Position numbers and translations under genes: made by a program
The notes under the pieces: model-generated
Database searches by the model: none
What the model was told of the DNA's origin: nothing
Seen by the model: the letters and a program-made list of their open reading frames with translations, nothing else
NCBI RefSeq assembly: GCF_023699475.1
Contig: NZ_JALXFV010000008.1
Coordinates: forward strand, 382,475-446,474
Source: Halomarina rubra
GTDB taxonomy: Archaea > Halobacteriota > Halobacteria > Halobacteriales > Haloarculaceae
Length of the DNA: 64,000 nucleotides
Reading direction: 5' to 3'
Shown here: in pieces, positions 1 through 64,000 of the stretch
Position numbering within the stretch: the first letter of the stretch is position 1
Layout: every line of letters begins with the position of its first letter

Positions 1-212
1 CTGCAGATAGTCGTCGGCCTCCCCGCGAGGACTACTCTCGAGAGCGGTGTGTCGTGGGACCGACGGTCCGGCGGGTCCTCGGCGACCAGGCGTCGAGCGT
101 GCTCGTCTCGGCGTCCGGGGTGCTGATTCCGCTCTCGGCGCTGTTGCTCGTCGGGAGTCTGGTGCTCGTCGGCAGACGCGTCACTCCGGCCGGCGCGGCC
201 GCTGGAGCGTGA
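1..212 (+). CDS. C-terminal part of an unidentified membrane protein (5' end outside window)
   Basis: An open frame is already open at the left edge and ends in TGA at 210-212. The last ~70 residues include one hydrophobic segment (SVLVSASGVLIPLSALLLVG and following) then a short basic and Ala-rich tail, so the protein ends with a membrane anchor whose C-terminus is probably cytoplasmic. No family is recognisable from this fragment. It is transcribed towards the convergent zinc-ribbon gene. Confidence 0.5.
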   Translation, partial: ADSRRPPREDYSRERCVVGPTVRRVLGDQASSVLVSASGVLIPLSALLLVGSLVLVGRRVTPAGAAAGA

Positions 213-248
213 GTGTGTCGTGAGAACGGGTTGCGGGTGTCGCGCGGC

Positions 249-422
249 TCAGGCCTGTACGTCGGCGTCGCTCTCGATGTCGCCGATGCGGACGAAGCCG
301 TAGTCACACTCGCTGCACTGCCACTTCGTCTTCTCGCCGAGGTGGACGAGCGTGCTCGCCGTCCGCCAGAACGTCTGCTCCTCGCCGCACTCCGGGCAGT
401 AGTGTTGGGTTTCGAGGCTCAT
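249..422 (-). CDS. small zinc-ribbon protein (57 aa)
   Basis: Two CxxC pairs (CPEC near residue 9 and CSEC near residue 37) frame a compact zinc beta-ribbon, followed by an aromatic YGFVRI stretch and an acidic tail. The start chosen is ATG at 422 (MSLETQHY...), because an upstream in-frame ATG adds only a basic, un-haloarchaeal extension. It resembles a family of tiny haloarchaeal putative zinc-ribbon proteins (I believe annotated as DUF7838), whose role is unknown; nucleic-acid binding is plausible but not shown. It is divergent from the cobalamin adenosyltransferase gene. Confidence 0.8.
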   Translation of the reverse strand: MSLETQHYCPECGEEQTFWRTASTLVHLGEKTKWQCSECDYGFVRIGDIESDADVQA

Positions 423-550
423 ACTCCGGCTTCCTCCCGCGGCGCACTTCACGCTTCGCTTTCACTCCGGACCGACGGTCACGTTCGTCGGTGGGTGGGG
501 CGACCCTCGCCTCCGACCGGGTATAAGTCGGTGGCCGACGAGGGAGTGGT

Positions 551-1084
551 ATGAAGATCTACACCGGTCGCGGCGACGAGGGGATGACCGACCTCCGGAA
601 CATGGCACGCGTCTCGAAGACCAGCGCGCGCATCGAAGCGTACGGCACCGTCGACGAGGCCAACGCGCTCATCGGCGTCATCCGCCCGTCGGGGCACGAC
701 GACATCGACGAACACCTCCGGGCCATCCAGAACCACCTCCACGTCATCCAAGCGGACTTCGCGGACCCCGACGACGACAGCGACGTCCCCCGCATCGACG
801 AATCGGACGTCGACGAGTTGGAGTCGTGGATGGACGGGTACGACGACGAACTCGACCCGCTGACCTCGTTCATCCTCCCCAGCGGGAGCGAACCCGGGGC
901 GAAGCTCCACCACGCACGCGCGGTGGTCCGACGGGCCGAACGCCGCGCCGTTCAGTTGGCCGCCAGCGACCCCATCAACGTCGAGGCCATCGCGTACCTG
1001 AATCGGTTGTCGGACGCGCTGTTCGTGTTCGGACGCGTCGTCAACAAACGCGAGGGCGTCCCCGAGGAGTCACCGACCTACTGA
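551..1084 (+). CDS. pduO: PduO-type ATP:cob(I)alamin adenosyltransferase
   Basis: Transfers the 5'-deoxyadenosyl group of ATP to cob(I)alamin, giving coenzyme B12 in the cytoplasm. The N-terminus has the family ATP-binding signature TGRGDEGMT (residues 5-13), followed by the helical-bundle motifs YGTVDEANALIG and, near the C-terminus, RRAERRAVQL and YLNRLSDALFVFGR. At 177 residues it matches the family length. It starts at ATG 551, about 30 bases after a TATA-like element, and is monocistronic. Haloarchaea use adenosylcobalamin in methylmalonyl-CoA mutase and ribonucleotide reductase, which suits the propionyl-CoA carboxylase genes later in the window. Confidence 0.95.
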   Translation: MKIYTGRGDEGMTDLRNMARVSKTSARIEAYGTVDEANALIGVIRPSGHDDIDEHLRAIQNHLHVIQADFADPDDDSDVPRIDESDVDELESWMDGYDDELDPLTSFILPSGSEPGAKLHHARAVVRRAERRAVQLAASDPINVEAIAYLNRLSDALFVFGRVVNKREGVPEESPTY

Positions 1085-1104
1085 ACGTCACACGACAAGG
1101 GAAT

Positions 1105-1112
1105 CGTTAAGT
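1105..1112 (+). promoter_or_regulatory. TATA-like box of tRNA-Val
   Basis: The A/T-rich stretch CGTTAAGT in otherwise GC-rich DNA lies 26-33 bases before the first base of the mature tRNA, the expected box A spacing for an archaeal promoter. Confidence 0.5.
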
Positions 1113-1137
1113 CCCGGGACCGATTTCGTTCGACTGC

Positions 1138-1212
1138 GGGTTGGTGATCTAGGCCGGTTATGATACCTCCTTCACACGGAGGAAGTCGGCGGTTCAAATC
1201 CGCCCCAACCCA
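1138..1212 (+). tRNA. tRNA-Val, anticodon CAC
   Basis: A complete cloverleaf folds: acceptor GGGTTGG pairs with CCAACCC (1205-1211), discriminator A at 1212, anticodon stem CCTCC/GGAGG enclosing loop TTCACAC (anticodon CAC, reading GTG), and T-arm GGCGG TTCAAAT CCGCC. No intron is present and CCA is not encoded, as usual in archaea. It lies just downstream of the cobalamin adenosyltransferase gene. Confidence 0.97.
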
Positions 1213-1337
1213 CTCCTCTCGGTTACGTCTCCCACCCAGAGCGTAGCGGCGAGCAGTCGACACTCACGGTCGGTCTCGGTAAGTAGCGAACCGAGTGCTA
1301 CTGGGCGGTGAGCACGAAGAGAAGGTCCGAGAGTCGG

Positions 1338-3686
1338 TTACTGCTGTCGCCGTGCCAGCAGCGCCGCGGCAACGAGTGCCACGAGCGCCGCGACGACGCC
1401 GAAGCCGGGGCCGAAGCCGCTGGAGGAGTCGGTGGTTTCGCTGTCACCGCCTCTGACGACGTCGGTGACGCCCTCGGTCGAGTTGTTGTTGCTCACCGGT
1501 GCGGCGGGCCCTGCAGCCACGTCCTCACCGTCGGTCGTGGTCGTTGCGGAGCCGCCGTCGGTGGTCGGGGCCGGTTCGCTGGTGGTCGGAGCGGGCGTCG
1601 TCGTGTCGTCCGCGCCGTCCGAGGTTCCGCTGTCGGTGTCGCTCTCGCCGTCGGTGTTCGTCTCGTCGGAACTCGACGAGTCGTCACCGCTGCCGACGTC
1701 GGAGTCGCTGCTGGAGTCGGACCCGTCGTTCGTTCCCGAGGTCGAGTCCGACCCGTCGTCGCTGGAGTCGTCCGTCTCCGAACTGGTGTCGGAGTCGTCG
1801 CTCGTGTCGGACGAGGTGTCGTCGGTGCTGTCGTCGGTCGGATCGTCGCTGGTGTCCGAATCGTCGGACGACGAGTCGTCGGAGCTCTGGTCGTCCGTGC
1901 CGTCGTCGGAGTCACTCGAATCGTCCGAGTCGTCGGTTTCGGAGCCGTCTCCGCTCTCGGGAGTGCTCGTGTCGTCCGAACCGTCGCTGTCGGTGTCGGA
2001 ATCGCTGTCGTCGGCGTCGTCACCGGACCCGTCTTCGGGAGCCTCGGTCGTGTCGTCGGGGGTCTCCGTCTCGTCCGGCGTTTCGGTGTCTTCTGGTGTC
2101 TCGGTGTCGTCCGGCGTTTCGGTGTCCTGCGACGGAGCCTCCGCGTCGACCGTCAGTGAGTAGTGGTTGAAGCCGGTGATGCCGTCACCGCCCACCACGA
2201 CGTAGTACTCGCCGTCCTGGGGGACGGTCGCCGAGAGCAGTCCGCCACCGCAGTTCGTCCCGGGGGTACAGCGGGCGCGGTCCTCGTCGAGCACGTTACC
2301 GTCGCCGTCGACGATCCGGTAGTCGAACGAGTTGGTGACGTACCCCTGCCAGTCGAGGCTCACGTCGATGGTCGAGTTTGCAGCCGCGGAGACGGCGTAG
2401 TAGTCCGTGTCGCCGTCACCGAGGACCGCGTCGAGCGAGTCCGAGGACATCGCCGCCGCCGAACTCATCGCGTCGTTCGACTCGTAGCTATCGGGACTGG
2501 CCGTGTCGACGCCGAACTGGTAGCTCTGCGGGTCCTCCTCGGGGAGGTCACCGTCGTAGGTGTACTCGACGGTGTACTCACCGCCCGTCGTAGCGAGGCC
2601 ACCGACCTGAACCGCGTCCGGACCCATCTCGGCGCTGTCGAACGTGTTGCCGGACGGGCCCGTGACGGTCACGGACATCACGTCAGGGGTCCCCGCGAGC
2701 GCGGAGACGCGGAGGTAGTTCCCCTCCTCGACGTCGACGGTGTAGGTGTCGGTCGTGTCGCTCTGACTCACAGTGTCGTCGTAGCTGTTACCGGGACTGG
2801 CGGACTTCGGGTCGCCGTCGTCGACCTGCTCGGTCGTCTCGTTCTCCGGCTGCTGGAAGCTCGTCCACATCTCGTAGGCGTCGTAGCCGCGCACGCCGCC
2901 GCTCACGTGGACGTAGTAGGTCCCGTCTGCTGGTGCGTTCGTCGAGACACCCCGCGGGTTGCACGGGCCGGCACCGGGCGTACACTGGCTGCTGGTCTCG
3001 GCGAGCACCGTGCCGCTCTCGTCGAGAATCTCGATGGTGTAGGAGTTGTCGAGCAGGTTCTCGTCGCGGTCGAGGTCGGCGACGATGCCCGTTCCCTCGG
3101 CCGCTTCGAGAGCGAACCAGTCGTCGTCACCCTCGGTGAGTTCGGCGTCGACGGTCGTCGTCTCGGAGAGCGTCGTCGCGGAACTCATGGCGTCGTTGGA
3201 CTCGTAGCTGTCGGGACCGACGGTGGTCACCTTGAACGAGTAGTCCGCGGGGTCGCTGCTGGGGTAGTCCCCGCCTCCGTCGAACTCGACGGTGTACTCT
3301 CCGGTCTCGGGGGCCTGTGCGCCAAGCAGAATCCACTCGACATACACGTCGTACGAGTCGAGCGTCTCCCCGGAGGGCGTGTAGATGGTCGCGTCCATCG
3401 TGCTCGGGCTCCCCGTGATGCTGCCGAGGCGGATGTACTCACCCTGTTCGGCTGAGAACGTGAACGAGTCGCTCGTGTCGTTCTCCGACAACGACTCGTC
3501 GTAGCTCTGGCCGGTCGAGATGGCCGTCGGCGCGTTGCCGCCGTCCTGGGCGGCCGCACCGACGCTGATGGCGGTCGCCATCCCACCGAGAACCACCGTG
3601 AGGGCGAGTGTGAGGGCGAGGATGCGGGGAAGGGCAGTGCGTGTGCGGGAACGTGCCGGCGTACTGGCCGGTCTCCTAGGACGCAT
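1338..3686 (-). CDS. secreted PPC-domain surface protein with PGF-CTERM anchor
   Basis: A 782-residue exported protein. Residues ~1-46 form a basic, then hydrophobic, signal peptide. Then come four beta-sandwich PPC-like domains (to ~residue 520) arranged A-B-A-B: the pairs share phrases such as DSYESNDAMSSA and a C-x(5)-C pair (CTPGAGPC and CTPGTNC), so a ~230-residue unit has been duplicated internally. A stalk of ~220 residues rich in Asp, Ser, Thr and Glu follows, beginning with TETPDD-type repeats. The C-terminus is GPGFGVVAALVALVAAALLARRQQ-like: PGF motif, hydrophobic segment, basic tail, the signal for archaeosortase A processing and lipid attachment. It is likely a heavily glycosylated cell-surface protein. 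Ligand or activity is unknown. Confidence 0.9.
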   Translation of the reverse strand: MRPRRPASTPARSRTRTALPRILALTLALTVVLGGMATAISVGAAAQDGGNAPTAISTGQSYDESLSENDTSDSFTFSAEQGEYIRLGSITGSPSTMDATIYTPSGETLDSYDVYVEWILLGAQAPETGEYTVEFDGGGDYPSSDPADYSFKVTTVGPDSYESNDAMSSATTLSETTTVDAELTEGDDDWFALEAAEGTGIVADLDRDENLLDNSYTIEILDESGTVLAETSSQCTPGAGPCNPRGVSTNAPADGTYYVHVSGGVRGYDAYEMWTSFQQPENETTEQVDDGDPKSASPGNSYDDTVSQSDTTDTYTVDVEEGNYLRVSALAGTPDVMSVTVTGPSGNTFDSAEMGPDAVQVGGLATTGGEYTVEYTYDGDLPEEDPQSYQFGVDTASPDSYESNDAMSSAAAMSSDSLDAVLGDGDTDYYAVSAAANSTIDVSLDWQGYVTNSFDYRIVDGDGNVLDEDRARCTPGTNCGGGLLSATVPQDGEYYVVVGGDGITGFNHYSLTVDAEAPSQDTETPDDTETPEDTETPDETETPDDTTEAPEDGSGDDADDSDSDTDSDGSDDTSTPESGDGSETDDSDDSSDSDDGTDDQSSDDSSSDDSDTSDDPTDDSTDDTSSDTSDDSDTSSETDDSSDDGSDSTSGTNDGSDSSSDSDVGSGDDSSSSDETNTDGESDTDSGTSDGADDTTTPAPTTSEPAPTTDGGSATTTTDGEDVAAGPAAPVSNNNSTEGVTDVVRGGDSETTDSSSGFGPGFGVVAALVALVAAALLARRQQ

Positions 3687-3710
3687 AGTCCCGCGTTCAA
3701 GACCAACCAG

Positions 3711-3718
3711 TATATATG
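3711..3718 (-). promoter_or_regulatory. TATA box of the PPC surface-protein gene
   Basis: TATATATG on the plus strand (CATATATA on the coding strand) lies 25-32 bases ahead of the ATG at 3686 in a local A/T-rich island (3711-3760). The spacing predicts a leaderless or nearly leaderless transcript. Confidence 0.7.
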
Positions 3719-3882
3719 TTCACAAAATAGCATATTTCCGTGAGTTTCTTTGTTGGGTGTATGTCTGCCGAAAGCGCCGAATTCGTCGCGCTGAGCCGCG
3801 ACGATGCGTGTCCTTGCACAGGCAACCGAAACGAACGACATACCCTCAGACATTTTGGTAAGGAAACTGTCAGTTGTGCGGG

Positions 3883-4200
3883 TCACTCGGGGCCGGTCCT
3901 GCCACCCCAAACTAGCTTCTCGGGAATCCGGACGTGTGTGTCCCGCTCGACCGACAACTGGCAGGACAGCCGTGGGTAGCCGAACCGAGCTGCCAGTCGG
4001 TCGTGCCAGTGGTTGGGTGCACGAGGTGTCAGTAGTCGGGCCCCACAGGTCGCACAGAGGCCGCGACCGCCACAGTTCGCCCGCTCGGTGAGTGTGGTGT
4101 ACGGCGAGAGCCCTTCGGCCAGCAACACCTCCCGGAGATTCGCCCCACGGGGGACGGCCAGTTCAGTCGTGCCGCCGTCGTGCTCGACCCTGACCGTCAC
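3883..4200 (-). CDS. 2Fe-2S ferredoxin
   Basis: A small electron carrier of 105 residues. The cluster ligands are visible as Cys43-x5-Cys49-x2-Cys52 (CGGRGLCATC) and Cys80 (RLSC), the adrenodoxin-like spacing rather than the C-x4-C of plant-type and major haloarchaeal ferredoxins. It lacks the long acidic insertion typical of the main haloarchaeal ferredoxin. A P450 gene is encoded ~1.2 kb away on the same strand, so a partner role is conceivable, but no operon links them. Confidence 0.85.
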   Translation of the reverse strand: MTVRVEHDGGTTELAVPRGANLREVLLAEGLSPYTTLTERANCGGRGLCATCGARLLTPRAPNHWHDRLAARFGYPRLSCQLSVERDTHVRIPEKLVWGGRTGPE

Positions 4201-4385
4201 GGTCGGACCGTCGTCGCTCGTCGCGTCTCGCTCGGTCGCTCCGTCGTCGACACGCCGGGTTTCTCACGACCGGAGAGAGGGCTGTGAGAGGGTTACACGT
4301 TGTCCAGGCGGCGACTCCCCGTCTCCGACCAGCGACCGAGAGGGGGACCGGACGACCTTTCGCCCGGAGCCACGAACGGCACCCG

Positions 4386-4907
4386 ATGACCGAGGAGACC
4401 GACGACACCGACGACGGGCGCATCGTCGTCGTCGATGGCGAGACGCGAATCGAGGACGCGCTGGCGGTCCGACGAACGGTGTTCATCGAGGAGCAGGCGG
4501 TCCCCGAGGACCTCGAACTCGACGCCTACGACGACGCGCCCGACACGACCCACCTCGTCGCGTACGACGGCGACCGGCCGGTCGGAACCGCACGACTCCG
4601 CCCGTACGACGGTGAGACACACGAGGAGAGGAGGGATGGAGACGACGGGGACGGCGAGCACCAGACGGGGACCGTCGGGAAGGTCCAGCGGGTCGCCGTC
4701 GTAGCCGACCGCCGCGGCGAGGGGTGGGGCCGACGACTCGTGACCTGCATCGAACACGTCGCGCGCGAGCGGGGATTCGACCGACTCACGCTCGACGTCC
4801 AGACCCACGCGCGGGAGTTCTACGAGGGACTGGACTACGAGGTCGTCAGCGAGGACGAGTTCCTGGACGCGGGCATCCCGCACGTCGAGATGGAGAAGCG
4901 ACTGTGA
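4386..4907 (+). CDS. GNAT-family N-acetyltransferase (ElaA-like)
   Basis: A 173-residue GNAT fold. The N-terminal part (EDALAVRRTVFIEEQ) matches the start of ElaA-type acetyltransferases, and the acetyl-CoA loop is VQRVAVVADRRGEGWGRRLV. The C-terminal AREFYEGLDYE motif is also typical. ATG 4386 is chosen because residues encoded further upstream are basic and unlike haloarchaeal proteins. Substrate is not predictable. An acidic insertion (residues ~80-92, EERRDGDDGDGE) is a halophilic embellishment. Confidence 0.85.
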   Translation: MTEETDDTDDGRIVVVDGETRIEDALAVRRTVFIEEQAVPEDLELDAYDDAPDTTHLVAYDGDRPVGTARLRPYDGETHEERRDGDDGDGEHQTGTVGKVQRVAVVADRRGEGWGRRLVTCIEHVARERGFDRLTLDVQTHAREFYEGLDYEVVSEDEFLDAGIPHVEMEKRL

Positions 4908-4948
4908 GCGGAGCGTGCGGAAGAATCGATTGCGGTGCCGCGCGGCGT

Positions 4949-5335
4949 CTACCGGTCCGAACGGATGCGGTACTCGTCGCGGGCGGCCTGGAGCGCGGCC
5001 GCGAAGATGGCGAGGTAGTCGACGAGGTCGAGGTCCTCGAAGCGGTCGCCGCCGAGACCCTGGCCGCTCGACGTCTTGACCTCGAGACCGTCGTCGTCAT
5101 CGTCGTCCTTCGTCGAGACGGTGTCGATACCTGCTTCGTCGTCGTCGACGCTCCCGACGGCGCTCGACGTATCGTCGGTGGTGGCGTCCGGCCCCGACGA
5201 GCCTCGCCCCTTGAGCTTCAGCACGACGAACAGGACGGCGAGCAGGCCCAGCGCCCCGACGATGCGTTTGATCTTGCCGCCGCCGCTCTCGACCTCCTCG
5301 ATGTCGACTTCCTCGGCGATATCTGAATCGGACAT
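4949..5335 (-). CDS. small single-span membrane protein, unknown function
   Basis: A 128-residue protein starting at ATG 5335 (MSDSDIAEEVD). An acidic N-terminus is followed by GGGKIKRIVGALGLLAVLFVVLKLK (one membrane span, residues ~25-40), then a low-complexity Asp/Ser/Thr region and a C-terminal helix LVDYLAIFAAALQAARDEYRIR. No recognised family. It is convergent with the GNAT gene and lies upstream of nothing obvious on its strand. Confidence 0.75.
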   Translation of the reverse strand: MSDSDIAEEVDIEEVESGGGKIKRIVGALGLLAVLFVVLKLKGRGSSGPDATTDDTSSAVGSVDDDEAGIDTVSTKDDDDDDGLEVKTSSGQGLGGDRFEDLDLVDYLAIFAAALQAARDEYRIRSDR

Positions 5336-5415
5336 TGTCGATTGCAGTGGTTCGCCAGCCGCGTATTTAGTCACTCAATTGCCGGTGATTTTGGCCTCGA
5401 AATGGCGGCCGCGCG

Positions 5416-6792
5416 TCAGGTCTGTTCTCTCACCGCACGCTCGTGGAGGACGATCTCGATGGGGTCGCGAGGGTGCATCGTCAGCGACGGCCGGAGGTCG
5501 AGGTCCGGCGACGAGGCGAGTTCGGGTGTGAACCGTCGCAACGCCATGCTCAGGATTATCTTCGCCTCGACCAGCGAGAACTGGCGGCCGATACACGCTC
5601 GCGGGCCGGCCCCGAACGGGAAGTAGGCGTACGGGTGGCGCTCGCGGGCGCGCGCCGGCGTCCAGCGGTCGGGGTCGAACGTCTCTGGGTCCTCCCAGTA
5701 GTCGGGGTGGCGGTGGAGCACCCACTGGGGCACCATCAACAGCGAGTCCGCCGGCACCCGGTAGCCACTCAGTCGCACGTCGACGTTCGGCTGACGGAAC
5801 ATCGTGTACACCGGCGGGAGCACGCGCATCGTCTCCTTCAGGACGCGCTCGGTGTACTCCAGGTTCCGGAGGTCGCCCATCCCCGGGCGCTCGCCCGCGT
5901 CGAGCACCGCGTCGACCTCCTCGTGGAGTCGCTCGAGCACCTCGGGGTGGTTGCCGAGCTGGTGGAACGCGTAGGTGAGCGTCAGCGCCGTCGTGTCGTG
6001 CCCCGCGAGCAGCATCGTCGTCATCTCGTTGTGGACCTGTTCGGCGGTCTGGTCGCCCGCACCCTCCGCGCGAAGCAGTCGCGAGAGGAAGTCGTCGCCC
6101 GCGTTCCCGCCGGAACGAGCGTGCCCGCTGGTACGACCCAACGCCCGGCGACGCTCGATGAGGTCGTCGACGACACCGTCGAGCGTCTCCAGTGCCTCGT
6201 TGTACTCCCTGTTGCTCGGCGTCGGCACCCACGGCGGCGTCAGAAAGCGGATGGGGTCGGGTTCGAACCGCGCCCCCAGCGGTTCGAGGTTGTTCTGGAC
6301 CTCCAGCACCGTCTCCGGGTCGGGGTCGACGCCGAACATCGCGTTGACGATGACGTCGACGGTGAGCCGCGCCAGCGGCAACTGCACGTCGAACGGCTCG
6401 CCGCTGGGCCACTCGTCGAGCGCACGTTCGGTCTTCTCGCCCATCGTGTCGACCAGCCCCGCGATGCGACCCATGTTGAACGCGGGTTGGGCGATGGCGC
6501 GCTGTCGCTCCCAGTACTCGCCCGTCGAGAGGAGGAGACCGTCACCCAGCAACCCCGTGAGCGCGTCGTCCTGGAAGTCGGCCTTCCGGAACGCCGCCTC
6601 GTCGTTCGTCAGCACGGTCTCGACGTCGTCGGGGTTCATCAGGATGTACGTGTCGAGGGGCCCGAGTCGGAACGTCGCGATGTCGCGGTACGCGCGGCGG
6701 ACCGCGTCCATGAACCGAAACGGGTCCCGCGCGTAGTCGAAGGTGCTGCCCACGACCGGCGGTTCGGGCGGTCCGGGCGGCTGGGTGTTCAT
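5416..6792 (-). CDS. cytochrome P450
   Basis: Heme-thiolate monooxygenase of 458 residues, cytoplasmic. All diagnostic motifs are present: I-helix oxygen-activation motif AGHDTTA, K-helix ExxR in LKETMRVLPP, the PERF-like FDPDRW, and the heme loop FPFGAGPRACIGRQF with the proximal Cys at ~residue 400. The start ATG 6792 gives the usual N-terminus for soluble P450s, without a membrane anchor. It resembles the single P450 common in haloarchaea (CYP174-like, from memory). Physiological substrate unknown; electron donors could be a ferredoxin such as the one at 3883-4200. Confidence 0.95.
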   Translation of the reverse strand: MNTQPPGPPEPPVVGSTFDYARDPFRFMDAVRRAYRDIATFRLGPLDTYILMNPDDVETVLTNDEAAFRKADFQDDALTGLLGDGLLLSTGEYWERQRAIAQPAFNMGRIAGLVDTMGEKTERALDEWPSGEPFDVQLPLARLTVDVIVNAMFGVDPDPETVLEVQNNLEPLGARFEPDPIRFLTPPWVPTPSNREYNEALETLDGVVDDLIERRRALGRTSGHARSGGNAGDDFLSRLLRAEGAGDQTAEQVHNEMTTMLLAGHDTTALTLTYAFHQLGNHPEVLERLHEEVDAVLDAGERPGMGDLRNLEYTERVLKETMRVLPPVYTMFRQPNVDVRLSGYRVPADSLLMVPQWVLHRHPDYWEDPETFDPDRWTPARARERHPYAYFPFGAGPRACIGRQFSLVEAKIILSMALRRFTPELASSPDLDLRPSLTMHPRDPIEIVLHERAVREQT

Positions 6793-6931
6793 AGAAAACG
6801 TAGGGTTCGGCGAGCGATAAGGGTTGGTTCGTTCGGGGTTCCGTAGTGTGGTTCCGGGGTCGACGAATCCGACGCGGTCGCTCGCCGTCGGACCGAGACC
6901 ACACCGAAAAATCGTCGACGGACGACGCCGC

Positions 6932-7801
6932 TTACAGCAGGTCCTCGACGTTGTCGGCGACCTCCTCGGGGGTGTCGCCGACGGGGACGCCCGCGTCCTG
7001 GAGCGCCGAGATCTTCGACTCTGCCGTCCCGGTCCCGCTACCGGAGACGATGGCCCCTGCGTGACCCATGCGCTTGCCCGGCGGTGCGGTGCGGCCCGCG
7101 ATGAAGCCCGCGACGGGCGTGTCCATCTGCTCGCCGATGAACGCGGCGGCCTCCTCCTCGTCCTCGCCACCGATCTCACCGCACATCACGACGGCGTCGG
7201 TGTCGGGGTCCTGCTCGAACAGGTCCAGCGCACCGATGAAGTCCGTCCCGATGATGGGGTCGCCGCCGATACCGACGGCGGTCGTCTGGCCGATGCCACG
7301 CTGCGTGAGGCTGTCGACGACCTGGTAGGTCAGCGTCCCCGAGCGGGAGACGAGACCGACGTTCCCCGACGAGAAGATGTTGCCCGGCAGGATGCCGAGT
7401 TTCGCCTCGCCGGGCGTGATGAGACCGGGGCAGTTGGGACCGACGAGGTGCGTGTCGGTCTCAGAGAGGCGCTTGTAGACGCGCGCCATGTCCTGCTGGG
7501 GGACGCCCTCGGTGATGGCGACGACGAGGTCGAGGTCCGTGTCGAGCGCCTCGAACATCGCGTCGGCGGCGAACGCCGGCGGGACGAACACGACGCTCGC
7601 GTCGGCCTCTTCCTCCTCGACGGCCTGCGAGACGGTGTCGTAGACCGGGATGCCGTCGACGTCCTGGCCGCCCTTGCCGGGGACCGCACCGGCGACCACG
7701 TTCGTGCCGTAGTCGACCATCTGCTGGGTGTGGAACTTGCCTTCCCCACCCGTAATGCCCTGTACCACCACGCGCGTGTCGTCGTCTACGAGAATGCTCA
7801 T
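6932..7801 (-). CDS. sucD: succinyl-CoA synthetase (ADP-forming) alpha subunit
   Basis: Alpha subunit of the TCA-cycle enzyme interconverting succinyl-CoA and succinate with ATP formation. CoA-binding Rossmann motif [15 protein letters not shown] is at the N-terminus, [17 protein letters not shown] in the middle, and the phosphorylated histidine lies in GHAGAIVSG near residue 245. At 289 residues it is full length. Its ATG overlaps the sucC stop by four bases (ATGA), giving translational coupling. Confidence 0.98.
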
Positions 7802-8952
7802 TTGTCTGCCTCCGTGTCCGCGTACTCGACGGCACGCTGGACGGCGTCCTCCAGCGTCTTCTCGACCGTCACGAGGTCCGTGTTCAGAATCTCCATCCCC
7901 TCCTCTGCGTTCGTCCCCGCGAGGCGGACGACGACGGGCTTGGGAATCTCCTCGAACGATTCGAGCGCCTCGTTGATACCCTTCGCCACCTCGTCACCGC
8001 GGGTGATGCCGCCGAAGATGTTGAACACGACGCTGTCGACGTTCTCGTCGGAGAACACCATGTCCAGCGCGTTCGCGACACGGGACGCCTTCGCGCCGCC
8101 CCCGATGTCGAGGAAGTTGGCGGGTTCGCCGCCGTAGTAGTCGACGAGGTCCAGCGTCGTCATGACGAGGCCCGCGCCGTTGCCGATGATGCCCGTGTTG
8201 CCCGAGAGCCGGACGTAGTCGAAGCCGTACTCGTCGGCCTTCGCCTCCAGGTCGTCCTGGGAGCTGTCGCCCTCCTCTTCCATCTCCTGCAGGTCGGCGT
8301 GGCGGAACAGCGCGTCGTCGTCGATGTTCATGACGGCGTCCGCACAGACGACTTCGCGGTCGCTCGTTATCATGACCGGGTTGACCTCGATGTCCGTCGA
8401 GTCCTTGTCGTCCCAGAGCTGGTAGAGCGTCGTGAGAACGCTCGCGACGTCCATCGCGACGTCGCGCTCGACGCCCGCGTCGTAGACCGCCTTGCGGGCC
8501 TGGAACGGGTGCATCCCGAACGACGGGTCGACGTGCACGCGCGAGATGGCCTCGGGCGTCTCCTCGGCGACCGACTCGATGTCGACGCCGCCTTTCGTCG
8601 AGACCATCGCGACGGGCTTGCCCTCGTTGCGGTCCATCGTGACGCCGACGTACAGTTCGTTGACGAAGTCGACGGCCGCCTCGACGAGCACGCGGTCGAC
8701 GTGCAGCCCCTTGAGGTCCATCCCGAGGATGCGGTCCGCGGCCTCGCGGGCCTCCTCCTCGTCGTCAACGAGTTCGATACCGCCGGCCTTCCCGCGGCCC
8801 CCGACCTGCACCTGCGCCTTGATGGCGACCGGGTAGCCCACGTTCTCGGCCGCTTCGACGACCTCGTCGACACTCGCGGCGAGCTTCGAATCCGGTACCG
8901 GAAGCCCCGCGTCGGCGAACACCTGTTTCGCCTGATACTCGTGGAGTTTCAT
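7798..8952 (-). CDS. sucC: succinyl-CoA synthetase (ADP-forming) beta subunit
   Basis: The 384-residue ATP-grasp subunit. [20 protein letters not shown] is the canonical family start, [17 protein letters not shown] is the nucleotide-binding loop, and FNIFGGITR with GTNAEEG forms the subunit and phosphate-site region. It is the first gene of the sucC-sucD operon. Upstream, a short A/T-richer stretch (CTTAAAT on the coding side near 8978) may hold the promoter. Confidence 0.98.
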
Positions 8953-9018
8953 CGCCTGTAGGCGCGTTCGGACTCCGCTTAAATCCCGCCGGTTCCGGTA
9001 TGGTTCGCGGTCACTCGG

Positions 9019-9365
9019 TCACCGACGAGAGCCGCCCGTGTGGGCGTGTTGCTCGGTCGGGTCGTCGTCTCTCTCGTCGACGAGGCTCACGAACACCACG
9101 GTGAGACCGACGACGACGAGGTGTGACCCGAACCACGCTGGATGCGGGTAGTAGATGTCGTTACAGCCGTCGGTGAACTCCACCATCGGGTACGGCGAGA
9201 GTCGGACTCCCGTCACCGTCTCGGCGTGCGTTACGCTCGGGTCCAACCGACGGCCGTCGAGAGACCGACGATATTCACTGTCGAAAGAGAGTAGCAGACG
9301 AGGACCACACCGAGAACGACCGAGACCGCACCGACCCGTCGGAGCGTCCGCGCCGGGAGACTCAC
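9019..9365 (-). pseudogene. frameshifted small membrane-protein gene, relative of the gene at 9362-9724
   Basis: Translation from GTG 9365 (overlapping the upstream stop as GTGA) gives a hydrophobic N-terminus, MSLPARTLRRVGAVSVVLGV..., that stops at 9231-9233 after 44 codons. The continuation in the adjacent frame gives VEFTDGCNDIYYPHPAWF plus a second membrane span and ends at 9019. This second half aligns with VYDDGCNTVAYAHPAFLAAT of the neighbouring gene. A one-base shift between about 9235 and 9265 would join the halves into one ~115-residue protein. It may be a real pseudogene or a sequencing error; no slippery homopolymer is evident. Confidence 0.65.
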
Positions 9366-9724
9366 CGCCACTCCTCCTCGCCGGCCTCGGGCCCGTCGAG
9401 CGACGGGCGGGGAGCGCCCCGGTGCCGCTCGTACGCGGTTTCGATGCCCTCGGCGACCAGCCCACAGAGCGCGAACGTCGCGGCGAGGAACGCCGGGTGG
9501 GCGTACGCGACGGTGTTACAGCCGTCGTCGTAGACCAGCGCCGGTACGGGGACGCCGTCCACGCCGACGACCCAGACGCTCTGCGGGGAGAACGACGGGG
9601 TGTGGTTGAGGCAGGCGGCCGCCGTGGACCACTCCGCCGTCGGGACGCCGGGGACGAACCAGAGGACGAAAGCGACGGCCGTACAGCCGGCGAACACCGT
9701 CAGGCCGACGCGCGAGCGGGTCAT
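9362..9724 (-). CDS. small two-span membrane protein, unknown function
   Basis: A 120-residue protein from ATG 9724. A first hydrophobic segment follows MTRSRVG (residues ~6-24), then an extracytoplasmic loop with two conserved-looking cysteines (ACLNH and DDGCNTVAYAHPAF), then a second span (FLAATFALCGLVAEGI) and an acidic tail. The DGCN...HPA block recurs in the broken downstream neighbour, so the pair arose by duplication. Family unknown. It has its own promoter at 9751-9758. Confidence 0.75.
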   Translation of the reverse strand: MTRSRVGLTVFAGCTAVAFVLWFVPGVPTAEWSTAAACLNHTPSFSPQSVWVVGVDGVPVPALVYDDGCNTVAYAHPAFLAATFALCGLVAEGIETAYERHRGAPRPSLDGPEAGEEEWR

Positions 9725-9750
9725 TCGTCGTCGGTCTACCACGAAGTACT

Positions 9751-9758
9751 GTATATAC
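9751..9758 (-). promoter_or_regulatory. TATA box upstream of the small membrane-protein pair
   Basis: GTATATAC lies 27-34 bases before the ATG at 9724 in an A/T-rich gap, predicting a leaderless transcript covering 9724 to 9019. Confidence 0.7.
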
Positions 9759-9790
9759 GTTCGCCCTGATTCTCACGAAAATATGACGGC

Positions 9791-10486
9791 TCAGCGACCG
9801 GCCCCACGCGCAGTCATGCGGTTCGCCAATTGGTTCGAGACGTCGGCGAGTCGCGACGCGCCGAACGTCGCGACGACGAGGCCCCCGAGCGAGTTGTAGA
9901 ACAGGTCGAGGACGGTGTCGTCGAGACCGTACTGCGTGAGCACTTCCCCCGTTCCGAACAGTTGGGCGGAGACGCCGATGTAGAACTCCAGAAGCTCCCA
10001 GACGACGCCGAACGCCATCACGAACAGCAGGATGGCGAGGAACATGAGCCGCGGGGGGAGTCGAATCGCCGCCGAGTACTGCTGGAGCGCCAACAGAGTC
10101 GCGAGCGCCGCCCCGGCGACGAGCGACGAGGACAGCGCGTGGGTCAGGTGGTCCCACCACCAGGTCCCCGAGTACAGCGAGACGTCGAGACCGGGAATCG
10201 TCAGCGTCCCGAGCGCGTGGAGGAACATCGCGGTCGTGATCCAGAGCACGAGGCCGACGCCGAGGGTAACGTCGAACCGCCGCGAGAGGAGGTTCGGCAG
10301 GAACGTGACGAGGAGACCGACGCCGGCGTTGACCGCGACCCCACCGTTGCCCGAGAGTACGCCGACGGCGACCATGGCGGCCAGCGACGCCTGGAGGACG
10401 CGGACGATGGTGCGCTGGCGTGCGGGGGTCAGACGGCGCTGGCGCGGGGCGGTCTCGCGGTGGTCGGTCCGTTCGCTGGCGGTCAC
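9791..10486 (-). CDS. polytopic membrane protein, DUF2238/YjdF-like (module copy 1)
   Basis: A 231-residue protein with about six membrane spans. The start is GTG 10486, overlapping the upstream stop as GTGA. Signature stretches are LVLWITTAMFLHALGTL, WWWDHLTHALSSSLVAG, FVMAFGVVWELLEF and LTQYGLDDTVLDLFYN; the WDHLTH and WE(L/V)xEF residues resemble those of the DUF2238 (YjdF) family, function unknown. A paralogue at 60474-61169 shares all these motifs, and each copy follows a partner membrane gene, so the two proteins probably act together. Confidence 0.8.
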   Translation of the reverse strand: MTASERTDHRETAPRQRRLTPARQRTIVRVLQASLAAMVAVGVLSGNGGVAVNAGVGLLVTFLPNLLSRRFDVTLGVGLVLWITTAMFLHALGTLTIPGLDVSLYSGTWWWDHLTHALSSSLVAGAALATLLALQQYSAAIRLPPRLMFLAILLFVMAFGVVWELLEFYIGVSAQLFGTGEVLTQYGLDDTVLDLFYNSLGGLVVATFGASRLADVSNQLANRMTARGAGR

Positions 10487-11088
10487 GCCGACACCCCCTC
10501 GACGCCCGTCTCCTCGTACGTCTCGCGGAGTCGCCGGCGGAAGTACCACCGGAAGACGCCGCCGGCGACCAGGCTCCCCAGCAGCGCGGCGGTGAACACG
10601 ACCATCAGCGCCGTGTTGTCCGCGACGAACGGCGTTCCGAGGTACCGTGCCGACGCCGCCGACCCGAGCGCCCAGAACCCCGTGAACGCGAGCGTCGTGA
10701 CGACGACGAACCCGACGGCGACGGTCGGCGTCATCCGGAGGTCGGTCGTCAACTGGAGCGCCGAGATGGCGAGCAACGCCAGCGTGGCGATGCCGATACC
10801 GCTGGCGACGTCGTCGAGGAACGACGGTCCGTACGCGCCGACCCCGATGGGAACCGTCGCGACGAGCAACAGCGCCCAGGGCACGGTCCGTCGCCAGGAC
10901 CGGTAGACCACCGGGGGGACGAGCGCGACGGCCGCCGCCGCGAGCGCGAGCGTCGTGTCCACCAACAACCCATCCAGGAGGTACCCGACCGCACCCACGA
11001 CCAGGAGCACCGTGAACAGCCACGCGACGACCGCGTTCACGCGTCGATTCCTGACGAACCACTCCTCGGGCAACTGCTGTTGACTCAT
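10483..11088 (-). CDS. polytopic membrane protein, partner in the duplicated module (copy 1)
   Basis: A 201-residue protein from ATG 11088 with about six hydrophobic segments between residues 17 and 185 and the C-terminal signature VFRWYFRRRLRETYEE, a basic amphipathic end. The equivalent gene at 61222-61809 ends VVFELYFRRFARGRERLE and has a similar span pattern, including a VVVTT motif in the fifth span. Function unknown. It is translationally coupled to the DUF2238-like gene. Confidence 0.75.
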   Translation of the reverse strand: MSQQQLPEEWFVRNRRVNAVVAWLFTVLLVVGAVGYLLDGLLVDTTLALAAAAVALVPPVVYRSWRRTVPWALLLVATVPIGVGAYGPSFLDDVASGIGIATLALLAISALQLTTDLRMTPTVAVGFVVVTTLAFTGFWALGSAASARYLGTPFVADNTALMVVFTAALLGSLVAGGVFRWYFRRRLRETYEETGVEGVSA

Positions 11089-11216
11089 GACGGACTCCAC
11101 GCGACGTGCCGCGAGCGGTGTGACTCACGGCGCGTCACCTGAGCGTCGTTCGCTTCCGGCCCGCAATAACCTGTCGTCGAACCGACCGGAGTTCGGAGGT
11201 GTCGCGGCCGTGCGCG

Positions 11217-11435
11217 TCAGTCGTCGAGGTTCGCGTAGAACAGCGTGCGTGCGCACTCGGGGCAGACGAAGGGGTCGATGCGGTGTTTCTCCTTCACGCC
11301 GAGACTGCCGAGCAGTCCCTCCCGGTTCTCCTCGGAGACGGCGCGGACCTGGAACCCGTCGTCTGTTCGGAGTTTCATCGGTTCGAGCGTCACACCGCAG
11401 TCGGGACAGCGTCGGTCGGTCGGTTCGGAGACCAT
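11217..11435 (-). CDS. small zinc-ribbon protein (72 aa)
   Basis: CPDC (residues ~10-13) and CPEC (~58-61) form a zinc ribbon around a ~45-residue insert. The layout (CPDCGxxLEPM at the N-terminus, FVCPECxRTLFYAN at the C-terminus) resembles widespread small nucleic-acid-binding-protein-like zinc ribbons of unknown role. It is divergent from the quinone oxidoreductase gene at 11595, with 159 bases between them. Confidence 0.8.
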   Translation of the reverse strand: MVSEPTDRRCPDCGVTLEPMKLRTDDGFQVRAVSEENREGLLGSLGVKEKHRIDPFVCPECARTLFYANLDD

Positions 11436-11594
11436 ACCGTCGGTATCGCGCCCGTGACCTTCACTCTACAGGGCATCGCGGCGGCCCGACCGTCCCTCGG
11501 GGCAGACGCCCGCGTCCGTCGCTCGTCTCGTGGCCGGTCGGGTCCGCCGACGTGCTCCACCTACGCTTTTGGAGTCGGGCGACGACGGCACACC

Positions 11595-12548
11595 ATGCAC
11601 GCTGTTCGCTACCACGAGACGGGCGGCCCCGAGGTGTTGCAGGTCGACGACATCGACCCGCCGGACCCGGGCCACGGCGAGGTCGTCGTCGACGTCCACG
11701 CGGCGGGCGTCAACCCCGTCGACACCTACTTCCGGACCGGTGCGTACCCGGTGCCCGAACTGCCGTGGGTCCCCGGGTCGGACCTCGCGGGCGTCGTCGG
11801 GGCGGTCGGTCCCGACGTGACCGGGTTCGACGTAGGTGACCGGGTGTTCGGGACCGGCCTCGGCCGGACGGTGCAGGGTACCCACGCCGAGCAGGTCGTC
11901 GCGCCAGCGGACCTGCTCGCGACGCTCCCCGACGACGCCTCGTTCCTCGAAGGGGCGGCCGTCGCGCTCGTCGGCGTCACCGCCTGGCAGGCGCTCGTCG
12001 GCTACGCGGCGCTCGAACCCGCCGAGACGTGCCTGATTCACGGTGGGAGCGGCGGCGTCGGCCACGTCGCGGTCCAACTCGCCGAGGCGGCGGGAGCGAC
12101 CGTGCTGACGACCGCGAGCGAGCAGTACCACGACCACCTCCGCGACCTCGGTGCCGACCGGGTGTTCGACTACCGCCGCGACGACCTCGAAGCGGCCATC
12201 GCCGAGACCGCCGCGCCCGACGTGGTCCTCGACACGTTCATGAACGAGTACTTCCCGCTCGACGCGCGGGTCGCCGCCCCCGGCGCGCGCATCGTCGGCA
12301 TCGGGAACACGAGCGACGAGGCCCGCATCCCGCTCGGACAGGCCAAGAGCAAGGACCTCGACTTCCAGGTGATGTCGATGTTCAACGTCGAGGACACCGC
12401 GGCCGTCCTGGAGCGACTCGGTCGCCTCGTCGTCTCCGGCGAGGTCGTCCCCGAGGTCGCCCAGACGTTCGCGCTCGACGAGACCGCCGACGCCCACCGC
12501 ACAGTGATGGAGGAGTCGTTCCTCGGGAAACTCGTCGTCGAACCCTGA
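11595..12548 (+). CDS. NADPH:quinone oxidoreductase, zinc-independent MDR family
   Basis: A 317-residue medium-chain reductase. The N-terminal GroES-like part begins MHAVRYHETGGPEVLQ, the nucleotide-binding Rossmann motif is HGGSGGVGHVAVQLAEAAGA near residue 145, and the C-terminus ends with HRTVMEESFLGKLV. Structural and catalytic zinc cysteines are absent, placing it in the QOR/zeta-crystallin branch. ATG 11595 was chosen because it begins the standard family N-terminus. Physiological acceptor unknown. Confidence 0.92.
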   Translation: MHAVRYHETGGPEVLQVDDIDPPDPGHGEVVVDVHAAGVNPVDTYFRTGAYPVPELPWVPGSDLAGVVGAVGPDVTGFDVGDRVFGTGLGRTVQGTHAEQVVAPADLLATLPDDASFLEGAAVALVGVTAWQALVGYAALEPAETCLIHGGSGGVGHVAVQLAEAAGATVLTTASEQYHDHLRDLGADRVFDYRRDDLEAAIAETAAPDVVLDTFMNEYFPLDARVAAPGARIVGIGNTSDEARIPLGQAKSKDLDFQVMSMFNVEDTAAVLERLGRLVVSGEVVPEVAQTFALDETADAHRTVMEESFLGKLVVEP

Positions 12549-12688
12549 GACCGCGTCGGTGGAGCGACCCGGCGGTCACCCCGCCGCGAAGGCTACAGTC
12601 GGGAATAGGCCGACAGTTTACCGGAAGCGCCTCGTATCACCAACACGTGGGCCGAGTGACGATTTCACGCGAGACAACTTCCGCCGCG

Positions 12689-12695
12689 TTTATTA
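12689..12695 (+). promoter_or_regulatory. TATA box of the sodium-dependent transporter gene
   Basis: TTTATTA in the sequence CGCGTTTATTATTGGG lies 31-37 bases ahead of the ATG at 12726. Confidence 0.6.
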
Positions 12696-12725
12696 TTGGG
12701 GCCAGTGTCCTCACGGCGCACACAC

Positions 12726-14102
12726 ATGGTAGAACGTGAGACGTGGGCGACACGAGCGGGGTTCATCCTCGCGGCAATCGGGAGCGCGGTCGGACTGGGG
12801 AACATCTGGCGGTTCCCGTTCCAGACCGCGACCAACGGGGGGTCGGCGTTCCTGCTGGTGTATCTCGTCGCCGTGCTCGTCATCGGCATCCCGGCGTTGC
12901 TCGGCGAGTTCGTCATCGGGCGGCGCTCGAACATCAACGCCATCGAGGCGTTCAACAAACTGGGTCGGCCGCAGTGGGCGTTCATCGGCGCTATCGGCGT
13001 CATCGGCAGCTTCTGGACGCTGTCGTACTACAGCGTGGTCGGCGGCTGGGTCATCCGGTTCGTCTACGGCTTCGGGTCGGGCGTCGTCCTCGACGCGCCA
13101 CAGGAGTACTTCGGGTCGGTCGCCGCCGGACCGGAGGCGGCCGCGCTCCACGCACTGTTCATGCTCATCACGGTGACCATCGTCGCACTGGGCATCGAAG
13201 ACGGCATCGAACTGGCGACGAAGTTCATGGTGCCGAGCATCGTCGTGTTGCTCCTCGGCCTCGCCGTCTACGCGTTCACGCTCCCGGGAGCGGGTGCGGG
13301 CTACGAATTCTACCTCTCGCCGGACTTCGCGGCGGTCTCGAACAACGCGATGACCGTCGTCCCCGCAGCGGCCGGGCAGGCGCTGTTCAGCCTCTCGGTC
13401 GGGTTCAGCGTGATGATAACGTACGCCTCCTACCTCGGGAAAGACGACAGCCTCACCGCCGACGGTCTCACCATCGCGGTGTCGAACACGTTCGTCGGCG
13501 TGCTCGCCGGTCTCGTCGTCATCCCGCTGCTGTTCGCGGCGGGCATCGGTATCGGTGACGGCGGTCTCGTCAGCGGCGGTGGCGGTGCGGGCGCGGTGTT
13601 CGTCGGCGTCACGACGGCGCTCGCGGACCTCCCGGGGGTCGCCGCGCAGGTCGTCGGCGTCGTCTTCTTCGGGACGGTGCTGGTCGCGGCGCTCTCTTCG
13701 TCCATCAGCCTGCTCGAAGCGGTCGTCTCCTACCTCGTCGACAACTACCGACTCTCGCGTGCGCCGACCGCGGCGGGACTCGGGACGGTCATCTTCCTGC
13801 TCGGCGTCCCCTCGGCGCTCGACACGGCGTGGCTGACGTGGTTCGACGGCATCGGCGTCTCGCTGTTCCTGCCCGTCGCCGTGTTCCTCGTCGTCCTGTT
13901 CGTCGGCTGGATCCTCGGCGCGGAGGCCGTCGACGAACTCCGACAGGGCACTAGCGGCGGGTCGACGCTCCCGATGGTGTGGCTCTGGGGGCTACGGACC
14001 GTCGTGTTGCTCGCTATCCTCGCCGTGTTGGCACTGAACTTCTACGACCTGTTCTTGACGCCCGAGGCCGGCGACTACTACATCGTCCCGCCTGGGCTCT
14101 GA
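12726..14102 (+). CDS. neurotransmitter:sodium symporter (NSS/SNF) family transporter
   Basis: A 458-residue inner-membrane transporter with about 11-12 spans. The family signature GLGNIWRFPFQ lies in TM1 (residues ~23-33), preceded by the N-terminal RETWATRAGFILAAIGSAVG typical of prokaryotic NSS members; TM6 residues GQALFSLSVGFSVMITYASYL are also typical. It probably imports an amino acid with Na+. ATG 12726 is favoured over an earlier in-frame ATG because it fits the family N-terminus and the promoter. Substrate cannot be read from the sequence. Confidence 0.95.
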   Translation: MVERETWATRAGFILAAIGSAVGLGNIWRFPFQTATNGGSAFLLVYLVAVLVIGIPALLGEFVIGRRSNINAIEAFNKLGRPQWAFIGAIGVIGSFWTLSYYSVVGGWVIRFVYGFGSGVVLDAPQEYFGSVAAGPEAAALHALFMLITVTIVALGIEDGIELATKFMVPSIVVLLLGLAVYAFTLPGAGAGYEFYLSPDFAAVSNNAMTVVPAAAGQALFSLSVGFSVMITYASYLGKDDSLTADGLTIAVSNTFVGVLAGLVVIPLLFAAGIGIGDGGLVSGGGGAGAVFVGVTTALADLPGVAAQVVGVVFFGTVLVAALSSSISLLEAVVSYLVDNYRLSRAPTAAGLGTVIFLLGVPSALDTAWLTWFDGIGVSLFLPVAVFLVVLFVGWILGAEAVDELRQGTSGGSTLPMVWLWGLRTVVLLAILAVLALNFYDLFLTPEAGDYYIVPPGL

Positions 14103-14182
14103 GCGACGGTCTGTCACGGTCTTCCACCGCCCGCACTGCCGCGGGCGCGGAACGTATACGGCTCAACTGCGTACCGAGGGCA

Positions 14183-14626
14183 ATGGCATCTCCTCGGTCG
14201 CGTTATCCCTCGTCGAGCGACGAGCCACCGCCGACGGCCAGCGCCGAGTACCGCCCCGGGTACTGCAACATCGGTCACCGCGAACAGCGTCGACGCTACC
14301 GGTACGCCGGCGTCGGCGCGCTGGTGACGCTCGTCTACCTGAGCGCGGTGCTCGCGGCGAGCGCCCCCGCGGGGTTGGTCGTCGGGGCGTTCGCACCGCT
14401 CGCGCTGGCCTACGAGTTCTTCGTCCAGGCGCGCGCCCAGTTCTGCGTCAAGTTCGCCGTGCTCGGTCGCTACGACTTCACGGGGTCGGGCGGCGAGGCG
14501 GGCCGGGTCGCCGACCCGGAGAACCGCCGTGCCGACACCACCTCCGCGATTCGAATCACGGTCGTCTCCGTCGTTGCCGCGGGCGTCACGACGGGCGTCC
14601 TCTACGCGCTCGTCGAGTCGCTCTGA
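14183..14626 (+). CDS. small membrane protein with DUF2892-like motifs
   Basis: A 147-residue protein. After a Ser/Pro-rich N-terminus it has YCNIGHREQRRRYRYAGVG and then two close spans (residues ~50-85), QARAQFCVKFAVLGRYDF, an acidic loop and a final span (IRITVVSVVAAGVTTGVLYAL). The N-I-G-x-x-E-x-x-x-R pattern and the Cys before LGRYDF recall DUF2892-type proteins of unknown function. ATG 14183 was chosen; the frame extends upstream into the transporter gene but without a better start. Confidence 0.7.
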   Translation: MASPRSRYPSSSDEPPPTASAEYRPGYCNIGHREQRRRYRYAGVGALVTLVYLSAVLAASAPAGLVVGAFAPLALAYEFFVQARAQFCVKFAVLGRYDFTGSGGEAGRVADPENRRADTTSAIRITVVSVVAAGVTTGVLYALVESL

Positions 14627-14683
14627 GGCGACGAGCGAGCGTCCACCCTCCCCGACCCTTCCCGCCACTGGGCCGTCCCACGC

Positions 14684-15079
14684 TCACTGCAGGTGGACCG
14701 ACACGCGGCGCTCGCGTGGCCCGTCGCACTCGACGAACAGCACCGACTGCCACGTCCCGAGAGCCGGCCTGCCGTCCCGGACTGGGACGGTCACGTCACG
14801 CCCGAGGAGCATCGACCGCAGGTGGGCGTCGGCGTTCCCGTCCAGTTCGTCGTGCGCCCACTCGTGTTCGGGCGCGAGTCCGGCGACGAACCGCTCGATG
14901 TCCCCGACCAGTCGTGGCTCGAACTCGTTGAGCGTCACGCCCGCCGTCGTGTGAGCGACGAACACCGTCGCGAGACCGTCGTACCCGTCGGGGAGCGCGT
15001 CGGCGACGCGGTCGGTCACGTCCAGTACCTCGACCCGCTCGTCGGAGCGGACGGTGAACTCCGTGGGTCCTCCGTTCAT
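14684..15079 (-). CDS. YjbQ/UPF0047 family protein
   Basis: A 131-residue beta-sandwich protein. The family hallmarks are VFVAHTTAGVTLNEFEP, the HEWAHDELDGNADAHL segment with metal-binding histidines, LLGRDVTVPVRDGRPALGTWQSVLFVECDGPRERRVSV. Some members have weak thiamine-phosphate synthase activity and the family is often annotated as secondary thiamine-phosphate synthase; the true role is uncertain. It begins at ATG 15079. Full length for the family. Confidence 0.93.
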   Translation of the reverse strand: MNGGPTEFTVRSDERVEVLDVTDRVADALPDGYDGLATVFVAHTTAGVTLNEFEPRLVGDIERFVAGLAPEHEWAHDELDGNADAHLRSMLLGRDVTVPVRDGRPALGTWQSVLFVECDGPRERRVSVHLQ

Positions 15080-15176
15080 GGGTGTCGTTCGCACGCCGGG
15101 GAGAAATCCTCGGTGGTGGTCGCTCGCAGGGGGAGGGTGAGGGACGCCCGTCACCGGGAAGCGGTCGGGGCAGGTC

Positions 15177-15896
15177 TCAACGGACGCGCCAGGACTCCTC
15201 GCCGGGGAGGAACCGCCCCAGGTCGACCTCCCGGCGGAAGTCCGTCGACTGGAGGGCGCGGAGGGCGTCGACGAGGCGGTCGTGGTCGTCGTCGCCCCAC
15301 TCGCTCGGGTCGCGGATGGGGTAGACGAGGAAGCCGCTGCCCCGAATCTCGGTGCCGTGGAGCGCGGCCATGTCGGTGTCGACCTTCGCGGCCTGTGCGG
15401 TGTACTGTTCGAGGACGTGGCGAGTCGCACGCTCGCCGACCGGAAGCAGGACGTGGGCGGCGATAGCGCGCAACTCGGCGTCGAAGTACCGCTCCATCTC
15501 GGTGTACTCTCGGGCCGTCGGCGTCCCGTCGGGGACGCACATGTGCAGGTACGAGAGGAACGTGTCGGTCACCGTCGGGCGCTGGCCGGGGTCGGCGAGC
15601 AACCCCGCGTCGGCGAGCGCCCGCTGGAGGCGGACGCCGGACTCGTTGGTGAACGGGACGCCCACGCCGTCGATGGCCGACGCCCCGTCGTCGTCGGCGT
15701 CCGTCGCCGGCCCGGACGACCCGGTTCGTGCGGACTCCGGCGTCCCGCCGTCGGCGAGTCGCGCGCCGCCGTGGACGCCGGGGTGGTCGCCGACGACGTG
15801 GAACGCGGCGTTCGCGTCGCCGTATCCGGCGACGTACTGCTCACAGGGCGGGCGCATACCGAACGGGTTGCTCGTCCGGTCGGTGACGTTCTCCAC
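15177..15896 (-). CDS. uracil-DNA glycosylase family protein
   Basis: A 239-residue protein likely from GTG 15896 (MENVTDRTSNPFGM). Motif-like blocks are FHVVGDHPGVHGG (active-site loop position), PFTNESGVRLQRAL, and LPVGERATRHVLEQY where family-4-like enzymes have a GxxA(T) loop. There are cysteines at CEQY and HMCVPDG but not a clear four-Cys Fe-S set. An inserted low-complexity acidic stretch (residues ~60-80) is present. A DNA-repair role is inferred by family only; key catalytic residues need alignment. Confidence 0.65.
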   Translation of the reverse strand: MENVTDRTSNPFGMRPPCEQYVAGYGDANAAFHVVGDHPGVHGGARLADGGTPESARTGSSGPATDADDDGASAIDGVGVPFTNESGVRLQRALADAGLLADPGQRPTVTDTFLSYLHMCVPDGTPTAREYTEMERYFDAELRAIAAHVLLPVGERATRHVLEQYTAQAAKVDTDMAALHGTEIRGSGFLVYPIRDPSEWGDDDHDRLVDALRALQSTDFRREVDLGRFLPGEESWRVR

Positions 15897-16057
15897 GCGA
15901 GGCTGTAGCCCTCGCGCGCTCAAAGCCGGTGCGGTTCGGGGACGGTTCGGTTCGTCACGGGTCGCCGGCCGCGCGACCACCGCGGCAGTCAGCCGAGAAG
16001 CGGCCACTGTCGCTGGAAAGCCGAGCCTCTTTGCCGCCGCTGGTCGCACGGTGGGTT

Positions 16058-16723
16058 ATGGGAGTCGTCGTCACCGGGACCGTCCCCGTCGAGGAGTTCG
16101 CGCTGGCACACACCCGCTCGACGGTGCCGTCCGTCGAGTTCAGCGGCGGACGCATCGTCAAGTCCTCCGAGGACGAGGTCGTCCCCATCCTCTGGGCGCG
16201 CGGAGCCGACCGCGACGAGATACGAGAGGCGCTGGAGGAGGACCCGTCGACCGAGGACACGGAGATACTCGCCGACCTCGACAGCGAGTGGCTCTACCGG
16301 ATGCGCTGGACCGAGCGGGTCAGACTCGTCGTCCAGATGATCCTCGACTCGCAGGCGACGTTACTGGACGCGGAGGTCGGTGCCGGGTCGGGCGTCTGGT
16401 CGCTCCGCGTGCTGTACCCCACCCGCGAACAGCTCTCGTCGACCTACGAGTTCTGCGACGACAACGACCTCACGTTCGACGTCCGGAAGGTGTACGAGAT
16501 GAACTCCGAACCCGCCGGCCAGTACGGCGTCACCGAGGGCCAGTTCGCCGCGCTCCGGGCGGCCTGCGAGGGGGGGTACTTCCAGGTCCCCAGAGGGACC
16601 GACCTCGACGCCATCGGCGAGGAGTTGGACCTCTCACACCAGGCCGTCTCCGAGCGCATTCGACGCGGGATGGACCGCCTCGTGACGGAGACGTTGCTCA
16701 TCGGCAACAGTCGCGACCACTGA
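16058..16723 (+). CDS. HTH_10 (Bat-type) transcriptional regulator
   Basis: A 221-residue regulator. The C-terminal HTH_10 domain (residues ~165-215) reads VTEGQFAALRAACEGGYFQV, then DLDAIGEELDLSHQAVSERI, the recognition-helix pattern of bacterio-opsin-activator-like proteins. The N-terminal ~150 residues form the haloarchaeal sensor region without a recognisable PAS or GAF domain. It starts at ATG 16058, 161 bases from the divergent glycosylase-like gene. Regulon unknown. Confidence 0.88.
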   Translation: MGVVVTGTVPVEEFALAHTRSTVPSVEFSGGRIVKSSEDEVVPILWARGADRDEIREALEEDPSTEDTEILADLDSEWLYRMRWTERVRLVVQMILDSQATLLDAEVGAGSGVWSLRVLYPTREQLSSTYEFCDDNDLTFDVRKVYEMNSEPAGQYGVTEGQFAALRAACEGGYFQVPRGTDLDAIGEELDLSHQAVSERIRRGMDRLVTETLLIGNSRDH

Positions 16724-16767
16724 ACTCGGTCGGGTGACGGTGAGGACGGCGTCCGTTGCGGTGGTGC

Positions 16768-17475
16768 TCAGGCGTCCCCGGCGTTCTCCTCGGCGGAGCG
16801 CTCGCCCGACTCGTTCCGTCCCGTCTCCTCGTCGTCCTCCCGGCGACGCTCGCGTTCGAGGTCGTCGGGCGTCGGTTCGTCGCCGTCGATGGACCGGGGG
16901 TCGCTGGCGTCGACGGCGGCGACGTCGTGGTACGACGCGTCGTCGGGGACGTAGACGGTGAACGAGACGTCGCGACGGTCGCCCGAAGCGAGGTCGTACG
17001 CGCGGCTCTCGACCTTCCGGGCGACGGTGCCGTCCTCGTCGTAGAACACGACCTGGAGCGTCGCCGAACGGTCCTCGCCCTGGTTGACGAGGACGCCCTC
17101 GACCTCGACCAGGTCGCCGCGCTGCCGGTCCAGGTCGACGGCGGTGCCGTTCCGGGTGAGTCGCGGGTCGGCGACGTCGAGAGTGTCGCTGGCGGTCCGG
17201 CGCGCGGTCCGGTACTGACGGACGCGGTTCTCGACGGCCTCGGCGTACCAGTCGGCGTCGCCCGAGAGCCGTTCGCGCAGGGCGAGCACGTCGTCCTCGA
17301 TGTCGTCGACGACGGTGCCACCCCCGTCGCGCGTGGCGAGTCGGTCGAGGTTCGCGCGGATAGCGTCGACCTCCTCGCTGACGTCCCGGTTGGCCTCGCG
17401 CTCGACGTCGTCGAGCGTGTCGCGCACGTCGATGAGGGGGGGCAACTGCCCGTCGTTCGCGCCGGATTCGGACAT
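16768..17475 (-). CDS. coiled-coil plus FxLYD-like beta-domain protein
   Basis: A 235-residue soluble, very acidic protein. Residues ~10-95 are helical and probably coiled coil; residues ~110-185 (EVEGVLVNQGEDRSATLQVV ... YDLASGDRRDVSFTVYV) look like an FxLYD-type beta sandwich; the tail is a charged Arg/Glu/Asp-rich disordered region. There is no signal peptide. No function can be assigned. It is divergent from pccB with 127 bases between them. Confidence 0.75.
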   Translation of the reverse strand: MSESGANDGQLPPLIDVRDTLDDVEREANRDVSEEVDAIRANLDRLATRDGGGTVVDDIEDDVLALRERLSGDADWYAEAVENRVRQYRTARRTASDTLDVADPRLTRNGTAVDLDRQRGDLVEVEGVLVNQGEDRSATLQVVFYDEDGTVARKVESRAYDLASGDRRDVSFTVYVPDDASYHDVAAVDASDPRSIDGDEPTPDDLERERRREDDEETGRNESGERSAEENAGDA

Positions 17476-17564
17476 AGAGGGTGCTACTCCCGACGACGGG
17501 TTAGGCGTTTACCCCCCGGAAACGAGGGCGGGGTCGGGTCGTCGCGAAACCGGCCTGTTCCCGG

Positions 17565-17573
17565 TATTCTTTT
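17565..17573 (+). promoter_or_regulatory. TATA-like box of pccB
   Basis: TATTCTTTT lies 30-38 bases before the ATG at 17603 in a GC-rich gap. It is the only A/T-rich element in the region between the divergent genes. Confidence 0.55.
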
Positions 17574-17602
17574 GACCCGACTCGGAGAACCACCGACAAT
17601 CA

Positions 17603-19153
<1,551 letters not shown>

Positions 19154-19158
19154 CCGCC

Positions 19159-19416
19159 ATGACCGAACACCTCAGCGGCCTGGCCGACGCCGACCCGGAG
19201 GAAGCGGCCGCCATCGTCGCCGCGGTCCGGGCACACCTGCGCGCGCAGGCCCCCGCCGCGGCCGCCGCCGACGAGAGCGAGGACACGTGGGAGGGGTCGC
19301 GCTGGTCGTTCGCCGGCCGCCTCGAAGCGACCGGCGTGCGCGGCCTACGCCGGCGCGTCCCGGCGTCCGCACCGCGCGACGCCTGGACCGCGTCGGGTCG
19401 GTCCGACCGGTTCTGA
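19159..19416 (+). CDS. pccX: small third subunit of propionyl-CoA carboxylase
   Basis: An 85-residue protein whose ATG lies five bases after the pccB stop. The N-terminal half ([20 protein letters not shown]) is a helix like that of actinobacterial acyl-CoA carboxylase epsilon subunits; the C-terminal half has W-rich and Arg-rich elements ([15 protein letters not shown]). From memory, Haloferax mediterranei PCC needs a small subunit named PccX encoded beside pccB; position, size and helix pattern fit, but the assignment rests on context. Confidence 0.8.
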
Positions 19417-19459
19417 GGCGGGAGCGTCGCCGCTCACTGACTCCCGTTCGCTACGCCGC

Positions 19460-19957
19460 TCAGAGCGGCGTGACCGCGTCGCCGACGGCGAGTTCGCCCG
19501 ACTCGACGATGCGTGCGCGCAGGCCGCCGCGGTGGACCAGCGCCTCTCTGATACCTCGCTTCTCCAGTGACCGTTCGAGGTACGAACAGGGCTCACAGAG
19601 TTCGACGCCCTCGCAGACCGCCTCGCCGACGCGGAATCGCTCGCCGACGAGGTGGTCGAGCGCGACCCCGCCGACCGTGACGTTCCGTCGGTGTTCGCCC
19701 GGGGAGAGCGTCACGTCGTAGTCGCGTTCGACGGCCGCGAGCGTCTCCCGTTCGATGAGCGTGACGTCGTTGGGCGTCTCGCTGGCCGCGTCCGAGAAGG
19801 TGCCCGCGCCGTCGAAGTACCGGTCGCCGCGCAGGCCGCGGTCGGCGACGGCCTCGACTCGCTCGACCGGTTCGACGGGGGCCGCCGACTCGGGGGCGAC
19901 GTGAACTGCGAGAACGGTGCCGGGTCGGGGGGCGGTCGTCTCCGCGTCGTCGTCCAT
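19460..19957 (-). CDS. MOSC domain protein
   Basis: A 165-residue single-domain MOSC protein. Family elements are GLRGDRYF (residues ~41-48), NDVTLIERETLAAV, RRNVTVGGVALDHLVGERFRVG and the Cys-containing CEGVELCEPCSYLE near residue 115-128, where a sulfur-carrying cysteine is expected. MOSC domains act in molybdenum-cofactor sulfuration or related sulfur transfer to metabolites; no Moco gene lies nearby. It sits opposite-strand between pccX and pccA. Confidence 0.92.
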   Translation of the reverse strand: MDDDAETTAPRPGTVLAVHVAPESAAPVEPVERVEAVADRGLRGDRYFDGAGTFSDAASETPNDVTLIERETLAAVERDYDVTLSPGEHRRNVTVGGVALDHLVGERFRVGEAVCEGVELCEPCSYLERSLEKRGIREALVHRGGLRARIVESGELAVGDAVTPL

Positions 19958-20045
19958 ACCACGAGTACGTCGACCGCGAGGTAACTCTTCGGCCGACGGG
20001 GAACCGGGAGGTTCGGTCGGCCGCGCGAGTCGCGGCGCGCGGGGG

Positions 20046-20726
20046 TCAGACTACGGCCCAGTCGTCGACGATGAGGCCGTCGACGCCCATCTCGCGGAGT
20101 CGCCGGGCGGTCGCCGGGCGGGCGACCGTCCACACGTTGACCGCGAACCCCTCCTCCTGTGCCCGCGCGATTCGGTCGGAACTGTCGGTACACAGCCCTA
20201 CCGAGGGGTGGAGCGCGGCGCAGTCGAGGGTCCGCGCCCGCGCGAGACCGTGTCGCCAGTCGCGGCCGAGTCGCTTCAACTCCTGGTGGAACAGGTAGCC
20301 CAGTGGGAGGTCCGACACCGCACGGACCTCCTGGAGCGCGGCCGGTTCGAACGAGGAGACCAGCACGTCGTTCGCCACGCCGTCGAGGACGGCGAGGAGG
20401 TCGCCGGCCATCCCGGCATGTTTCAGTTCGACGTTGACGCCGACGGCGTCGGGGACGTCCGCGAGGAGGGCCGCGAGGAGGGGGATGGACTCGTCGCTGT
20501 CGAGGACGCGAAGCGACTCCAGGCGAGCGTAGGCGGTCTCCGAGACCCGACCGCGCGCGCCGGTGAGTCTGCGGAGGCGGTCGTCGTGACAGACGACGAG
20601 TTCGCCCGAGCCACAGCGACGGACATCGATCTCGACCATGTCGACGTGGGCGGCCGCCCGACGGACCGCGAGGCGGGTGTTCTCGGGTGCCCGGTCGGCA
20701 CACCCGCGATGCCCGATGACCTGCAT
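20046..20726 (-). CDS. ugpQ: glycerophosphodiester phosphodiesterase
   Basis: A 226-residue cytoplasmic TIM-barrel enzyme that splits glycerophosphodiesters into glycerol-3-phosphate and an alcohol. Catalytic and metal motifs are visible: IGHRGCADRAPENT (His and Arg near the start), VEIDVRR, VVCHDDRLRRLTG and NVELKH. No signal peptide is present. ATG 20726 begins directly before the first beta strand. A possible TATA element (CTATTT on its coding strand) lies ~30 bases upstream. It is divergent from pccA. Confidence 0.93.
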   Translation of the reverse strand: MQVIGHRGCADRAPENTRLAVRRAAAHVDMVEIDVRRCGSGELVVCHDDRLRRLTGARGRVSETAYARLESLRVLDSDESIPLLAALLADVPDAVGVNVELKHAGMAGDLLAVLDGVANDVLVSSFEPAALQEVRAVSDLPLGYLFHQELKRLGRDWRHGLARARTLDCAALHPSVGLCTDSSDRIARAQEEGFAVNVWTVARPATARRLREMGVDGLIVDDWAVV

Positions 20727-20826
20727 ACCGCTTTCGATGACGTCGACTGACAAATAGCTCCGCGGTGAGGCTGGACACTCGGGACCGATAGAAACAGGTA
20801 CCCGTTGGGAATAGTGCCACGCAAGA

Positions 20827-22632
<1,806 letters not shown>

Positions 22633-22652
22633 CAACGACCTTTTACGCACGC

Positions 22653-22677
22653 GCCGGGGTCGCTCTGCGACCCCGGC
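22653..22677 (+). terminator. strong hairpin after pccA, probable 3' end
   Basis: GCCGGGGTCGC (22653-22663), loop TCT, GCGACCCCGGC (22667-22677): an 11-base perfect stem, 20 bases after the pccA stop. Flanking TTTACGCAC and GTGTAAA can extend it with a bulge. A T-run (CTTTTA, 22640-22645) precedes it, the element archaeal RNA polymerase is known to stop at. Whether the hairpin terminates or stabilises the RNA cannot be told. Confidence 0.6.
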
Positions 22678-22881
22678 AGTGTAAACGCTCGAACGAAAGG
22701 ATTCGTCGCCCAGTTCACGCTCCTCGAACGTTCCGTTCGCTCGTCAGCCCGCTCACTCGTTTCACTCGTCGCAGTACAGCGTGCTGGCGACGACTGCACC
22801 GACAGCACTGCACCGCTCCGCCCCGAATCACATCCACCCCGACCGTGGACACTAAACTGCTCGACCACCTCCTCTCTGGTA

Positions 22882-23196
22882 ATGAGTAGTGACGCCGCCG
22901 CAGTCGACGAGAACGACCTCCGCGAGCGCATCACCCAGTTCCTGATGCGGAACTTCCCGCAGATAGAGGGCCACGGCGGGAGCCACGAGATTCTCGACCT
23001 CGACGTCGAGGCGGGGTCGGTCACCATCGCGCTCGGCGGCGCGTGCGAGGGCTGTGGGGTCTCGCCGATGACCACCCAGGCGCTCGAAGCGCGCCTCCCC
23101 CGCGAGATTCCAGAGATTCAGGTCGTCCGCGCGGAGACGAGCGACACGTTCTCGGCTGGCGGTCGCGGCTTCGACCCCGACGACGTCCCGTTCTGA
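22882..23196 (+). CDS. NifU-like C-terminal domain protein (Fe-S scaffold/carrier)
   Basis: A 104-residue protein consisting of the Nfu domain alone. The cluster-binding CxxC is Cys55-x2-Cys58 in GGACEGCGVSPMT, preceded by the typical LRERITQFLMRNFPQIEGHGG helix. Nfu proteins carry a 4Fe-4S or 2Fe-2S cluster between subunits and deliver it to target enzymes. A short leader with CTAAAC about 30 bases upstream of ATG 22882 may be its TATA box. birA follows after 65 bases on the same strand. Confidence 0.92.
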   Translation: MSSDAAAVDENDLRERITQFLMRNFPQIEGHGGSHEILDLDVEAGSVTIALGGACEGCGVSPMTTQALEARLPREIPEIQVVRAETSDTFSAGGRGFDPDDVPF

Positions 23197-23261
23197 GCGG
23201 CCGTCCGATTCCTTCCGCACTGGACGAACAGTCTCAAGCACCCTCCAGCGCAAGCGAGCGC

Positions 23262-24212
23262 ATGAACCAGACGCGCTTGCGGGTCCTCGAAGCGCTCACC
23301 GACGGCCCGGTGACGGGGCCTGCCATCGCCGAGCACCTCGACGTCTCGCGGAACGCGGTGTGGAAACACGTCGAGGCGCTGCGCGAGGACGGCTTCGACG
23401 TCCGGAGCGGCGACGACGGCTACACGCTCGGCGGGCTGCCGGCGCTCCACGAACTGTCGGTCGTGCTCGGTCTCGACGCGCCGTTCACCGTCGAGTCACA
23501 CGCGCGACTCGACTCGACCAATCGTCGGGGACGCGACCTCGCCGAGGAGGGCGCTGCGGACGTGGTCGTCCTCGCGAACGAACAGACCAGCGGGCGCGGC
23601 CGCCTCGACCGGACGTGGGAAGCACCGCCGGGTGGAGTCTACCTGAGCATCGTCGTCCGTCCCGACGTGCCGATGCGCGACGCGCCGCTGTTCACGCTCG
23701 CCGCCGCCGTCGCGACCGCACGCGCTGCCCGCGAGCAAGGCGCCGACGCGCACATCAAGTGGCCGAACGACGTGGTGGTTCCGAGAGACGGCACCAGCTA
23801 CGACAAACTGTCGGGCATCCTGACGGAGATGCAGGGCGAGGCCGACCGCGTCGAGTGGGTGCTCCCCGGCATCGGGACGAACGCCGAGGCGAGCACCGCA
23901 GACCTCCCAGAGGGGGCGACGAGCATCCGCGCCGAGACCGGTGCGGTTGACCGGCGCGCGTTCGTCCAGCGGTTGCTGGAGGAGTTCGACGCCCTCCGGG
24001 AGAACCTCGATTCGGTCGTTCCCGCGTGGCGCGAACTGGCGCTCACGCTCGGCCAACGCGTCCGCGTGGAGACGCCCGACGGCGACGTCGTCGGCGAGGC
24101 TATCGACGTCGAACGGCCGGGAACGCTCGTGGTCCGCCGCGACGACGGCGAGGAGGTTCGGGTGAACGCGGGCGACTGCGAGCACCTGCGGCCGGTCGCC
24201 AGCGAGGATTAG
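23262..24212 (+). CDS. birA: biotin-[acetyl-CoA-carboxylase] ligase with N-terminal HTH
   Basis: A 316-residue bifunctional protein. Residues ~1-60 are a winged helix (TGPAIAEHLDVSRNAVWKHVEALR), so it may also repress transcription as in E. coli BirA. The ligase domain has the biotinyl-adenylate loop SGRGRLDRTWEAPPGGVYLS (near residue 108-127), KWPNDV, KLSGILTE and an SH3-like C-terminal domain (QRVRVETPDGDVVGEA). It attaches biotin to PccA. The gene is convergent with and overlaps the amidohydrolase gene by four bases. Confidence 0.96.
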   Translation: MNQTRLRVLEALTDGPVTGPAIAEHLDVSRNAVWKHVEALREDGFDVRSGDDGYTLGGLPALHELSVVLGLDAPFTVESHARLDSTNRRGRDLAEEGAADVVVLANEQTSGRGRLDRTWEAPPGGVYLSIVVRPDVPMRDAPLFTLAAAVATARAAREQGADAHIKWPNDVVVPRDGTSYDKLSGILTEMQGEADRVEWVLPGIGTNAEASTADLPEGATSIRAETGAVDRRAFVQRLLEEFDALRENLDSVVPAWRELALTLGQRVRVETPDGDVVGEAIDVERPGTLVVRRDDGEEVRVNAGDCEHLRPVASED

Positions 24213-25288
24213 GGGAGCAGCACGCGCTCGACGTCGCTCGTTCCAGCGCGCCGGACGACCGCCCGGACCACCTCCTGTGCGCCCGCGAGGTTGTCCGAAT
24301 CGCCGTCGAGCACCAGCAGTCGGGCGTCGCGGCCCGGTTCGACGACGCCGCAGTTCAGCCCCAGCGCGTCCGCGCCGGCGTGGGTCGCCATCCCGAGTAT
24401 TTCGGTGGCCGTAAGGTCGTACAGCTTCGCTGTGAACTCCATCTCGCGGAACATCGACGGGGCGTTGAGGAAGACGTTGTCCGTCCCGAGCGCGACCGTC
24501 GTGTGCTCCCGAAGCTCCTCGACGGGTGGGAGACCGACGTCGGTGACGAGGTTCGAGCGCGGACAGACCGCGACGGGAATCTCCTCGTCGGCGACCCGCT
24601 GGAGGTGGTCCGAATCGGCGTGGACCATGTGGACGAGCAGGTCAGGGTCGAGCGCGAGCGCGGGGTCGATATCGCTGGCGTCCACCTCGCCGGCGTGGAT
24701 GGCGAACGGCTTGCCGGCGTCGCGGGTCGCCGCCCGCTCGTCGGTGAAGTCGTAGTCGTTCGCGCCGCTCGCGCCGAACCCGTCGGCGACGTCGAGCACG
24801 GCCGTCTCCTCACGTCCGAACACCCGCGCGTCGATGGCGAGGTCGTCGAGCGCCCGGTGGAGGAGGTCGACGCCCGCGACGCCACCTTCGCGGAACTCGA
24901 AGAACGCGCCGGTCCCCGACCGCTCCATGTACCGCAAGGAGCGAACCATCCCGGCGACGAGGTCGGCGTCGTCGGCCGCCCGCAGGAGGCGGTGTTTCAG
25001 ACCGTCCGGTGGCGCGACGAGTTCCTCCAGCGAGAGACCGCCGCCGGCCTCCTTGGCGATGGAGTCGCCGATGTGGGTGTGGGCGTTGACGAACGCCGGG
25101 AGGACGACGGCGTCGGAGTCGACCGGCGCCTCCTCGACGGCCGTTACCGTGCCGTCCTCGACGACGACGCGACCCTCCACGGGGTCGAACTCGCGCCCGC
25201 GGAGAATCGTCCCTTCGACCGTCGTCTCACCGTCGGTGGTGACGACGTCCGGGTCTCCGGTCGGCGTGTCGTGACTGTCACCGTTCAT
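24209..25288 (-). CDS. amidohydrolase-superfamily enzyme (deaminase/chlorohydrolase-like)
   Basis: A 359-residue metal-dependent hydrolase. Metal ligands are His70 and His72 (NAHTHIGD), a His in AIHAGE, a His in MVHADSDHL and an Asp in ALGTDNVFLN, the single-metal pattern of the cytosine/guanine/adenosine-type deaminases. A small beta-sandwich is formed by N- and C-terminal ends (VEPGRDARLLVLDGD). Its ATG lies one base past the stop of the upstream HD-domain gene, so the two are co-transcribed. Substrate unknown; an N-heterocycle is plausible. Confidence 0.88.
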   Translation of the reverse strand: MNGDSHDTPTGDPDVVTTDGETTVEGTILRGREFDPVEGRVVVEDGTVTAVEEAPVDSDAVVLPAFVNAHTHIGDSIAKEAGGGLSLEELVAPPDGLKHRLLRAADDADLVAGMVRSLRYMERSGTGAFFEFREGGVAGVDLLHRALDDLAIDARVFGREETAVLDVADGFGASGANDYDFTDERAATRDAGKPFAIHAGEVDASDIDPALALDPDLLVHMVHADSDHLQRVADEEIPVAVCPRSNLVTDVGLPPVEELREHTTVALGTDNVFLNAPSMFREMEFTAKLYDLTATEILGMATHAGADALGLNCGVVEPGRDARLLVLDGDSDNLAGAQEVVRAVVRRAGTSDVERVLLP

Positions 25289-25289
25289 C

Positions 25290-26516
25290 TCAGAGCGCCT
25301 CGAACTCGTCGAGCGTCGCGGGCCGGGACTCGCGGATGTCGCTCACCAGCGCGTCGAGGTCCAGGCCGAGGACCGCCTCGGCGGCGTGGCCGACCTGTTC
25401 GGTCTCCTCGCGCGGGGCGTAGACGCCGAGTCGCCACTGGTCGCGCTGGACCCGCAGGACGGCCTTGACGAGCGTCGACTGCTCGCGCAGGCGACGGACC
25501 TGCCCGTTGACGACGACGCGACTGGTCGACTCCGGGATGGAGGGTCGCGACGGCACGTCGAGGACGACGTGTTCGGGGTCGACGCCGGCCTCCTCGGCGA
25601 CCTCGCGTTCGAACTCGCGAATGGCGTCGTGGTCGGCGTCGATGAGGTCCTCGTCGACGGCGTCGAACTCAGCCCACACCGCCCGTTTGTAGAGGTCGCG
25701 CGTGTCGAGACGGCGGGCGTACTCGGCGGTCTCCTCACAGCGCCGGAGCGCGACGGTGAGGTCGCGGTCGTCCATCCGCCGGAGCGTCCAGGCGTCGGTC
25801 GCGTCCGCCCGGAGCAGGCCCTCCGCGGCGCGCCGGAGCATCGACTTCGAGATGCGCGCGACGTGGTGGCTGTAGACGGTGGGGTTCATCAGCGCACGAG
25901 CGAGCAACAACGACTCGCCGGTCTGGACGTTCCCCTCTCCGAGCACCAGTTCGCCCTCGGTGAAGTCGAGTTCCCGCACGAGTCGGCCGGTGTCGATGGT
26001 GCCGTAGGGGACGCCGGTGTGGTGGGCGTCGCGGACGAGGTAGTCCATCCGGTCGACGTCCAACTCCCCGGAGACCAACTGGCCGTACTTCCCCTCCCCG
26101 CGGACGAGGTCGGCGACCGACGACGGCGAGAGGTCGTGTTCGCGCAGCACCTCGGCGACCTGCCCCTCCCCGAGCAGATCGTCGATCTCGTCGTGGTACC
26201 GCCCCGTCTGGCGGTAGATGAGCCCTTCGAGGTTGTGGGAGTACGGACCGTGGCCGGTGTCGTGGAGCAACGCGGCGGCGCGGATTCGGTCGGCGTTCTG
26301 GCCCTCGATACCGAGGTTGTCGAGCGCGCGGTCGGCGAGGTGGTAGACGCCCAGCGAGTGCTCGAATCGCGTGTGGTTCGCCGAGGGGTAGACGAACGAG
26401 ACGGTACCGAGCTGTCGGATGCGCCTGAGTCGCTGGACGAGCGGCGTGTCGAGCAGCGCCTCGGCCACACCGTCGACCTCGATGTGGTCGTGGACGCTGT
26501 CCTTGATGGAAATCAT
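25290..26516 (-). CDS. HD-domain phosphohydrolase (dNTPase/SAMHD1-like), paralogue 1
   Basis: A 408-residue protein starting at ATG 26516 (MISIKDSVHDHIEV). The metal-binding H...HD...D set is His53 (NHTRFEHSLG), His95-Asp96 (LLHDTGHGPYSH) and an Asp in VDRMDYLVRDAHHTGVPYG. The layout is that of SAMHD1/dGTPase-like HD hydrolases, which cleave dNTPs to nucleoside and triphosphate; some members have other activities. It is followed after one base by the amidohydrolase gene and preceded by a paralogue ending 117 bases upstream. Confidence 0.93.
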   Translation of the reverse strand: MISIKDSVHDHIEVDGVAEALLDTPLVQRLRRIRQLGTVSFVYPSANHTRFEHSLGVYHLADRALDNLGIEGQNADRIRAAALLHDTGHGPYSHNLEGLIYRQTGRYHDEIDDLLGEGQVAEVLREHDLSPSSVADLVRGEGKYGQLVSGELDVDRMDYLVRDAHHTGVPYGTIDTGRLVRELDFTEGELVLGEGNVQTGESLLLARALMNPTVYSHHVARISKSMLRRAAEGLLRADATDAWTLRRMDDRDLTVALRRCEETAEYARRLDTRDLYKRAVWAEFDAVDEDLIDADHDAIREFEREVAEEAGVDPEHVVLDVPSRPSIPESTSRVVVNGQVRRLREQSTLVKAVLRVQRDQWRLGVYAPREETEQVGHAAEAVLGLDLDALVSDIRESRPATLDEFEAL

Positions 26517-26633
26517 GGTCGCGGTTTGTTCGGGGTCGCTTAAAAACCGTCGCACCGAGTCGGCGTCAGCGCGGTCTCTCGTGCGGTTCAGCGCCCTCGG
26601 CGCTCGCTACCGCTCGGACTCGGCAGTGCCCGC

Positions 26634-27791
26634 TCACTCCCCGGCGATGCCGAGCACGTCCCGGGCCGCCGTCGCTACGTCGTCGACGCACTCGTCGGGC
26701 GTGTAGACGCCCAGTCGCCACCGCGCTCGCTCGCCCGCACGGAGCGCGCCGACGAGGTCGGACGCCGTCTCCAGCCGTTGGACGACACCACCGACGACGA
26801 CGCGGGCGTTGGCCTCCCGCATCGACGGGAGCGAGGGGACGTCGAGCAGGACGTCGTCGTCGGGCACGTTCGCGCGGTCGGCGATGTCGCGCTCGGCCTC
26901 TCGAATCGACTCGCGTGGGAACTCGGTGACGCCGGCCGGGACGGTCTCCTGACCGACCCACACCGCGCGTTTGAACAGGTCGCGTTCCTCGATGCGACGG
27001 CCGAGGTCGGGGGCGTGCTCGCGGAGGGCGAACAGCAGGTCGTGGTCGGCGAACCGTCGGAACGTCTCGATGGGGACGCCGCCGTCGACGATGCGCTCGG
27101 CACCGCGTTCGAGCATGGTTCCGGCGATACGCGAGACGTGGTGGCGGTAGACGATGCCGTTCATCAGCGACCGGGCGAGCAGCATCGACTCGGCGGTCTG
27201 GACGTTCCCCTCCGCGAGGACCAACTCGCCGTCACGGACCCGGAGCTGGCGGACGAGTCGGCCGGTGTCGATGGTGCCGTAGGGGACGCCGGTGTGGTGG
27301 GCGTCTCTGACCAGGTAGTCCATCCGGTCGACGTCGAGTTCGCCCGAGACGAGCTGGCCCAACTCGTCGTCGCCAGCGACGAGGTCGGCGACGCGGTCGG
27401 GCGAACAGTCGAACTCCCGCAACACGGCGGCGGCCTCGGTGCCCGACAGCAGGTCGTGGATCTCGTCGTGGTGCTCGCCCGCGTGGCGCATGATGACGTC
27501 CTCGGTCTGGTGACCGTAGGGTCCGTGGCCGATGTCGTGGAGGAGCGCGGCGGCCCGGACGTGGCGAGCGCGCTCGCCCGTGACGCCCAGCGAGTCGAGC
27601 GCCTGGCGCGCGAGGTGGTAGACGCCCAGCGAGTGCTCGAATCGCGTGTGGTTCGCCGAGGGGTAGACCAGTCGGACCGTCGAGAGCTGTTTGATGTGGC
27701 GTAACCGCTGGAAGGCGGGCGTGTCGACCAGTGCGTCCGCCAGCGGGTCGAGGGCGATGTGGTCGTGGACGCCGTCCTTGACCGTGTTCAT
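26634..27791 (-). CDS. HD-domain phosphohydrolase (dNTPase/SAMHD1-like), paralogue 2
   Basis: A 385-residue tandem copy of the preceding family, with the same catalytic positions His53, His95 and Asp96 (LLHDIGHGPYGHQ) and the same VDRMDYLVRDAHHTG block. The C-terminal third diverges and is shorter than in paralogue 1. DNA of the active-site regions is identical over 53 and 59 bases (27253-27305 and 27610-27668 against 25978-26030 and 26335-26393), while flanking parts differ. Start is ATG 27791. Confidence 0.93.
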   Translation of the reverse strand: MNTVKDGVHDHIALDPLADALVDTPAFQRLRHIKQLSTVRLVYPSANHTRFEHSLGVYHLARQALDSLGVTGERARHVRAAALLHDIGHGPYGHQTEDVIMRHAGEHHDEIHDLLSGTEAAAVLREFDCSPDRVADLVAGDDELGQLVSGELDVDRMDYLVRDAHHTGVPYGTIDTGRLVRQLRVRDGELVLAEGNVQTAESMLLARSLMNGIVYRHHVSRIAGTMLERGAERIVDGGVPIETFRRFADHDLLFALREHAPDLGRRIEERDLFKRAVWVGQETVPAGVTEFPRESIREAERDIADRANVPDDDVLLDVPSLPSMREANARVVVGGVVQRLETASDLVGALRAGERARWRLGVYTPDECVDDVATAARDVLGIAGE

Positions 27792-27827
27792 GTCCCTCGC
27801 TCGTGAGGGGGAGAGAAAGGTGCCTCG

Positions 27828-29729
27828 CTACGCGGACGGGCGAGCGTCCAGGCCCGACAGGACCGTCCCGAGCGAGAACAGTCCGTCGTCGTCGTCGTCG
27901 CTCTCGTTCCCGCTGCTCCCGTCGTCGTCACCGCCCGTCGCGCCGTCGAGCGTGTCGCCGACGCCGTCGGTGACGTTCTCGACCGTCTCACCGGTCTCCT
28001 CGACCGCGCTGGAGGTCTCGGTCGTGGTGGATTCGGTGGAAGTGGATTCGGTCGTCTTCTCCGTCGACGTGGTCTCGGTGGACGTGGTTTCCGTCGTGGT
28101 CTCGGTCGTCGTGGTCTCGGTCGTCCCCGAAGTCGTGCTCTCCGTCGTCGAGTCGTCGGTGCTGAGAAGTCCGCTCGTCGTGTTGTCGACGGCGTCGGTG
28201 GTGTCGTCGACGGCGTCAGTCGTCTCGTCGACCACGTCGCTGGTCGTGTTCGTCACCGCGTCGGTCGTGTCGTCGGTGGTGTTCTCGACGGCGTCGGTGG
28301 TGTCGTCGACCGCGTCGGTGGTGTCGTCGACGGTGTCGCCAGCAGCGGTGTCGTTCGTCGCGTCGTCGAGCGCGCCGGTGACACCGTCGGTCGTGTTGTC
28401 GACCGTATCGGTGGTGTCGTCGACGGTCCCGCTCGTCTCGCCGAGCGTGTCGTCGGTGGTGTTGTCGACGGTGTCGGTGGTGTCGTCGACCGCGTCGGTG
28501 GTGTCGTCGACGGTGTCACCGACGTTGTCGCCCGTCTCGTTCACCAACTCCCGGGTCTCGTTGCCGGCCTCCGTCGGGTCCGAGACGGTGTCGTTCACCG
28601 CGTCGGTGGTGTCGTCGACGGTGTCGCCCACCGTGTCCGTCGTGTCGTTGACGGTGTCACCGACCGTGCCCGTGGTGTCGTCGACCGCGTCACCGGTGGT
28701 GTCCGTGGTGTTCTCGACGGCGTCACCCACGTCGTCGGTGGTGTTCTCGACCCCGTCGCCGACCGTGTCGGTGGTGTCGTTCACCACGTCTCCGACCGGG
28801 CCGGTCGCGTTGTTGTCGACCACGTCCCCGACCTCGTCCGTGGTGTCGTCGACGGTGTCGCCGACCGAATCGGTCGTGTTGTCGACCGTGTCACCGACGG
28901 TGCCGGTGGTGTTGTTGACGGTGTCACCGACCGTCCCCGTAGTGTTGTCGACGACGTCTCCGACCGTCCCCGTGGTGTTGTTGACCGTGTCGCCGACCGT
29001 GCCAGTGGTGTCGTCGACGACGTCGCCCACTGTCCCGGTCGTGTTGTCCACGACGTCCCCGACGGTGTCGGTCGTGTTGTTCACGACGTCACCGACCGGG
29101 TCGGTCACGTTGCCGATGGGACCGCTGTCGTTCGCGCCCGGAATCGGGAGCTGTGGGAGCAGCGTGCGGAGCGTCGACGCGGACACCCACAGACGCATTC
29201 GGTCGGCGTGGGCGCGCTGGAACGCGAGGTCGAGTTTCCCGCCGCGGATGGAGCCGTCGGTGATGTCGACGTCGTCCATCACGAGTTTGAACCCTCGGCG
29301 CTCGTCGACGGGCGACCGGATACAGAGCTTCCCGACGACGATCTTCGAGGCCTCGACCGTGAACGGCCCCTCGTGGCTCTCGGCTTTGGTGTCGGCGGCG
29401 AGCGAGCGGATGTTCAGCCGCGTCGTCTCCTGTCGGTAGGCGTCGATGGCGACGTTCGAGAGCACGAGGTTCGCGGGCAGACAGCCCGCGTCGACCAGCG
29501 ATGCGAGACTCCCGTTCCCCGACTCGCTCGCCGAACCGTTCGTCGAACCGTCGGCCGAGTCGTTCGACGTCCCGTTCTCCTGGAGGAGCAGCGGTGGGCC
29601 GGTGCCCCGTACCGTCTCGTCCTCGGCCACGCCGAGACCGACCGCGGAACTGGCCGGCGCGACGGCCCCCACCAGCAACGAACAGACGAGTCCGACCGCG
29701 AGCATCGTACGGAAGGCGCTGGGGTTCAC
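27828..29729 (-). CDS. secreted protein with 11-residue amphipathic repeats
   Basis: A 633-residue protein from GTG 29729. Residues ~1-29 form a signal peptide. A globular domain (~75-190, two cysteines: AGCLPANLVLSNV and GKLCIRSP) is followed by ~350 residues of near-perfect 11-mers of type GTVGDxVxNTT, then shorter DDTTDAV repeats, a Thr/Glu/Ser-rich stalk and an acidic end. There is no PGF-CTERM or C-terminal span. Dozens of N-x-T sequons make heavy N-glycosylation likely. The V-x3-V stripe every 11 residues resembles 3-11 amphipathic helices of alpha-synuclein, perilipin and LEA proteins, though here it is acidic. The globular part faintly recalls DUF6230-type proteins; the gene for one lies 1.3 kb away. 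Confidence 0.85.
   Translation of the reverse strand: MNPSAFRTMLAVGLVCSLLVGAVAPASSAVGLGVAEDETVRGTGPPLLLQENGTSNDSADGSTNGSASESGNGSLASLVDAGCLPANLVLSNVAIDAYRQETTRLNIRSLAADTKAESHEGPFTVEASKIVVGKLCIRSPVDERRGFKLVMDDVDITDGSIRGGKLDLAFQRAHADRMRLWVSASTLRTLLPQLPIPGANDSGPIGNVTDPVGDVVNNTTDTVGDVVDNTTGTVGDVVDDTTGTVGDTVNNTTGTVGDVVDNTTGTVGDTVNNTTGTVGDTVDNTTDSVGDTVDDTTDEVGDVVDNNATGPVGDVVNDTTDTVGDGVENTTDDVGDAVENTTDTTGDAVDDTTGTVGDTVNDTTDTVGDTVDDTTDAVNDTVSDPTEAGNETRELVNETGDNVGDTVDDTTDAVDDTTDTVDNTTDDTLGETSGTVDDTTDTVDNTTDGVTGALDDATNDTAAGDTVDDTTDAVDDTTDAVENTTDDTTDAVTNTTSDVVDETTDAVDDTTDAVDNTTSGLLSTDDSTTESTTSGTTETTTTETTTETTSTETTSTEKTTESTSTESTTTETSSAVEETGETVENVTDGVGDTLDGATGGDDDGSSGNESDDDDDGLFSLGTVLSGLDARPSA
28165..29110 (-). 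repeat. coding tandem repeat, 33-base period (11 residues)
   Basis: About sixteen consecutive 33-base units (29110 down to ~28590) encode [G/D]-T-V-G-D-[V/T]-V-[D/N]-[N/D]-T-T. From ~28530 to ~28165 the period degenerates to mixed 21- and 33-base units (DDTTDAV). Units differ at wobble positions, so the array is not a recent slippage product. Confidence 0.9.
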
Positions 29730-29860
29730 GACTGACGCGTGGTACGACAGCGCACGACAAGGGGGTTGACCGAGGCATTGCCGGTGGTTTAAGAGCCCCT
29801 ATCGAGACCCATAACCGTTAGCCAGAACGGTAATACTGGAAACTATGTTAGTAGTCGGAT

Positions 29861-30523
29861 ATGCGATACGTCACCATCGCACTATATCCTCCGAGCGGCG
29901 GTATCCATCCGGTGGGGGCGTCGATCTCGGAGCTCCCCGGCGTCGAACGGGAGGCGCTACGGTACGTCGACGCGATGTTCGACGGCACCGGCGTGCTGTT
30001 CTACGAACTGAGTGGACCGCTCGACACGCTCCGCGAGCGCCTTGACGACCACGAGGACGTCATCGACTACGAGGTGCTCGACGTCACCGAGGCGGCGTCC
30101 TACATCTACGTCTACGTCAAGCCGGGGCCGCCCGCGGGGACGCTGATGTACCTCGCTCAGAAGTACGCGCTCGTCGTCGAGACTCCCATCGAGTTCCGCG
30201 AGGACGGTGCCGTCCTCATCACCGTCGCCGGCCGTCAGGAGAGCCTGCGGGAGGCGTTCCACGAGTTCCCCGACGACCTGGTCGTCCACGTCGAGTGTGC
30301 CGGGGAGTACGCACCCGGTGACGGCCAACTGCTGACCACGCTGACCGACCGTCAGCGCGAGGTGCTGAAGACGGCGTTCGAACTCGGCTACTACGACGTG
30401 CCACGCGACGCGACCCACGAGTCCATCGCCCGGGAACTGGACGTCGCTACCTCGACCATCGACGAACACCTCCGGAAGGCGGAGGCACGCCTGTTCGGGA
30501 CGCTGCTCCAACGGGGCGTCTGA
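29861..30523 (+). CDS. HTH_10 (Bat-type) transcriptional regulator
   Basis: A 220-residue regulator. The C-terminal HTH_10 domain is LTDRQREVLKTAFELGYYDV followed by THESIARELDVATSTIDEHL. The N-terminal ~150 residues are the usual haloarchaeal sensor region with alternating beta strands. It starts at ATG 29861 and is divergent from the repeat-protein gene (131 bases between starts), so it may control that gene; this is inference from position only. Confidence 0.9.
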   Translation: MRYVTIALYPPSGGIHPVGASISELPGVEREALRYVDAMFDGTGVLFYELSGPLDTLRERLDDHEDVIDYEVLDVTEAASYIYVYVKPGPPAGTLMYLAQKYALVVETPIEFREDGAVLITVAGRQESLREAFHEFPDDLVVHVECAGEYAPGDGQLLTTLTDRQREVLKTAFELGYYDVPRDATHESIARELDVATSTIDEHLRKAEARLFGTLLQRGV

Positions 30524-30568
30524 CTCTCCTCGAACCGTCGCTAGAAAAAGAACCGAACCGGTGAGCGC

Positions 30569-31036
30569 TCAGTCCGTCGTCTCCGCGGCGTCCGTGGACG
30601 AGGACTGCTCGGTGGGTGCGGCCGCCGACTCCTCGCTCGGGTGGACCCACGCGATGCACAGCGCGCCGCCGAGGATGCCGAGCAGCGTCCCGACGACGAA
30701 CCCCCCGAGCGCGCCGAATATCGAGATGATGCTGATGAGCATCCCCGCCGCCCCGAAGAACTCCGCCAGTTCGGGTTTCGCCAGGGCGAACAGCCCACAG
30801 AGCACCACGAACACGGCGAATATGAGCCCGACGAAGGCGAACTCCGTCGGGATGAGCGCGAACTTCATCGCCAGGTCGAGCGGGATGATGCCGATGACCA
30901 GCCCCGAGAGCGTCAGCAACACGCCACCCCAGAACGGGCGGTCGTGTTTCCACGACTGCCAGCGCGACCGGTAGCTCGCCGCCCGCTGGACGGGGCCGGA
31001 CTGCCGGACCGTCGACACGGCGTCTATCGCACTCAT
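30569..31036 (-). CDS. DUF6114-like polytopic membrane protein
   Basis: A 155-residue protein from ATG 31036. After a basic cytoplasmic N-terminus (RSRWQSWKHDRPFWGGVLLTLSG) there are four spans up to residue ~135, then an acidic/Ser-rich tail. The phrase WRxxRPFWGGxLLxLxGxxI is what I associate with DUF6114, which in Streptomyces lies beside DUF6230 genes. It is two bases downstream of the next gene, which looks like DUF6230, so the pairing supports the call. Confidence 0.65.
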   Translation of the reverse strand: MSAIDAVSTVRQSGPVQRAASYRSRWQSWKHDRPFWGGVLLTLSGLVIGIIPLDLAMKFALIPTEFAFVGLIFAVFVVLCGLFALAKPELAEFFGAAGMLISIISIFGALGGFVVGTLLGILGGALCIAWVHPSEESAAAPTEQSSSTDAAETTD

Positions 31037-31038
31037 GG

Positions 31039-31635
31039 TCAGTTGGACGCCGCGCAAGCGGTCTTGGGCGCGGTCGCCGAGTCGTTCGGGTTGAGCGTGG
31101 TCTGGACCTGAGTCCCGGGCAGCGTGATGGAGTTCACGAACTGCGCCTGTGACTTGATGGTCGCGTCCTCGATGGTGACGCCCGGCGCGGACAGCGAGAT
31201 CTGGTCCTGGACGTCGGCCGAGGGCGCGCCGGCCTGGATGGTCTGGCCCTGGTCGAACGTCAGGTCGGCGTTGAGGTACGTCGCCTTCTGTGTCAACCCG
31301 GTGAACTCAGCGGTCTGATCGGACTTGATGGACAACCGCATCGTGTCGCCGTTCGGCATCTCGATGTCCTTGTACAGGTGGAGCCCCGAGATGGTCCCGC
31401 TGTCTATCTGTGCGGTGAACGACGGGTAGGCCGCACACTCGGAGTTGTTCTCGACGCTAGCGTACTGCTGGAACCCCTCCCCTTGCAACTGGTCGAACTC
31501 GACGGTGAACCCCCCGACGCCCGCAGTCGGGACGGCCACTGCGACACCACCCATAACGATGGAAGCGCCGACGCCGAGCAACAGAACGTTCCCGACCACG
31601 AACGCGATGACGAACCGCCGTCTGTTAATTGCCAT
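31039..31635 (-). CDS. DUF6230-like exported/anchored protein
   Basis: A 198-residue protein with one N-terminal span (FVIAFVVGNVLLLGVGASIV, residues ~8-27) serving as signal or anchor, then a beta-rich ectodomain (GGFTVEFDQLQGEGFQQYAS ... LSAPGVTIEDATIKSQAQFV) with cysteines at CAAYPSF and near the C-terminus. The pattern resembles DUF6230 proteins of actinobacteria. Function unknown. It precedes the DUF6114-like gene by two bases, forming a two-gene operon. Confidence 0.65.
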   Translation of the reverse strand: MAINRRRFVIAFVVGNVLLLGVGASIVMGGVAVAVPTAGVGGFTVEFDQLQGEGFQQYASVENNSECAAYPSFTAQIDSGTISGLHLYKDIEMPNGDTMRLSIKSDQTAEFTGLTQKATYLNADLTFDQGQTIQAGAPSADVQDQISLSAPGVTIEDATIKSQAQFVNSITLPGTQVQTTLNPNDSATAPKTACAASN

Positions 31636-31753
31636 GGTCTATCACGACACACTGTACGTTCGACCCTAACCCTTCGCTGGGTTATTCCCGGTCGTTTAAG
31701 TGCCAGTGCGCTGTCGTTCAACCGTTCGTGACTGTCTACCCTCCGAGAGTACG

Positions 31754-32071
31754 CTACTCGGCCGTCGCGATGTTCCACTCGCTGTCGGCGACACGCTCGG
31801 TCAGGAGGCGTTCGTCGGTGTCCCCGAGGACGCGAATCTCGAACGCGCCCTGCCGACGCTGGACGTCGACCGAGACGGTCCGGACGTCGGCGGTCGTCTC
31901 GCGCTCGATGGGGTCGGGGCGCTCACCGTCGCGGACGGCGACGAGTCCGAACTCGCCGTAGGGGACGCGCTCCGACGCCGCGAGGAGGTCGTCCTCGTCG
32001 TAGAGGTCGACGGTCATCCCCTCGGTCGTATCGGCCTCCGCGACGACGAGTCGGTAGGTTTCGAGCGACAT
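31754..32071 (-). CDS. small acidic protein of unknown function (105 aa)
   Basis: Starts at ATG 32071 ([20 protein letters not shown]) and is a compact alpha/beta protein without signal peptide or membrane span. Alternating strands ([24 protein letters not shown]) suggest a small beta-rich fold. No family recognised. It is divergent from cofD with 142 bases between starts. Confidence 0.75.
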
Positions 32072-32213
32072 GGTGGGCGGGACTCGCGCCACCCCCGTAG
32101 TCGTGGTGGCCGCACACTGCAAGCCCCGGCCACCACACGCCGCCTCGCTCGCGGGCTCTCCCCCGAGGGCCGTGACAGTCAGATACAAGCCCGTAACCGC
32201 ACAACGCCGAGCC

Positions 32214-33206
32214 ATGACGACGTTTCTCGCGGGCGGAACTGGGACGCCCAAACTGCTGGCCGGTGCCGACGCGGTGTTCGCCCCCACCGAGACGACGGTG
32301 GTGGGCAACACGGGCGACGACGTGGAGATAGCGGGCCACCTCGTCAGCCCGGACCTCGACACCCAACTGTTCCTCGACGGCGGCGTCCTCGACCGCGAGA
32401 CGTGGTGGGGCATCGCCGACGACGGGGGGACCACTCACGAGCACCTCCACGACCTCGCCGAGTCGGCCGGTCTCGACACCGAACCACGCTACCTCCCCCC
32501 CGAAGCTCAGACCGCAGGTCGGGACATCGCCCGGTGGCGGCGCTTCTCGGGCGTCGCGGAGTTCATGTACATCGGCGACGCCGACCGCGCGGTCCACCTC
32601 ACCCGTACCGGCCTCGTCGACGAGGGGTACACGCTGACCGAGGCGACCCGCGTGCTCTGTGACGCGTTCGACGTCGAACGCACCCTCCTGCCGATGAGCG
32701 ACGACCCCGTCGCGACGATGATTCACACGCCCGACGGTCCGATGCACTTCCAGGAGTGGTGGGTGGCGCGCGGCGGTGACCCTCGCGTCGAGGACGTGGA
32801 GTTCCGCGGTGCCGAGACGGCGACCGTCACCCCCGCCGTCGCGGACGCGCTCGACGCACCGGTCGTCATCGGCCCCTCCAATCCGGTGACGAGTCTCGGG
32901 CCGATGCTCGCGCTCGACGAGTTCCGCGCGGCGCTCGACTCGACGCCGGTGGTCGCCGTCTCGCCGTTCGTCGGCGACCGGGTGTTCTCCGGGCCGGCCG
33001 CGAAGCTGATGGCCGCGACCGGTCGCGACCCCTCCACGGCGGGCGTCGCCGACACCTACCCCTTCGCCGACGCGTTCGTCCTCGACGACGAGGACCCGAC
33101 AGACCTCGACCGACCCGTGGTCCGTACCGACACGACGCTCGACACCTCGGACGACAGCGAGCGCGTCGCCCGCGCCGTCCGCGCGGCGCTCGACGAGGTG
33201 GCGTGA
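32214..33206 (+). CDS. cofD: 2-phospho-L-lactate transferase (F420 biosynthesis)
   Basis: A 330-residue enzyme joining the lactyl (or enolpyruvyl) phosphate unit to Fo in coenzyme F420 synthesis. The N-terminal [18 protein letters not shown] is the classic CofD start; NTGDD, DLDT, the [11 protein letters not shown] segment and [13 protein letters not shown] are family motifs. It starts at ATG 32214 and overlaps the next gene by four bases. It heads a four-gene overlapping operon. Confidence 0.96.
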
Positions 33207-34009
33207 TGTGCGCCGCGACGACACGTTTCGACCCGTTCGAACCACGCGTCGCGGTCGCGAGCCTCTCGGGAGCGGCCGACGCCGAGTGGGCACGTGCAGC
33301 CAGCGAGTACGCCGGGTGTGCGTTCCTCGGCGGTGTCTCGCTCGACGACGCCACACGGGAGGCGGCCCGAGCGCTCGTCGCCCGCGAGCGCGAGGAGTTC
33401 CTGCCCGACGACCCCGTCGCGTTCGTCGACGCCCAACTCGCGGCGCTGGCTGACGTTCCCGTCCGTCCCGCGATGAACGTCCGCAGTGCGACGCTCGACC
33501 CCGTTCGCGCCGTCGGCGCGGTCTGTGCCGACCACGGCGCGCTCCTCGAACTGAACGCGCACTGCCGACAGGACGAGATGTGCGCGGCCGGCGCGGGCGA
33601 GACGCTCCTGCGCGACGGCGACGGACTGTGCGAGCAAGTCGCCGCAGCCGCGGCGACGGGGGCGACGGTGAGCGTGAAACTACGCGCCGAGATTCCTGGC
33701 GTCGACCTGCCGACGCTCGCGCCCGACCTGGTCGCTGCGGGTGCGGCCGTCCTCCACGTCGACGCGATGGACTCCGAACACGTCGTCGGGGAGGTCGCCG
33801 CCGCGTGCGACGCGTTCGTCGTCGCCAACAACGGCGTCCGTGACCGCGAGACGGTCCGCGAGTACCTCGACTTCGGTGCGGACGCGGTGAGCGTCGGTCG
33901 CCCGAGCGACGACCCGCGTGTGCTGAGGCGAGTCCGCCGCGCGACCGACGAGTGGTTCGCCACGCACGCTCCCGAGACGACCGAGGAGCGACCGACGGGG
34001 GCACGATGA
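33203..34009 (+). CDS. TIM-barrel protein related to tRNA-dihydrouridine synthases (archaeal NifR3-like)
   Basis: A 268-residue FMN-type TIM barrel. Dus-like parts include [20 protein letters not shown] (strand with a Cys and the FMN-site region), [14 protein letters not shown] and [13 protein letters not shown] (phosphate-binding end). It lacks the C-terminal tRNA-binding helical domain of true Dus proteins, so a role on a small molecule is more likely. It corresponds to an archaeal TIM-barrel family I know as MJ0144-like. It overlaps cofD by four bases and the next gene by four (ATGA). Confidence 0.8.
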
Positions 34010-34881
34010 GCGAGGGTACTGGTGACCGCTCGACCGACGACGTGCGTCGGCGTACCCCCGCACGGAACGCCGAACTCGCCCTGCTGCTCGAAGTCGCGGG
34101 CACGCCGAAACCGGGCAACGTCGACCGCCAGCGCGACCACCCCGACCTCCACTTCGACCACTTCCTCGCGGGAGCGGTCGGCGCGGCCCCCGGACTGCGC
34201 GCGGCCGCCGGCGACGGGCCGCTCGGCGAGGCGTTCGAGCGAGCGGTCTGTGGGATGGCCGACCAGCGTGGCGGCAACACGCAGTTCGGGGCGCTGTTGG
34301 CGCTCTGTCCGCTCGTCCGCGCGGCGAGTCGCGACGACTCGACGCACGAGGGCGTCGAGGCCGCCGTCGCGGACACGACGGTCGACGACGCCTGTGCGTT
34401 CTATCGCGCGTTCGACCACGTCGGCGTCGCTGTCGGTGACCCGCCCGAGGAGATGGCCGCCCTCGACGTCCGCCGTGGGAGCGCGGCGGTCCCGGCGGTC
34501 CGCGAGCGTGGACTGACGCTCGCGGAGCTGATGGCGCAGAGTGCGTCCGTCGACGGCATCGCCCGCGAGTGGACCGAGGGGTTCCCGCGGACGTTCGCGA
34601 CGGCCGAGCGTGTCGTCGCCGACGACGGTCCCGTCTCCGAGCGCGGTGCGCGAGCCTTCCTCCACCTGCTCGCCGAGGAGGGTGACACGTTCGTCGCGAA
34701 GACGAGCGGCGAGGCCGCCGCGGAGGAGGCGACCGAGCGCGCGCGGGCGGTGCTCGCCGGCGACGCGGACGCCGAGACGGTCGCCGCGGAGTTCGTCGAG
34801 CGGGGTGTCAACCCCGGGACGACCGCCGACATCGTCGCGGCGGGGCTGTTCGTCGCGCTCGAACGCGGGGTGGTGGTGTGA
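34006..34881 (+). CDS. CitG/MdcB-like triphosphoribosyl-dephospho-CoA synthase family protein
   Basis: A 291-residue all-helical protein. The family signature GTPKPGNVDRQRDHPDLHF (residues ~33-51) and GGNTQFGALLALCPL are present, and the C-terminal NPGTTADIVAAGLFVALE matches CitG. Bacterial CitG makes the citrate-lyase prosthetic-group precursor from ATP and dephospho-CoA; no citrate or malonate lyase genes are near, so the archaeal protein likely acts on another nucleotide-type substrate. Start ATG 34006 is set by the overlap with the previous stop. Confidence 0.88.
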   Translation: MSEGTGDRSTDDVRRRTPARNAELALLLEVAGTPKPGNVDRQRDHPDLHFDHFLAGAVGAAPGLRAAAGDGPLGEAFERAVCGMADQRGGNTQFGALLALCPLVRAASRDDSTHEGVEAAVADTTVDDACAFYRAFDHVGVAVGDPPEEMAALDVRRGSAAVPAVRERGLTLAELMAQSASVDGIAREWTEGFPRTFATAERVVADDGPVSERGARAFLHLLAEEGDTFVAKTSGEAAAEEATERARAVLAGDADAETVAAEFVERGVNPGTTADIVAAGLFVALERGVVV

Positions 34882-35564
34882 CTGGCGAGAGGGAGACTGG
34901 CGACGGGGGAGTCGGAGCGGAACGGACGGGCCACGAGCACGTCGGGCCGCCCGCACCAGCGGGCTGGCCGGTCGGCTGGGAGGGGGCGACCGAGTCCGTC
35001 GTGACGACGCTCGGTCCCAACGACCGGTGGAACGTCGCCGCGCTGGGGCTGTTCGCCCCCGCGGACCCGACGACCGACCCCGGCGACTCCGGCGGCCCCG
35101 ACGCGCGCGTCACCGCCCGAACGTGGGGGCGGACCCGGACGTGGCGGAACTTCCGCGAGCGCGGCGCGGGGTACGTCCAGTTCACCCGCGACCCGGTGGA
35201 CTTCGTCGAGGCGGCGTGTACCGTCCGCGAGGAAGACGAACCGGTCCTGCCGAGCGCCGACGCGTGGGTCCACGTCACCGTCGACGCCGTCGCGGAGGGA
35301 GCGGCGGGCGAGACGGAGTGGGTCGAGTGGGCGCTGTCGCCCGTCGAGGCGAGCGTCGAGCGACGGGTCGTCCCGACGGTCGACCGTGCACACGCTGCGG
35401 TGGTCGAGGCGACCGTGGCGGCCTCGCGACTCGGGGTGCCGGGGTACGAGGACGCGAGGCTCCGCGGGCGAATCGAGGACTGCGAGTCGGTCGTCGACTC
35501 GTGTGGCGGGCCGCGCACCAGAGAAGCGTGGAAGCGGTTCGAGGCGACCCTGGAGGACGCCTGA
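34878..35564 (+). CDS. DUF447 family protein (FMN-binding split-barrel-like)
   Basis: A 228-residue protein from GTG 34878, overlapping the CitG-like stop as GTGA. The core reads ATESVVTTLGPNDRWNVAALGLF, a strand pattern of flavin-reductase-like split barrels, and RTWGRTRTWRNFRERGAGYVQFT; the C-terminal helical part (RLGVPGYEDARLRGRIEDCE) follows. DUF447 proteins occur in methanogens and methylotrophs with C1-carrier genes (from memory), but their reaction is unknown. It is the last gene of the cofD operon. Confidence 0.85.
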   Translation: MTGERETGDGGVGAERTGHEHVGPPAPAGWPVGWEGATESVVTTLGPNDRWNVAALGLFAPADPTTDPGDSGGPDARVTARTWGRTRTWRNFRERGAGYVQFTRDPVDFVEAACTVREEDEPVLPSADAWVHVTVDAVAEGAAGETEWVEWALSPVEASVERRVVPTVDRAHAAVVEATVAASRLGVPGYEDARLRGRIEDCESVVDSCGGPRTREAWKRFEATLEDA

Positions 35565-35584
35565 CCGGTCGACCGTTCGGCGAG

Positions 35585-36112
35585 TCAGACCTCCGACTCG
35601 CCCGTGTCGCCGCGGTGGAGTCGCTGGACGCGCCGGTACGACTGGAACTCCCCGCGGTCGTTCAGGTCGATCTCGTAGCGGCCGAGGATGTCCTGGGTGT
35701 CGGGGACGGCCTTGCGCTCGACGACCTCGACGACCGCCAGCCAGCCGTCGTCCTCGCCGTCGTCGTCGCGCTGTCGGCCGACCTCGACGAGCGCGTCGAA
35801 CGGGTGGCCGATGAGTTTGCCGGCGTTCGACCGGACCGTGTCGCGCACTTCGATGAGGCCGACCGTCCCGTCGTCGCTCTGGCTTGCTTCGGACTCGTCG
35901 TCGCCGACGTCTTCGTCGTTCTCGTCGCTCACGTCGTCCTCCGTGGTCGACGATTCGGCGGTCGATTCGTCGTCCGTCGTCGTGTCGGTTGTGTCGTCAT
36001 CGATGGTCGGGTCGTCTTCGTCGTGCTGGTAACAAAAACCATCGTCCTGTGCGGGGCGGGTGCACCGCTCGCCGCCGGCGGTGAGCGCTCGACACTGGTC
36101 GGTGTCGGACAT
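35585..36112 (-). CDS. gvpO: gas vesicle protein GvpO with N-terminal CCCH zinc-like module
   Basis: A 175-residue protein. The C-terminal half is GvpO: DGWLAVVEVVERKAVPDTQDILGRYEIDL closely matches the Halobacterium protein. GvpO is one of the eight proteins required for vesicle formation, thought to act in gvpA expression or assembly. Ahead of it lies CRALTAGGERC...GFCYQH (Cys7, Cys17, Cys27, His30), a small zinc-binding-like motif, and a ~55-residue Asp/Ser/Thr linker; this module is not in the Halobacterium GvpO I know. It follows gvpA by 17 bases. Confidence 0.93.
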   Translation of the reverse strand: MSDTDQCRALTAGGERCTRPAQDDGFCYQHDEDDPTIDDDTTDTTTDDESTAESSTTEDDVSDENDEDVGDDESEASQSDDGTVGLIEVRDTVRSNAGKLIGHPFDALVEVGRQRDDDGEDDGWLAVVEVVERKAVPDTQDILGRYEIDLNDRGEFQSYRRVQRLHRGDTGESEV

Positions 36113-36129
36113 AGCTCACTCGGTGGCGC

Positions 36130-36417
36130 TCAGGACTCCTCGACTTCGATAGCGCGGGGTTCGATGGGGCCCACGCCCGTCTCGAGGTTCTGCATGTCCT
36201 CCAGTTCGCCAGTCTGACTGGCTTGTTCTATCATCGATATCTGTTGGGCGTAGTGGATGAACGTGTCGACGGACGCGACCACGACGCGGGCTTCGACGGT
36301 CAGGATCTCGATACCGACCACCGAGATACGGGCCCAGACGTCGATGACCATACCCTTGTCGAGGATTCGGTCGAGGACCTCCGCGAGACTCGACGCGTTC
36401 GGCGTGTTGGTTGCCAT
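36130..36417 (-). CDS. gvpA: gas vesicle structural protein GvpA
   Basis: The 95-residue shell protein that polymerises into the vesicle wall. The central sequence [20 protein letters not shown] then [18 protein letters not shown] is nearly identical to Halobacterium GvpA. A C-terminal tail of ~20 extra residues ([20 protein letters not shown]) makes it longer than the 76-residue Halobacterium protein. ATG 36417 matches the family start ([15 protein letters not shown]). It is transcribed away from gvpF. Confidence 0.98.
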
Positions 36418-36563
36418 CGGGTACCGACACTCGAAGCGAGGGGTAGACCCTATTGCCTGCACAGGCCGGTCGGCCCCCCGCGGACCGGGACGGGGGACGT
36501 CGACCTTTCGTGTGCAGGCACGGGTTATTGGTAGCGGTCTGGAGAATCCCCGCGCGATAGCGG
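36418..36563. promoter_or_regulatory. divergent gvpA/gvpF promoter region with inverted repeat
   Basis: TGCCTGCACA at 36454-36463 and its exact reverse complement TGTGCAGGCA at 36511-36520 face each other 57 bases centre to centre. Read in each gene's own direction, TGTGCAGGCA sits 36 bases (gvpA) and 43 bases (gvpF) ahead of the ATG, directly before A/T-rich TATA-like sequence (AATAGG; GGGTTATTGG). The arrangement suggests a shared activator or repressor site for both operons. gvpD and gvpE, the known regulators, are not in the window. Confidence 0.65.
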
Positions 36564-37187
36564 ATGAGCGACAACCTTTACGCGTACGGCGTCACGCCCG
36601 ACGACGGGAGCTTGGCGGTCGACGCGACGGGCGTCGACGGCTCCGAGGACGTCTCGACGGTCTCACACGGGCCGCTGGCAGCCGTCGTCTCGCCGGTCGA
36701 CGACATGGACCCCGAGCGGACCGACGAGAACGTCCGGGCGCACGACGACGTCCTCAGAGCGGTGATGGTCGACGCCGAGCGGACCGTCGTCCCGATGCAG
36801 TTCGGGATGGTGTTCAAGGGCAAGCGACCGTTGAAGAACATCCTCCGAACGGGCCGACCGACGTTCTCGCGGTCGTTGAACGACATCGACGGCACCTACG
36901 AGCTCGGCGTCAAACTCGTCGCCGAGGAGGGGGCCACGGTCGACCGCGAGGCGGTCGCCGAACGGGTCGACGAGCGACTCGCGCCGGTGAGCGTCGGTAC
37001 CGTCGAGAACGACCTGTTCTCGGACCGACTCGTCGTGAACAGCTCCTACCTCGTCGAGCGCGACGAACGCGAGGCGTTCGACGAGGCCATCGACGACATC
37101 GACGAGGCGTACGACGCGCTCACGCTCCAGTACACGGGACCGTGGGCACCGTACAACTTCGTCGACGTCGCCATCGAGGCGAAGTGA
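36564..37187 (+). CDS. gvpF: gas vesicle protein GvpF
   Basis: A 207-residue member of the GvpL/GvpF family. [15 protein letters not shown] starts the N-terminal alpha/beta domain, [20 protein letters not shown] is the conserved middle, and [18 protein letters not shown] is the C-terminal signature. GvpF binds GvpA monomers and is thought to help seed or chaperone assembly. It is the first gene of the rightward operon; gvpG follows after one base. Confidence 0.97.
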
Positions 37188-37188
37188 G

Positions 37189-37443
37189 ATGACGTTCGTC
37201 GTCGACGACCTGCTCGTCCGGCCGTTCCTCGGACTGCTCAACGTCATCCACTCGATGGCTATCGAGGGCATGTACGACACCGACGCGCTCCGGGACGAAC
37301 TGAAGGAGAACCGTCTGCTGTTCGAACTCGGGGAGCTGACCGAGACGGAGTACGAGGAGCGTCGCGCCGACATCGAGAACCGCCTGGAGGTGGCCGAACA
37401 GGCACGCGAACAGTTGAGCGGCCGCATCGAGGTGCGACAGTGA
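37189..37443 (+). CDS. gvpG: gas vesicle protein GvpG
   Basis: An 84-residue, mostly helical, charged protein. FLGLLNVIHSMAIEGMYD (residues ~14-31) and the C-terminal ELTETEYEERRADIENRLE are GvpG family hallmarks. It is one of the eight required vesicle genes and an assembly accessory. Its GTGA end overlaps the start of the next gene. Confidence 0.95.
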   Translation: MTFVVDDLLVRPFLGLLNVIHSMAIEGMYDTDALRDELKENRLLFELGELTETEYEERRADIENRLEVAEQAREQLSGRIEVRQ

Positions 37444-38291
37444 GTCCCGACGACGAGGCCGGCGGCACGAACGGCGAGTCTTCGAGCGAGGAGACCGAGA
37501 CGACCCTCGCCGAGCGCGCCCGTCAGGACCTGGTCGACATCGTCACGTCGCTGGCGACCGGCGCGACCGGGGACGCCCTCGACGCGCTCGAGGACCTCGA
37601 GAGCGTCGCGACGGAGGCCGGCGAGCTGGCGGGGACCGTCGACGCGGACCGACTCCCCGACGCCGTCGACCTGAGCGAACTGCCCGAGGCCATCGACGTC
37701 GACGCCCTCGCCGGTGCCATCGTCTCCGGCGAAGCGGGCGACGCCGTCGACACGACGAAACTGCTCGACGTGCTCGAACTCGGTGACCTGTTCGACGCCG
37801 TCGACGTCCGGGAGTTCTGGCGCAACGCCAACGAGTTGGAGGCGGCCATCGAGGAGGCGCTCGGGGAGGAGGCGCTCGCGGAGTGGAAGTCGTACGTCGG
37901 CGAGTCGGTCGACGACGCGGGCGGCGACGACGCGGGCGTCGAGTGGTCGAGTCTCGCGGACGCCGCCGACTCCGAGGCGTTCCAGACGGCCATCCAGTCC
38001 CAGCTACGCGACGCCGTCGACGAGTTCCGCGAGGGCGTCCTCGACGCTCGGAGACAGCTAATCGAACGTCGCGCGGAACTCGCCGAGAAGACCGAGGGCG
38101 TCGGCCAGCCCGACTCTCGGAACCCGTCGGCGTTCTCGACGATGGCCGCCGCGCGGGCGGACATCGGCAACGCCGGGAAGTTCTCGACCGTCCCGACCGA
38201 GACGCGCTACTCGACGGCACCGAACCGCGAGCGCATCTACGGCGACCGGTTCGAGGACCCCACGGAGGACACGGAGGACAACAATGACTGA
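37440..38291 (+). CDS. unrecognised gas-vesicle-cluster protein in the gvpH/gvpI position
   Basis: A 283-residue acidic soluble protein from GTG 37440. It is unlike Halobacterium GvpH (Hsp20-like) or GvpI (basic). Residues ~25-130 contain imperfect repeats around LPDAVDLSELPEAIDVDALA and LLDVLELGDLFDAVDVREFW, with regularly spaced Leu/Val and Asp-Val pairs. Residues ~190-225 are a charged helix (AVDEFREGVLDARRQLIERR), and the C-terminus is Ser/Thr/Arg-rich (RADIGNAGKFSTVP ... ERIYGDRFED). It overlaps gvpG by four bases and gvpJ by eight, so it is translated with the vesicle genes. It may be an interaction or stability factor; no function assigned. Confidence 0.85.
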   Translation: MSPDDEAGGTNGESSSEETETTLAERARQDLVDIVTSLATGATGDALDALEDLESVATEAGELAGTVDADRLPDAVDLSELPEAIDVDALAGAIVSGEAGDAVDTTKLLDVLELGDLFDAVDVREFWRNANELEAAIEEALGEEALAEWKSYVGESVDDAGGDDAGVEWSSLADAADSEAFQTAIQSQLRDAVDEFREGVLDARRQLIERRAELAEKTEGVGQPDSRNPSAFSTMAAARADIGNAGKFSTVPTETRYSTAPNRERIYGDRFEDPTEDTEDNND

Positions 38292-38784
38292 CCGAACCCA
38301 ACCGGACCGCGAGAGCCGCAAGCGACGCACGCCAGGACCGACCCGCGAGGGCGACAGCCTCGCGGACGTCGTGGAGCTCCTGCTCGACAAAGGAATCGTC
38401 ATCAACGCCGACATCGCGGTCTCGGTCGGCGAGACCGAACTGCTCGGCGTCCACATCCGGGCCGCCATCGCCTCGTTCGAGACGGCCGCGAAGTACGGCC
38501 TGCAGTTCCCCGACGGCACCGACGCGAAACGCGTCCAGGAGGCCGCCGGCGTCGACCCACTGGAGGAAGGCGACGAGGCCGACGACGGGGCCCCCATCTC
38601 GGTCCGCAGTCCGAGTCGCGGCGGCGTGGGCGAACGACCGGCCGACGACGAGGACGACTCGGTGGCCGAGGCGGTCGAGGACGCCGTCGAGAACGTCGCC
38701 GAGGCCACGACGGGCGAGGGAGACGACGGCGGGAGCGGCGACGCCGCAGACGACGCGGCCGAGGACACGGAGGGCGAGGAGTGA
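38284..38784 (+). CDS. gvpJ: gas vesicle protein GvpJ
   Basis: A 166-residue GvpA-like minor protein. The GvpA-related core is [20 protein letters not shown] then [20 protein letters not shown] (residues ~25-65). An N-terminal basic extension and a long acidic Ala/Glu/Asp tail (from ~residue 95) are extra; Halobacterium GvpJ is shorter. Thought to be a minor shell or cap component. It overlaps its neighbours by eight and four bases. Confidence 0.95.
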
Positions 38785-39068
38785 CGCAGATCGACATCGA
38801 CGGGGAGGCGGCCGGTGACGGGCTCGTCGCGCTCGTCGTCACGGTGGTCGAACTGGTCGTCGAGGCGCTCGAACGCGAGGCCATCCGCCGGATGGAGTCT
38901 GGGTCGCTCACCGACGCCGAGATCGAACGCGTCGGCCAGCAACTCGCGTCGCTGGAGGACGAACTGGAGCGGATGAAGGAGGTCCACGGAATCGAAGGAC
39001 CGGTCGACGAACTCCGCGGTGACCTCGACGGACTGGTCCGCGACGCGATGATGCAGGTGGAGCTATGA
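38781..39068 (+). CDS. gvpK: gas vesicle protein GvpK
   Basis: A 95-residue protein from GTG 38781. [20 protein letters not shown] followed by [24 protein letters not shown] is the GvpK family pattern. Required accessory protein, thought to act in assembly of the vesicle. Overlaps gvpJ and gvpL by four bases each. Confidence 0.95.
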
Positions 39069-39967
39069 CCGACTCGACGGCCGATGCCACCGAGGACGCA
39101 CCCGGCGACGCGACCGACGGTGCGGATACCGAAACGACCGACGACGCGAGCGGGAGCGACACCGCCCGCTACGTCTACTGTGCCGTCGCGCTCGACGACG
39201 ACTCGGACCGGACGCCCGACGTCACGGGTGTCGAGGACGAACCCGTGCGACTGGTCACAAGTGACGGGTCGCAGGCCGGTCGCGGCGTCGGCCTGCTCGT
39301 CCACGACTGCGACGGACTGTACGACTCGAACGACCCGACCGAGGTGCAGGGCTGGCTCCTGTCACACCAGGCCGTCGTCGACGCCGCCACCGAGCGATTC
39401 GGGACGCCCGTCCCGTTCCGGTTCGACACCATCGTCCAGGGTGACGACGACACCGTCCGGACGTGGTTGGCCGACCAGCACGACGGACTCAGGGCCGTCC
39501 TGGAGGAGTTCGCGGGTCGGTCGGAGTACCGTATCGAGGTGCTCGTCGACGAGGAGACGCTGGACGCGGGGCTCGCCGACACCGACCCACGCCTCCAGGA
39601 ACTCGCCGACCAGCGCGACGATTCCAGCGAGGGGACGGCGTTCCTCGTCGACAAGCAGTACGACCAGCGCCTGAAGGAACTACGCCACCAGCGTCGGGCC
39701 GAGCGCACCGAGACACTCGTGTCGGACGTGTCCGCCCACGCCGACGACGTCCAGACGCTCGACGACCCGACGACGACGCTCGGGGACACTCCCGACCGGG
39801 AGGGGACCGTCCAGGCCCGGTTGACGATGCTCGCCGACGACGACGCCGTCGAGGCGGTCGGGGCGCTCCTCGACGAGGTGGCCGCCGAGGAGGGCGTCTC
39901 GGTGCGGTTCACCGGGCCGTGGCCGCCGTACTCCTTCGTCCCAGAGGTCGACGATGGAGCCGCGTAG
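39065..39967 (+). CDS. gvpL: gas vesicle protein GvpL
   Basis: A 300-residue GvpL/GvpF-family protein. After a ~32-residue acidic/Ala/Thr leader, [12 protein letters not shown] begins the domain; [20 protein letters not shown] is the conserved middle and [16 protein letters not shown] the C-terminal signature. In Halobacterium GvpL is reported as a hub that binds most accessory Gvp proteins. It overlaps gvpK by four bases and gvpM by fourteen. Confidence 0.97.
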
Positions 39968-40199
39968 GGACGGCGACGCCATCGTCGACCTGCTCGACGT
40001 CATCCTGCGCGACGGCGTCATCCTGCAGGCGGACGTCATCATCAGCGTCGCGGAGGTCCCGCTCGTCGGACTCCAGTTGCGGGCCGCGCTCGCGGGGATG
40101 GACACGATGACGCGCTACGGACTGCTCACCGACTGGGACGAGGAGACCCGGACGCGGGCGGTGGCGGACGAGGACGCGCCACCGACGCGCATCGAGTAG
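39954..40199 (+). CDS. gvpM: gas vesicle protein GvpM
   Basis: An 81-residue GvpA-like minor protein. The core AIVDLLDVILRDGVILQADV then IISVAEVPLVGLQLRAALAG is clear; the tail is short and charged. It aggregates with GvpA-like proteins and is part of the minimal set. It is the last gene of the rightward gvp operon. Confidence 0.95.
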   Translation: MEPRRDGDAIVDLLDVILRDGVILQADVIISVAEVPLVGLQLRAALAGMDTMTRYGLLTDWDEETRTRAVADEDAPPTRIE

Positions 40200-40608
40200 G
40201 TCGCGGCGGGCCGAAAGCGCGGACGACCGTCGGTCGTCCGTCAGACGAGGGCCGCCGAGTCAAACCATCCCGGCATCAGCTCTTTACATACCCCCTTCGC
40301 ATGGCCGGTGGCGCGTACACTGGTCTCCGAGAAGCGGACACGACGGTGCGAGCCCCAACCCGCACCTTCGTCGTGTCGGTCTCCCATGTCTCATGCCGCC
40401 ACTGTACCGTTTCGGCCCAGTGTACGTGTCTCTCCACACTACGACTCGATAGCTGTTGTCGGCTACACTCATCGACCCGCTCGTGAGCGTCGCCCCGGTC
40501 CCCGGAGGACCGTACTCGGTGCCCCGACCACCCATCGGGAGACGGTCTCACGACCGAGATTCGATACAGAAACGAACGCTTTTAGCCGCGCCGACGAGAC
40601 GAACGGGC
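40200..40608 (+). other. gene-free stretch with a candidate small RNA
   Basis: 409 bases of lower GC than the flanks, with no convincing protein on either strand. A TATA-like TTTACATA at 40283-40290 would place a start near 40315. Just beyond it ACACGACG-GTGCG (40338-40350), a 10-base loop, and CGCAC-CTT-CGTCGTGT (40361-40376) form a long hairpin with a three-base bulge. This could be a small RNA, or the 3' structure of the gvp transcript. The rest holds no repeat I can see, up to the S17e promoter. Confidence 0.4.
40579..40585 (+). promoter_or_regulatory. TATA-like box of rps17e
   Basis: CTTTTAG lies 24-30 bases ahead of the ATG at 40609, following the A-rich CAGAAACGAACG, which could hold the BRE. 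Confidence 0.5.
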
Positions 40609-40797
40609 ATGGCCATCAAACCCGCCTACGTCAAGAAGACGGCGACGACGCTGCTGGAGAAGTACGACGAAGCGTTCAGCACCGACTTCGACCACAACAA
40701 GGAGGTCGTCGTCGAACTGACCAACATCGACTCGAAGGAGGTCCGCAACCGCGTCGCAGGCTACATCACCCGTAAGAAGGGCGGCAGCGTCGAGTAA
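40609..40797 (+). CDS. rps17e: 30S ribosomal protein S17e
   Basis: A 62-residue archaeal/eukaryotic-type small-subunit ribosomal protein. MAIKPAYVKKTATTLLEKYD starts it and FSTDFDHNKEVVVELTNIDS with RNRVAGYITRKK completes the conserved core. Length fits the archaeal form. It has its own promoter. Confidence 0.97.
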   Translation: MAIKPAYVKKTATTLLEKYDEAFSTDFDHNKEVVVELTNIDSKEVRNRVAGYITRKKGGSVE

Positions 40798-40976
40798 GCT
40801 CGTTTCTCGTCCGTTCGACTGGCCCGTCGAGCGACGGGTCCGGACCGTCTGGTAGCTCCTGGTCGCCAGTGACACCCAGGCACGTTCGGAGTCGTAACGC
40901 ATTAGCGGGTCGCTGACTAACCGTTCAGTCAGCAACCGATGTACGTCCAACCGCCGGTCTCGACTCGGGTGGTGCG

Positions 40977-42473
40977 GTGAGTCTGCGAGAGCGCCTCTCG
41001 GGGCTGTTCGGAGGCCGAGAGGAGGTCGACCTGACCGACGGCGGCATCGGCTGGCCGCTGTTCTACCTCTCGTTGCCCATCGTCGTCACCAACCTCCTCC
41101 AGACGGCGTACAACCTCGCGGACACGTTCTGGCTCGGCCAGTACTCAACGACGGCGCTCGCGGCAATCACGTTCGCGTTCCCGATGGTGTTCCTGCTCAT
41201 CTCGCTGGGGATGGGGGTCTCCGTCGCCGGGTCCATCCTCGTGGCCCAGAACACCGGGAAGGGCGACGAGCGCGCGGCGGAGTACGCCGCCTCCCAGACG
41301 GTGACGTTCTCCATACTCGTGAGCGTCGCCGCCGGAGCGCTCGGTTTCTTCGTCGTCGACGACCTGCTGGGCCTGCTCGGGGCCTCCGCGGAGACGCTCC
41401 CGGCCGCCGCCAGCTACATGCAGGTCATCGCGCTCGGCCTGCCGTTCATGTTCGGCTTCTTCATCTTCATCTCGCTGATGCGCGGGGCGGGCGACACCGT
41501 CACGCCGATGCTCGTCATGCTCGGGACCGTCGTCCTCAACATCCTCATCGACCCGATCCTCATCTTCGGGTTCGACGGCAACCCGCTGTTCTCCATCCTC
41601 GGTCTGGAGGGGCTGGAGGCGTCGCTGCTCTCGGCGACGGGCTACACCGGGTCGGGCATCGCGGGGGCGGCCATCGCGACCATCGTCTCGCGGGCGTTGG
41701 CGATGGTCGTCGGTCTCGCAATCATGTTCCGCGGCCGGCGGGGCATCCAGATTCACCTGCGGGACATGGGCCCGGACCTGGAGTACGCGGAACGCATCGT
41801 GAAACTCGGCGTGCCCGCGTCCATCGAAGGGACCGGGCGGGCGCTGTCGGTGAACCTCTTTCTGGTCATCGTCGCGCTGTTCCCCCAGACCGTCGTCGCT
41901 GCGTTCGGTATCGGCGTGCGCGTGTTCTCGGTCATCTTCCTGCCCGCTATCGCGGTGGGTCGGGGCGTCGAGACGATGGCCGGTCAGAACATCGGGGCGG
42001 GGAAACCGGACCGCGCGGCGAAGTCGGCGGGTATCGCCTCGGGGGCGATGTTCCTCATCCTCTCGGCGATGGGGCTGGTCGTGTTCGCGTTCCCCGAACC
42101 CATCGTGAACGCGTTCACGGGCGACCAGGAGGTCGTCGAAGTCGGTGCGGAGTTCCTGCGCTGGGTCGCGCCGTCGTTCGGCTTCATCGGCGTGCTCCGG
42201 GCGTACACCGGGGCGTTCCGCGGTGCGGGCAAGACGCTCGTCGCCGCCGTCATCTCCATCGCCACGCTCGCGGTCATCCGTCTCCCGTTCGCGTGGGTCG
42301 CCTCCCAGTACTTCCCGGAGTTCTTCCCGGTCGCTCGTCAGGGCGTCTGGGCGGCGTTCCTCGTCTCGAACGCGCTGGGGGCGCTCATCGCGTTCACCTG
42401 GTACCGGACCGGGTCGTGGCGCGACGCCGACGCGACCGCCGGGGCACGGGGCGCGCCGACCGACGACGACTGA
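40977..42473 (+). CDS. MATE family efflux transporter
   Basis: A 498-residue membrane protein with about 12 spans. N-terminal IGWPLFYLSLPIVVTNLLQTAYNLADTFWLG-type sequence is diagnostic of the NorM/DinF branch of cation-coupled multidrug exporters; the second-half repeat begins ERIVKLGVPASIEGTGRALS. GTG 40977 is taken as start because the only nearby upstream ATG (40939) runs into a stop in another frame. Substrate unknown. Confidence 0.95.
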   Translation: MSLRERLSGLFGGREEVDLTDGGIGWPLFYLSLPIVVTNLLQTAYNLADTFWLGQYSTTALAAITFAFPMVFLLISLGMGVSVAGSILVAQNTGKGDERAAEYAASQTVTFSILVSVAAGALGFFVVDDLLGLLGASAETLPAAASYMQVIALGLPFMFGFFIFISLMRGAGDTVTPMLVMLGTVVLNILIDPILIFGFDGNPLFSILGLEGLEASLLSATGYTGSGIAGAAIATIVSRALAMVVGLAIMFRGRRGIQIHLRDMGPDLEYAERIVKLGVPASIEGTGRALSVNLFLVIVALFPQTVVAAFGIGVRVFSVIFLPAIAVGRGVETMAGQNIGAGKPDRAAKSAGIASGAMFLILSAMGLVVFAFPEPIVNAFTGDQEVVEVGAEFLRWVAPSFGFIGVLRAYTGAFRGAGKTLVAAVISIATLAVIRLPFAWVASQYFPEFFPVARQGVWAAFLVSNALGALIAFTWYRTGSWRDADATAGARGAPTDDD

Positions 42474-42617
42474 TGCGTCTCGGAGCGTCGTCGACGACGG
42501 TCCAGTCGGAGTCGGTCTGTCACTCTGCGACGGCGTGACAACGAACAGGACTGTCCGTTGGCGTCCGATTCCGCCCATATCACAACCGTTTTTGCCCGCA
42601 CGTCCGGAGCCACGGCA

Positions 42618-43655
42618 ATGTCTCACACTGTCGGTATCCTCGGTGCGACCGGGGCCGTCGGCCAGCGACTCGTACAGCTTCTCGACCCACACCCGGAGTT
42701 CGACCTCGTCGCGCTCACCGCGAGCGACGACAGCGCGGGGAAGAGCTACCGCGAGGCCGCCAAGTGGCGACTCGACTTCGCCATCCCCGACGCGGTGGCC
42801 GAGATGACCGTCCGACGGACCGACGCCGACGACATCCCCGACGACGTCGACCTGTTGTTCTCCTCGCTCCCGTCGTCGGTCGGCGAGCGCGTCGAACCCG
42901 GCCTCTGTGAAGCGGGCTACGTCGTCTCCTCGAACTCCTCGAACGACCGCACCGCCGACGACGTGCCGCTCGTCGTCCCCGAGGTGAACGCCGACCACAT
43001 CGACCTCCTCGAAGTCCAGCGCGACGAACGCGGCTGGGACGGCGCGCTCGTGAAGAACCCCAACTGCTCGACCATCACGATGGTGCCGACGCTCGCGGCG
43101 CTGGACCGCGCGTTCGAACTGGACGCCGTCCGCGTCTCGACCCTCCAAGCGGTGTCGGGGGCGGGCTACGACGGCGTCTCCTCGATGGAGATCATCGACA
43201 ACGCCATCCCGCACATCGGCGGGGAGGAACAGAAGATGGAGTCCGAAGCCCGCAAACTGCTCGGCGGCTTCGACGGCGCGGCGGTGTCGTGGCACGACGC
43301 CGACGTCGCCGCCTCGTGTAACCGCATCCCGACGCTCGACGGCCACCTGGAGAACGTCTGGGCGGACCTCGGCGAGGACGTCACGACCGAGGACGCGGCC
43401 GACGCCCTGCGCGAGTTCCCGAGCCTCGACCTGCCGTCCTCGCCCGACCCGCTCATCCACGTCTTCGAGGAGCCGGACCGCCCACAGCCACGGCTCGACC
43501 GGATGCGCGGCGACGGGATGGCCGTCACCGCGGGTGGGTTCCGCGAGACGTCGGGCGGGGTGCAGTACAACTGCCTCGCGCACAACACGCTCCGCGGCGC
43601 AGCGGGTGCGAGCGTCCTCAACGGCGAACTACTGGCCGACAGCGGCTACATCTAG
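42618..43655 (+). CDS. asd: aspartate-semialdehyde dehydrogenase
   Basis: A 345-residue NADP-dependent enzyme making aspartate-4-semialdehyde from aspartyl phosphate, the entry to Lys, Thr and Met synthesis. It has the N-terminal GILGATGAVGQRLVQLL cofactor site, the active-site Cys in KNPNCSTITMVPTL and the substrate-binding AVSGAGYDGVSSMEI. The C-terminal HNTLRGAAGASVLNGELL is typical of the archaeal/fungal branch. It begins at ATG 42618. Confidence 0.97.
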   Translation: MSHTVGILGATGAVGQRLVQLLDPHPEFDLVALTASDDSAGKSYREAAKWRLDFAIPDAVAEMTVRRTDADDIPDDVDLLFSSLPSSVGERVEPGLCEAGYVVSSNSSNDRTADDVPLVVPEVNADHIDLLEVQRDERGWDGALVKNPNCSTITMVPTLAALDRAFELDAVRVSTLQAVSGAGYDGVSSMEIIDNAIPHIGGEEQKMESEARKLLGGFDGAAVSWHDADVAASCNRIPTLDGHLENVWADLGEDVTTEDAADALREFPSLDLPSSPDPLIHVFEEPDRPQPRLDRMRGDGMAVTAGGFRETSGGVQYNCLAHNTLRGAAGASVLNGELLADSGYI

Positions 43656-43663
43656 ACGAGCGT

Positions 43664-43936
43664 TCAGAACCCGTCGATTCGTGCCCAGAGGTGGCGGACC
43701 TCGTCGAACTGGTTGGTCCACCGAATCGTGGCCGCGGTGAGACCGAGTGCGCTCCCGAGGAAGGTGAGACCCCTGACGACGACCGTTCCGAACTCGCTCC
43801 CGAACGTCAGGACGCCGACGAGTCGCGCGTACGGCTCGCTGTGGACGAGAACCATCCCGCCGACACAGCCGACGACGGTCGACGCGGTGATGGCGGTCAC
43901 CGCGAAGACGAACGCTACGACCGCTTCGATACGCAT
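43664..43936 (-). CDS. small membrane protein, unknown function (90 aa)
   Basis: Two probable spans (residues ~5-30 and ~45-70: VVVRGLTFLGSALGLTAATI) and a C-terminal NQFDEVRHLWARIDGF. Starts at ATG 43936. Nine bases separate its stop from the asd stop on the other strand. No family recognised. Confidence 0.65.
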   Translation of the reverse strand: MRIEAVVAFVFAVTAITASTVVGCVGGMVLVHSEPYARLVGVLTFGSEFGTVVVRGLTFLGSALGLTAATIRWTNQFDEVRHLWARIDGF

Positions 43937-44044
43937 ACCGACACGTTCGATTCCCGATAGAAAACGGTTCGGGTCGTCCCCGGCGACGTTCGCAGGTTCC
44001 GCCGCGACACCGCGAGTTATGTGGTCACGGCACAGGAATCGAGC

Positions 44045-44410
44045 ATGCACAGCATCCACGTCTGCCTGTTCGTCACCGACGCCGACGCGAGCGCCGACTG
44101 GTACGTCGAGCAACTCGACTTCGAACGCTCGTGGCAGTTCTCGGCGGGCGACCAGCGCCACGTCTACGTCACCGACGAGAACGGCTTCGAACTCCAGTTG
44201 ACCGAGACCGACGGGCAGGAGGAGATTCCCGTCGAAGAGCGCCTCGACCACCTCGCACTCGGCGTCGAGAGCGTCGACGCGACGTTCGAGGCCGTCGAGA
44301 ACCACGGCGTCGTCGAGGAGCCGAGCGACCAACCCGAGGCCGGTGCGCGCACGGCGTTCCTCGAAGACCCCGACGGCAACGTCGTCGAACTGGTCGAACC
44401 GCTCGGCTGA
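44045..44410 (+). CDS. VOC-family protein, glyoxalase I-like
   Basis: A 121-residue protein with two beta-alpha-beta-beta-beta units. The four metal-ligand positions of lactoylglutathione lyase are matched: His5 (MHSIHVCLFV), Glu49 (NGFELQL), His69 (RLDHLALGV) and Glu115 (GNVVELVEP). Haloarchaea lack glutathione and use gamma-glutamylcysteine, so the thiol cofactor would differ. ATG 44045 is the canonical start. Confidence 0.9.
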   Translation: MHSIHVCLFVTDADASADWYVEQLDFERSWQFSAGDQRHVYVTDENGFELQLTETDGQEEIPVEERLDHLALGVESVDATFEAVENHGVVEEPSDQPEAGARTAFLEDPDGNVVELVEPLG

Positions 44411-44424
44411 GTCCGACCCGCTCC

Positions 44425-47400
44425 TCAGCGGCTCAGCCGGCCGAACAGCCCCGCGACCGCTCCCGCGAGCGAGCGGTCGGACTCGGCGTCGGCCTCGCCG
44501 CCGGGGCGCTCGGGCCGGTCAGTCAGCGCCTCGGCGACGAGTTCGATGGGGTGGGTCGGCATCGTCTCACCGGGGCGGTCCCCGAGTTGCGAGCGACAGG
44601 ACCCGCCGGGCGCGCACACTCGGTCGGCGGGCGAGGCGGCGACCTGTCCGAACAGTCGGTCGCCGATGGCCTGCGAGAGGTCGTAGTGTTCGGCCTCGTA
44701 GCCGAAACTGCCGGCCATCCCACAACACGAGGAGTCGAGACGGTCCACGTCGTAGCCCGCCGCGAGCAGGACCGCGACGGCGTGGTGGTCGGTGTTGGTC
44801 GCCTTCTGATTGCAGTGGCCGTGGTACGCGACCGGGCCGGCGTCTTCGGCGAAGCCCGTCTCCGCGGCCAAACCCGTCTCGTCGAGGTACGCACAGACGC
44901 CGTAGGTGGCCCCCGCGACCGTCTCGACGTCCGGGCCCGCCAGCAGGTCGCGGTACTCGTCCTGGTACATGACGGCGTCGGAGGGTTCGACGAACACCAC
45001 GTCCCAGCCCTCGCGGACGCGCGGAGCGAGCGTCTCGACGTTGTGCTCGGCGCGGTCGCGAGCGAGGTCGAGAAAGCCCTTCGAGTACGCCGCCCGCCCG
45101 CTCGGGCCGACGCCCTCGGGGAGCGCGACGTGACAGCCCGCCGCTTCGAGGACACGCACGGCCGCCTTCCCCGGTTCGGGGTACGAGTAGTTCGTGTAGG
45201 TGTCGGGCACCAGCAGGACGCGACGGTCGGTTTCGTGGTACGGCACCCGTGACCCGCCGCGCGACTCGAACCAGCGCGTGAGGGTGTGGCGGGTGAACGT
45301 CGGGAGTTCTCGGTCGGCGGCGATACCGACGGTGCGCTCCATCGCCGTGCGCGCGCCAGGGAGGTGGGGAGCGACGTTCGACAGCGGAGCGAGCGCACTG
45401 CCGACCCGCGACAGCGTGTCGATGTTGGCGAACAGTCGCTCGCGGACGCCCGAGCCCTCCCGTTCGTGGTACTGGTGTTTCACCTCGGCTTTCAGCTTCG
45501 CGAGGTCGACACCGGTCGGGCAGTCGCTCGCACAGCCCTTACAGCCGACACAGAGGTCGAGCACCTCCGACTGGAACCGCTCGGAGTACAGCTCGTCGGG
45601 CGGTAACTCGCCGGAGATGGCCGCCCGGAGCATGTTCGCACGGCCGCGGGTCGTCTGGACCTCCTCCTTCGAGGCGCGATACGTCGGGCACATCACGTCC
45701 GAGCGGGTCTGGCGGCAGGTGCCACAGCCGTTGCACAGTTCGACGAGGTGGGCGAACCCGCCGTCGTCGTCGAAGTCGAGGGCGGTCTGCGGTTCGAGCG
45801 ACTGGTACTCGGGGCCGTACCGGAGGTGCGAGCGGTTGTCCGCACCGACGCCGCGCTCGGAGTCGGGGCCGACGTCGTCGGGGCCGTCGCGGTAGACGAC
45901 GTTGCCCGGGTGGAACAGCCAGTCGGGGTCGAAGGCGGTCTTCAGCTCCTTGAACGCGGCCCAGAGGTCGGGCCCGTACATCTTCGGGGAGAACTCGGTT
46001 CGGGCCATCCCGTCGCCGTGTTCGCCCGAGAACGCGCCGTGGTACTCCAGAACCAGGTCGGTCACGTCGTCGGTGATGGAGTGGAGCGCCTCGACGCCGC
46101 CCTCGGTCTTCAGGTTGAGGATGGGCCGGATGTGGAGCGTCCCGCTGCCGGCGTGCGCGAAGTACGCCGCCGAAGTGCCGTGATTCGCGAGCACCTGCTG
46201 GAACTCCTGGACGTACGCGGCGAGGTGTTCGGGGGGCACCGTGGCGTCCTCGATGAACGGGTACGGTTTGGGGTCGCCGTCCATGCTCATCAGGAGCGGA
46301 ATCGCGGCCTTCCGGAGCTTCCAGATGTCGGCCTGTGCCTCGTCGGTGTACGCCTCGACCACGTCGAAGGCGTCGCCCTCGCCGACGAACCGGGCCGTCG
46401 TCTCGGCGACGGCCGCCTCGAACGCACGGCGCTGGGGAGCGGGTCCGTCGGTCCCCTCGTCGGTCTCCTCGGTCGCCGCGTCCGCCGTGACGACCTCCGA
46501 GTCGAACTCCAGCAACAGCGCGGCCTCGGTCCCCTCGGGCACCTGTTCGACGTACTGTGCGTACCCCTCCGACGCGGCGGCGAGGCGGAACACCTCGTCG
46601 TCCATCAGTTCGACGGCGCTCACGTCGAACTCCAGGGCCTCGGGCACGGCCTGCATCGCCTCGACGAGGTCCGCGAAGCAGTACATCGCCAGCGCGCTCT
46701 CCTCGGGACGAGTCACCAGCGAGACGGTCGCCTCGACGACGACGCCGAGCGTCCCCTCCGCGCCGACGAACAGCTTCGAGAGGTTGACGACGTACTCGCC
46801 GTCCTCGTCGTCGTCGGCCTCCCGAATCACCTTGTGGAGGTTGTACCCCGACACCGAGCGCTTGAGTTTCGGGTACTTCTCGGATATCTCGGCTGCGTTG
46901 GTCTCGACCAGTTCGCGGACGGCTTCGTAGAGGTCGGCTTCGAGCGTGTCCCGCGAGACGATGTCGTCGTACTCCGCCGAGTCGAGCACCACGTCACGAG
47001 TCCGAATCAGCGACCCGTCCGAGAGCACGACCTTCAACGCCTCGGTGTAGGCGTCGGTGATGCCGTAGCGCACCGAGTGCGCGCCCGTCGAGTTGTTGCC
47101 GATACCGCCGCCGACGGTCGCCCGGTTCGAGGAGGCGGGATCCGGCGCGAACTTCAGACCGTGCGGTTCGAGGGCGGCGTCGAGGTGGTCCTGCACGACA
47201 CCGGGTTGGACGGTCGCACGGCGTGCCGCTGGGTCCACGTCGAGGATGTCGTCCATGTGCCGGGAGACGTCGAGGACGACACAGCCCGGACCGACGGCCT
47301 GACCGGCCAGCGACGACCCCGCGCCCCGGGGGAGGACGGGGACGCCGTGGTCGGCGGCGACGCCGACCGCCGCCTGCACGTCGGCGGTGTCGCGCGGACA

Positions 47401-47610
47401 GACGACCCCCGCCGGTCTGGCCTGGTAGATACTGCCGTCGGTCGCGTACAACACCTGTGCGTACTCGTCGAACGCCACCGTTCCTTTCACGACACGGCGG
47501 AGGTCCGCCGCGAGTCGGCGGTACTCGTCCACGTCGGGTCGGTGGAGGTCGAGTGACCCCGCCGACGCGGCGGGGGTCCACACCGCGTCCAGGTCGTCGT
47601 CGACTGCCAT
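44425..47610 (-). CDS. FAD-linked oxidase / 4Fe-4S / CCG-domain fusion (D-lactate or glycolate dehydrogenase-like)
   Basis: A 1061-residue fusion of GlcD-, Fe-S- and GlpC/GlcF-like parts. Residues ~60-240 are the FAD-binding PCMH domain (PVLPRGAGSSLAGQAVG, NNSTGAHSVRYG), ~270-560 the FAD-oxidase C-terminal domain (YFAHAGSGTLHIRP, FSGEHGDGMART). Around residues 630-700 are two 4Fe-4S motifs (CNGCGTCRQTRSDVMCP and CVGCKGCASDCPTGVD). The C-terminal part has two CCG-type segments (GHCNQKATN; SSCCGMAGSFGYE). It oxidises a 2-hydroxyacid and passes electrons to the respiratory chain; substrate is not certain. ATG 47610 chosen. Haloarchaeal homologues with this architecture are known. Confidence 0.93.
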   Translation of the reverse strand: MAVDDDLDAVWTPAASAGSLDLHRPDVDEYRRLAADLRRVVKGTVAFDEYAQVLYATDGSIYQARPAGVVCPRDTADVQAAVGVAADHGVPVLPRGAGSSLAGQAVGPGCVVLDVSRHMDDILDVDPAARRATVQPGVVQDHLDAALEPHGLKFAPDPASSNRATVGGGIGNNSTGAHSVRYGITDAYTEALKVVLSDGSLIRTRDVVLDSAEYDDIVSRDTLEADLYEAVRELVETNAAEISEKYPKLKRSVSGYNLHKVIREADDDEDGEYVVNLSKLFVGAEGTLGVVVEATVSLVTRPEESALAMYCFADLVEAMQAVPEALEFDVSAVELMDDEVFRLAAASEGYAQYVEQVPEGTEAALLLEFDSEVVTADAATEETDEGTDGPAPQRRAFEAAVAETTARFVGEGDAFDVVEAYTDEAQADIWKLRKAAIPLLMSMDGDPKPYPFIEDATVPPEHLAAYVQEFQQVLANHGTSAAYFAHAGSGTLHIRPILNLKTEGGVEALHSITDDVTDLVLEYHGAFSGEHGDGMARTEFSPKMYGPDLWAAFKELKTAFDPDWLFHPGNVVYRDGPDDVGPDSERGVGADNRSHLRYGPEYQSLEPQTALDFDDDGGFAHLVELCNGCGTCRQTRSDVMCPTYRASKEEVQTTRGRANMLRAAISGELPPDELYSERFQSEVLDLCVGCKGCASDCPTGVDLAKLKAEVKHQYHEREGSGVRERLFANIDTLSRVGSALAPLSNVAPHLPGARTAMERTVGIAADRELPTFTRHTLTRWFESRGGSRVPYHETDRRVLLVPDTYTNYSYPEPGKAAVRVLEAAGCHVALPEGVGPSGRAAYSKGFLDLARDRAEHNVETLAPRVREGWDVVFVEPSDAVMYQDEYRDLLAGPDVETVAGATYGVCAYLDETGLAAETGFAEDAGPVAYHGHCNQKATNTDHHAVAVLLAAGYDVDRLDSSCCGMAGSFGYEAEHYDLSQAIGDRLFGQVAASPADRVCAPGGSCRSQLGDRPGETMPTHPIELVAEALTDRPERPGGEADAESDRSLAGAVAGLFGRLSR

Positions 47611-47720
47611 GTTCGTCGGTGGACGCACGGCCCGATAAACTTGTGGCACGTGTTGACACCTCGCGTTCGGGCGGCCCCTCGCACGAAAGCGTCATACCAT
47701 CGGCGTCCGCAGAGGGGCCA

Positions 47721-48497
47721 ATGAGTGCGAGAGAACGGGTCGCGTTTCTCGTCGGTTCCGAACACCGCGTCGGTACGATGGAGGCGTTGCGCGGCGGGTC
47801 GGCACGCCCCTGCGAACTCGAACGCTCGCTCTCCGCCTCGCGAGCGACCGTCCAGCGCGCGCTGAGCGGCCTCGACGACCGAGGGTGGGTCGAGAAGCGC
47901 GACGGCGAGTATCGACTCACCGGGGCGGGACTGTTCGTCCTCCGTGCGTACCGGAACCTCACCGACGTCGTCGAGACGGTCGAGGAGGTCGGGTCGCCGC
48001 TGTCGCTACTCGACACCGTGACCGCCGACCTCCCGGTCGCCGCACTCCGGACGGCGACGGCGACGACGGCGACCGCGAAGACACCCCACGCACCCATCGA
48101 CCGGTACACATCGCTCCTCGAACGGACCGACATCGACCGACTCTGCGGTATCTGCCCGGTGTTGAGCCCGGTTTTCAACGAGGTCCACCGCCCGCTGGTG
48201 GAGGCGGGTGTCTCCATCGACCTCGTCATCGACGAACAGACGCTCGCGGCCGCCGAGGAGGTCACCCCGGAGAACCACGCCGCCGCGATGGCGACGGACA
48301 GCTTCAGTCTCTACGTCGTCGAGGACGACCTCGACTTCGGCATCTCGCTGTTCGGCGAGCGCGCGATGGTCGCGGCCTACGACACGGAGGGCCGGTTCCG
48401 AGCCTCCCTCGACGCCGGAGAGGCCCCGCTGGTCGAGTGGGCGACGGACCTGTTCGAGGAGTACCGAGCCTCTGCGCGCGTCCTCGAAACCGCCTGA
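47721..48497 (+). CDS. winged-helix transcriptional regulator (FilR1/DUF1724-like C-terminus)
   Basis: A 258-residue regulator. The N-terminal wHTH (residues ~15-70: ALRGGSARPCELERSLSASR, ATVQRALSGLDDRGW) is followed by a ligand-binding-like domain with FNEVHRPLVEAGVSIDLVID and DLDFGISLFGERAMVAAYD, as in the FilR1 middle domain family common in haloarchaea. It is divergent from the FAD/Fe-S fusion gene (110 bases between starts), so it may control that gene. A related protein is encoded at 52900-53709. Confidence 0.88.
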   Translation: MSARERVAFLVGSEHRVGTMEALRGGSARPCELERSLSASRATVQRALSGLDDRGWVEKRDGEYRLTGAGLFVLRAYRNLTDVVETVEEVGSPLSLLDTVTADLPVAALRTATATTATAKTPHAPIDRYTSLLERTDIDRLCGICPVLSPVFNEVHRPLVEAGVSIDLVIDEQTLAAAEEVTPENHAAAMATDSFSLYVVEDDLDFGISLFGERAMVAAYDTEGRFRASLDAGEAPLVEWATDLFEEYRASARVLETA

Positions 48498-48604
48498 CGG
48501 CGCGGAGATGTCTCACGGTGTGAGACACTCGACATTCAGTGCGTATAACAGACCCCACCACCGAGCCTCGGGTGCGTCCACATACCCCGGTCTCGCTTCG
48601 GCCC

Positions 48605-49903
48605 TCACTCGCTCTCGACCGGTGGGCCGTTCTCCTCTCGTTCTCGTTCGTACACCACGCAGGCCAACAGCGTCACGAGCAATCCGTAGAGGTGGACGCT
48701 CGCCAGCGTGAGCGGGCCGTCGACCGTCGCCAGGAGCGGGTCGGTCACCCCGCCGACGACGCCGGGACCGTACGTCCGGAGGCTCGCCAGTCCGACCGGG
48801 AGGTTCGTCACCGCGACGCCGAGGAGGAACAGTCGTCGCGGTCGCCCGGTCAACAGGTAACAGCACGCCACCTGCGGGAAGAACGTGTAGGCGTAGTAGA
48901 TGGGGTACGACGGTAAGACCAGCAGCGTCGCGACCAGCGTGACGTAGACGGCGACGAGGCGGTCGAGACGCGTCGTCTGCCGTCGGTAGGTGACCGCCAC
49001 GACCGGTGCGAGGAGGCCCGCGGCGAGGAGCGTCATCACCGCCGGGTCCAGTTCGGGAGCGACGACCGAGAGCGGGCGGAGGAGTGTCGTGTACGACGCT
49101 TCCAGGGCGACCCCGCCGGCGAACGCCGCGCTGCGTGACTGACCTAGTAACACCGTCTCGACGTACGACCGCGTCGTGCCGGGACCGAACGCGAGGAGGC
49201 CGAGAGCGAACCCGACGCCCGCAGTGGCGACGGCCCCGACGACGGCCCGCCACGCCCGCCGCCGAAGCAGCCAGACACCGACGGCGGCGGGGAACACCTT
49301 CAGGAACCCGGCGAGACCGAACGCGACGCCCGCGGCCCCGCCGCGGTCGCGGTCGAGCGCCACGACGCCCGCGCCGAACGCCGCGGCGATGTGCGTGTTG
49401 ACCTGTCCGAACAGCGTTGAGGGCATCGCGTGGACGGAAGCGAGGACGTACCCACCGACGAGCACCGCGTCGAGGCGAGTGAGTGCGACCGGGGTGGTCC
49501 CGTCGGCGTCGGCGGCCGCCTCGGGGGACGTGGCCGCACCGTCGTCCCAGAGGCTCCCGTCGACGTACCGGACGACGAGCCACGCGAGGGCCGCCCCGAC
49601 GAGGACGGTGCCGGCGGTGTGGAGCAGGTAGCCGGCCAACTCGCCGACCGCGAGGAAGGGGACGAACGCGAGTACCGTCACCGGGGGGTAGAGGTAGTGG
49701 AACGACTCGACAGCGGAGTAGCCGACGCCGTACAGCGGCCCGCCGTCGAGGACCGCGGCCGCGGTGGAGTGGTAGACCCGGTAGTTGTAGCCGAAGCGCC
49801 ACGCCTCGCCACCGAGCGCCTTCAGCAGGGGGACGAGGCCGACGCAGATGCCGAGCAGGAGGACGGGTCGGGGGCCGGTCCGACGGTCCCAGTCGGGACT
49901 CAC
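48605..49903 (-). CDS. GT87-like polytopic membrane glycosyltransferase
   Basis: A 432-residue protein with about 9-10 spans from GTG 49903. FGYNYRVYHSTAAAVLDGGPLYG and FHYLYPPVTVLAFVPF are the loop and span pattern of DUF2029/GT87 alpha-mannosyltransferase-like proteins that use polyprenyl-phosphate sugars outside the membrane; FGQVNTHIAAAFGAG and GFLKVFPAAVGVWLL also fit. Possible roles are surface glycan or protein glycosylation. It ends in a charged cytoplasmic tail. It follows the D-hydroxyacid dehydrogenase gene by 72 bases. Confidence 0.82.
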   Translation of the reverse strand: MSPDWDRRTGPRPVLLLGICVGLVPLLKALGGEAWRFGYNYRVYHSTAAAVLDGGPLYGVGYSAVESFHYLYPPVTVLAFVPFLAVGELAGYLLHTAGTVLVGAALAWLVVRYVDGSLWDDGAATSPEAAADADGTTPVALTRLDAVLVGGYVLASVHAMPSTLFGQVNTHIAAAFGAGVVALDRDRGGAAGVAFGLAGFLKVFPAAVGVWLLRRRAWRAVVGAVATAGVGFALGLLAFGPGTTRSYVETVLLGQSRSAAFAGGVALEASYTTLLRPLSVVAPELDPAVMTLLAAGLLAPVVAVTYRRQTTRLDRLVAVYVTLVATLLVLPSYPIYYAYTFFPQVACCYLLTGRPRRLFLLGVAVTNLPVGLASLRTYGPGVVGGVTDPLLATVDGPLTLASVHLYGLLVTLLACVVYEREREENGPPVESE

Positions 49904-49975
49904 GGCTCCTCGAAGCGGGCGGCCGGCGGCCGCGGCCAGCGCTCGTCGTCCCGTCGCGGTCGCACCATCGTAGAC

Positions 49976-50926
49976 TCAGGCGACCTGGTTCCGCAGGTCC
50001 TCGTAGCGACCGGTCTCGTCGACGCGTCGGACGTTCTCGGCGACGATGTCCGCGAGCCGCTCGTAGTAGCGTGGCGTGTGCCCCGAGTTGTGGGGAGTGA
50101 CGATGACGTTCGAGAGACCCCACAGCGGGTGGTCCTCGGGGAGCGGTTCGGGGTCTGTCACGTCGAGGGCGGCCCCTCGAATCTCGCCAGAGCGAAGCGC
50201 GGCGACCAGCGCGTCGGTGTCGACGACCGGGCCGCGTGCGACGTTGACGAGGACGGCCTCGGGTGGGAGCGTCCGGAACGACGACTCGTCGACCAGTCCG
50301 CGGGTCTCGTCGGTGAGCGGACAGGCGAGGACGAGGTAGTCGGTTCGCGCGAGGACGTCGTCCAGTCGGTCGGGACCGACCACCTCGTCGGCCGGACCGC
50401 CCGCGTCCGGCGAACGGCGGACACCGACGGTCTCGACGTCGAACCCCTGCAGGCGCTCGACGACGCCGCGCCCGATGGCCCCGAGACCGACGACGGTGAC
50501 CGTCGCCCCCGCGAGTTCGTGGGTCTGGAAGTGCCGCCACTCCCGGTTGCGCTGGCGCTCGAACGCCGTCGGGAACGACTGGACGAACGCGAGGATGGAC
50601 GCGAGGGCGTGTTCGGCGACGTTCGGTCCGTGGACACCCGAGGCGGTCGTCACGGCGACGTCTCGGTCGCGCAGTTCGTCCATCGGAAGGTGGCCGTAGC
50701 CGGCGTACATCCCTGCGAACAGTCGCAGGTCGGTGGCGCGGTCCAGCAGCGACTCCGACACGTCGACACCGGTGACGACGGGCGCGTCGGCGATGGCCGC
50801 CCGTTCCTCGGCGGGCGTCCGGGCGAGTTCGACGTCGTGGTCGGGGAGTCGATCCCGGAGTGCGGCGGCGTACTCCTCGACGGGGATGCCGTGGACGCCA
50901 CGGCGCAGCACGAGTAGGTCGGTCAT
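49976..50926 (-). CDS. D-2-hydroxyacid dehydrogenase
   Basis: A 316-residue NAD(P)-dependent enzyme reducing 2-oxoacids to D-hydroxyacids. The Rossmann motif VVGLGAIGRGVVERL, the catalytic Arg in NVARGPVVDTDALV, Glu in DPEPLPEDHPLW and His in VTPHNSGHT are all present. ATG 50926. It is divergent from the flavoprotein gene at 51025. An haloarchaeal homologue from Haloferax mediterranei has been studied. Product direction in vivo unknown. Confidence 0.95.
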   Translation of the reverse strand: MTDLLVLRRGVHGIPVEEYAAALRDRLPDHDVELARTPAEERAAIADAPVVTGVDVSESLLDRATDLRLFAGMYAGYGHLPMDELRDRDVAVTTASGVHGPNVAEHALASILAFVQSFPTAFERQRNREWRHFQTHELAGATVTVVGLGAIGRGVVERLQGFDVETVGVRRSPDAGGPADEVVGPDRLDDVLARTDYLVLACPLTDETRGLVDESSFRTLPPEAVLVNVARGPVVDTDALVAALRSGEIRGAALDVTDPEPLPEDHPLWGLSNVIVTPHNSGHTPRYYERLADIVAENVRRVDETGRYEDLRNQVA

Positions 50927-51024
50927 ACTCGCCGTTCGGCCGGGGGGTGTATGTCGATACCGGCGACTGCCTCGCTCGGGGGAAAGCCACGCCGCTTAAG
51001 TCCTCACGCACGCCGACAGGTGAT

Positions 51025-52374
51025 ATGCAACACGTGGACGTGGCCATCGTCGGCGGTGGCCCTGCCGGAACCTCCGCGGCCCACGCAGCGGCGACGGCGG
51101 GTGCGGAGACGGTGGTCGTCGAGAAGGGCGTCCCCCGCGCGGACCGCGAGGAACTCGGTCCCGACTCGACGGACGCGGCGGGCATCCTCGACTACTGGGT
51201 CGACATGATGGACTTCGACGAGGACATCCCCGAGTGGGTGAAGGCGCGCGAACTCCACGCCGCGGAGTTCCTCGGCCCGAACGAGTCGGTGACCATCACC
51301 TCGACCGGTCAGTCGTCCTCCTACCCCAACTTCGGGTTCACGATGCACCGCTCGAAGTTCGACGACTGGCTTCGCCAGCGCTGTGAGGACGCGGGCGCGG
51401 AGTACCGCGTCGGCAACGGTGTCCGCGAGGTCCAGACGGACTTCTCCGGGCCGACCCACACGCTCGTACTCCGGGACGGCACCGAACTCCGGACCGACCA
51501 CCTCATCCTCGCCGACGGCCCCCAGCGCACCGTCACGAGTCGGGTGCTCGACCCGCTGCTCCCCCACGGGACCGTCGAGAAACTCGCCTCACCGAAGGCG
51601 AACCACATCGCCTACCAGGAGTACCGCGAGTTCCCGGCCGAGGCGTTCGAGGAGGACCGCATCAAGTTCTGGTGGGGCGTCATGCCCGGTCACACCGCCT
51701 ACCCGTGGGTGTTCCCGAACGACGGCACCGTCGCCCGCGTCGGCCTGACGATGCCCATCGGGATGGACCTCTCGACGGTCCCGAACCGCGAGCGGTACCG
51801 ACTGCTCCGCGCCGAGGACGAGCGCATCCCGCAGGGGAAGGTGTACCTCGAACGTCTGTTCGAGATGGCCTACCCCGAGTACGACCTCTCGGACTTCCCG
51901 CTGGTCACCGACCGCGGGAAGCAGAACGGCACGGAGACCTACCCCATCTCCTCGACGATGCCCATCGACTCGCCGACCGTCGCCAACGTCGCCGTCGTCG
52001 GCGGCGCGATGGGCGCGACCAGCGCGTTCCACGAGGGCGGCGACCACGTCGCCGTCCGAACGGGAGCCATCGCGGGACGGCTCGCGGCCAACGACACGAT
52101 GCGGGCGTACAACAGCGAGTGGAAACACGCCATCGGCGAGGAGGTCGTCCGCAACCTCGCATTCGCCGAACTCGCCCGTGGCCTCGGCCCGGACGACTGG
52201 GACCGCGAGTTCGCCGCCGCCCGTGGCATCGTCGAGCGAGGGAACGCGTTCGACCTCAAGAGTTCGGTGCGAGCGGGCGTCTCGGGGCTGAGCCTGTTCG
52301 GCCGGTACTACCGTCACCGACGGCGGTTCGGAAAGGGGTACGTCCAGATCACCGAAGACGAGTACGCCGTCTGA
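51025..52374 (+). CDS. geranylgeranyl-reductase-like FAD-dependent oxidoreductase
   Basis: A 449-residue flavoprotein. The dinucleotide-binding start VDVAIVGGGPAGTSAAHAAA and the FAD-binding GG-motif region VANVAVVGGAMGATSAFHEGG near residue 315-335 (with G-D of EGGDH) match the geranylgeranyl reductase/digeranylglycerophospholipid reductase superfamily. Substrate-binding sequence PNFGFTMHRSKFDDWLRQRC is typical. Could act on isoprenoid lipids or quinones. ATG 51025 follows the AAGTCC leader by ~25 bases. Confidence 0.88.
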   Translation: MQHVDVAIVGGGPAGTSAAHAAATAGAETVVVEKGVPRADREELGPDSTDAAGILDYWVDMMDFDEDIPEWVKARELHAAEFLGPNESVTITSTGQSSSYPNFGFTMHRSKFDDWLRQRCEDAGAEYRVGNGVREVQTDFSGPTHTLVLRDGTELRTDHLILADGPQRTVTSRVLDPLLPHGTVEKLASPKANHIAYQEYREFPAEAFEEDRIKFWWGVMPGHTAYPWVFPNDGTVARVGLTMPIGMDLSTVPNRERYRLLRAEDERIPQGKVYLERLFEMAYPEYDLSDFPLVTDRGKQNGTETYPISSTMPIDSPTVANVAVVGGAMGATSAFHEGGDHVAVRTGAIAGRLAANDTMRAYNSEWKHAIGEEVVRNLAFAELARGLGPDDWDREFAAARGIVERGNAFDLKSSVRAGVSGLSLFGRYYRHRRRFGKGYVQITEDEYAV

Positions 52375-52899
52375 GCCGACGAGTCGCGACCCCGACGTAG
52401 ACAGGCTTTTCCGCCCGCTTCGACAACGCAGAGTGCGTGCCTTTAGTCCTCGCCCCGAGACCCGCCTCGCGGGACCGTGACGGAGCGACGAACCCGGGCA
52501 CGCGACACGGGTCGCGACCGACCGCGCGTCTCGCCGGCGTCATCGGCCGCTGTTCGAGGGTTCGTCGAACCCTCGCGACTGGTCGCACGTCACGCACCAC
52601 TACTGATGGGGTTTCTTCGGAAACCTCGCGTCTCGCCGGTCTCACCGGCGCGACGTCCGGTCGCGCGTAGCGCGACCCGCCCGGCACGAGGGTTTCCCGA
52701 CCGACGCGGCACGCCGCCCCGGGATGAGGTCGGACGTTAGTGTTCCGGGCGACACTCCTCACACGACCAGCGACGCCACCGCCGACCCGTACGGCCGAGT
52801 CTCGGCTCCGTGCGTCCGTCGCTCGACTCGGTGGTCGGACGAGTCTCGACCTCTGATGAGGGACAGAAGTGCTATGTCGGTGGTCGAGGTAGCTGTACC
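52375..52899. other. gene-free stretch with a series of perfect hairpins
   Basis: 525 bases without a credible gene. Between 52461 and 52677 it holds consecutive perfect stem-loops: CCCGC-CTC-GCGGG (52461-52473), CGCGAC-ACGG-GTCGCG (52501-52516), a 10-base palindrome arm around T52565 (52555-52575), GGTTTC-TTCG-GAAACC (52610-52625), CGCCGGT-CTC-ACCGGCG (52634-52650) and GGTCGCGC-GTA-GCGCGACC (52659-52677). GCGTCTCGCCGG occurs twice (52526-52537 and 52628-52639, one base variations aside). The remainder up to 52899 is plain promoter-like spacer. Confidence 0.6.
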
Positions 52900-53709
52900 A
52901 TGCTACCATCTGACACGAGCGCACCACTCGACGACGTCGAGTTCCTCGCCCGGTCGGACCACCGGGTCACGGCGCTCGTCGCGCTCGCCGACCGACCCCG
53001 TAGCCGGCGAGCGCTCAAGGCGCTGACCGAGGGGTCGAACTCGACGGTGCGGCGAACGCTTCGCGAGTTCGAGGCCCGACAGTGGATCACCCGGACGGAC
53101 GGACACTACGAGGCGACGGCGCTGGGGGTGTTCGTCGCGGAGGGGATGCGAGAGCTCATCGAACGGGTCGCGACCGAGCGGCGACTTCGAACCGTCTGGG
53201 AGTGGCTCCCGCCCGAGGAGAGCGGGTTCACCGTCGAGATGGGTCGAGAGGCGGTCGTCACCGACGCGACGGTCGACAACCCCTACGGACCCGTCAACCG
53301 GTTCGAGACGCTGCTTCGGGGAACCGACCGGTTCCGGTTCGTCGGCCACGAGGTCGCCCTGCTCGAACCGTGTCGGGACGCGCTCGCGGCGGGCATCGTC
53401 GACGGGATGGACACCGATATCGTCGACCCACCCGACGCCGCGGACTACGTCCTCGCGAGGTACGGCGACCACTGTTCGGGCCCGCTGGAGAGCGGCAACC
53501 TTCGGGTCTGGGTCCACGACGGCCTCCCGGGCTACGGTGTCGCCCTGTTCGACGACCGTGTCGCGGTCAGCGGCCACGACCCCACCAACGGGACGGTCCA
53601 GGTGCTCCTCGACACCGCCGCGGTCGAGGCGTACGAGTGGGCCGAGTCGACGTTCGAATCGTACAGAACGGAGGCTCGACCGCTCGCGAGCGGACTTCCC
53701 ACAGGGTGA
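52900..53709 (+). CDS. winged-helix transcriptional regulator, relative of the gene at 47721
   Basis: A 269-residue regulator from ATG 52900. The wHTH (residues ~30-75) reads RSRRALKALTEGSNSTVRRT followed by LREFEARQWI. The C-terminal domain ends with LPGYGVALFDDRVAVSGHDP and a helix VEAYEWAESTFESYRTEARPL, matching positions in the 47721 protein (GISLFGERAMVAAYD; VEWATDLFEEYRASARVL). The regulated genes are unknown; the hairpin-rich region lies immediately upstream. Confidence 0.85.
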   Translation: MLPSDTSAPLDDVEFLARSDHRVTALVALADRPRSRRALKALTEGSNSTVRRTLREFEARQWITRTDGHYEATALGVFVAEGMRELIERVATERRLRTVWEWLPPEESGFTVEMGREAVVTDATVDNPYGPVNRFETLLRGTDRFRFVGHEVALLEPCRDALAAGIVDGMDTDIVDPPDAADYVLARYGDHCSGPLESGNLRVWVHDGLPGYGVALFDDRVAVSGHDPTNGTVQVLLDTAAVEAYEWAESTFESYRTEARPLASGLPTG

Positions 53710-53866
53710 CCGCCCGACCGCCGCGGACTCCCGAGCGCCACGTCGACGCAGCAGGGCGTGACCGTCGGGCGTGACCTGCTCGACCGTCAGTCGTCGACGG
53801 AACCTCACGCGTCGACTACATCTACCCCTCCCCCGTAGCCTCGCTCGCTGTCCACGGGTGAATCCG

Positions 53867-54253
53867 ATGCAAGAGACGAAAGAGGACCTGACAGTCGTGA
53901 TGGAGACTCCCGAGACGACCGTCCGCCACGAGACGGGGTTCGGTTCGGCGGCCGACTACGGCGAACTGGCCGCAGAGCACCTGCGACTCGGTGCGGGAAC
54001 GGACCTGACGCCCCTGCTGGAGGGGCTGGAGGACGACACCTGCCAGTGCCCTCACTGGGGGTACGTCGTCGAGGGTGAGATCAACGTCCGCTACTCCGAC
54101 GGCTCAGAGGAGGTCGACGGGGCCGGTGACCTGTTCTACTGGCCTCCGGGGCACACGCTCTGGGTCGACGAGGACACGGAGTTCGTCCTGTTCAGTCCAC
54201 AGGAGGACCACGCAGCCGTGTTCGAACACATCGCGGCGAAGATAGAGGAGTGA
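53867..54253 (+). CDS. cupin-domain protein
   Basis: A 128-residue single-cupin protein. Strand motifs are CQCPHWGYVVEGEINVRYSD (metal-site His and the G-x-(V/I)-x-V region) and YWPPGHTLWVDEDTEFVLFSP. ATG 53867 is preferred; a GTG nine bases upstream is possible. The Cys-x-Cys-Pro-His sequence could contribute metal ligands. Ligand or reaction unknown. Confidence 0.8.
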   Translation: MQETKEDLTVVMETPETTVRHETGFGSAADYGELAAEHLRLGAGTDLTPLLEGLEDDTCQCPHWGYVVEGEINVRYSDGSEEVDGAGDLFYWPPGHTLWVDEDTEFVLFSPQEDHAAVFEHIAAKIEE

Positions 54254-54384
54254 CTGCCACGCCGTCGGTCGGCAGACGACATCGACCCGGACGAGCACCA
54301 CCGACCGGTCGTGGCCGCATCCGACGTGGTCGCACCACCGGTCGAAGCGCACCGCTCATTACGCCCCCGCTCCCACCTCCGACC

Positions 54385-54594
54385 GTGCGCCACCAGACCT
54401 ACGGGAAGCTCGCGGTCCTCGCGTTCGGGCTGATACTGGTGAGCTTCGTCATCCTCGGGACGACCCGTGGGTTCGTCGGGTTCCGGACCGCCCGCCTGCT
54501 CGCCGCACCGACGACGTTCGTCGCGGCCGGCCTCGTCATCTTCCTGTTCGTCCGTGGCGTGCTCGCCTGGACCGGTCTGGCAGCGCTCGAGTAA
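54385..54594 (+). CDS. small two-span membrane protein (69 aa)
   Basis: Starts at GTG 54385 (MRHQTYGKLAVLAFGLILVS) and has two hydrophobic segments (residues ~8-26 and ~42-62) joined by a short GFVGFRTARLLAAP loop. No family known to me. The region 54254-54384 between it and the cupin gene contains no gene. Confidence 0.65.
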   Translation: MRHQTYGKLAVLAFGLILVSFVILGTTRGFVGFRTARLLAAPTTFVAAGLVIFLFVRGVLAWTGLAALE

Positions 54595-54692
54595 ACCCCC
54601 TCCTAACGGGAGCGACGGCCCGTGACCCGAGCATCAAAACTCCGTTTGAGCCTTCAGAAGACGTTTAGTTACGTGAACGGTAGGAGCGAGTA

Positions 54693-55595
54693 ATGAGCCT
54701 GCTGCCGCTCCGTGGGGAGTCCACCGCCGAACCGGACGAGCCACGGGTGGTCGGTCTGGCCGGCGAGGACGCCGACGAGACGTTCGAGGTGCTCTCCTCC
54801 TCGACGACCCGCGAGGTGTTGGCCGCGCTGTACGAACAGCCGTTGACGCCCTCGGAGGTCCGCGACTCGGTCGGCACGTCACTCCAGAACGTCCACTACC
54901 ACCTCGACAAACTCGAAGAGGCCGCCCTCATCGAACCGGCCGGCGTCGGCTACTCCGAGAAGGGCACGGAGATGACCGTCTACGCGCCGACGAGCGAGGC
55001 CGTCGTCCTGTTCGCCGGTCGGCGCGACGACCGCTCGCGCCTCCGGTCGATGCTGTCGCGACTGTTCGGGGTCGTCCTGGCTCTCGGCGTCGGGACGGCC
55101 ACGCTCCGCTGGTTCGTCGAGAGCCAGACGGGCCGGTCGGTGACCGAGCAGGCGGAGTCGGGCGGCGGCGGTGACCGGGAGTTCGCGAGCAGCAGCGGTG
55201 CGGACGGCGCGGCCGGCGGCGGGGCGGCCACGGGCGACGGCGCGGACACGGGCGGCGACGCCGTGACGACGGCCGACGGGGGCGGTGGCGGCGACGTCTC
55301 CATCGCGTCCGGCGGCGACGGCGCGGCGACCGACGGCGTCGAACAGGCGACGGAGGCCGCGCCCGCGGCGACCGAGTCACCCACGTCGCTCGACGGTGCC
55401 GGTCAGGCGACCGAGGCCGCGACGCAAACGCCGGCCGACGTCGCCCGACCGGCCGCGGACACCGGTGCGACCGGTGCCGAGAGCATCCCCCAGCAGGTCG
55501 CCGACGCGCTCGTCGCCGAACCGGCGCTCGCGTTCTTACTGGGTGGGCTGTTCGTCCTCTGTGTCGTCGGCGTGGTCTGGTACACGACGCGCTGA
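54693..55595 (+). CDS. membrane-tethered ArsR-type winged-helix regulator
   Basis: A 300-residue protein. Residues ~25-110 are an ArsR-type wHTH (SSSTTREVLAALYEQPLTPSEV, then SLQNVHYHLDKLEEAALIEP). A hydrophobic span follows (LFGVVLALGVGTATLRWF, ~residues 122-140), then ~140 residues of low-complexity Gly/Ala/Thr/Asp sequence, and a second span at the end (ALAFLLGGLFVLCVVGVVWY). Topology with the HTH inside places the linker outside the cell, suggesting an envelope-sensing regulator. Preceded by a short A/T-rich leader (GTTTAGTTACG). Confidence 0.85.
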   Translation: MSLLPLRGESTAEPDEPRVVGLAGEDADETFEVLSSSTTREVLAALYEQPLTPSEVRDSVGTSLQNVHYHLDKLEEAALIEPAGVGYSEKGTEMTVYAPTSEAVVLFAGRRDDRSRLRSMLSRLFGVVLALGVGTATLRWFVESQTGRSVTEQAESGGGGDREFASSSGADGAAGGGAATGDGADTGGDAVTTADGGGGGDVSIASGGDGAATDGVEQATEAAPAATESPTSLDGAGQATEAATQTPADVARPAADTGATGAESIPQQVADALVAEPALAFLLGGLFVLCVVGVVWYTTR

Positions 55596-55669
55596 GGCCC
55601 CGCGGAACGACCCGGCACCGGCTGTCACGGCTTGGAAACGGTTTTTCCTCCGACCCCCGAACCCCGAGC

Positions 55670-56944
55670 ATGGACACACGCGAAATCGCGACGCTCGGTC
55701 CCGACGAGCGCCGCGCGCTGTTCGAGCGGGACGCGGGCGTCGGCGACGCGGCCGACACCGCCCGCGACGTCGTCGAGCGGGTTCGCACCGAAGGAGACGT
55801 CGCGCTGCGACAGTACGCCAGCGAGTTCGACGACGTGGAGGTCGGCAACATCGACGTGACCGACGCCGCCACGGAGGCCTACGAGAACCTCGACGACGAA
55901 CTTCGCGAGCACGTCGAGACGGCGGCGAGGAACGTCCGGGAGTTCCACGAGGCGCAGTTGCCCGAGGACTGGCGCGAGGAGTTCTCGCCGGGCCGAGTGC
56001 TGGGTCGTCGGTTCCGTCCAATCGAGCGCGTCGGCGCGTACGTCCCAGGGGGTGCGGCCGCCTACCCCTCCAGCGCGCTGATGACCGTCCTCCCCGCGAA
56101 GGTCGCGGGGGTCCCCCACGTCGCCGTGTGTACGCCACCCGCCGAGGAGTTGAACCCGGCCACGCTCGCGGCGCTGCACGTCGCCGGAGCCGACGCCATC
56201 TACCAGGTCGGCGGCGCACAGGCCGTCGCCGCGCTGGCCTACGGGACCGAGACGGTGTCGGCCGTCGAGAAGATCGTCGGGCCGGGCAACCGGTTCGTGA
56301 CGGCGGCGAAAGCCGAGGTCCGCGGCGACGTCGCCATCGACTTCCTCGCCGGGCCGTCGGAGGTCGCCGTCCTCGCGGATTCGAGCGCGGACCCCGACCT
56401 CGTCGCCGCCGAACTCGTCGCGCAGGCGGAACACGACCCCAACGCCTCGGTCGTCGCCGCGACCGACGACCCCGACCTCGCCGACGCCGTCTGCGAGGCG
56501 TGTGAGCGACAGGCCGGCGAGCGCGAGCGCGAGGCCACCATCCGCGAGGCGCTGGCGAGCGACGCCAGCGGCGTCTTCTGCGGCCGGTCGATGCCCGAAG
56601 CCGTGCTGTTCATCGAGGAGTACGCCGCCGAGCACCTCGCCATCCACGCCGAGGACGACGAGGCCCTGCTGGAGCGCATCACGAACGCCGGGAGCGTCTT
56701 CCTCGGCCCCGACACGCCCGTCGCGGCCGGCGACTACGCCAGTGGGACGAACCACGTCCTGCCGACCGGCGGTGGCGCGCGCGTGACCGGCGGTCTCTCG
56801 GTGGAGACGTTCGTGCGCTCGACGACCGTCCAGCGACTCTCACACGAGGCGCTCGCGGACCTGCGCGAGACGGTGACGGGACTCGCCCGTGCGGAGGGGT
56901 TGGAGGCGCACGCCGCGAGCGTCGAGGAGCGTTTCGAGGAGTAG
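55670..56944 (+). CDS. hisD: histidinol dehydrogenase
   Basis: A 424-residue NAD-dependent zinc enzyme catalysing the last two steps of histidine synthesis (histidinol to histidine). Motifs: IERVGAYVPGGAAAYPSSAL, GPGNRFVTAAKAEV, DFLAGPSEVAVLAD, AQAEHDPNAS (zinc-site Gln/His), YAAEHLAIHAED and AGDYASGTNHVLPTGGGAR. ATG 55670 follows an A-rich CGGTTTTTCC leader that may be the TATA region. No other his gene lies in the window. Confidence 0.98.
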   Translation: MDTREIATLGPDERRALFERDAGVGDAADTARDVVERVRTEGDVALRQYASEFDDVEVGNIDVTDAATEAYENLDDELREHVETAARNVREFHEAQLPEDWREEFSPGRVLGRRFRPIERVGAYVPGGAAAYPSSALMTVLPAKVAGVPHVAVCTPPAEELNPATLAALHVAGADAIYQVGGAQAVAALAYGTETVSAVEKIVGPGNRFVTAAKAEVRGDVAIDFLAGPSEVAVLADSSADPDLVAAELVAQAEHDPNASVVAATDDPDLADAVCEACERQAGEREREATIREALASDASGVFCGRSMPEAVLFIEEYAAEHLAIHAEDDEALLERITNAGSVFLGPDTPVAAGDYASGTNHVLPTGGGARVTGGLSVETFVRSTTVQRLSHEALADLRETVTGLARAEGLEAHAASVEERFEE

Positions 56945-56962
56945 TCGGGGACGGAGCGACGC

Positions 56963-57376
56963 TCACAACCGCCGTTCGTAGACGCTACCCCACTCCTCGT
57001 ACCCCTGCTCCTCGTAGAACAGGCGGGCGATGTCGCGGTCCGCGCCGGTCGCGAGCGCCACCGACTCGCAGTCGTGGTCACGGCCCCACGACTCGACGTG
57101 GTCGAGCAGTCGTCGACCCAACCCCTCGCCGCGGCGGGACTCGGTCACGACGAGGTCGTGGACCCAGACGTGGCGTTCGTGGTGCATCACGCGCTGGACG
57201 GAGACGCCCGTCAGCGCGACGGGTCGTCCGTCGTCGACGAGCGCGAACAGGCGGTAGTCGTCGTCGGTGAAGAACTCCCGGAACCGCTCGGCGTCGAGCG
57301 ACGGGAACAGTTCCTGCATGACCGAGAGTGCACCGTCGCGCTCCTCGGTCGAGGCGAGTTCGGTGAGACGGGGCAT
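56963..57376 (-). CDS. GNAT-family N-acetyltransferase
   Basis: A 137-residue acetyltransferase from ATG 57376. The acetyl-CoA loop is VHDLVVTESRRGEGLGRRLL (residues ~72-91), followed by ARLFYEEQGYEEW, typical of GNAT motif B. Substrate unknown. Its stop is 18 bases from the hisD stop on the opposite strand. Confidence 0.9.
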   Translation of the reverse strand: MPRLTELASTEERDGALSVMQELFPSLDAERFREFFTDDDYRLFALVDDGRPVALTGVSVQRVMHHERHVWVHDLVVTESRRGEGLGRRLLDHVESWGRDHDCESVALATGADRDIARLFYEEQGYEEWGSVYERRL

Positions 57377-57544
57377 ACCGTCCGCTCGCACGGCGGGAGT
57401 ATCAGTTCGGGTGGTCTCCTGAATCCCCGACCGTCTCGTCTTCGTGCGAACTCGTGGAGGGCCACATCACGCCGCGACGTGCCGCGACGGCCCCGCGAAA
57501 CCGTTATGCTGGGGTCTTGCTATCGGTACGGTCGAGGAACCTCC

Positions 57545-58000
57545 GTGAGAGCTACAGCAGCTATCGAGGTCGACAGACCGAGCGAGGACGTCTGGGCGTA
57601 CGTCGCGAACGTCGAGAACATGGACGAGTGGGTCGTCGGGTCGAGCGACACCCGTCGCGTCGGCGACGAGGTGGGCGTCGGTGCTCGCTACGAGGGCCAG
57701 TACAGCTACGGCGGACGCACGTCGCCGATGGTGTACGAGGTGACCGACTACGACCCCGAACGCCGCTACGGCGTCCGCTCGGTCGAGGGGCCGTTCCCGT
57801 TCGAGGGCGAGTTGACGCTCGCCGAGACGCCGACGGGAACCCGCGTGACGAACACCATCGACGCGGGGTCAGACGGCCGGACGACGACGGTGCTGTTCAC
57901 GCTGTTCGGTCCACTGATGCGCCGGATGATGGCACGCCGCCTCCGCGCGGAACTGGAGACGCTCCGCGACCGACTGGAAGCGGACCCGGTTCCGGCGTGA
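57545..58000 (+). CDS. SRPBCC (START/cyclase-dehydrase-like) protein
   Basis: A 151-residue helix-grip protein. The N-terminal TAAIEVDRPSEDVWAYVANVENMDEW is characteristic, followed by strand-rich middle sequence and a C-terminal amphipathic helix (LMRRMMARRLRAELETLRDRLE). Start GTG 57545 is chosen, ~40 bases from a TTAT element; an upstream in-frame ATG at 57506 would add 13 residues. Ligand unknown. Confidence 0.85.
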   Translation: MRATAAIEVDRPSEDVWAYVANVENMDEWVVGSSDTRRVGDEVGVGARYEGQYSYGGRTSPMVYEVTDYDPERRYGVRSVEGPFPFEGELTLAETPTGTRVTNTIDAGSDGRTTTVLFTLFGPLMRRMMARRLRAELETLRDRLEADPVPA

Positions 58001-58067
58001 ACCCGTCGACTGCGAGGAGACACGAACCGGCGTCAGGCTTACCATCCTCCGCCCGATATCTCTGCGT

Positions 58068-58424
58068 ATGAGTAGCACGTCCGCCGACGGCCAGAGCGTC
58101 GTGGTGACCCAGTCGGCCGCCGACAAGGCGCTCGACCTGCTGTCGGGCGAGGGCCTGGACACCGACGTCGCCGGCCTTCGCCTGTTCGTCCAGCAGGGGG
58201 GCTGTGCCGGCCTCTCCTACGGGATGCGCTTCGACAACGAACCCGAGGACGGCGACACCGTCTCCGAACACCACGGGCTGCGCGTCTTCGTCGATTCGGC
58301 CAGCGAACGCTACGTCCACGGCTCGACGCTCGACTTCGAGGACGGCCTGCAGGGTGCGGGGTTCCACGTCGAGAACCCCAACGCCGAGAGCGAGTGTGGC
58401 TGTGGCGAGTCGTTCCGAACCTGA
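58068..58424 (+). CDS. HesB/IscA-type iron-sulfur cluster carrier
   Basis: A 118-residue A-type carrier. Cluster ligands Cys46 (QQGGCAGLSYGM), Cys110 and Cys112 (ECGCGESF) follow the family pattern C-x(63)-C-x-C. The ErpA/IscA role is delivery of clusters to apoenzymes. ATG 58068; located 67 bases after the SRPBCC gene. Confidence 0.95.
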   Translation: MSSTSADGQSVVVTQSAADKALDLLSGEGLDTDVAGLRLFVQQGGCAGLSYGMRFDNEPEDGDTVSEHHGLRVFVDSASERYVHGSTLDFEDGLQGAGFHVENPNAESECGCGESFRT

Positions 58425-58466
58425 TACGCCAACGACGTTTTCTCCCCCGCCGTCGTCCGGTGGGGT

Positions 58467-59315
58467 ATGTACGACCGAATCCTGCTCGCGCTCGACGACA
58501 GCGACTGCGCGGCCACCGCGCGCGACGTGGCGCTCGACCTCGCCGAGCGCGACGGGGCGACGCTCCACGCGGTGAGCGTCGTGGAGGTCTACCACCTCTC
58601 GACGGTCGAGGAGCGCACGGCGCGCGAACGGGCGACCGACGAGCGACTCGCCACGCTCGCAGACCGCGCGGCCGAGGCCGGCGTCGACTGCGAGACCGAG
58701 CGCCGCGCCGGGTTCGCGGAGGAGGAACTGCTCGGTGCCCTCGCCGAGACGGATGCCGACCTGGTCGTGATGGGAACCCACGGGCGCAGCGGCGTCCAGC
58801 AGTTCATCCTCGGGAGCGTGGCCGCGCGGGTCTCTCGGCGGTCGTCCGTCCCCGTACTCACGACTCCCGCCGACGGTGAGTGGGCGGTCGAGACCGTGGT
58901 TCTCCCGGACGACGGTAGCGAGCACGCAGCCGTCGCGACCGACCACGCCCTCGCGCTGGCGACGACGTACGGCGCGAGACTCCACGTGCTCAGCGTCGTC
59001 GACGACGGGTCGCTCGGCTACGACGTCCGTTCGACCCTCGTCGTCGAGGAACTGGAACGGGAGGCGACGGCGACCGTCGACGCGACCGTCGAGGAGGCCG
59101 AGGCGGCGGGCGTCGAGGCGACCGGTTCCGTCGCCGAGGACCGCCCCCACCGCGCCATCCTCGACGCTGTCGACGCACACGACGCCGACCTGGTCGTCAT
59201 GGGAACCCACGGCCGGTCGGGCGTCAGTCGCATCGTCCTCGGCAGCGTCGCCGAGAAGGTCGTCCGCGCCTCGCCGGTGCCCGTGTTGACCGTCCCGCTC
59301 GAAGACCGACCGTAG
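58467..59315 (+). CDS. tandem universal stress protein (two UspA domains)
   Basis: A 282-residue protein of two Usp domains (~1-140 and ~145-282). Each carries the ATP-binding signature: GTHGRSGVQQFILGS and GTHGRSGVSRIVLGS, plus YDRILLALDDSD at the N-terminus. Likely ATP-binding. Role in stress adaptation is inferred from the family only. Confidence 0.95.
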   Translation: MYDRILLALDDSDCAATARDVALDLAERDGATLHAVSVVEVYHLSTVEERTARERATDERLATLADRAAEAGVDCETERRAGFAEEELLGALAETDADLVVMGTHGRSGVQQFILGSVAARVSRRSSVPVLTTPADGEWAVETVVLPDDGSEHAAVATDHALALATTYGARLHVLSVVDDGSLGYDVRSTLVVEELEREATATVDATVEEAEAAGVEATGSVAEDRPHRAILDAVDAHDADLVVMGTHGRSGVSRIVLGSVAEKVVRASPVPVLTVPLEDRP

Positions 59316-59349
59316 GCTTACCTCACCCCCGGACGTAGCCGTCCGACAG

Positions 59350-60108
59350 ATGACCACGCCGTCTTCCGTCCTGCTCGAAGAACTCACCTGGCCCGAGGTC
59401 GAGGCCGCACTCGACGCCGGGACGCGAACCGTCGTCGTCGCCGTCGGGGCCATCGAACAGCACGGGCCACACCTGCCGCTCGTGATGGACACGCTCGCCG
59501 GCGACGAACTCGCCCGCCGCATCGCCGAGCGTCTGGGTGACGCGCTCGCCGCGCCGACCATCCGACCGGGCTGTTCGGGTCACCACATGGACTTCCCCGG
59601 CACCCTCACCGTCCCGCCCGAGGTCCTGATGGACACGATTCGGGCCTACTGCCGGTCGCTCGACGAACACGGGTTCGAGCACGTCGTCCTCGTCCCGACC
59701 CACGGCGGGAACTTCGCGCCGGTCAACACCGTCGCCCCGGAGGTGGCCCGCGAACTCGACGCGAACGTCGTCGCGCTCGCGGACCTGGACGAGTTGATGA
59801 GCCTCCAGAACGAGGGGTTGCGCGAGGCCGGTGTCGACTACGAGGAACCGGTCATCCACGCCGGGGCCGTCGAGACGGCCGTCGTCCTCGCCGTCGCTGA
59901 GGGGCTGGTCCGGACCGACGAACTCGCGGTCGGCCACGAGGGTGACCTCTCGGTCTCGCGACTGCTCAGCGAGGGGTTCCGGGCCATCACCGAGACCGGC
60001 GTGCTGGGCGACCCGCGGGAGGCCACCGCGGACGCGGGCGAGGCGATTCTGGAGCGGGTGACGGCCGCGTACGTCGAACGCATCGAGGCCGAACGCGACG
60101 CGGTCTGA
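59350..60108 (+). CDS. creatininase-family amidohydrolase
   Basis: A 252-residue metal-dependent hydrolase. Metal-ligand motifs are GAIEQHGPHLP (Glu and His), HHMDFPGTLT, PTHGGNFAPV and HAGAVETAVVL (Glu). Archaeal members include ArfB (a formamide hydrolase in FO/riboflavin-type synthesis) and others of unknown role, so the exact substrate is open. Starts at ATG 59350. Confidence 0.92.
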   Translation: MTTPSSVLLEELTWPEVEAALDAGTRTVVVAVGAIEQHGPHLPLVMDTLAGDELARRIAERLGDALAAPTIRPGCSGHHMDFPGTLTVPPEVLMDTIRAYCRSLDEHGFEHVVLVPTHGGNFAPVNTVAPEVARELDANVVALADLDELMSLQNEGLREAGVDYEEPVIHAGAVETAVVLAVAEGLVRTDELAVGHEGDLSVSRLLSEGFRAITETGVLGDPREATADAGEAILERVTAAYVERIEAERDAV

Positions 60109-60182
60109 CCGCGAGGCCGTCGGCTGTCGGTGGGACTGTCGTCACCGAGAACGTCGACACCGGGAGCGGTCGAGCGCCGGGC

Positions 60183-60383
60183 TTACTCGTCGAGTTGGAA
60201 CGCGACCTCGACCTCGACCTGGTACTCCCGACCCTCGACGGACGCGACCTCGACGCCCATCTCGACGACCTCTACCCAGTGGACGTTGTTCAGCGTCTCC
60301 TCGGCGCGGTCGACGGCGTTGTCGACGGCCGCGTCGAAGCTCTCGTCGCTGGACCCGATGAGCGTGATCTTCTTGTAGACCAT
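60183..60383 (-). CDS. dodecin (flavin-binding protein)
   Basis: A 66-residue protein that assembles as a dodecamer and stores or buffers flavins. [20 protein letters not shown] and the flavin-stacking Trp36 in [16 protein letters not shown] match Halobacterium dodecin, as does the length. Monocistronic, convergent with the creatininase gene. Confidence 0.96.
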
Positions 60384-60473
60384 GGCGGCCCACGCTACTC
60401 GTGGACACGCATTAAAGCTACGCGCCGCGGAACGACCCGCCGCGGGTCCGCCCCCGCGCTCTGACGTGGTCTG

Positions 60474-61169
60474 CTACCCGTGGATGCCGAACCGCTGGCC
60501 GATGGCGGTGGCCACGTCGTTGAGGTGGGCGGTGCCCCAGATGCCGACGATGACCGCGCCGCAGGTGTCGAACACCAGGTCGAGCATCGTATCGGAGAGG
60601 CCGTACTGCGTGAGCACCGACCCCATCCCGACGAGCGCCGCCACCTCGCCGATGGTGAACTCGATGACCTCCCACAACACCCCGAACGCGAGGACGAACA
60701 GGACGATGTAGACGAACATGAACCGGTCGGGGAAGTGGACACCGTCGGCGTACTCGTCGAGCGCGCGGGCGGTGGCGTAGCCGACGCCCGCGACGACCGA
60801 CGCCGACAGGCCGTGAGTGAGGTGGTCCCACCAGCCGCCCGAGGAGTAGAGCGTCCCGTAGGCGCGCTCGGGCGGGACCGACCCCACGAGGTTCACGACC
60901 TCGGCGGGCAGCGGCACCGTCCCGAGCGCGTGGAGGAAGACGGCCGTGGTTATCCACAGCGTCAACCCGAGGTCCATCGGGATGCCGTAGTCGCGCTGGA
61001 GGATCGGCGGGAGCTGGGCGACGAGCAGAGCGATGCCGCAGTTGACGATGACGCCCGTCTGGCCGGTCCAGAGACCGACGCCGAACATGACGACGAGACC
61101 GACCTCCATCAGCCAAACGAGCGCGTGCTGGACGCGCTCGGAGAGGCCGACCCGGTCGCGGACGTTCAC
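60474..61169 (-). CDS. polytopic membrane protein, DUF2238/YjdF-like (module copy 2)
   Basis: A 231-residue protein from GTG 61169. Motifs WITTAVFLHALGTV, GWWDHLTHGLSASVVAG, FVLAFGVLWEVIEF and LTQYGLSDTMLDLVFDT repeat those of the gene at 9791-10486. Function unknown. It follows the partner gene (61222-61809) by 52 bases, in the same order as in copy 1. Confidence 0.8.
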   Translation of the reverse strand: MNVRDRVGLSERVQHALVWLMEVGLVVMFGVGLWTGQTGVIVNCGIALLVAQLPPILQRDYGIPMDLGLTLWITTAVFLHALGTVPLPAEVVNLVGSVPPERAYGTLYSSGGWWDHLTHGLSASVVAGVGYATARALDEYADGVHFPDRFMFVYIVLFVLAFGVLWEVIEFTIGEVAALVGMGSVLTQYGLSDTMLDLVFDTCGAVIVGIWGTAHLNDVATAIGQRFGIHG

Positions 61170-61221
61170 AGCCGTCCCCTCCGGGCGTCGTGGTCGAGCG
61201 TGCGGGGAGGCGCGAGCGGCC

Positions 61222-61809
61222 TCACAGGTCGACCTCCAGTCGCTCGCGCCCGCGGGCGAACCGACGGAAGTACAACTCGAAGACGACGCCCGCGCCGACC
61301 CCGGCGACCGTCGAAGCGACGAACTCCAGCATCAGGGCGCGTTCGTCGACGACGAACCCCGTATCGAGGTAGATGTCCGCCAGCCAGCGGACGACCGCCC
61401 AGATACCGGCGGCCGCCATCGTCGTCACGACGACGAAGAAGACGGCGAAGCTGTAGCTCATCTCGACGGCGGTGAACACGTCGAGTTCGACGGCGACGAG
61501 CAGCGCGACGGCGGCGACCGCGACGTACGTCGTCACGTCGCTGACCGCGCCGTCGCCGACCGAGCGCGCGACGAGGGGGAGCGTCGCCAGTCCCAGCACC
61601 TCCCAGGGCGGCATCGCCCGTACCGAACGGCGTGCGAGCGCCGGGAACGCTCCGACGACGGCGACCCCGAACGCGAACAGCGCCCACAGTCGCTGTCCGA
61701 CGGCGACGTTCCCGACGGCGACGGCGACGGCCCCGACGACCAGCATCCACGCGAGCGCGGCGTTGGTCCCCGCGTCGCGGAGCATCCGACTGACCTCCGA
61801 CTGGTCCAT
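61222..61809 (-). CDS. polytopic membrane protein, partner in the duplicated module (copy 2)
   Basis: A 195-residue protein with about six spans from ATG 61809 and the basic end VVFELYFRRFARGRERLEVD. It is the counterpart of 10483-11088: same length class, span pattern, and VVVTT motif in the fifth span. Upstream, the DUF457-like gene ends 31 bases before its start, so three genes (62770 to 60474) may form one operon. Confidence 0.75.
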   Translation of the reverse strand: MDQSEVSRMLRDAGTNAALAWMLVVGAVAVAVGNVAVGQRLWALFAFGVAVVGAFPALARRSVRAMPPWEVLGLATLPLVARSVGDGAVSDVTTYVAVAAVALLVAVELDVFTAVEMSYSFAVFFVVVTTMAAAGIWAVVRWLADIYLDTGFVVDERALMLEFVASTVAGVGAGVVFELYFRRFARGRERLEVDL

Positions 61810-61840
61810 ACGGAGAGTTGGCGCGAGACCGTACAAAAAG

Positions 61841-62770
61841 CTACGCCGCGAGGTAGACGCCGAGGTACGCGAACACGGCGACCGTGACCGCCGCTAGCGC
61901 GGTGAGTGCCATCGCGAGCGGTCGGTGGCGCTCGCGCGACCGTAGCCGGTCGAGCGCGCCGACGAGGACGCCGATGGCCGCGCCGAGACCGAGCACCGTG
62001 AACACGAACGGGTACGACAGCGACAGCGTCGGGTCCGGGACGGCGAGCGCAACCCCGCCCGTCGGCAGGCCGAGCGCCACCGTCGGGTGGAGGTAGTCGC
62101 TCAGTCGCTGGTCGGTGAGGTGGAGGTAGACGACCGCCGCGAGCCAGAACGTCGCGAGTTCGACTAGCATCGCGCCGAGCAGGTGGAGCACCGGGTCGCC
62201 ACTGAGCGGGACCCGTTCGACGAGGAGCGTCGTCTCGAACGGGTAGAGCAGTCGCGGTGGCTCGCCCGTGAACAGGTCGCCGAACGGGTGGCTCGCCAGG
62301 CCGACGAGCGCGGTCGGCAACACCGCCAGCGGCGGCACGCCGCGTCGGGCCGCGACCGTCGTGATGGCCAGTCCGCCGAGGACGAACGCGCCGACGACCA
62401 GACCGCCGAGGAAGCCGCTGGCGGCGAACGACGCGACGACGAGCGCACCCAGCAGCGTCCCGCCGAGGAGACCGGATGGCCCGCCGCGCGCCCAGGCGGC
62501 GAACGCGGGGGCGGCGACGACGGCGACGACCAGCGAGTGGGTCGCGGCGCGGTGGACGACGGTGCTCGCACTCCAGAACCCCTCGGCGAGCGCGAGCGGA
62601 CCGCCGTCGGCCCAGAGCAGGCCGACCGGCGCGTACAGCATGTCGACGTCCGGGAGCGTCGCGAACGCTCCCGCGAGGACGCCGAGAGCGAGTGCGCGCC
62701 GGTCCGTCGTGTACCGCGCGGCGACGGCGGCGACGAGCGCGAACGCCAGCAACCCGTGGCCGATGAACAC
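61841..62770 (-). CDS. DUF457/YdjM-like metal-dependent membrane hydrolase
   Basis: A 309-residue protein with about eight spans. FIGHGLLAFALVAAVAARYT, LPDVDMLYAPVG and VVHRAATHSLVVAVVAA hold the His and Asp residues of the DUF457 family (inner membrane metal-dependent hydrolase-like). Substrate unknown. ATG 62770. Confidence 0.85.
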   Translation of the reverse strand: MFIGHGLLAFALVAAVAARYTTDRRALALGVLAGAFATLPDVDMLYAPVGLLWADGGPLALAEGFWSASTVVHRAATHSLVVAVVAAPAFAAWARGGPSGLLGGTLLGALVVASFAASGFLGGLVVGAFVLGGLAITTVAARRGVPPLAVLPTALVGLASHPFGDLFTGEPPRLLYPFETTLLVERVPLSGDPVLHLLGAMLVELATFWLAAVVYLHLTDQRLSDYLHPTVALGLPTGGVALAVPDPTLSLSYPFVFTVLGLGAAIGVLVGALDRLRSRERHRPLAMALTALAAVTVAVFAYLGVYLAA

Positions 62771-62898
62771 GCTAGCGGTACTCCGTCAGCGCGCAAAAAC
62801 AGTGCGGTGAGCGCGCTAGCAGTGCGCACTCGGGGTCGTCACGGGTCGGCGTGAATCGCCCTGGGTCACCGTGCGTCGTCGCGGGTCGTCGCCCGCCG

Positions 62899-63216
62899 CT
62901 ACGACGGGAGGCCTTCGCTCGCCTCGGGGTGGAGCACTTCGTAGTCGCCGTCGTCCCCGACGCTCATCACCGCCCAGTCGTAGTCGGGCGCGAGTCCGAG
63001 CAACTCGTCGCGGACCTCGGGAGCACGGTCGGTGTCGGCGACGAAACAGCGCAGGTCGACGTCGTCGGGTACCGTACCGGGCCCCTCCGTCGTGACATAG
63101 ACGATACGCCACTTTCGCTCGGCCCGGAGCTCGTTGCCAACGGCCTCTACCTCGTAGCCGAGGCCGCTGAAGATGGCGCGCGCTTCGTCTATCAAGGGTG
63201 TGCTAAGGACCCCCAT
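62899..63216 (-). CDS. small conserved haloarchaeal protein (105 aa)
   Basis: A soluble alpha/beta protein from ATG 63216 (MGVLSTPLIDEARAIFSGLG). ELRAERKWRIVYVTTEG and DLRCFVADTDRAPEVRDELL indicate a compact domain. It resembles a haloarchaea-only family I believe is DUF7116; no function is known. A TATA-like ACATAACC region on its coding strand lies ~25 bases upstream. Confidence 0.75.
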   Translation of the reverse strand: MGVLSTPLIDEARAIFSGLGYEVEAVGNELRAERKWRIVYVTTEGPGTVPDDVDLRCFVADTDRAPEVRDELLGLAPDYDWAVMSVGDDGDYEVLHPEASEGLPS

Positions 63217-63363
63217 TCGTCCGGAGGTTGTGTGCGGCTCTACATAACCTTTGCCACGGCGTGACACGAAAGGCAACAATTGCGGAGCGTTCGGCGGTGC
63301 CGGGTGTCGGGCGGAGATAGGCTCAGGCGTCCGAACGCGGGCTGGAAGGGCTCGAGAGGCGGG

Positions 63364-63606
63364 CTATTCGTGGGCGGCGTCCCACTCCTCTGCCTTGTGG
63401 AGGTTCGCACATCGGTTGCACTGGATGCGACCCATCGAGTCGACGGCGGTGTCGAGCGTCTCGCAGTTCGAGCAGGCGAACCCCCAGCGGCGCTCGCGGT
63501 CGTCGGTGACGTAGACGACGAAGAAGGGACCTTTCGAACCGCGTTCGGCCTCGTCGCGGGCGACGTACAGCGTCCGTCCCTCGTGGGTGCGGGCGTCCAG
63601 GCTCAT
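63364..63606 (-). CDS. DUF5816 zinc-ribbon protein (80 aa)
   Basis: Starts at ATG 63606. GSKGPFFVVYVTDDRERRWG followed by CSNC (residues ~45-48) and CNRC (~63-66) and the ending EEWDAAHE match the haloarchaeal DUF5816 family. Presumably zinc-binding; function unknown. It is divergent from the 5'-nucleotidase-like gene with 75 bases between. Confidence 0.85.
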   Translation of the reverse strand: MSLDARTHEGRTLYVARDEAERGSKGPFFVVYVTDDRERRWGFACSNCETLDTAVDSMGRIQCNRCANLHKAEEWDAAHE

Positions 63607-63681
63607 ACGTGCGACTGGTCGCACGCCGGTAAATGCTCCGCGGTCGATGCGTTCTTGCGAGCGCGGGTCGTCGCCCGGGGT

Positions 63682-64000
63682 GTGTCTCCCCGGCTACTCC
63701 ACTACTCCGACATCGAGGGGGTGTACGACGACCCCGACCGTCTCGCCCGGCTCGCCGGCTGTCTCGACGCCCACCGCGACGACGCGACGCTCGTCGTCGG
63801 GACGGGCGACAACACCGCCCCGGGCGTCCTCTCGCTGGTCTCGGAGGGCCGACAGGCGCTCGCCTTCTTCGAGCGCGTCCGGCCCGACGCCGACACGCTC
63901 GGCAACCACGACTTCGACTACGGTCTCGACGCGACGCGCCACCTCGTGCGCGAGTCCCCCCAGCAGTGGGTGAGCGCGAACGTCCGGACCGCCGACGACG
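63682..64000 (+). CDS. 5'-nucleotidase/metallophosphatase, N-terminal part (cut by window end)
   Basis: The first 106 codons from GTG 63682 are inside the window. They contain the calcineurin-type metallophosphatase motifs LLHYSDIE (Asp metal ligand), VVGTGDNTAPGVLSLV and LGNHDFDYGLDATRHLV (Asn-His-Asp-x-Asp). No signal peptide precedes them, so it seems a cytoplasmic form of the UshA-like bifunctional enzyme. GTG 63682 fits the family start (SPRLLHYSD). Confidence 0.88.
   Translation, partial: MSPRLLHYSDIEGVYDDPDRLARLAGCLDAHRDDATLVVGTGDNTAPGVLSLVSEGRQALAFFERVRPDADTLGNHDFDYGLDATRHLVRESPQQWVSANVRTADD

Follow-up and report, generated by a model that had tools for sequence, protein, structure and literature searches.

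A conserved cofD operon in haloarchaea may link coenzyme F420 synthesis with steps towards a methanopterin-type carrier

Four genes on the forward strand occupy positions 32214 to 35564 of the window, the whole 64,000-nucleotide stretch of Halomarina rubra DNA that was analysed.

32214..33206, + strand: cofD, 2-phospho-L-lactate transferase of coenzyme F420 synthesis (TIGR01819, 369.6 bits against a cut-off of 257.45)
33203 (GTG start) or 33206 (ATG start) to 34009, + strand: Dus-like FMN TIM barrel, MJ0144/nifR3-related (TIGR00736, 111.7 bits, below the cut-off)
34006..34881, + strand: archaeal/H4MPT-type member of the CitG family (PKPGNxDR), candidate carrier (tri)phosphoribosyl transferase (PF01874, 229.6 bits)
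34878..35564, + strand: DUF447 flavoprotein, candidate FMN-dependent reductase on the MptG product (PF04289 and PF20766)

The open reading frames and family matches bear out the coordinates and family names of the initial annotation as well as its overlap of four bases at every junction. The overlaps are in frame and read GTGA, ATGA and GTGA, with an alternative 1-bp overlap between cofD and the TIM-barrel gene if the latter starts at ATG 33206. Eighty named haloarchaeal loci were located by scanning genome contigs with CofD, and the order cofD-TIM barrel-CitG-DUF447 was intact in 71 of them. The 4-bp overlap was conserved at the first, second and third junctions of these named loci in 46/76, 59/70 and 57/71 cases, respectively, and together with the conserved order this shows that the arrangement is not due to chance. 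The operon consists of two units, cofD with the TIM-barrel gene and CitG with DUF447.

The TIM-barrel protein of the window has 267 residues, and its match to TIGR00736 is weak relative to the curated cut-off of 218.7, while Pfam Dus was matched at 20.8 bits with a gathering score of 20.4. It carries a conserved Dus-like Cys motif, and the best solved match of its structural model (pLDDT 89.0) is E. coli DusC. The C-terminal domain of methanogenesis marker 9 (TIGR03277) is absent from the window protein and present in both of the two non-haloarchaeal, methanogen-type homologs that were checked. The gene is kept in three genomes lacking CitG and DUF447 (G008, G060 and G119) and was not found in G018, G201 and G202, which keep CitG, making a separate role most likely. 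Membership of the TIM barrel in a functional module with CitG and DUF447 was rejected as each is kept without the other. Judged from sequence and model, its function is probably a separate one such as RNA dihydrouridine synthesis.

The CitG protein of the window reached 30.6, 43.0 and 41.6 bits against TIGR03125, TIGR03132 and NF002315, whose cut-offs lie at 272-282, and a classical CitG/MdcB role was rejected because these equivalog models were missed by far. The PKPGNxDR motif is nearly invariant in archaeal CitG and common to haloarchaea and methanogens. CitG uses ATP as the source of a triphosphoribosyl unit that it transfers with alpha geometry, and this would fit the alpha-ribosyl phosphate of methanopterin. 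The DUF447 protein of the window matched DUF447_N at 76.2 bits and DUF447_C at 47.6 bits, and its structural model (pLDDT 87.7) had the FMN-bound structures 2IML, 2NR4 and 2PTF as best matches, followed by flavin reductases. On the basis of this model, the protein would be an FMN split-barrel protein, predicted to bind FMN. We know of no enzyme assigned to the reduction of the ribosyl ring to deoxyribitol that H4MPT synthesis needs, and a reductase acting on the product of MptG, the beta-RFAP synthase family protein, would be the natural guess for DUF447.

DUF447 was present in 186/197 Halobacteriota genomes. In the best 30 DUF447 loci of the Halobacteriota, CitG was nearly always found immediately upstream of DUF447, often with the TIM-barrel gene ahead of CitG. 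TIM barrel-CitG-DUF447 is an old order common to the Halobacteriota, headed by cofD in haloarchaea, and the genes are therefore not the orphans that they had been labelled in the initial annotation. Haloferax volcanii has all of cofD (HVO_2479), CitG, DUF447 and MptG (HVO_2628), and its mer gene is HVO_1937. DUF447, CitG and MptG were all found in the control genomes of Sulfolobus acidocaldarius, Methanocaldococcus jannaschii, Methanosarcina acetivorans and Haloferax volcanii, and among the remaining control genomes the only match to any of the three was CitG in Escherichia coli. A literature search on DUF447 by name returned nothing relevant.

CitG was found in 144/155 Halobacteriales genomes. 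For MptG, the beta-RFAP synthase family TIGR00144, the count was 147/155, with 142/155 above the curated cut-off. Among the 129 Halobacteriales genomes that are at least 90% complete, three lack CitG and four lack MptG, and all three are common to both sets (Fisher test, p = 1.1e-5, uncorrected for kinship). These three genomes, G008, G060 and G119 (Halobacterium salinarum), are also without DUF447, the third member of the module, and represent only two independent losses since G008 and G060 belong to the same genus. All three retain cofD, the adjoining TIM-barrel gene and Mch, showing Mch to be independent of the proposed carrier. The cofD gene was retained in all 30 complete haloarchaeal genomes tested, including the module-less ones, and all five complete or named genomes without DUF447, H. 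salinarum among them, are also without CitG and MptG. In this phylogenetic profile CitG and DUF447 co-vary with MptG, and cofD and the TIM barrel persist without them.

In three Halobellus species the locus is reduced to cofD-TIM barrel, and whole-genome searches of these species were run as a test after the co-loss idea had been formed. Halobellus rufus and H. rarus were found to be without CitG, DUF447 and MptG, adding a further loss lineage, and Halobellus clavatus is without CitG with DUF447 and MptG kept side by side. The H. clavatus pattern indicates that DUF447 and MptG form a tight pair to which CitG is more loosely attached. In drafts of the divergent families f37 and f31, DUF447 and MptG are kept without CitG, and some f31 genomes keep cofD-DUF447 without CitG. 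Such absence of CitG from some genomes having DUF447 and MptG counts against the proposed carrier pathway. Further counter-cases, in which CitG and DUF447 were present and MptG was not found, are four drafts, G253 (94% complete) and G285, G303 and G198 (72-86%). The genome-wide survey of Mer and MetE covered a single genome, G060, in which tblastn over 1,685,946 of 2,085,946 bases (81%, excluding 1,600,001-2,000,000) found cofD and the TIM barrel and no Mer, MetE1, MetE2, MptG, CitG or DUF447.

On a plasmid of Phyllobacterium zundukense, MptG, CitG and DUF447 occur together in an H4MPT/methylofuran island, where CitG adjoins a MyfB-type RimK and mch, and DUF447 adjoins a TIGR00284-type DUF6513 protein, a flavoprotein, MfnE and MfnB. 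The association of CitG and DUF447 with H4MPT-type genes, stated in the initial annotation, is found in this bacterial island and in H4MPT contexts in methanogens. Published bacterial clusters have the gene orders mch-orf5-orf7 and orf19-orf20-afpA-orf21-orf22 (PMC3615186), and gene order suggests that CitG would be Orf7 and DUF447 Orf19 of the methylotroph clusters. All genes of the corresponding cluster in Methylorubrum extorquens were reported to be essential on methanol (PMC8141765).

The RFAP synthase family gene (TIGR00144, 158 bits against a cut-off of 113.5) lies outside the window at G000:C15:159004-159948. Haloarchaeal MptG fails the RFAP synthase equivalog NF040726 with 182.9 bits against a cut-off of 328, and the bacterial-island MptG scores no better with 176.7 bits. 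In the haloarchaeal protein the PRPP loop HVGLGSGTQ and the counterpart of R26 are conserved, but D19 is replaced by Asn and D28 by Tyr; the bacterial-island MptG also deviates at the D19/D28 loop. In the RFAP synthase of Methanothermobacter, D19N is partly active and R26 governs p-aminobenzoate binding (PMC6787355). In a quick tree, whose branches were long, the haloarchaeal MptG proteins formed one clade and grouped with the enzymes of the bacterial islands. According to published annotation, the C1 chemistry of haloarchaea, Mer included, runs on folate, and HVO_2628 is probably not an RFAP synthase (PMC8305020). A search with TIGR00284, the H4MPT-type dihydropteroate-synthase-like protein, gave only 18-26 bits in haloarchaea relative to 289-364 bits in methanogens and relatives. 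The pterin-joining step is therefore left without a dedicated enzyme in haloarchaea and would have to be taken over by the folate enzyme or by another protein, and a complete haloarchaeal H4MPT pathway was rejected for the same reason.

The neighbours of the module in several lineages were Mer and the two halves of split MetE. In G293, MetE2-MetE1 is divergent from Mer-CitG-DUF447-MptG and the whole set occurs in two copies, in one of which 4-bp overlaps run through the Mer-CitG-DUF447-MptG operon. Mer-DUF447-MptG was found in Halobellus clavatus, G203 and G213, with Mer immediately upstream of DUF447 and overlapping it by 4 bp, and in G203 the next two genes after MptG are the split MetE halves. 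G203 and G213 belong to a divergent family. The Mer proteins of these loci match NF002619, the F420-dependent methylene-tetrahydromethanopterin reductase family, with 397-435 bits against a cut-off of 276, and fall under the stricter TIGR03555 cut-off of 348.7. Mer also lies about 2.2 kb from MptG in G018. In most haloarchaea the mptG neighbours (transcription factor S, a KaiC-like ATPase and dihydroxy-acid dehydratase) gave no pathway clue.

The adjacency of Mer and split MetE places the module with the F420H2-using reductase of a methylene carrier and with the enzyme that methylates homocysteine, and the F420-dependence of Mer would explain the module's place in the cofD operon in most haloarchaea. 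CitG, DUF447 and MptG are thus quite probably tied functionally to the methionine methyl branch. Of the two leads in the initial annotation, the one to a C1 carrier gains support from this grouping with MptG, Mer and methionine synthase and from the bacterial H4MPT island. According to published work, nearly all haloarchaea rely on split MetE as their methionine synthase. In agreement with the tie to methionine, the module-less H. salinarum is unable to make this amino acid, but it is also without several other amino-acid pathways (PMC5241448), so that its loss of the module could be general gene decay and the case alone is weak. The literature searched contained no link between split MetE and MptG, DUF447 or CitG.

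The best explanation of the whole, given a probability of roughly 60%, is that the operon connects F420 synthesis, through cofD, with some steps of a pathway to a methanopterin-type carrier, and that the carrier made by the module is used by Mer, which depends on F420, and by split methionine synthase. Alongside the observed operon anatomy, family membership, co-loss and Mer/MetE clustering, we infer the individual reactions and the chemical identity of the carrier as follows. MptG, encoded elsewhere in the genome, would condense PRPP with p-aminobenzoate or 4-hydroxybenzoate, releasing CO2. The role of DUF447 would be to reduce or open the ribosyl ring of this product, and that of CitG to attach a (tri)phosphoribosyl group from ATP in alpha linkage. 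In lineages without CitG the carrier would be a shortened one that lacks the (tri)phosphoribosyl group. F420-dependent Mer would convert the methylene carrier to the methyl carrier, from which homocysteine would receive the methyl group through split MetE (MetE1/MetE2), giving methionine. That a distinct methanopterin-type carrier exists in haloarchaea has somewhat less than an even chance. The same tentative standing applies to an arrangement with two pterin carriers, folate serving purines, thymidylate and serine and a methanopterin-like one, made with MptG, DUF447 and usually CitG, serving Mer/MetE methionine synthesis.

One competing explanation, which published assignments to folate (PMC8305020) favour, is that the substrate of the module in the methyl branch is ordinary folate, with MptG, DUF447 and CitG producing or altering a folate derivative, giving one carrier in a modified form. 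Mer/MetE clustering is compatible with either carrier, and with TIGR00284 absent no pterin-joining enzyme other than the folate dihydropteroate synthase is in sight. MptG-family chemistry, however, swaps the carboxylate of p-aminobenzoate for ribose so that no glutamylated folate is possible, and these genes work for H4MPT in bacteria and, judging from their surroundings, in methanogens too, leaving this explanation unlikely. Passive co-loss in streamlined or auxotrophic lineages, with the operon as a housekeeping neighbourhood without a shared pathway, would agree with the missing amino-acid pathways of H. salinarum and with the small size (2.1-2.4 Mb) of the module-less complete genomes G008, G060 and G119. 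The same three genes were lost from the 3.7-3.9 Mb genomes of Halobellus rufus and H. rarus, however, and Mer/MetE clustering recurs in several lineages, and passive co-loss is accordingly given about half the weight of the folate explanation.

The other lead of the initial annotation was to F420 itself, CitG and DUF447 acting with CofD to modify or tailor F420 or a precursor. It would account for cofD as the first gene, for the four-gene order in 71/80 named loci and for cofD-DUF447 without CitG in some f31 genomes. This lead falls on the presence of cofD in every complete genome tested (30/30), including those without CitG, DUF447 and MptG. DUF447 sits with Mer and MptG in G293, H. clavatus, G203 and G213, and the link to F420 is accounted for by the F420-dependence of Mer, making F420 tailoring very improbable. 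Since cofD and the TIM barrel stay together without CitG and DUF447, the set does not make F420, and its synthesis or modification by the set was rejected given that cofD persists after module loss. Least probable of all is that citrate lyase or malonate decarboxylase obtains its triphosphoribosyl-dephospho-CoA prosthetic group from CitG, as the PF01874 membership of CitG and the annotation of the solved relative 3h9p would have it. CitG scores at most 43 bits on MdcB/CitG equivalogs with cut-offs of 272-282, shares the nearly invariant PKPGNxDR with methanogens and has Mer, DUF447 and MptG as neighbours rather than genes for a lyase or decarboxylase.

In the current view haloarchaea have exchanged methanopterin for folate, and the methanopterin-type genes that remain in them are misannotated or encode retargeted enzymes. 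Should the module build a methionine carrier, this exchange would have been incomplete. It would then be possible to identify the methyl donor of the archaeal split methionine synthase, haloarchaea would have a well-defined use for coenzyme F420, and two families so far unassigned, DUF447 and archaeal-type CitG, would get a testable place in a pathway common to methanogens and methylotrophs. Haloferax volcanii, which has CitG, DUF447, MptG and cofD, is genetically tractable, and H. salinarum is a natural null.

Compared with known systems, the DUF447 protein of the window has the same Pfam family and fold as 2IML, 2NR4 and 2PTF, all three of which hold FMN and are without assigned function, their entries being titled hypothetical, uncharacterised or FMN-bound. 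CitG has the PF01874 fold family in common with the CitG/MdcB triphosphoribosyl-dephospho-CoA synthase but lies far under every equivalog cut-off and has different partners. The split MetE of archaea (PMC7857596) likewise has adjacent MetE1 and MetE2, found here beside the module in G293 and G203, and the accessible part of that account names no haloarchaeal carrier-making genes. The H4MPT biosynthesis of methanogens and methylotrophs involves the same three families (MptG, Orf7-type CitG and Orf19-type DUF447), the methanogens sharing the CitG-DUF447 order and the Phyllobacterium zundukense island having all three. Haloarchaea differ in being without the TIGR00284 protein and in the separate MptG clade with Asn at D19, and their module sits not with methanogenesis or formaldehyde-oxidation genes but with Mer and split MetE.

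The complete cluster of the split methionine synthase halves and the methylene-tetrahydromethanopterin reductase family gene (MetE2-MetE1 / Mer-CitG-DUF447-MptG) is present twice in the single genome G293, at loci L032 and L033, and the two copies, neither of which is adjoined by cofD, have diverged from each other. Three genomes of the same phylum as H. rubra (G056, G121 and G164) carry DUF447 but match the RFAP synthase family only weakly, at 54-76 bits, and their MptG may have been replaced or have strongly diverged. Divergent MptG copies are found at L076 and L078 in two draft genomes of family f12, G098 and G180, in neither of which DUF447 was found, and the G098 copy carries the haloarchaeal Asn/Tyr motif.

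The operon in the window is directly followed by gas vesicle genes, and on its two sides lie:

27828-29729, - strand, secreted-looking protein of 633 residues, mostly DTVDDTTD/NTTG-type repeats
30569-31635, - strand, adjoining DUF6230 and DUF6114 genes, families of unknown function
35588-40199, gas vesicle genes, with GvpO bearing an N-terminal DUF5763 (- strand) and, beyond it, more gvp-like ORFs

The segment bearing the Cys motif is missing from the TIM-barrel gene at L127:5987-6622 (MAG QH_10_67_13), through either a genuine deletion or an assembly fault. In four Halorientalis loci (L112, L119, L156 and L168) the CitG and DUF447 matches are separated by approximately 430-480 bases, whereas the two genes overlap by 4 bp in other loci.
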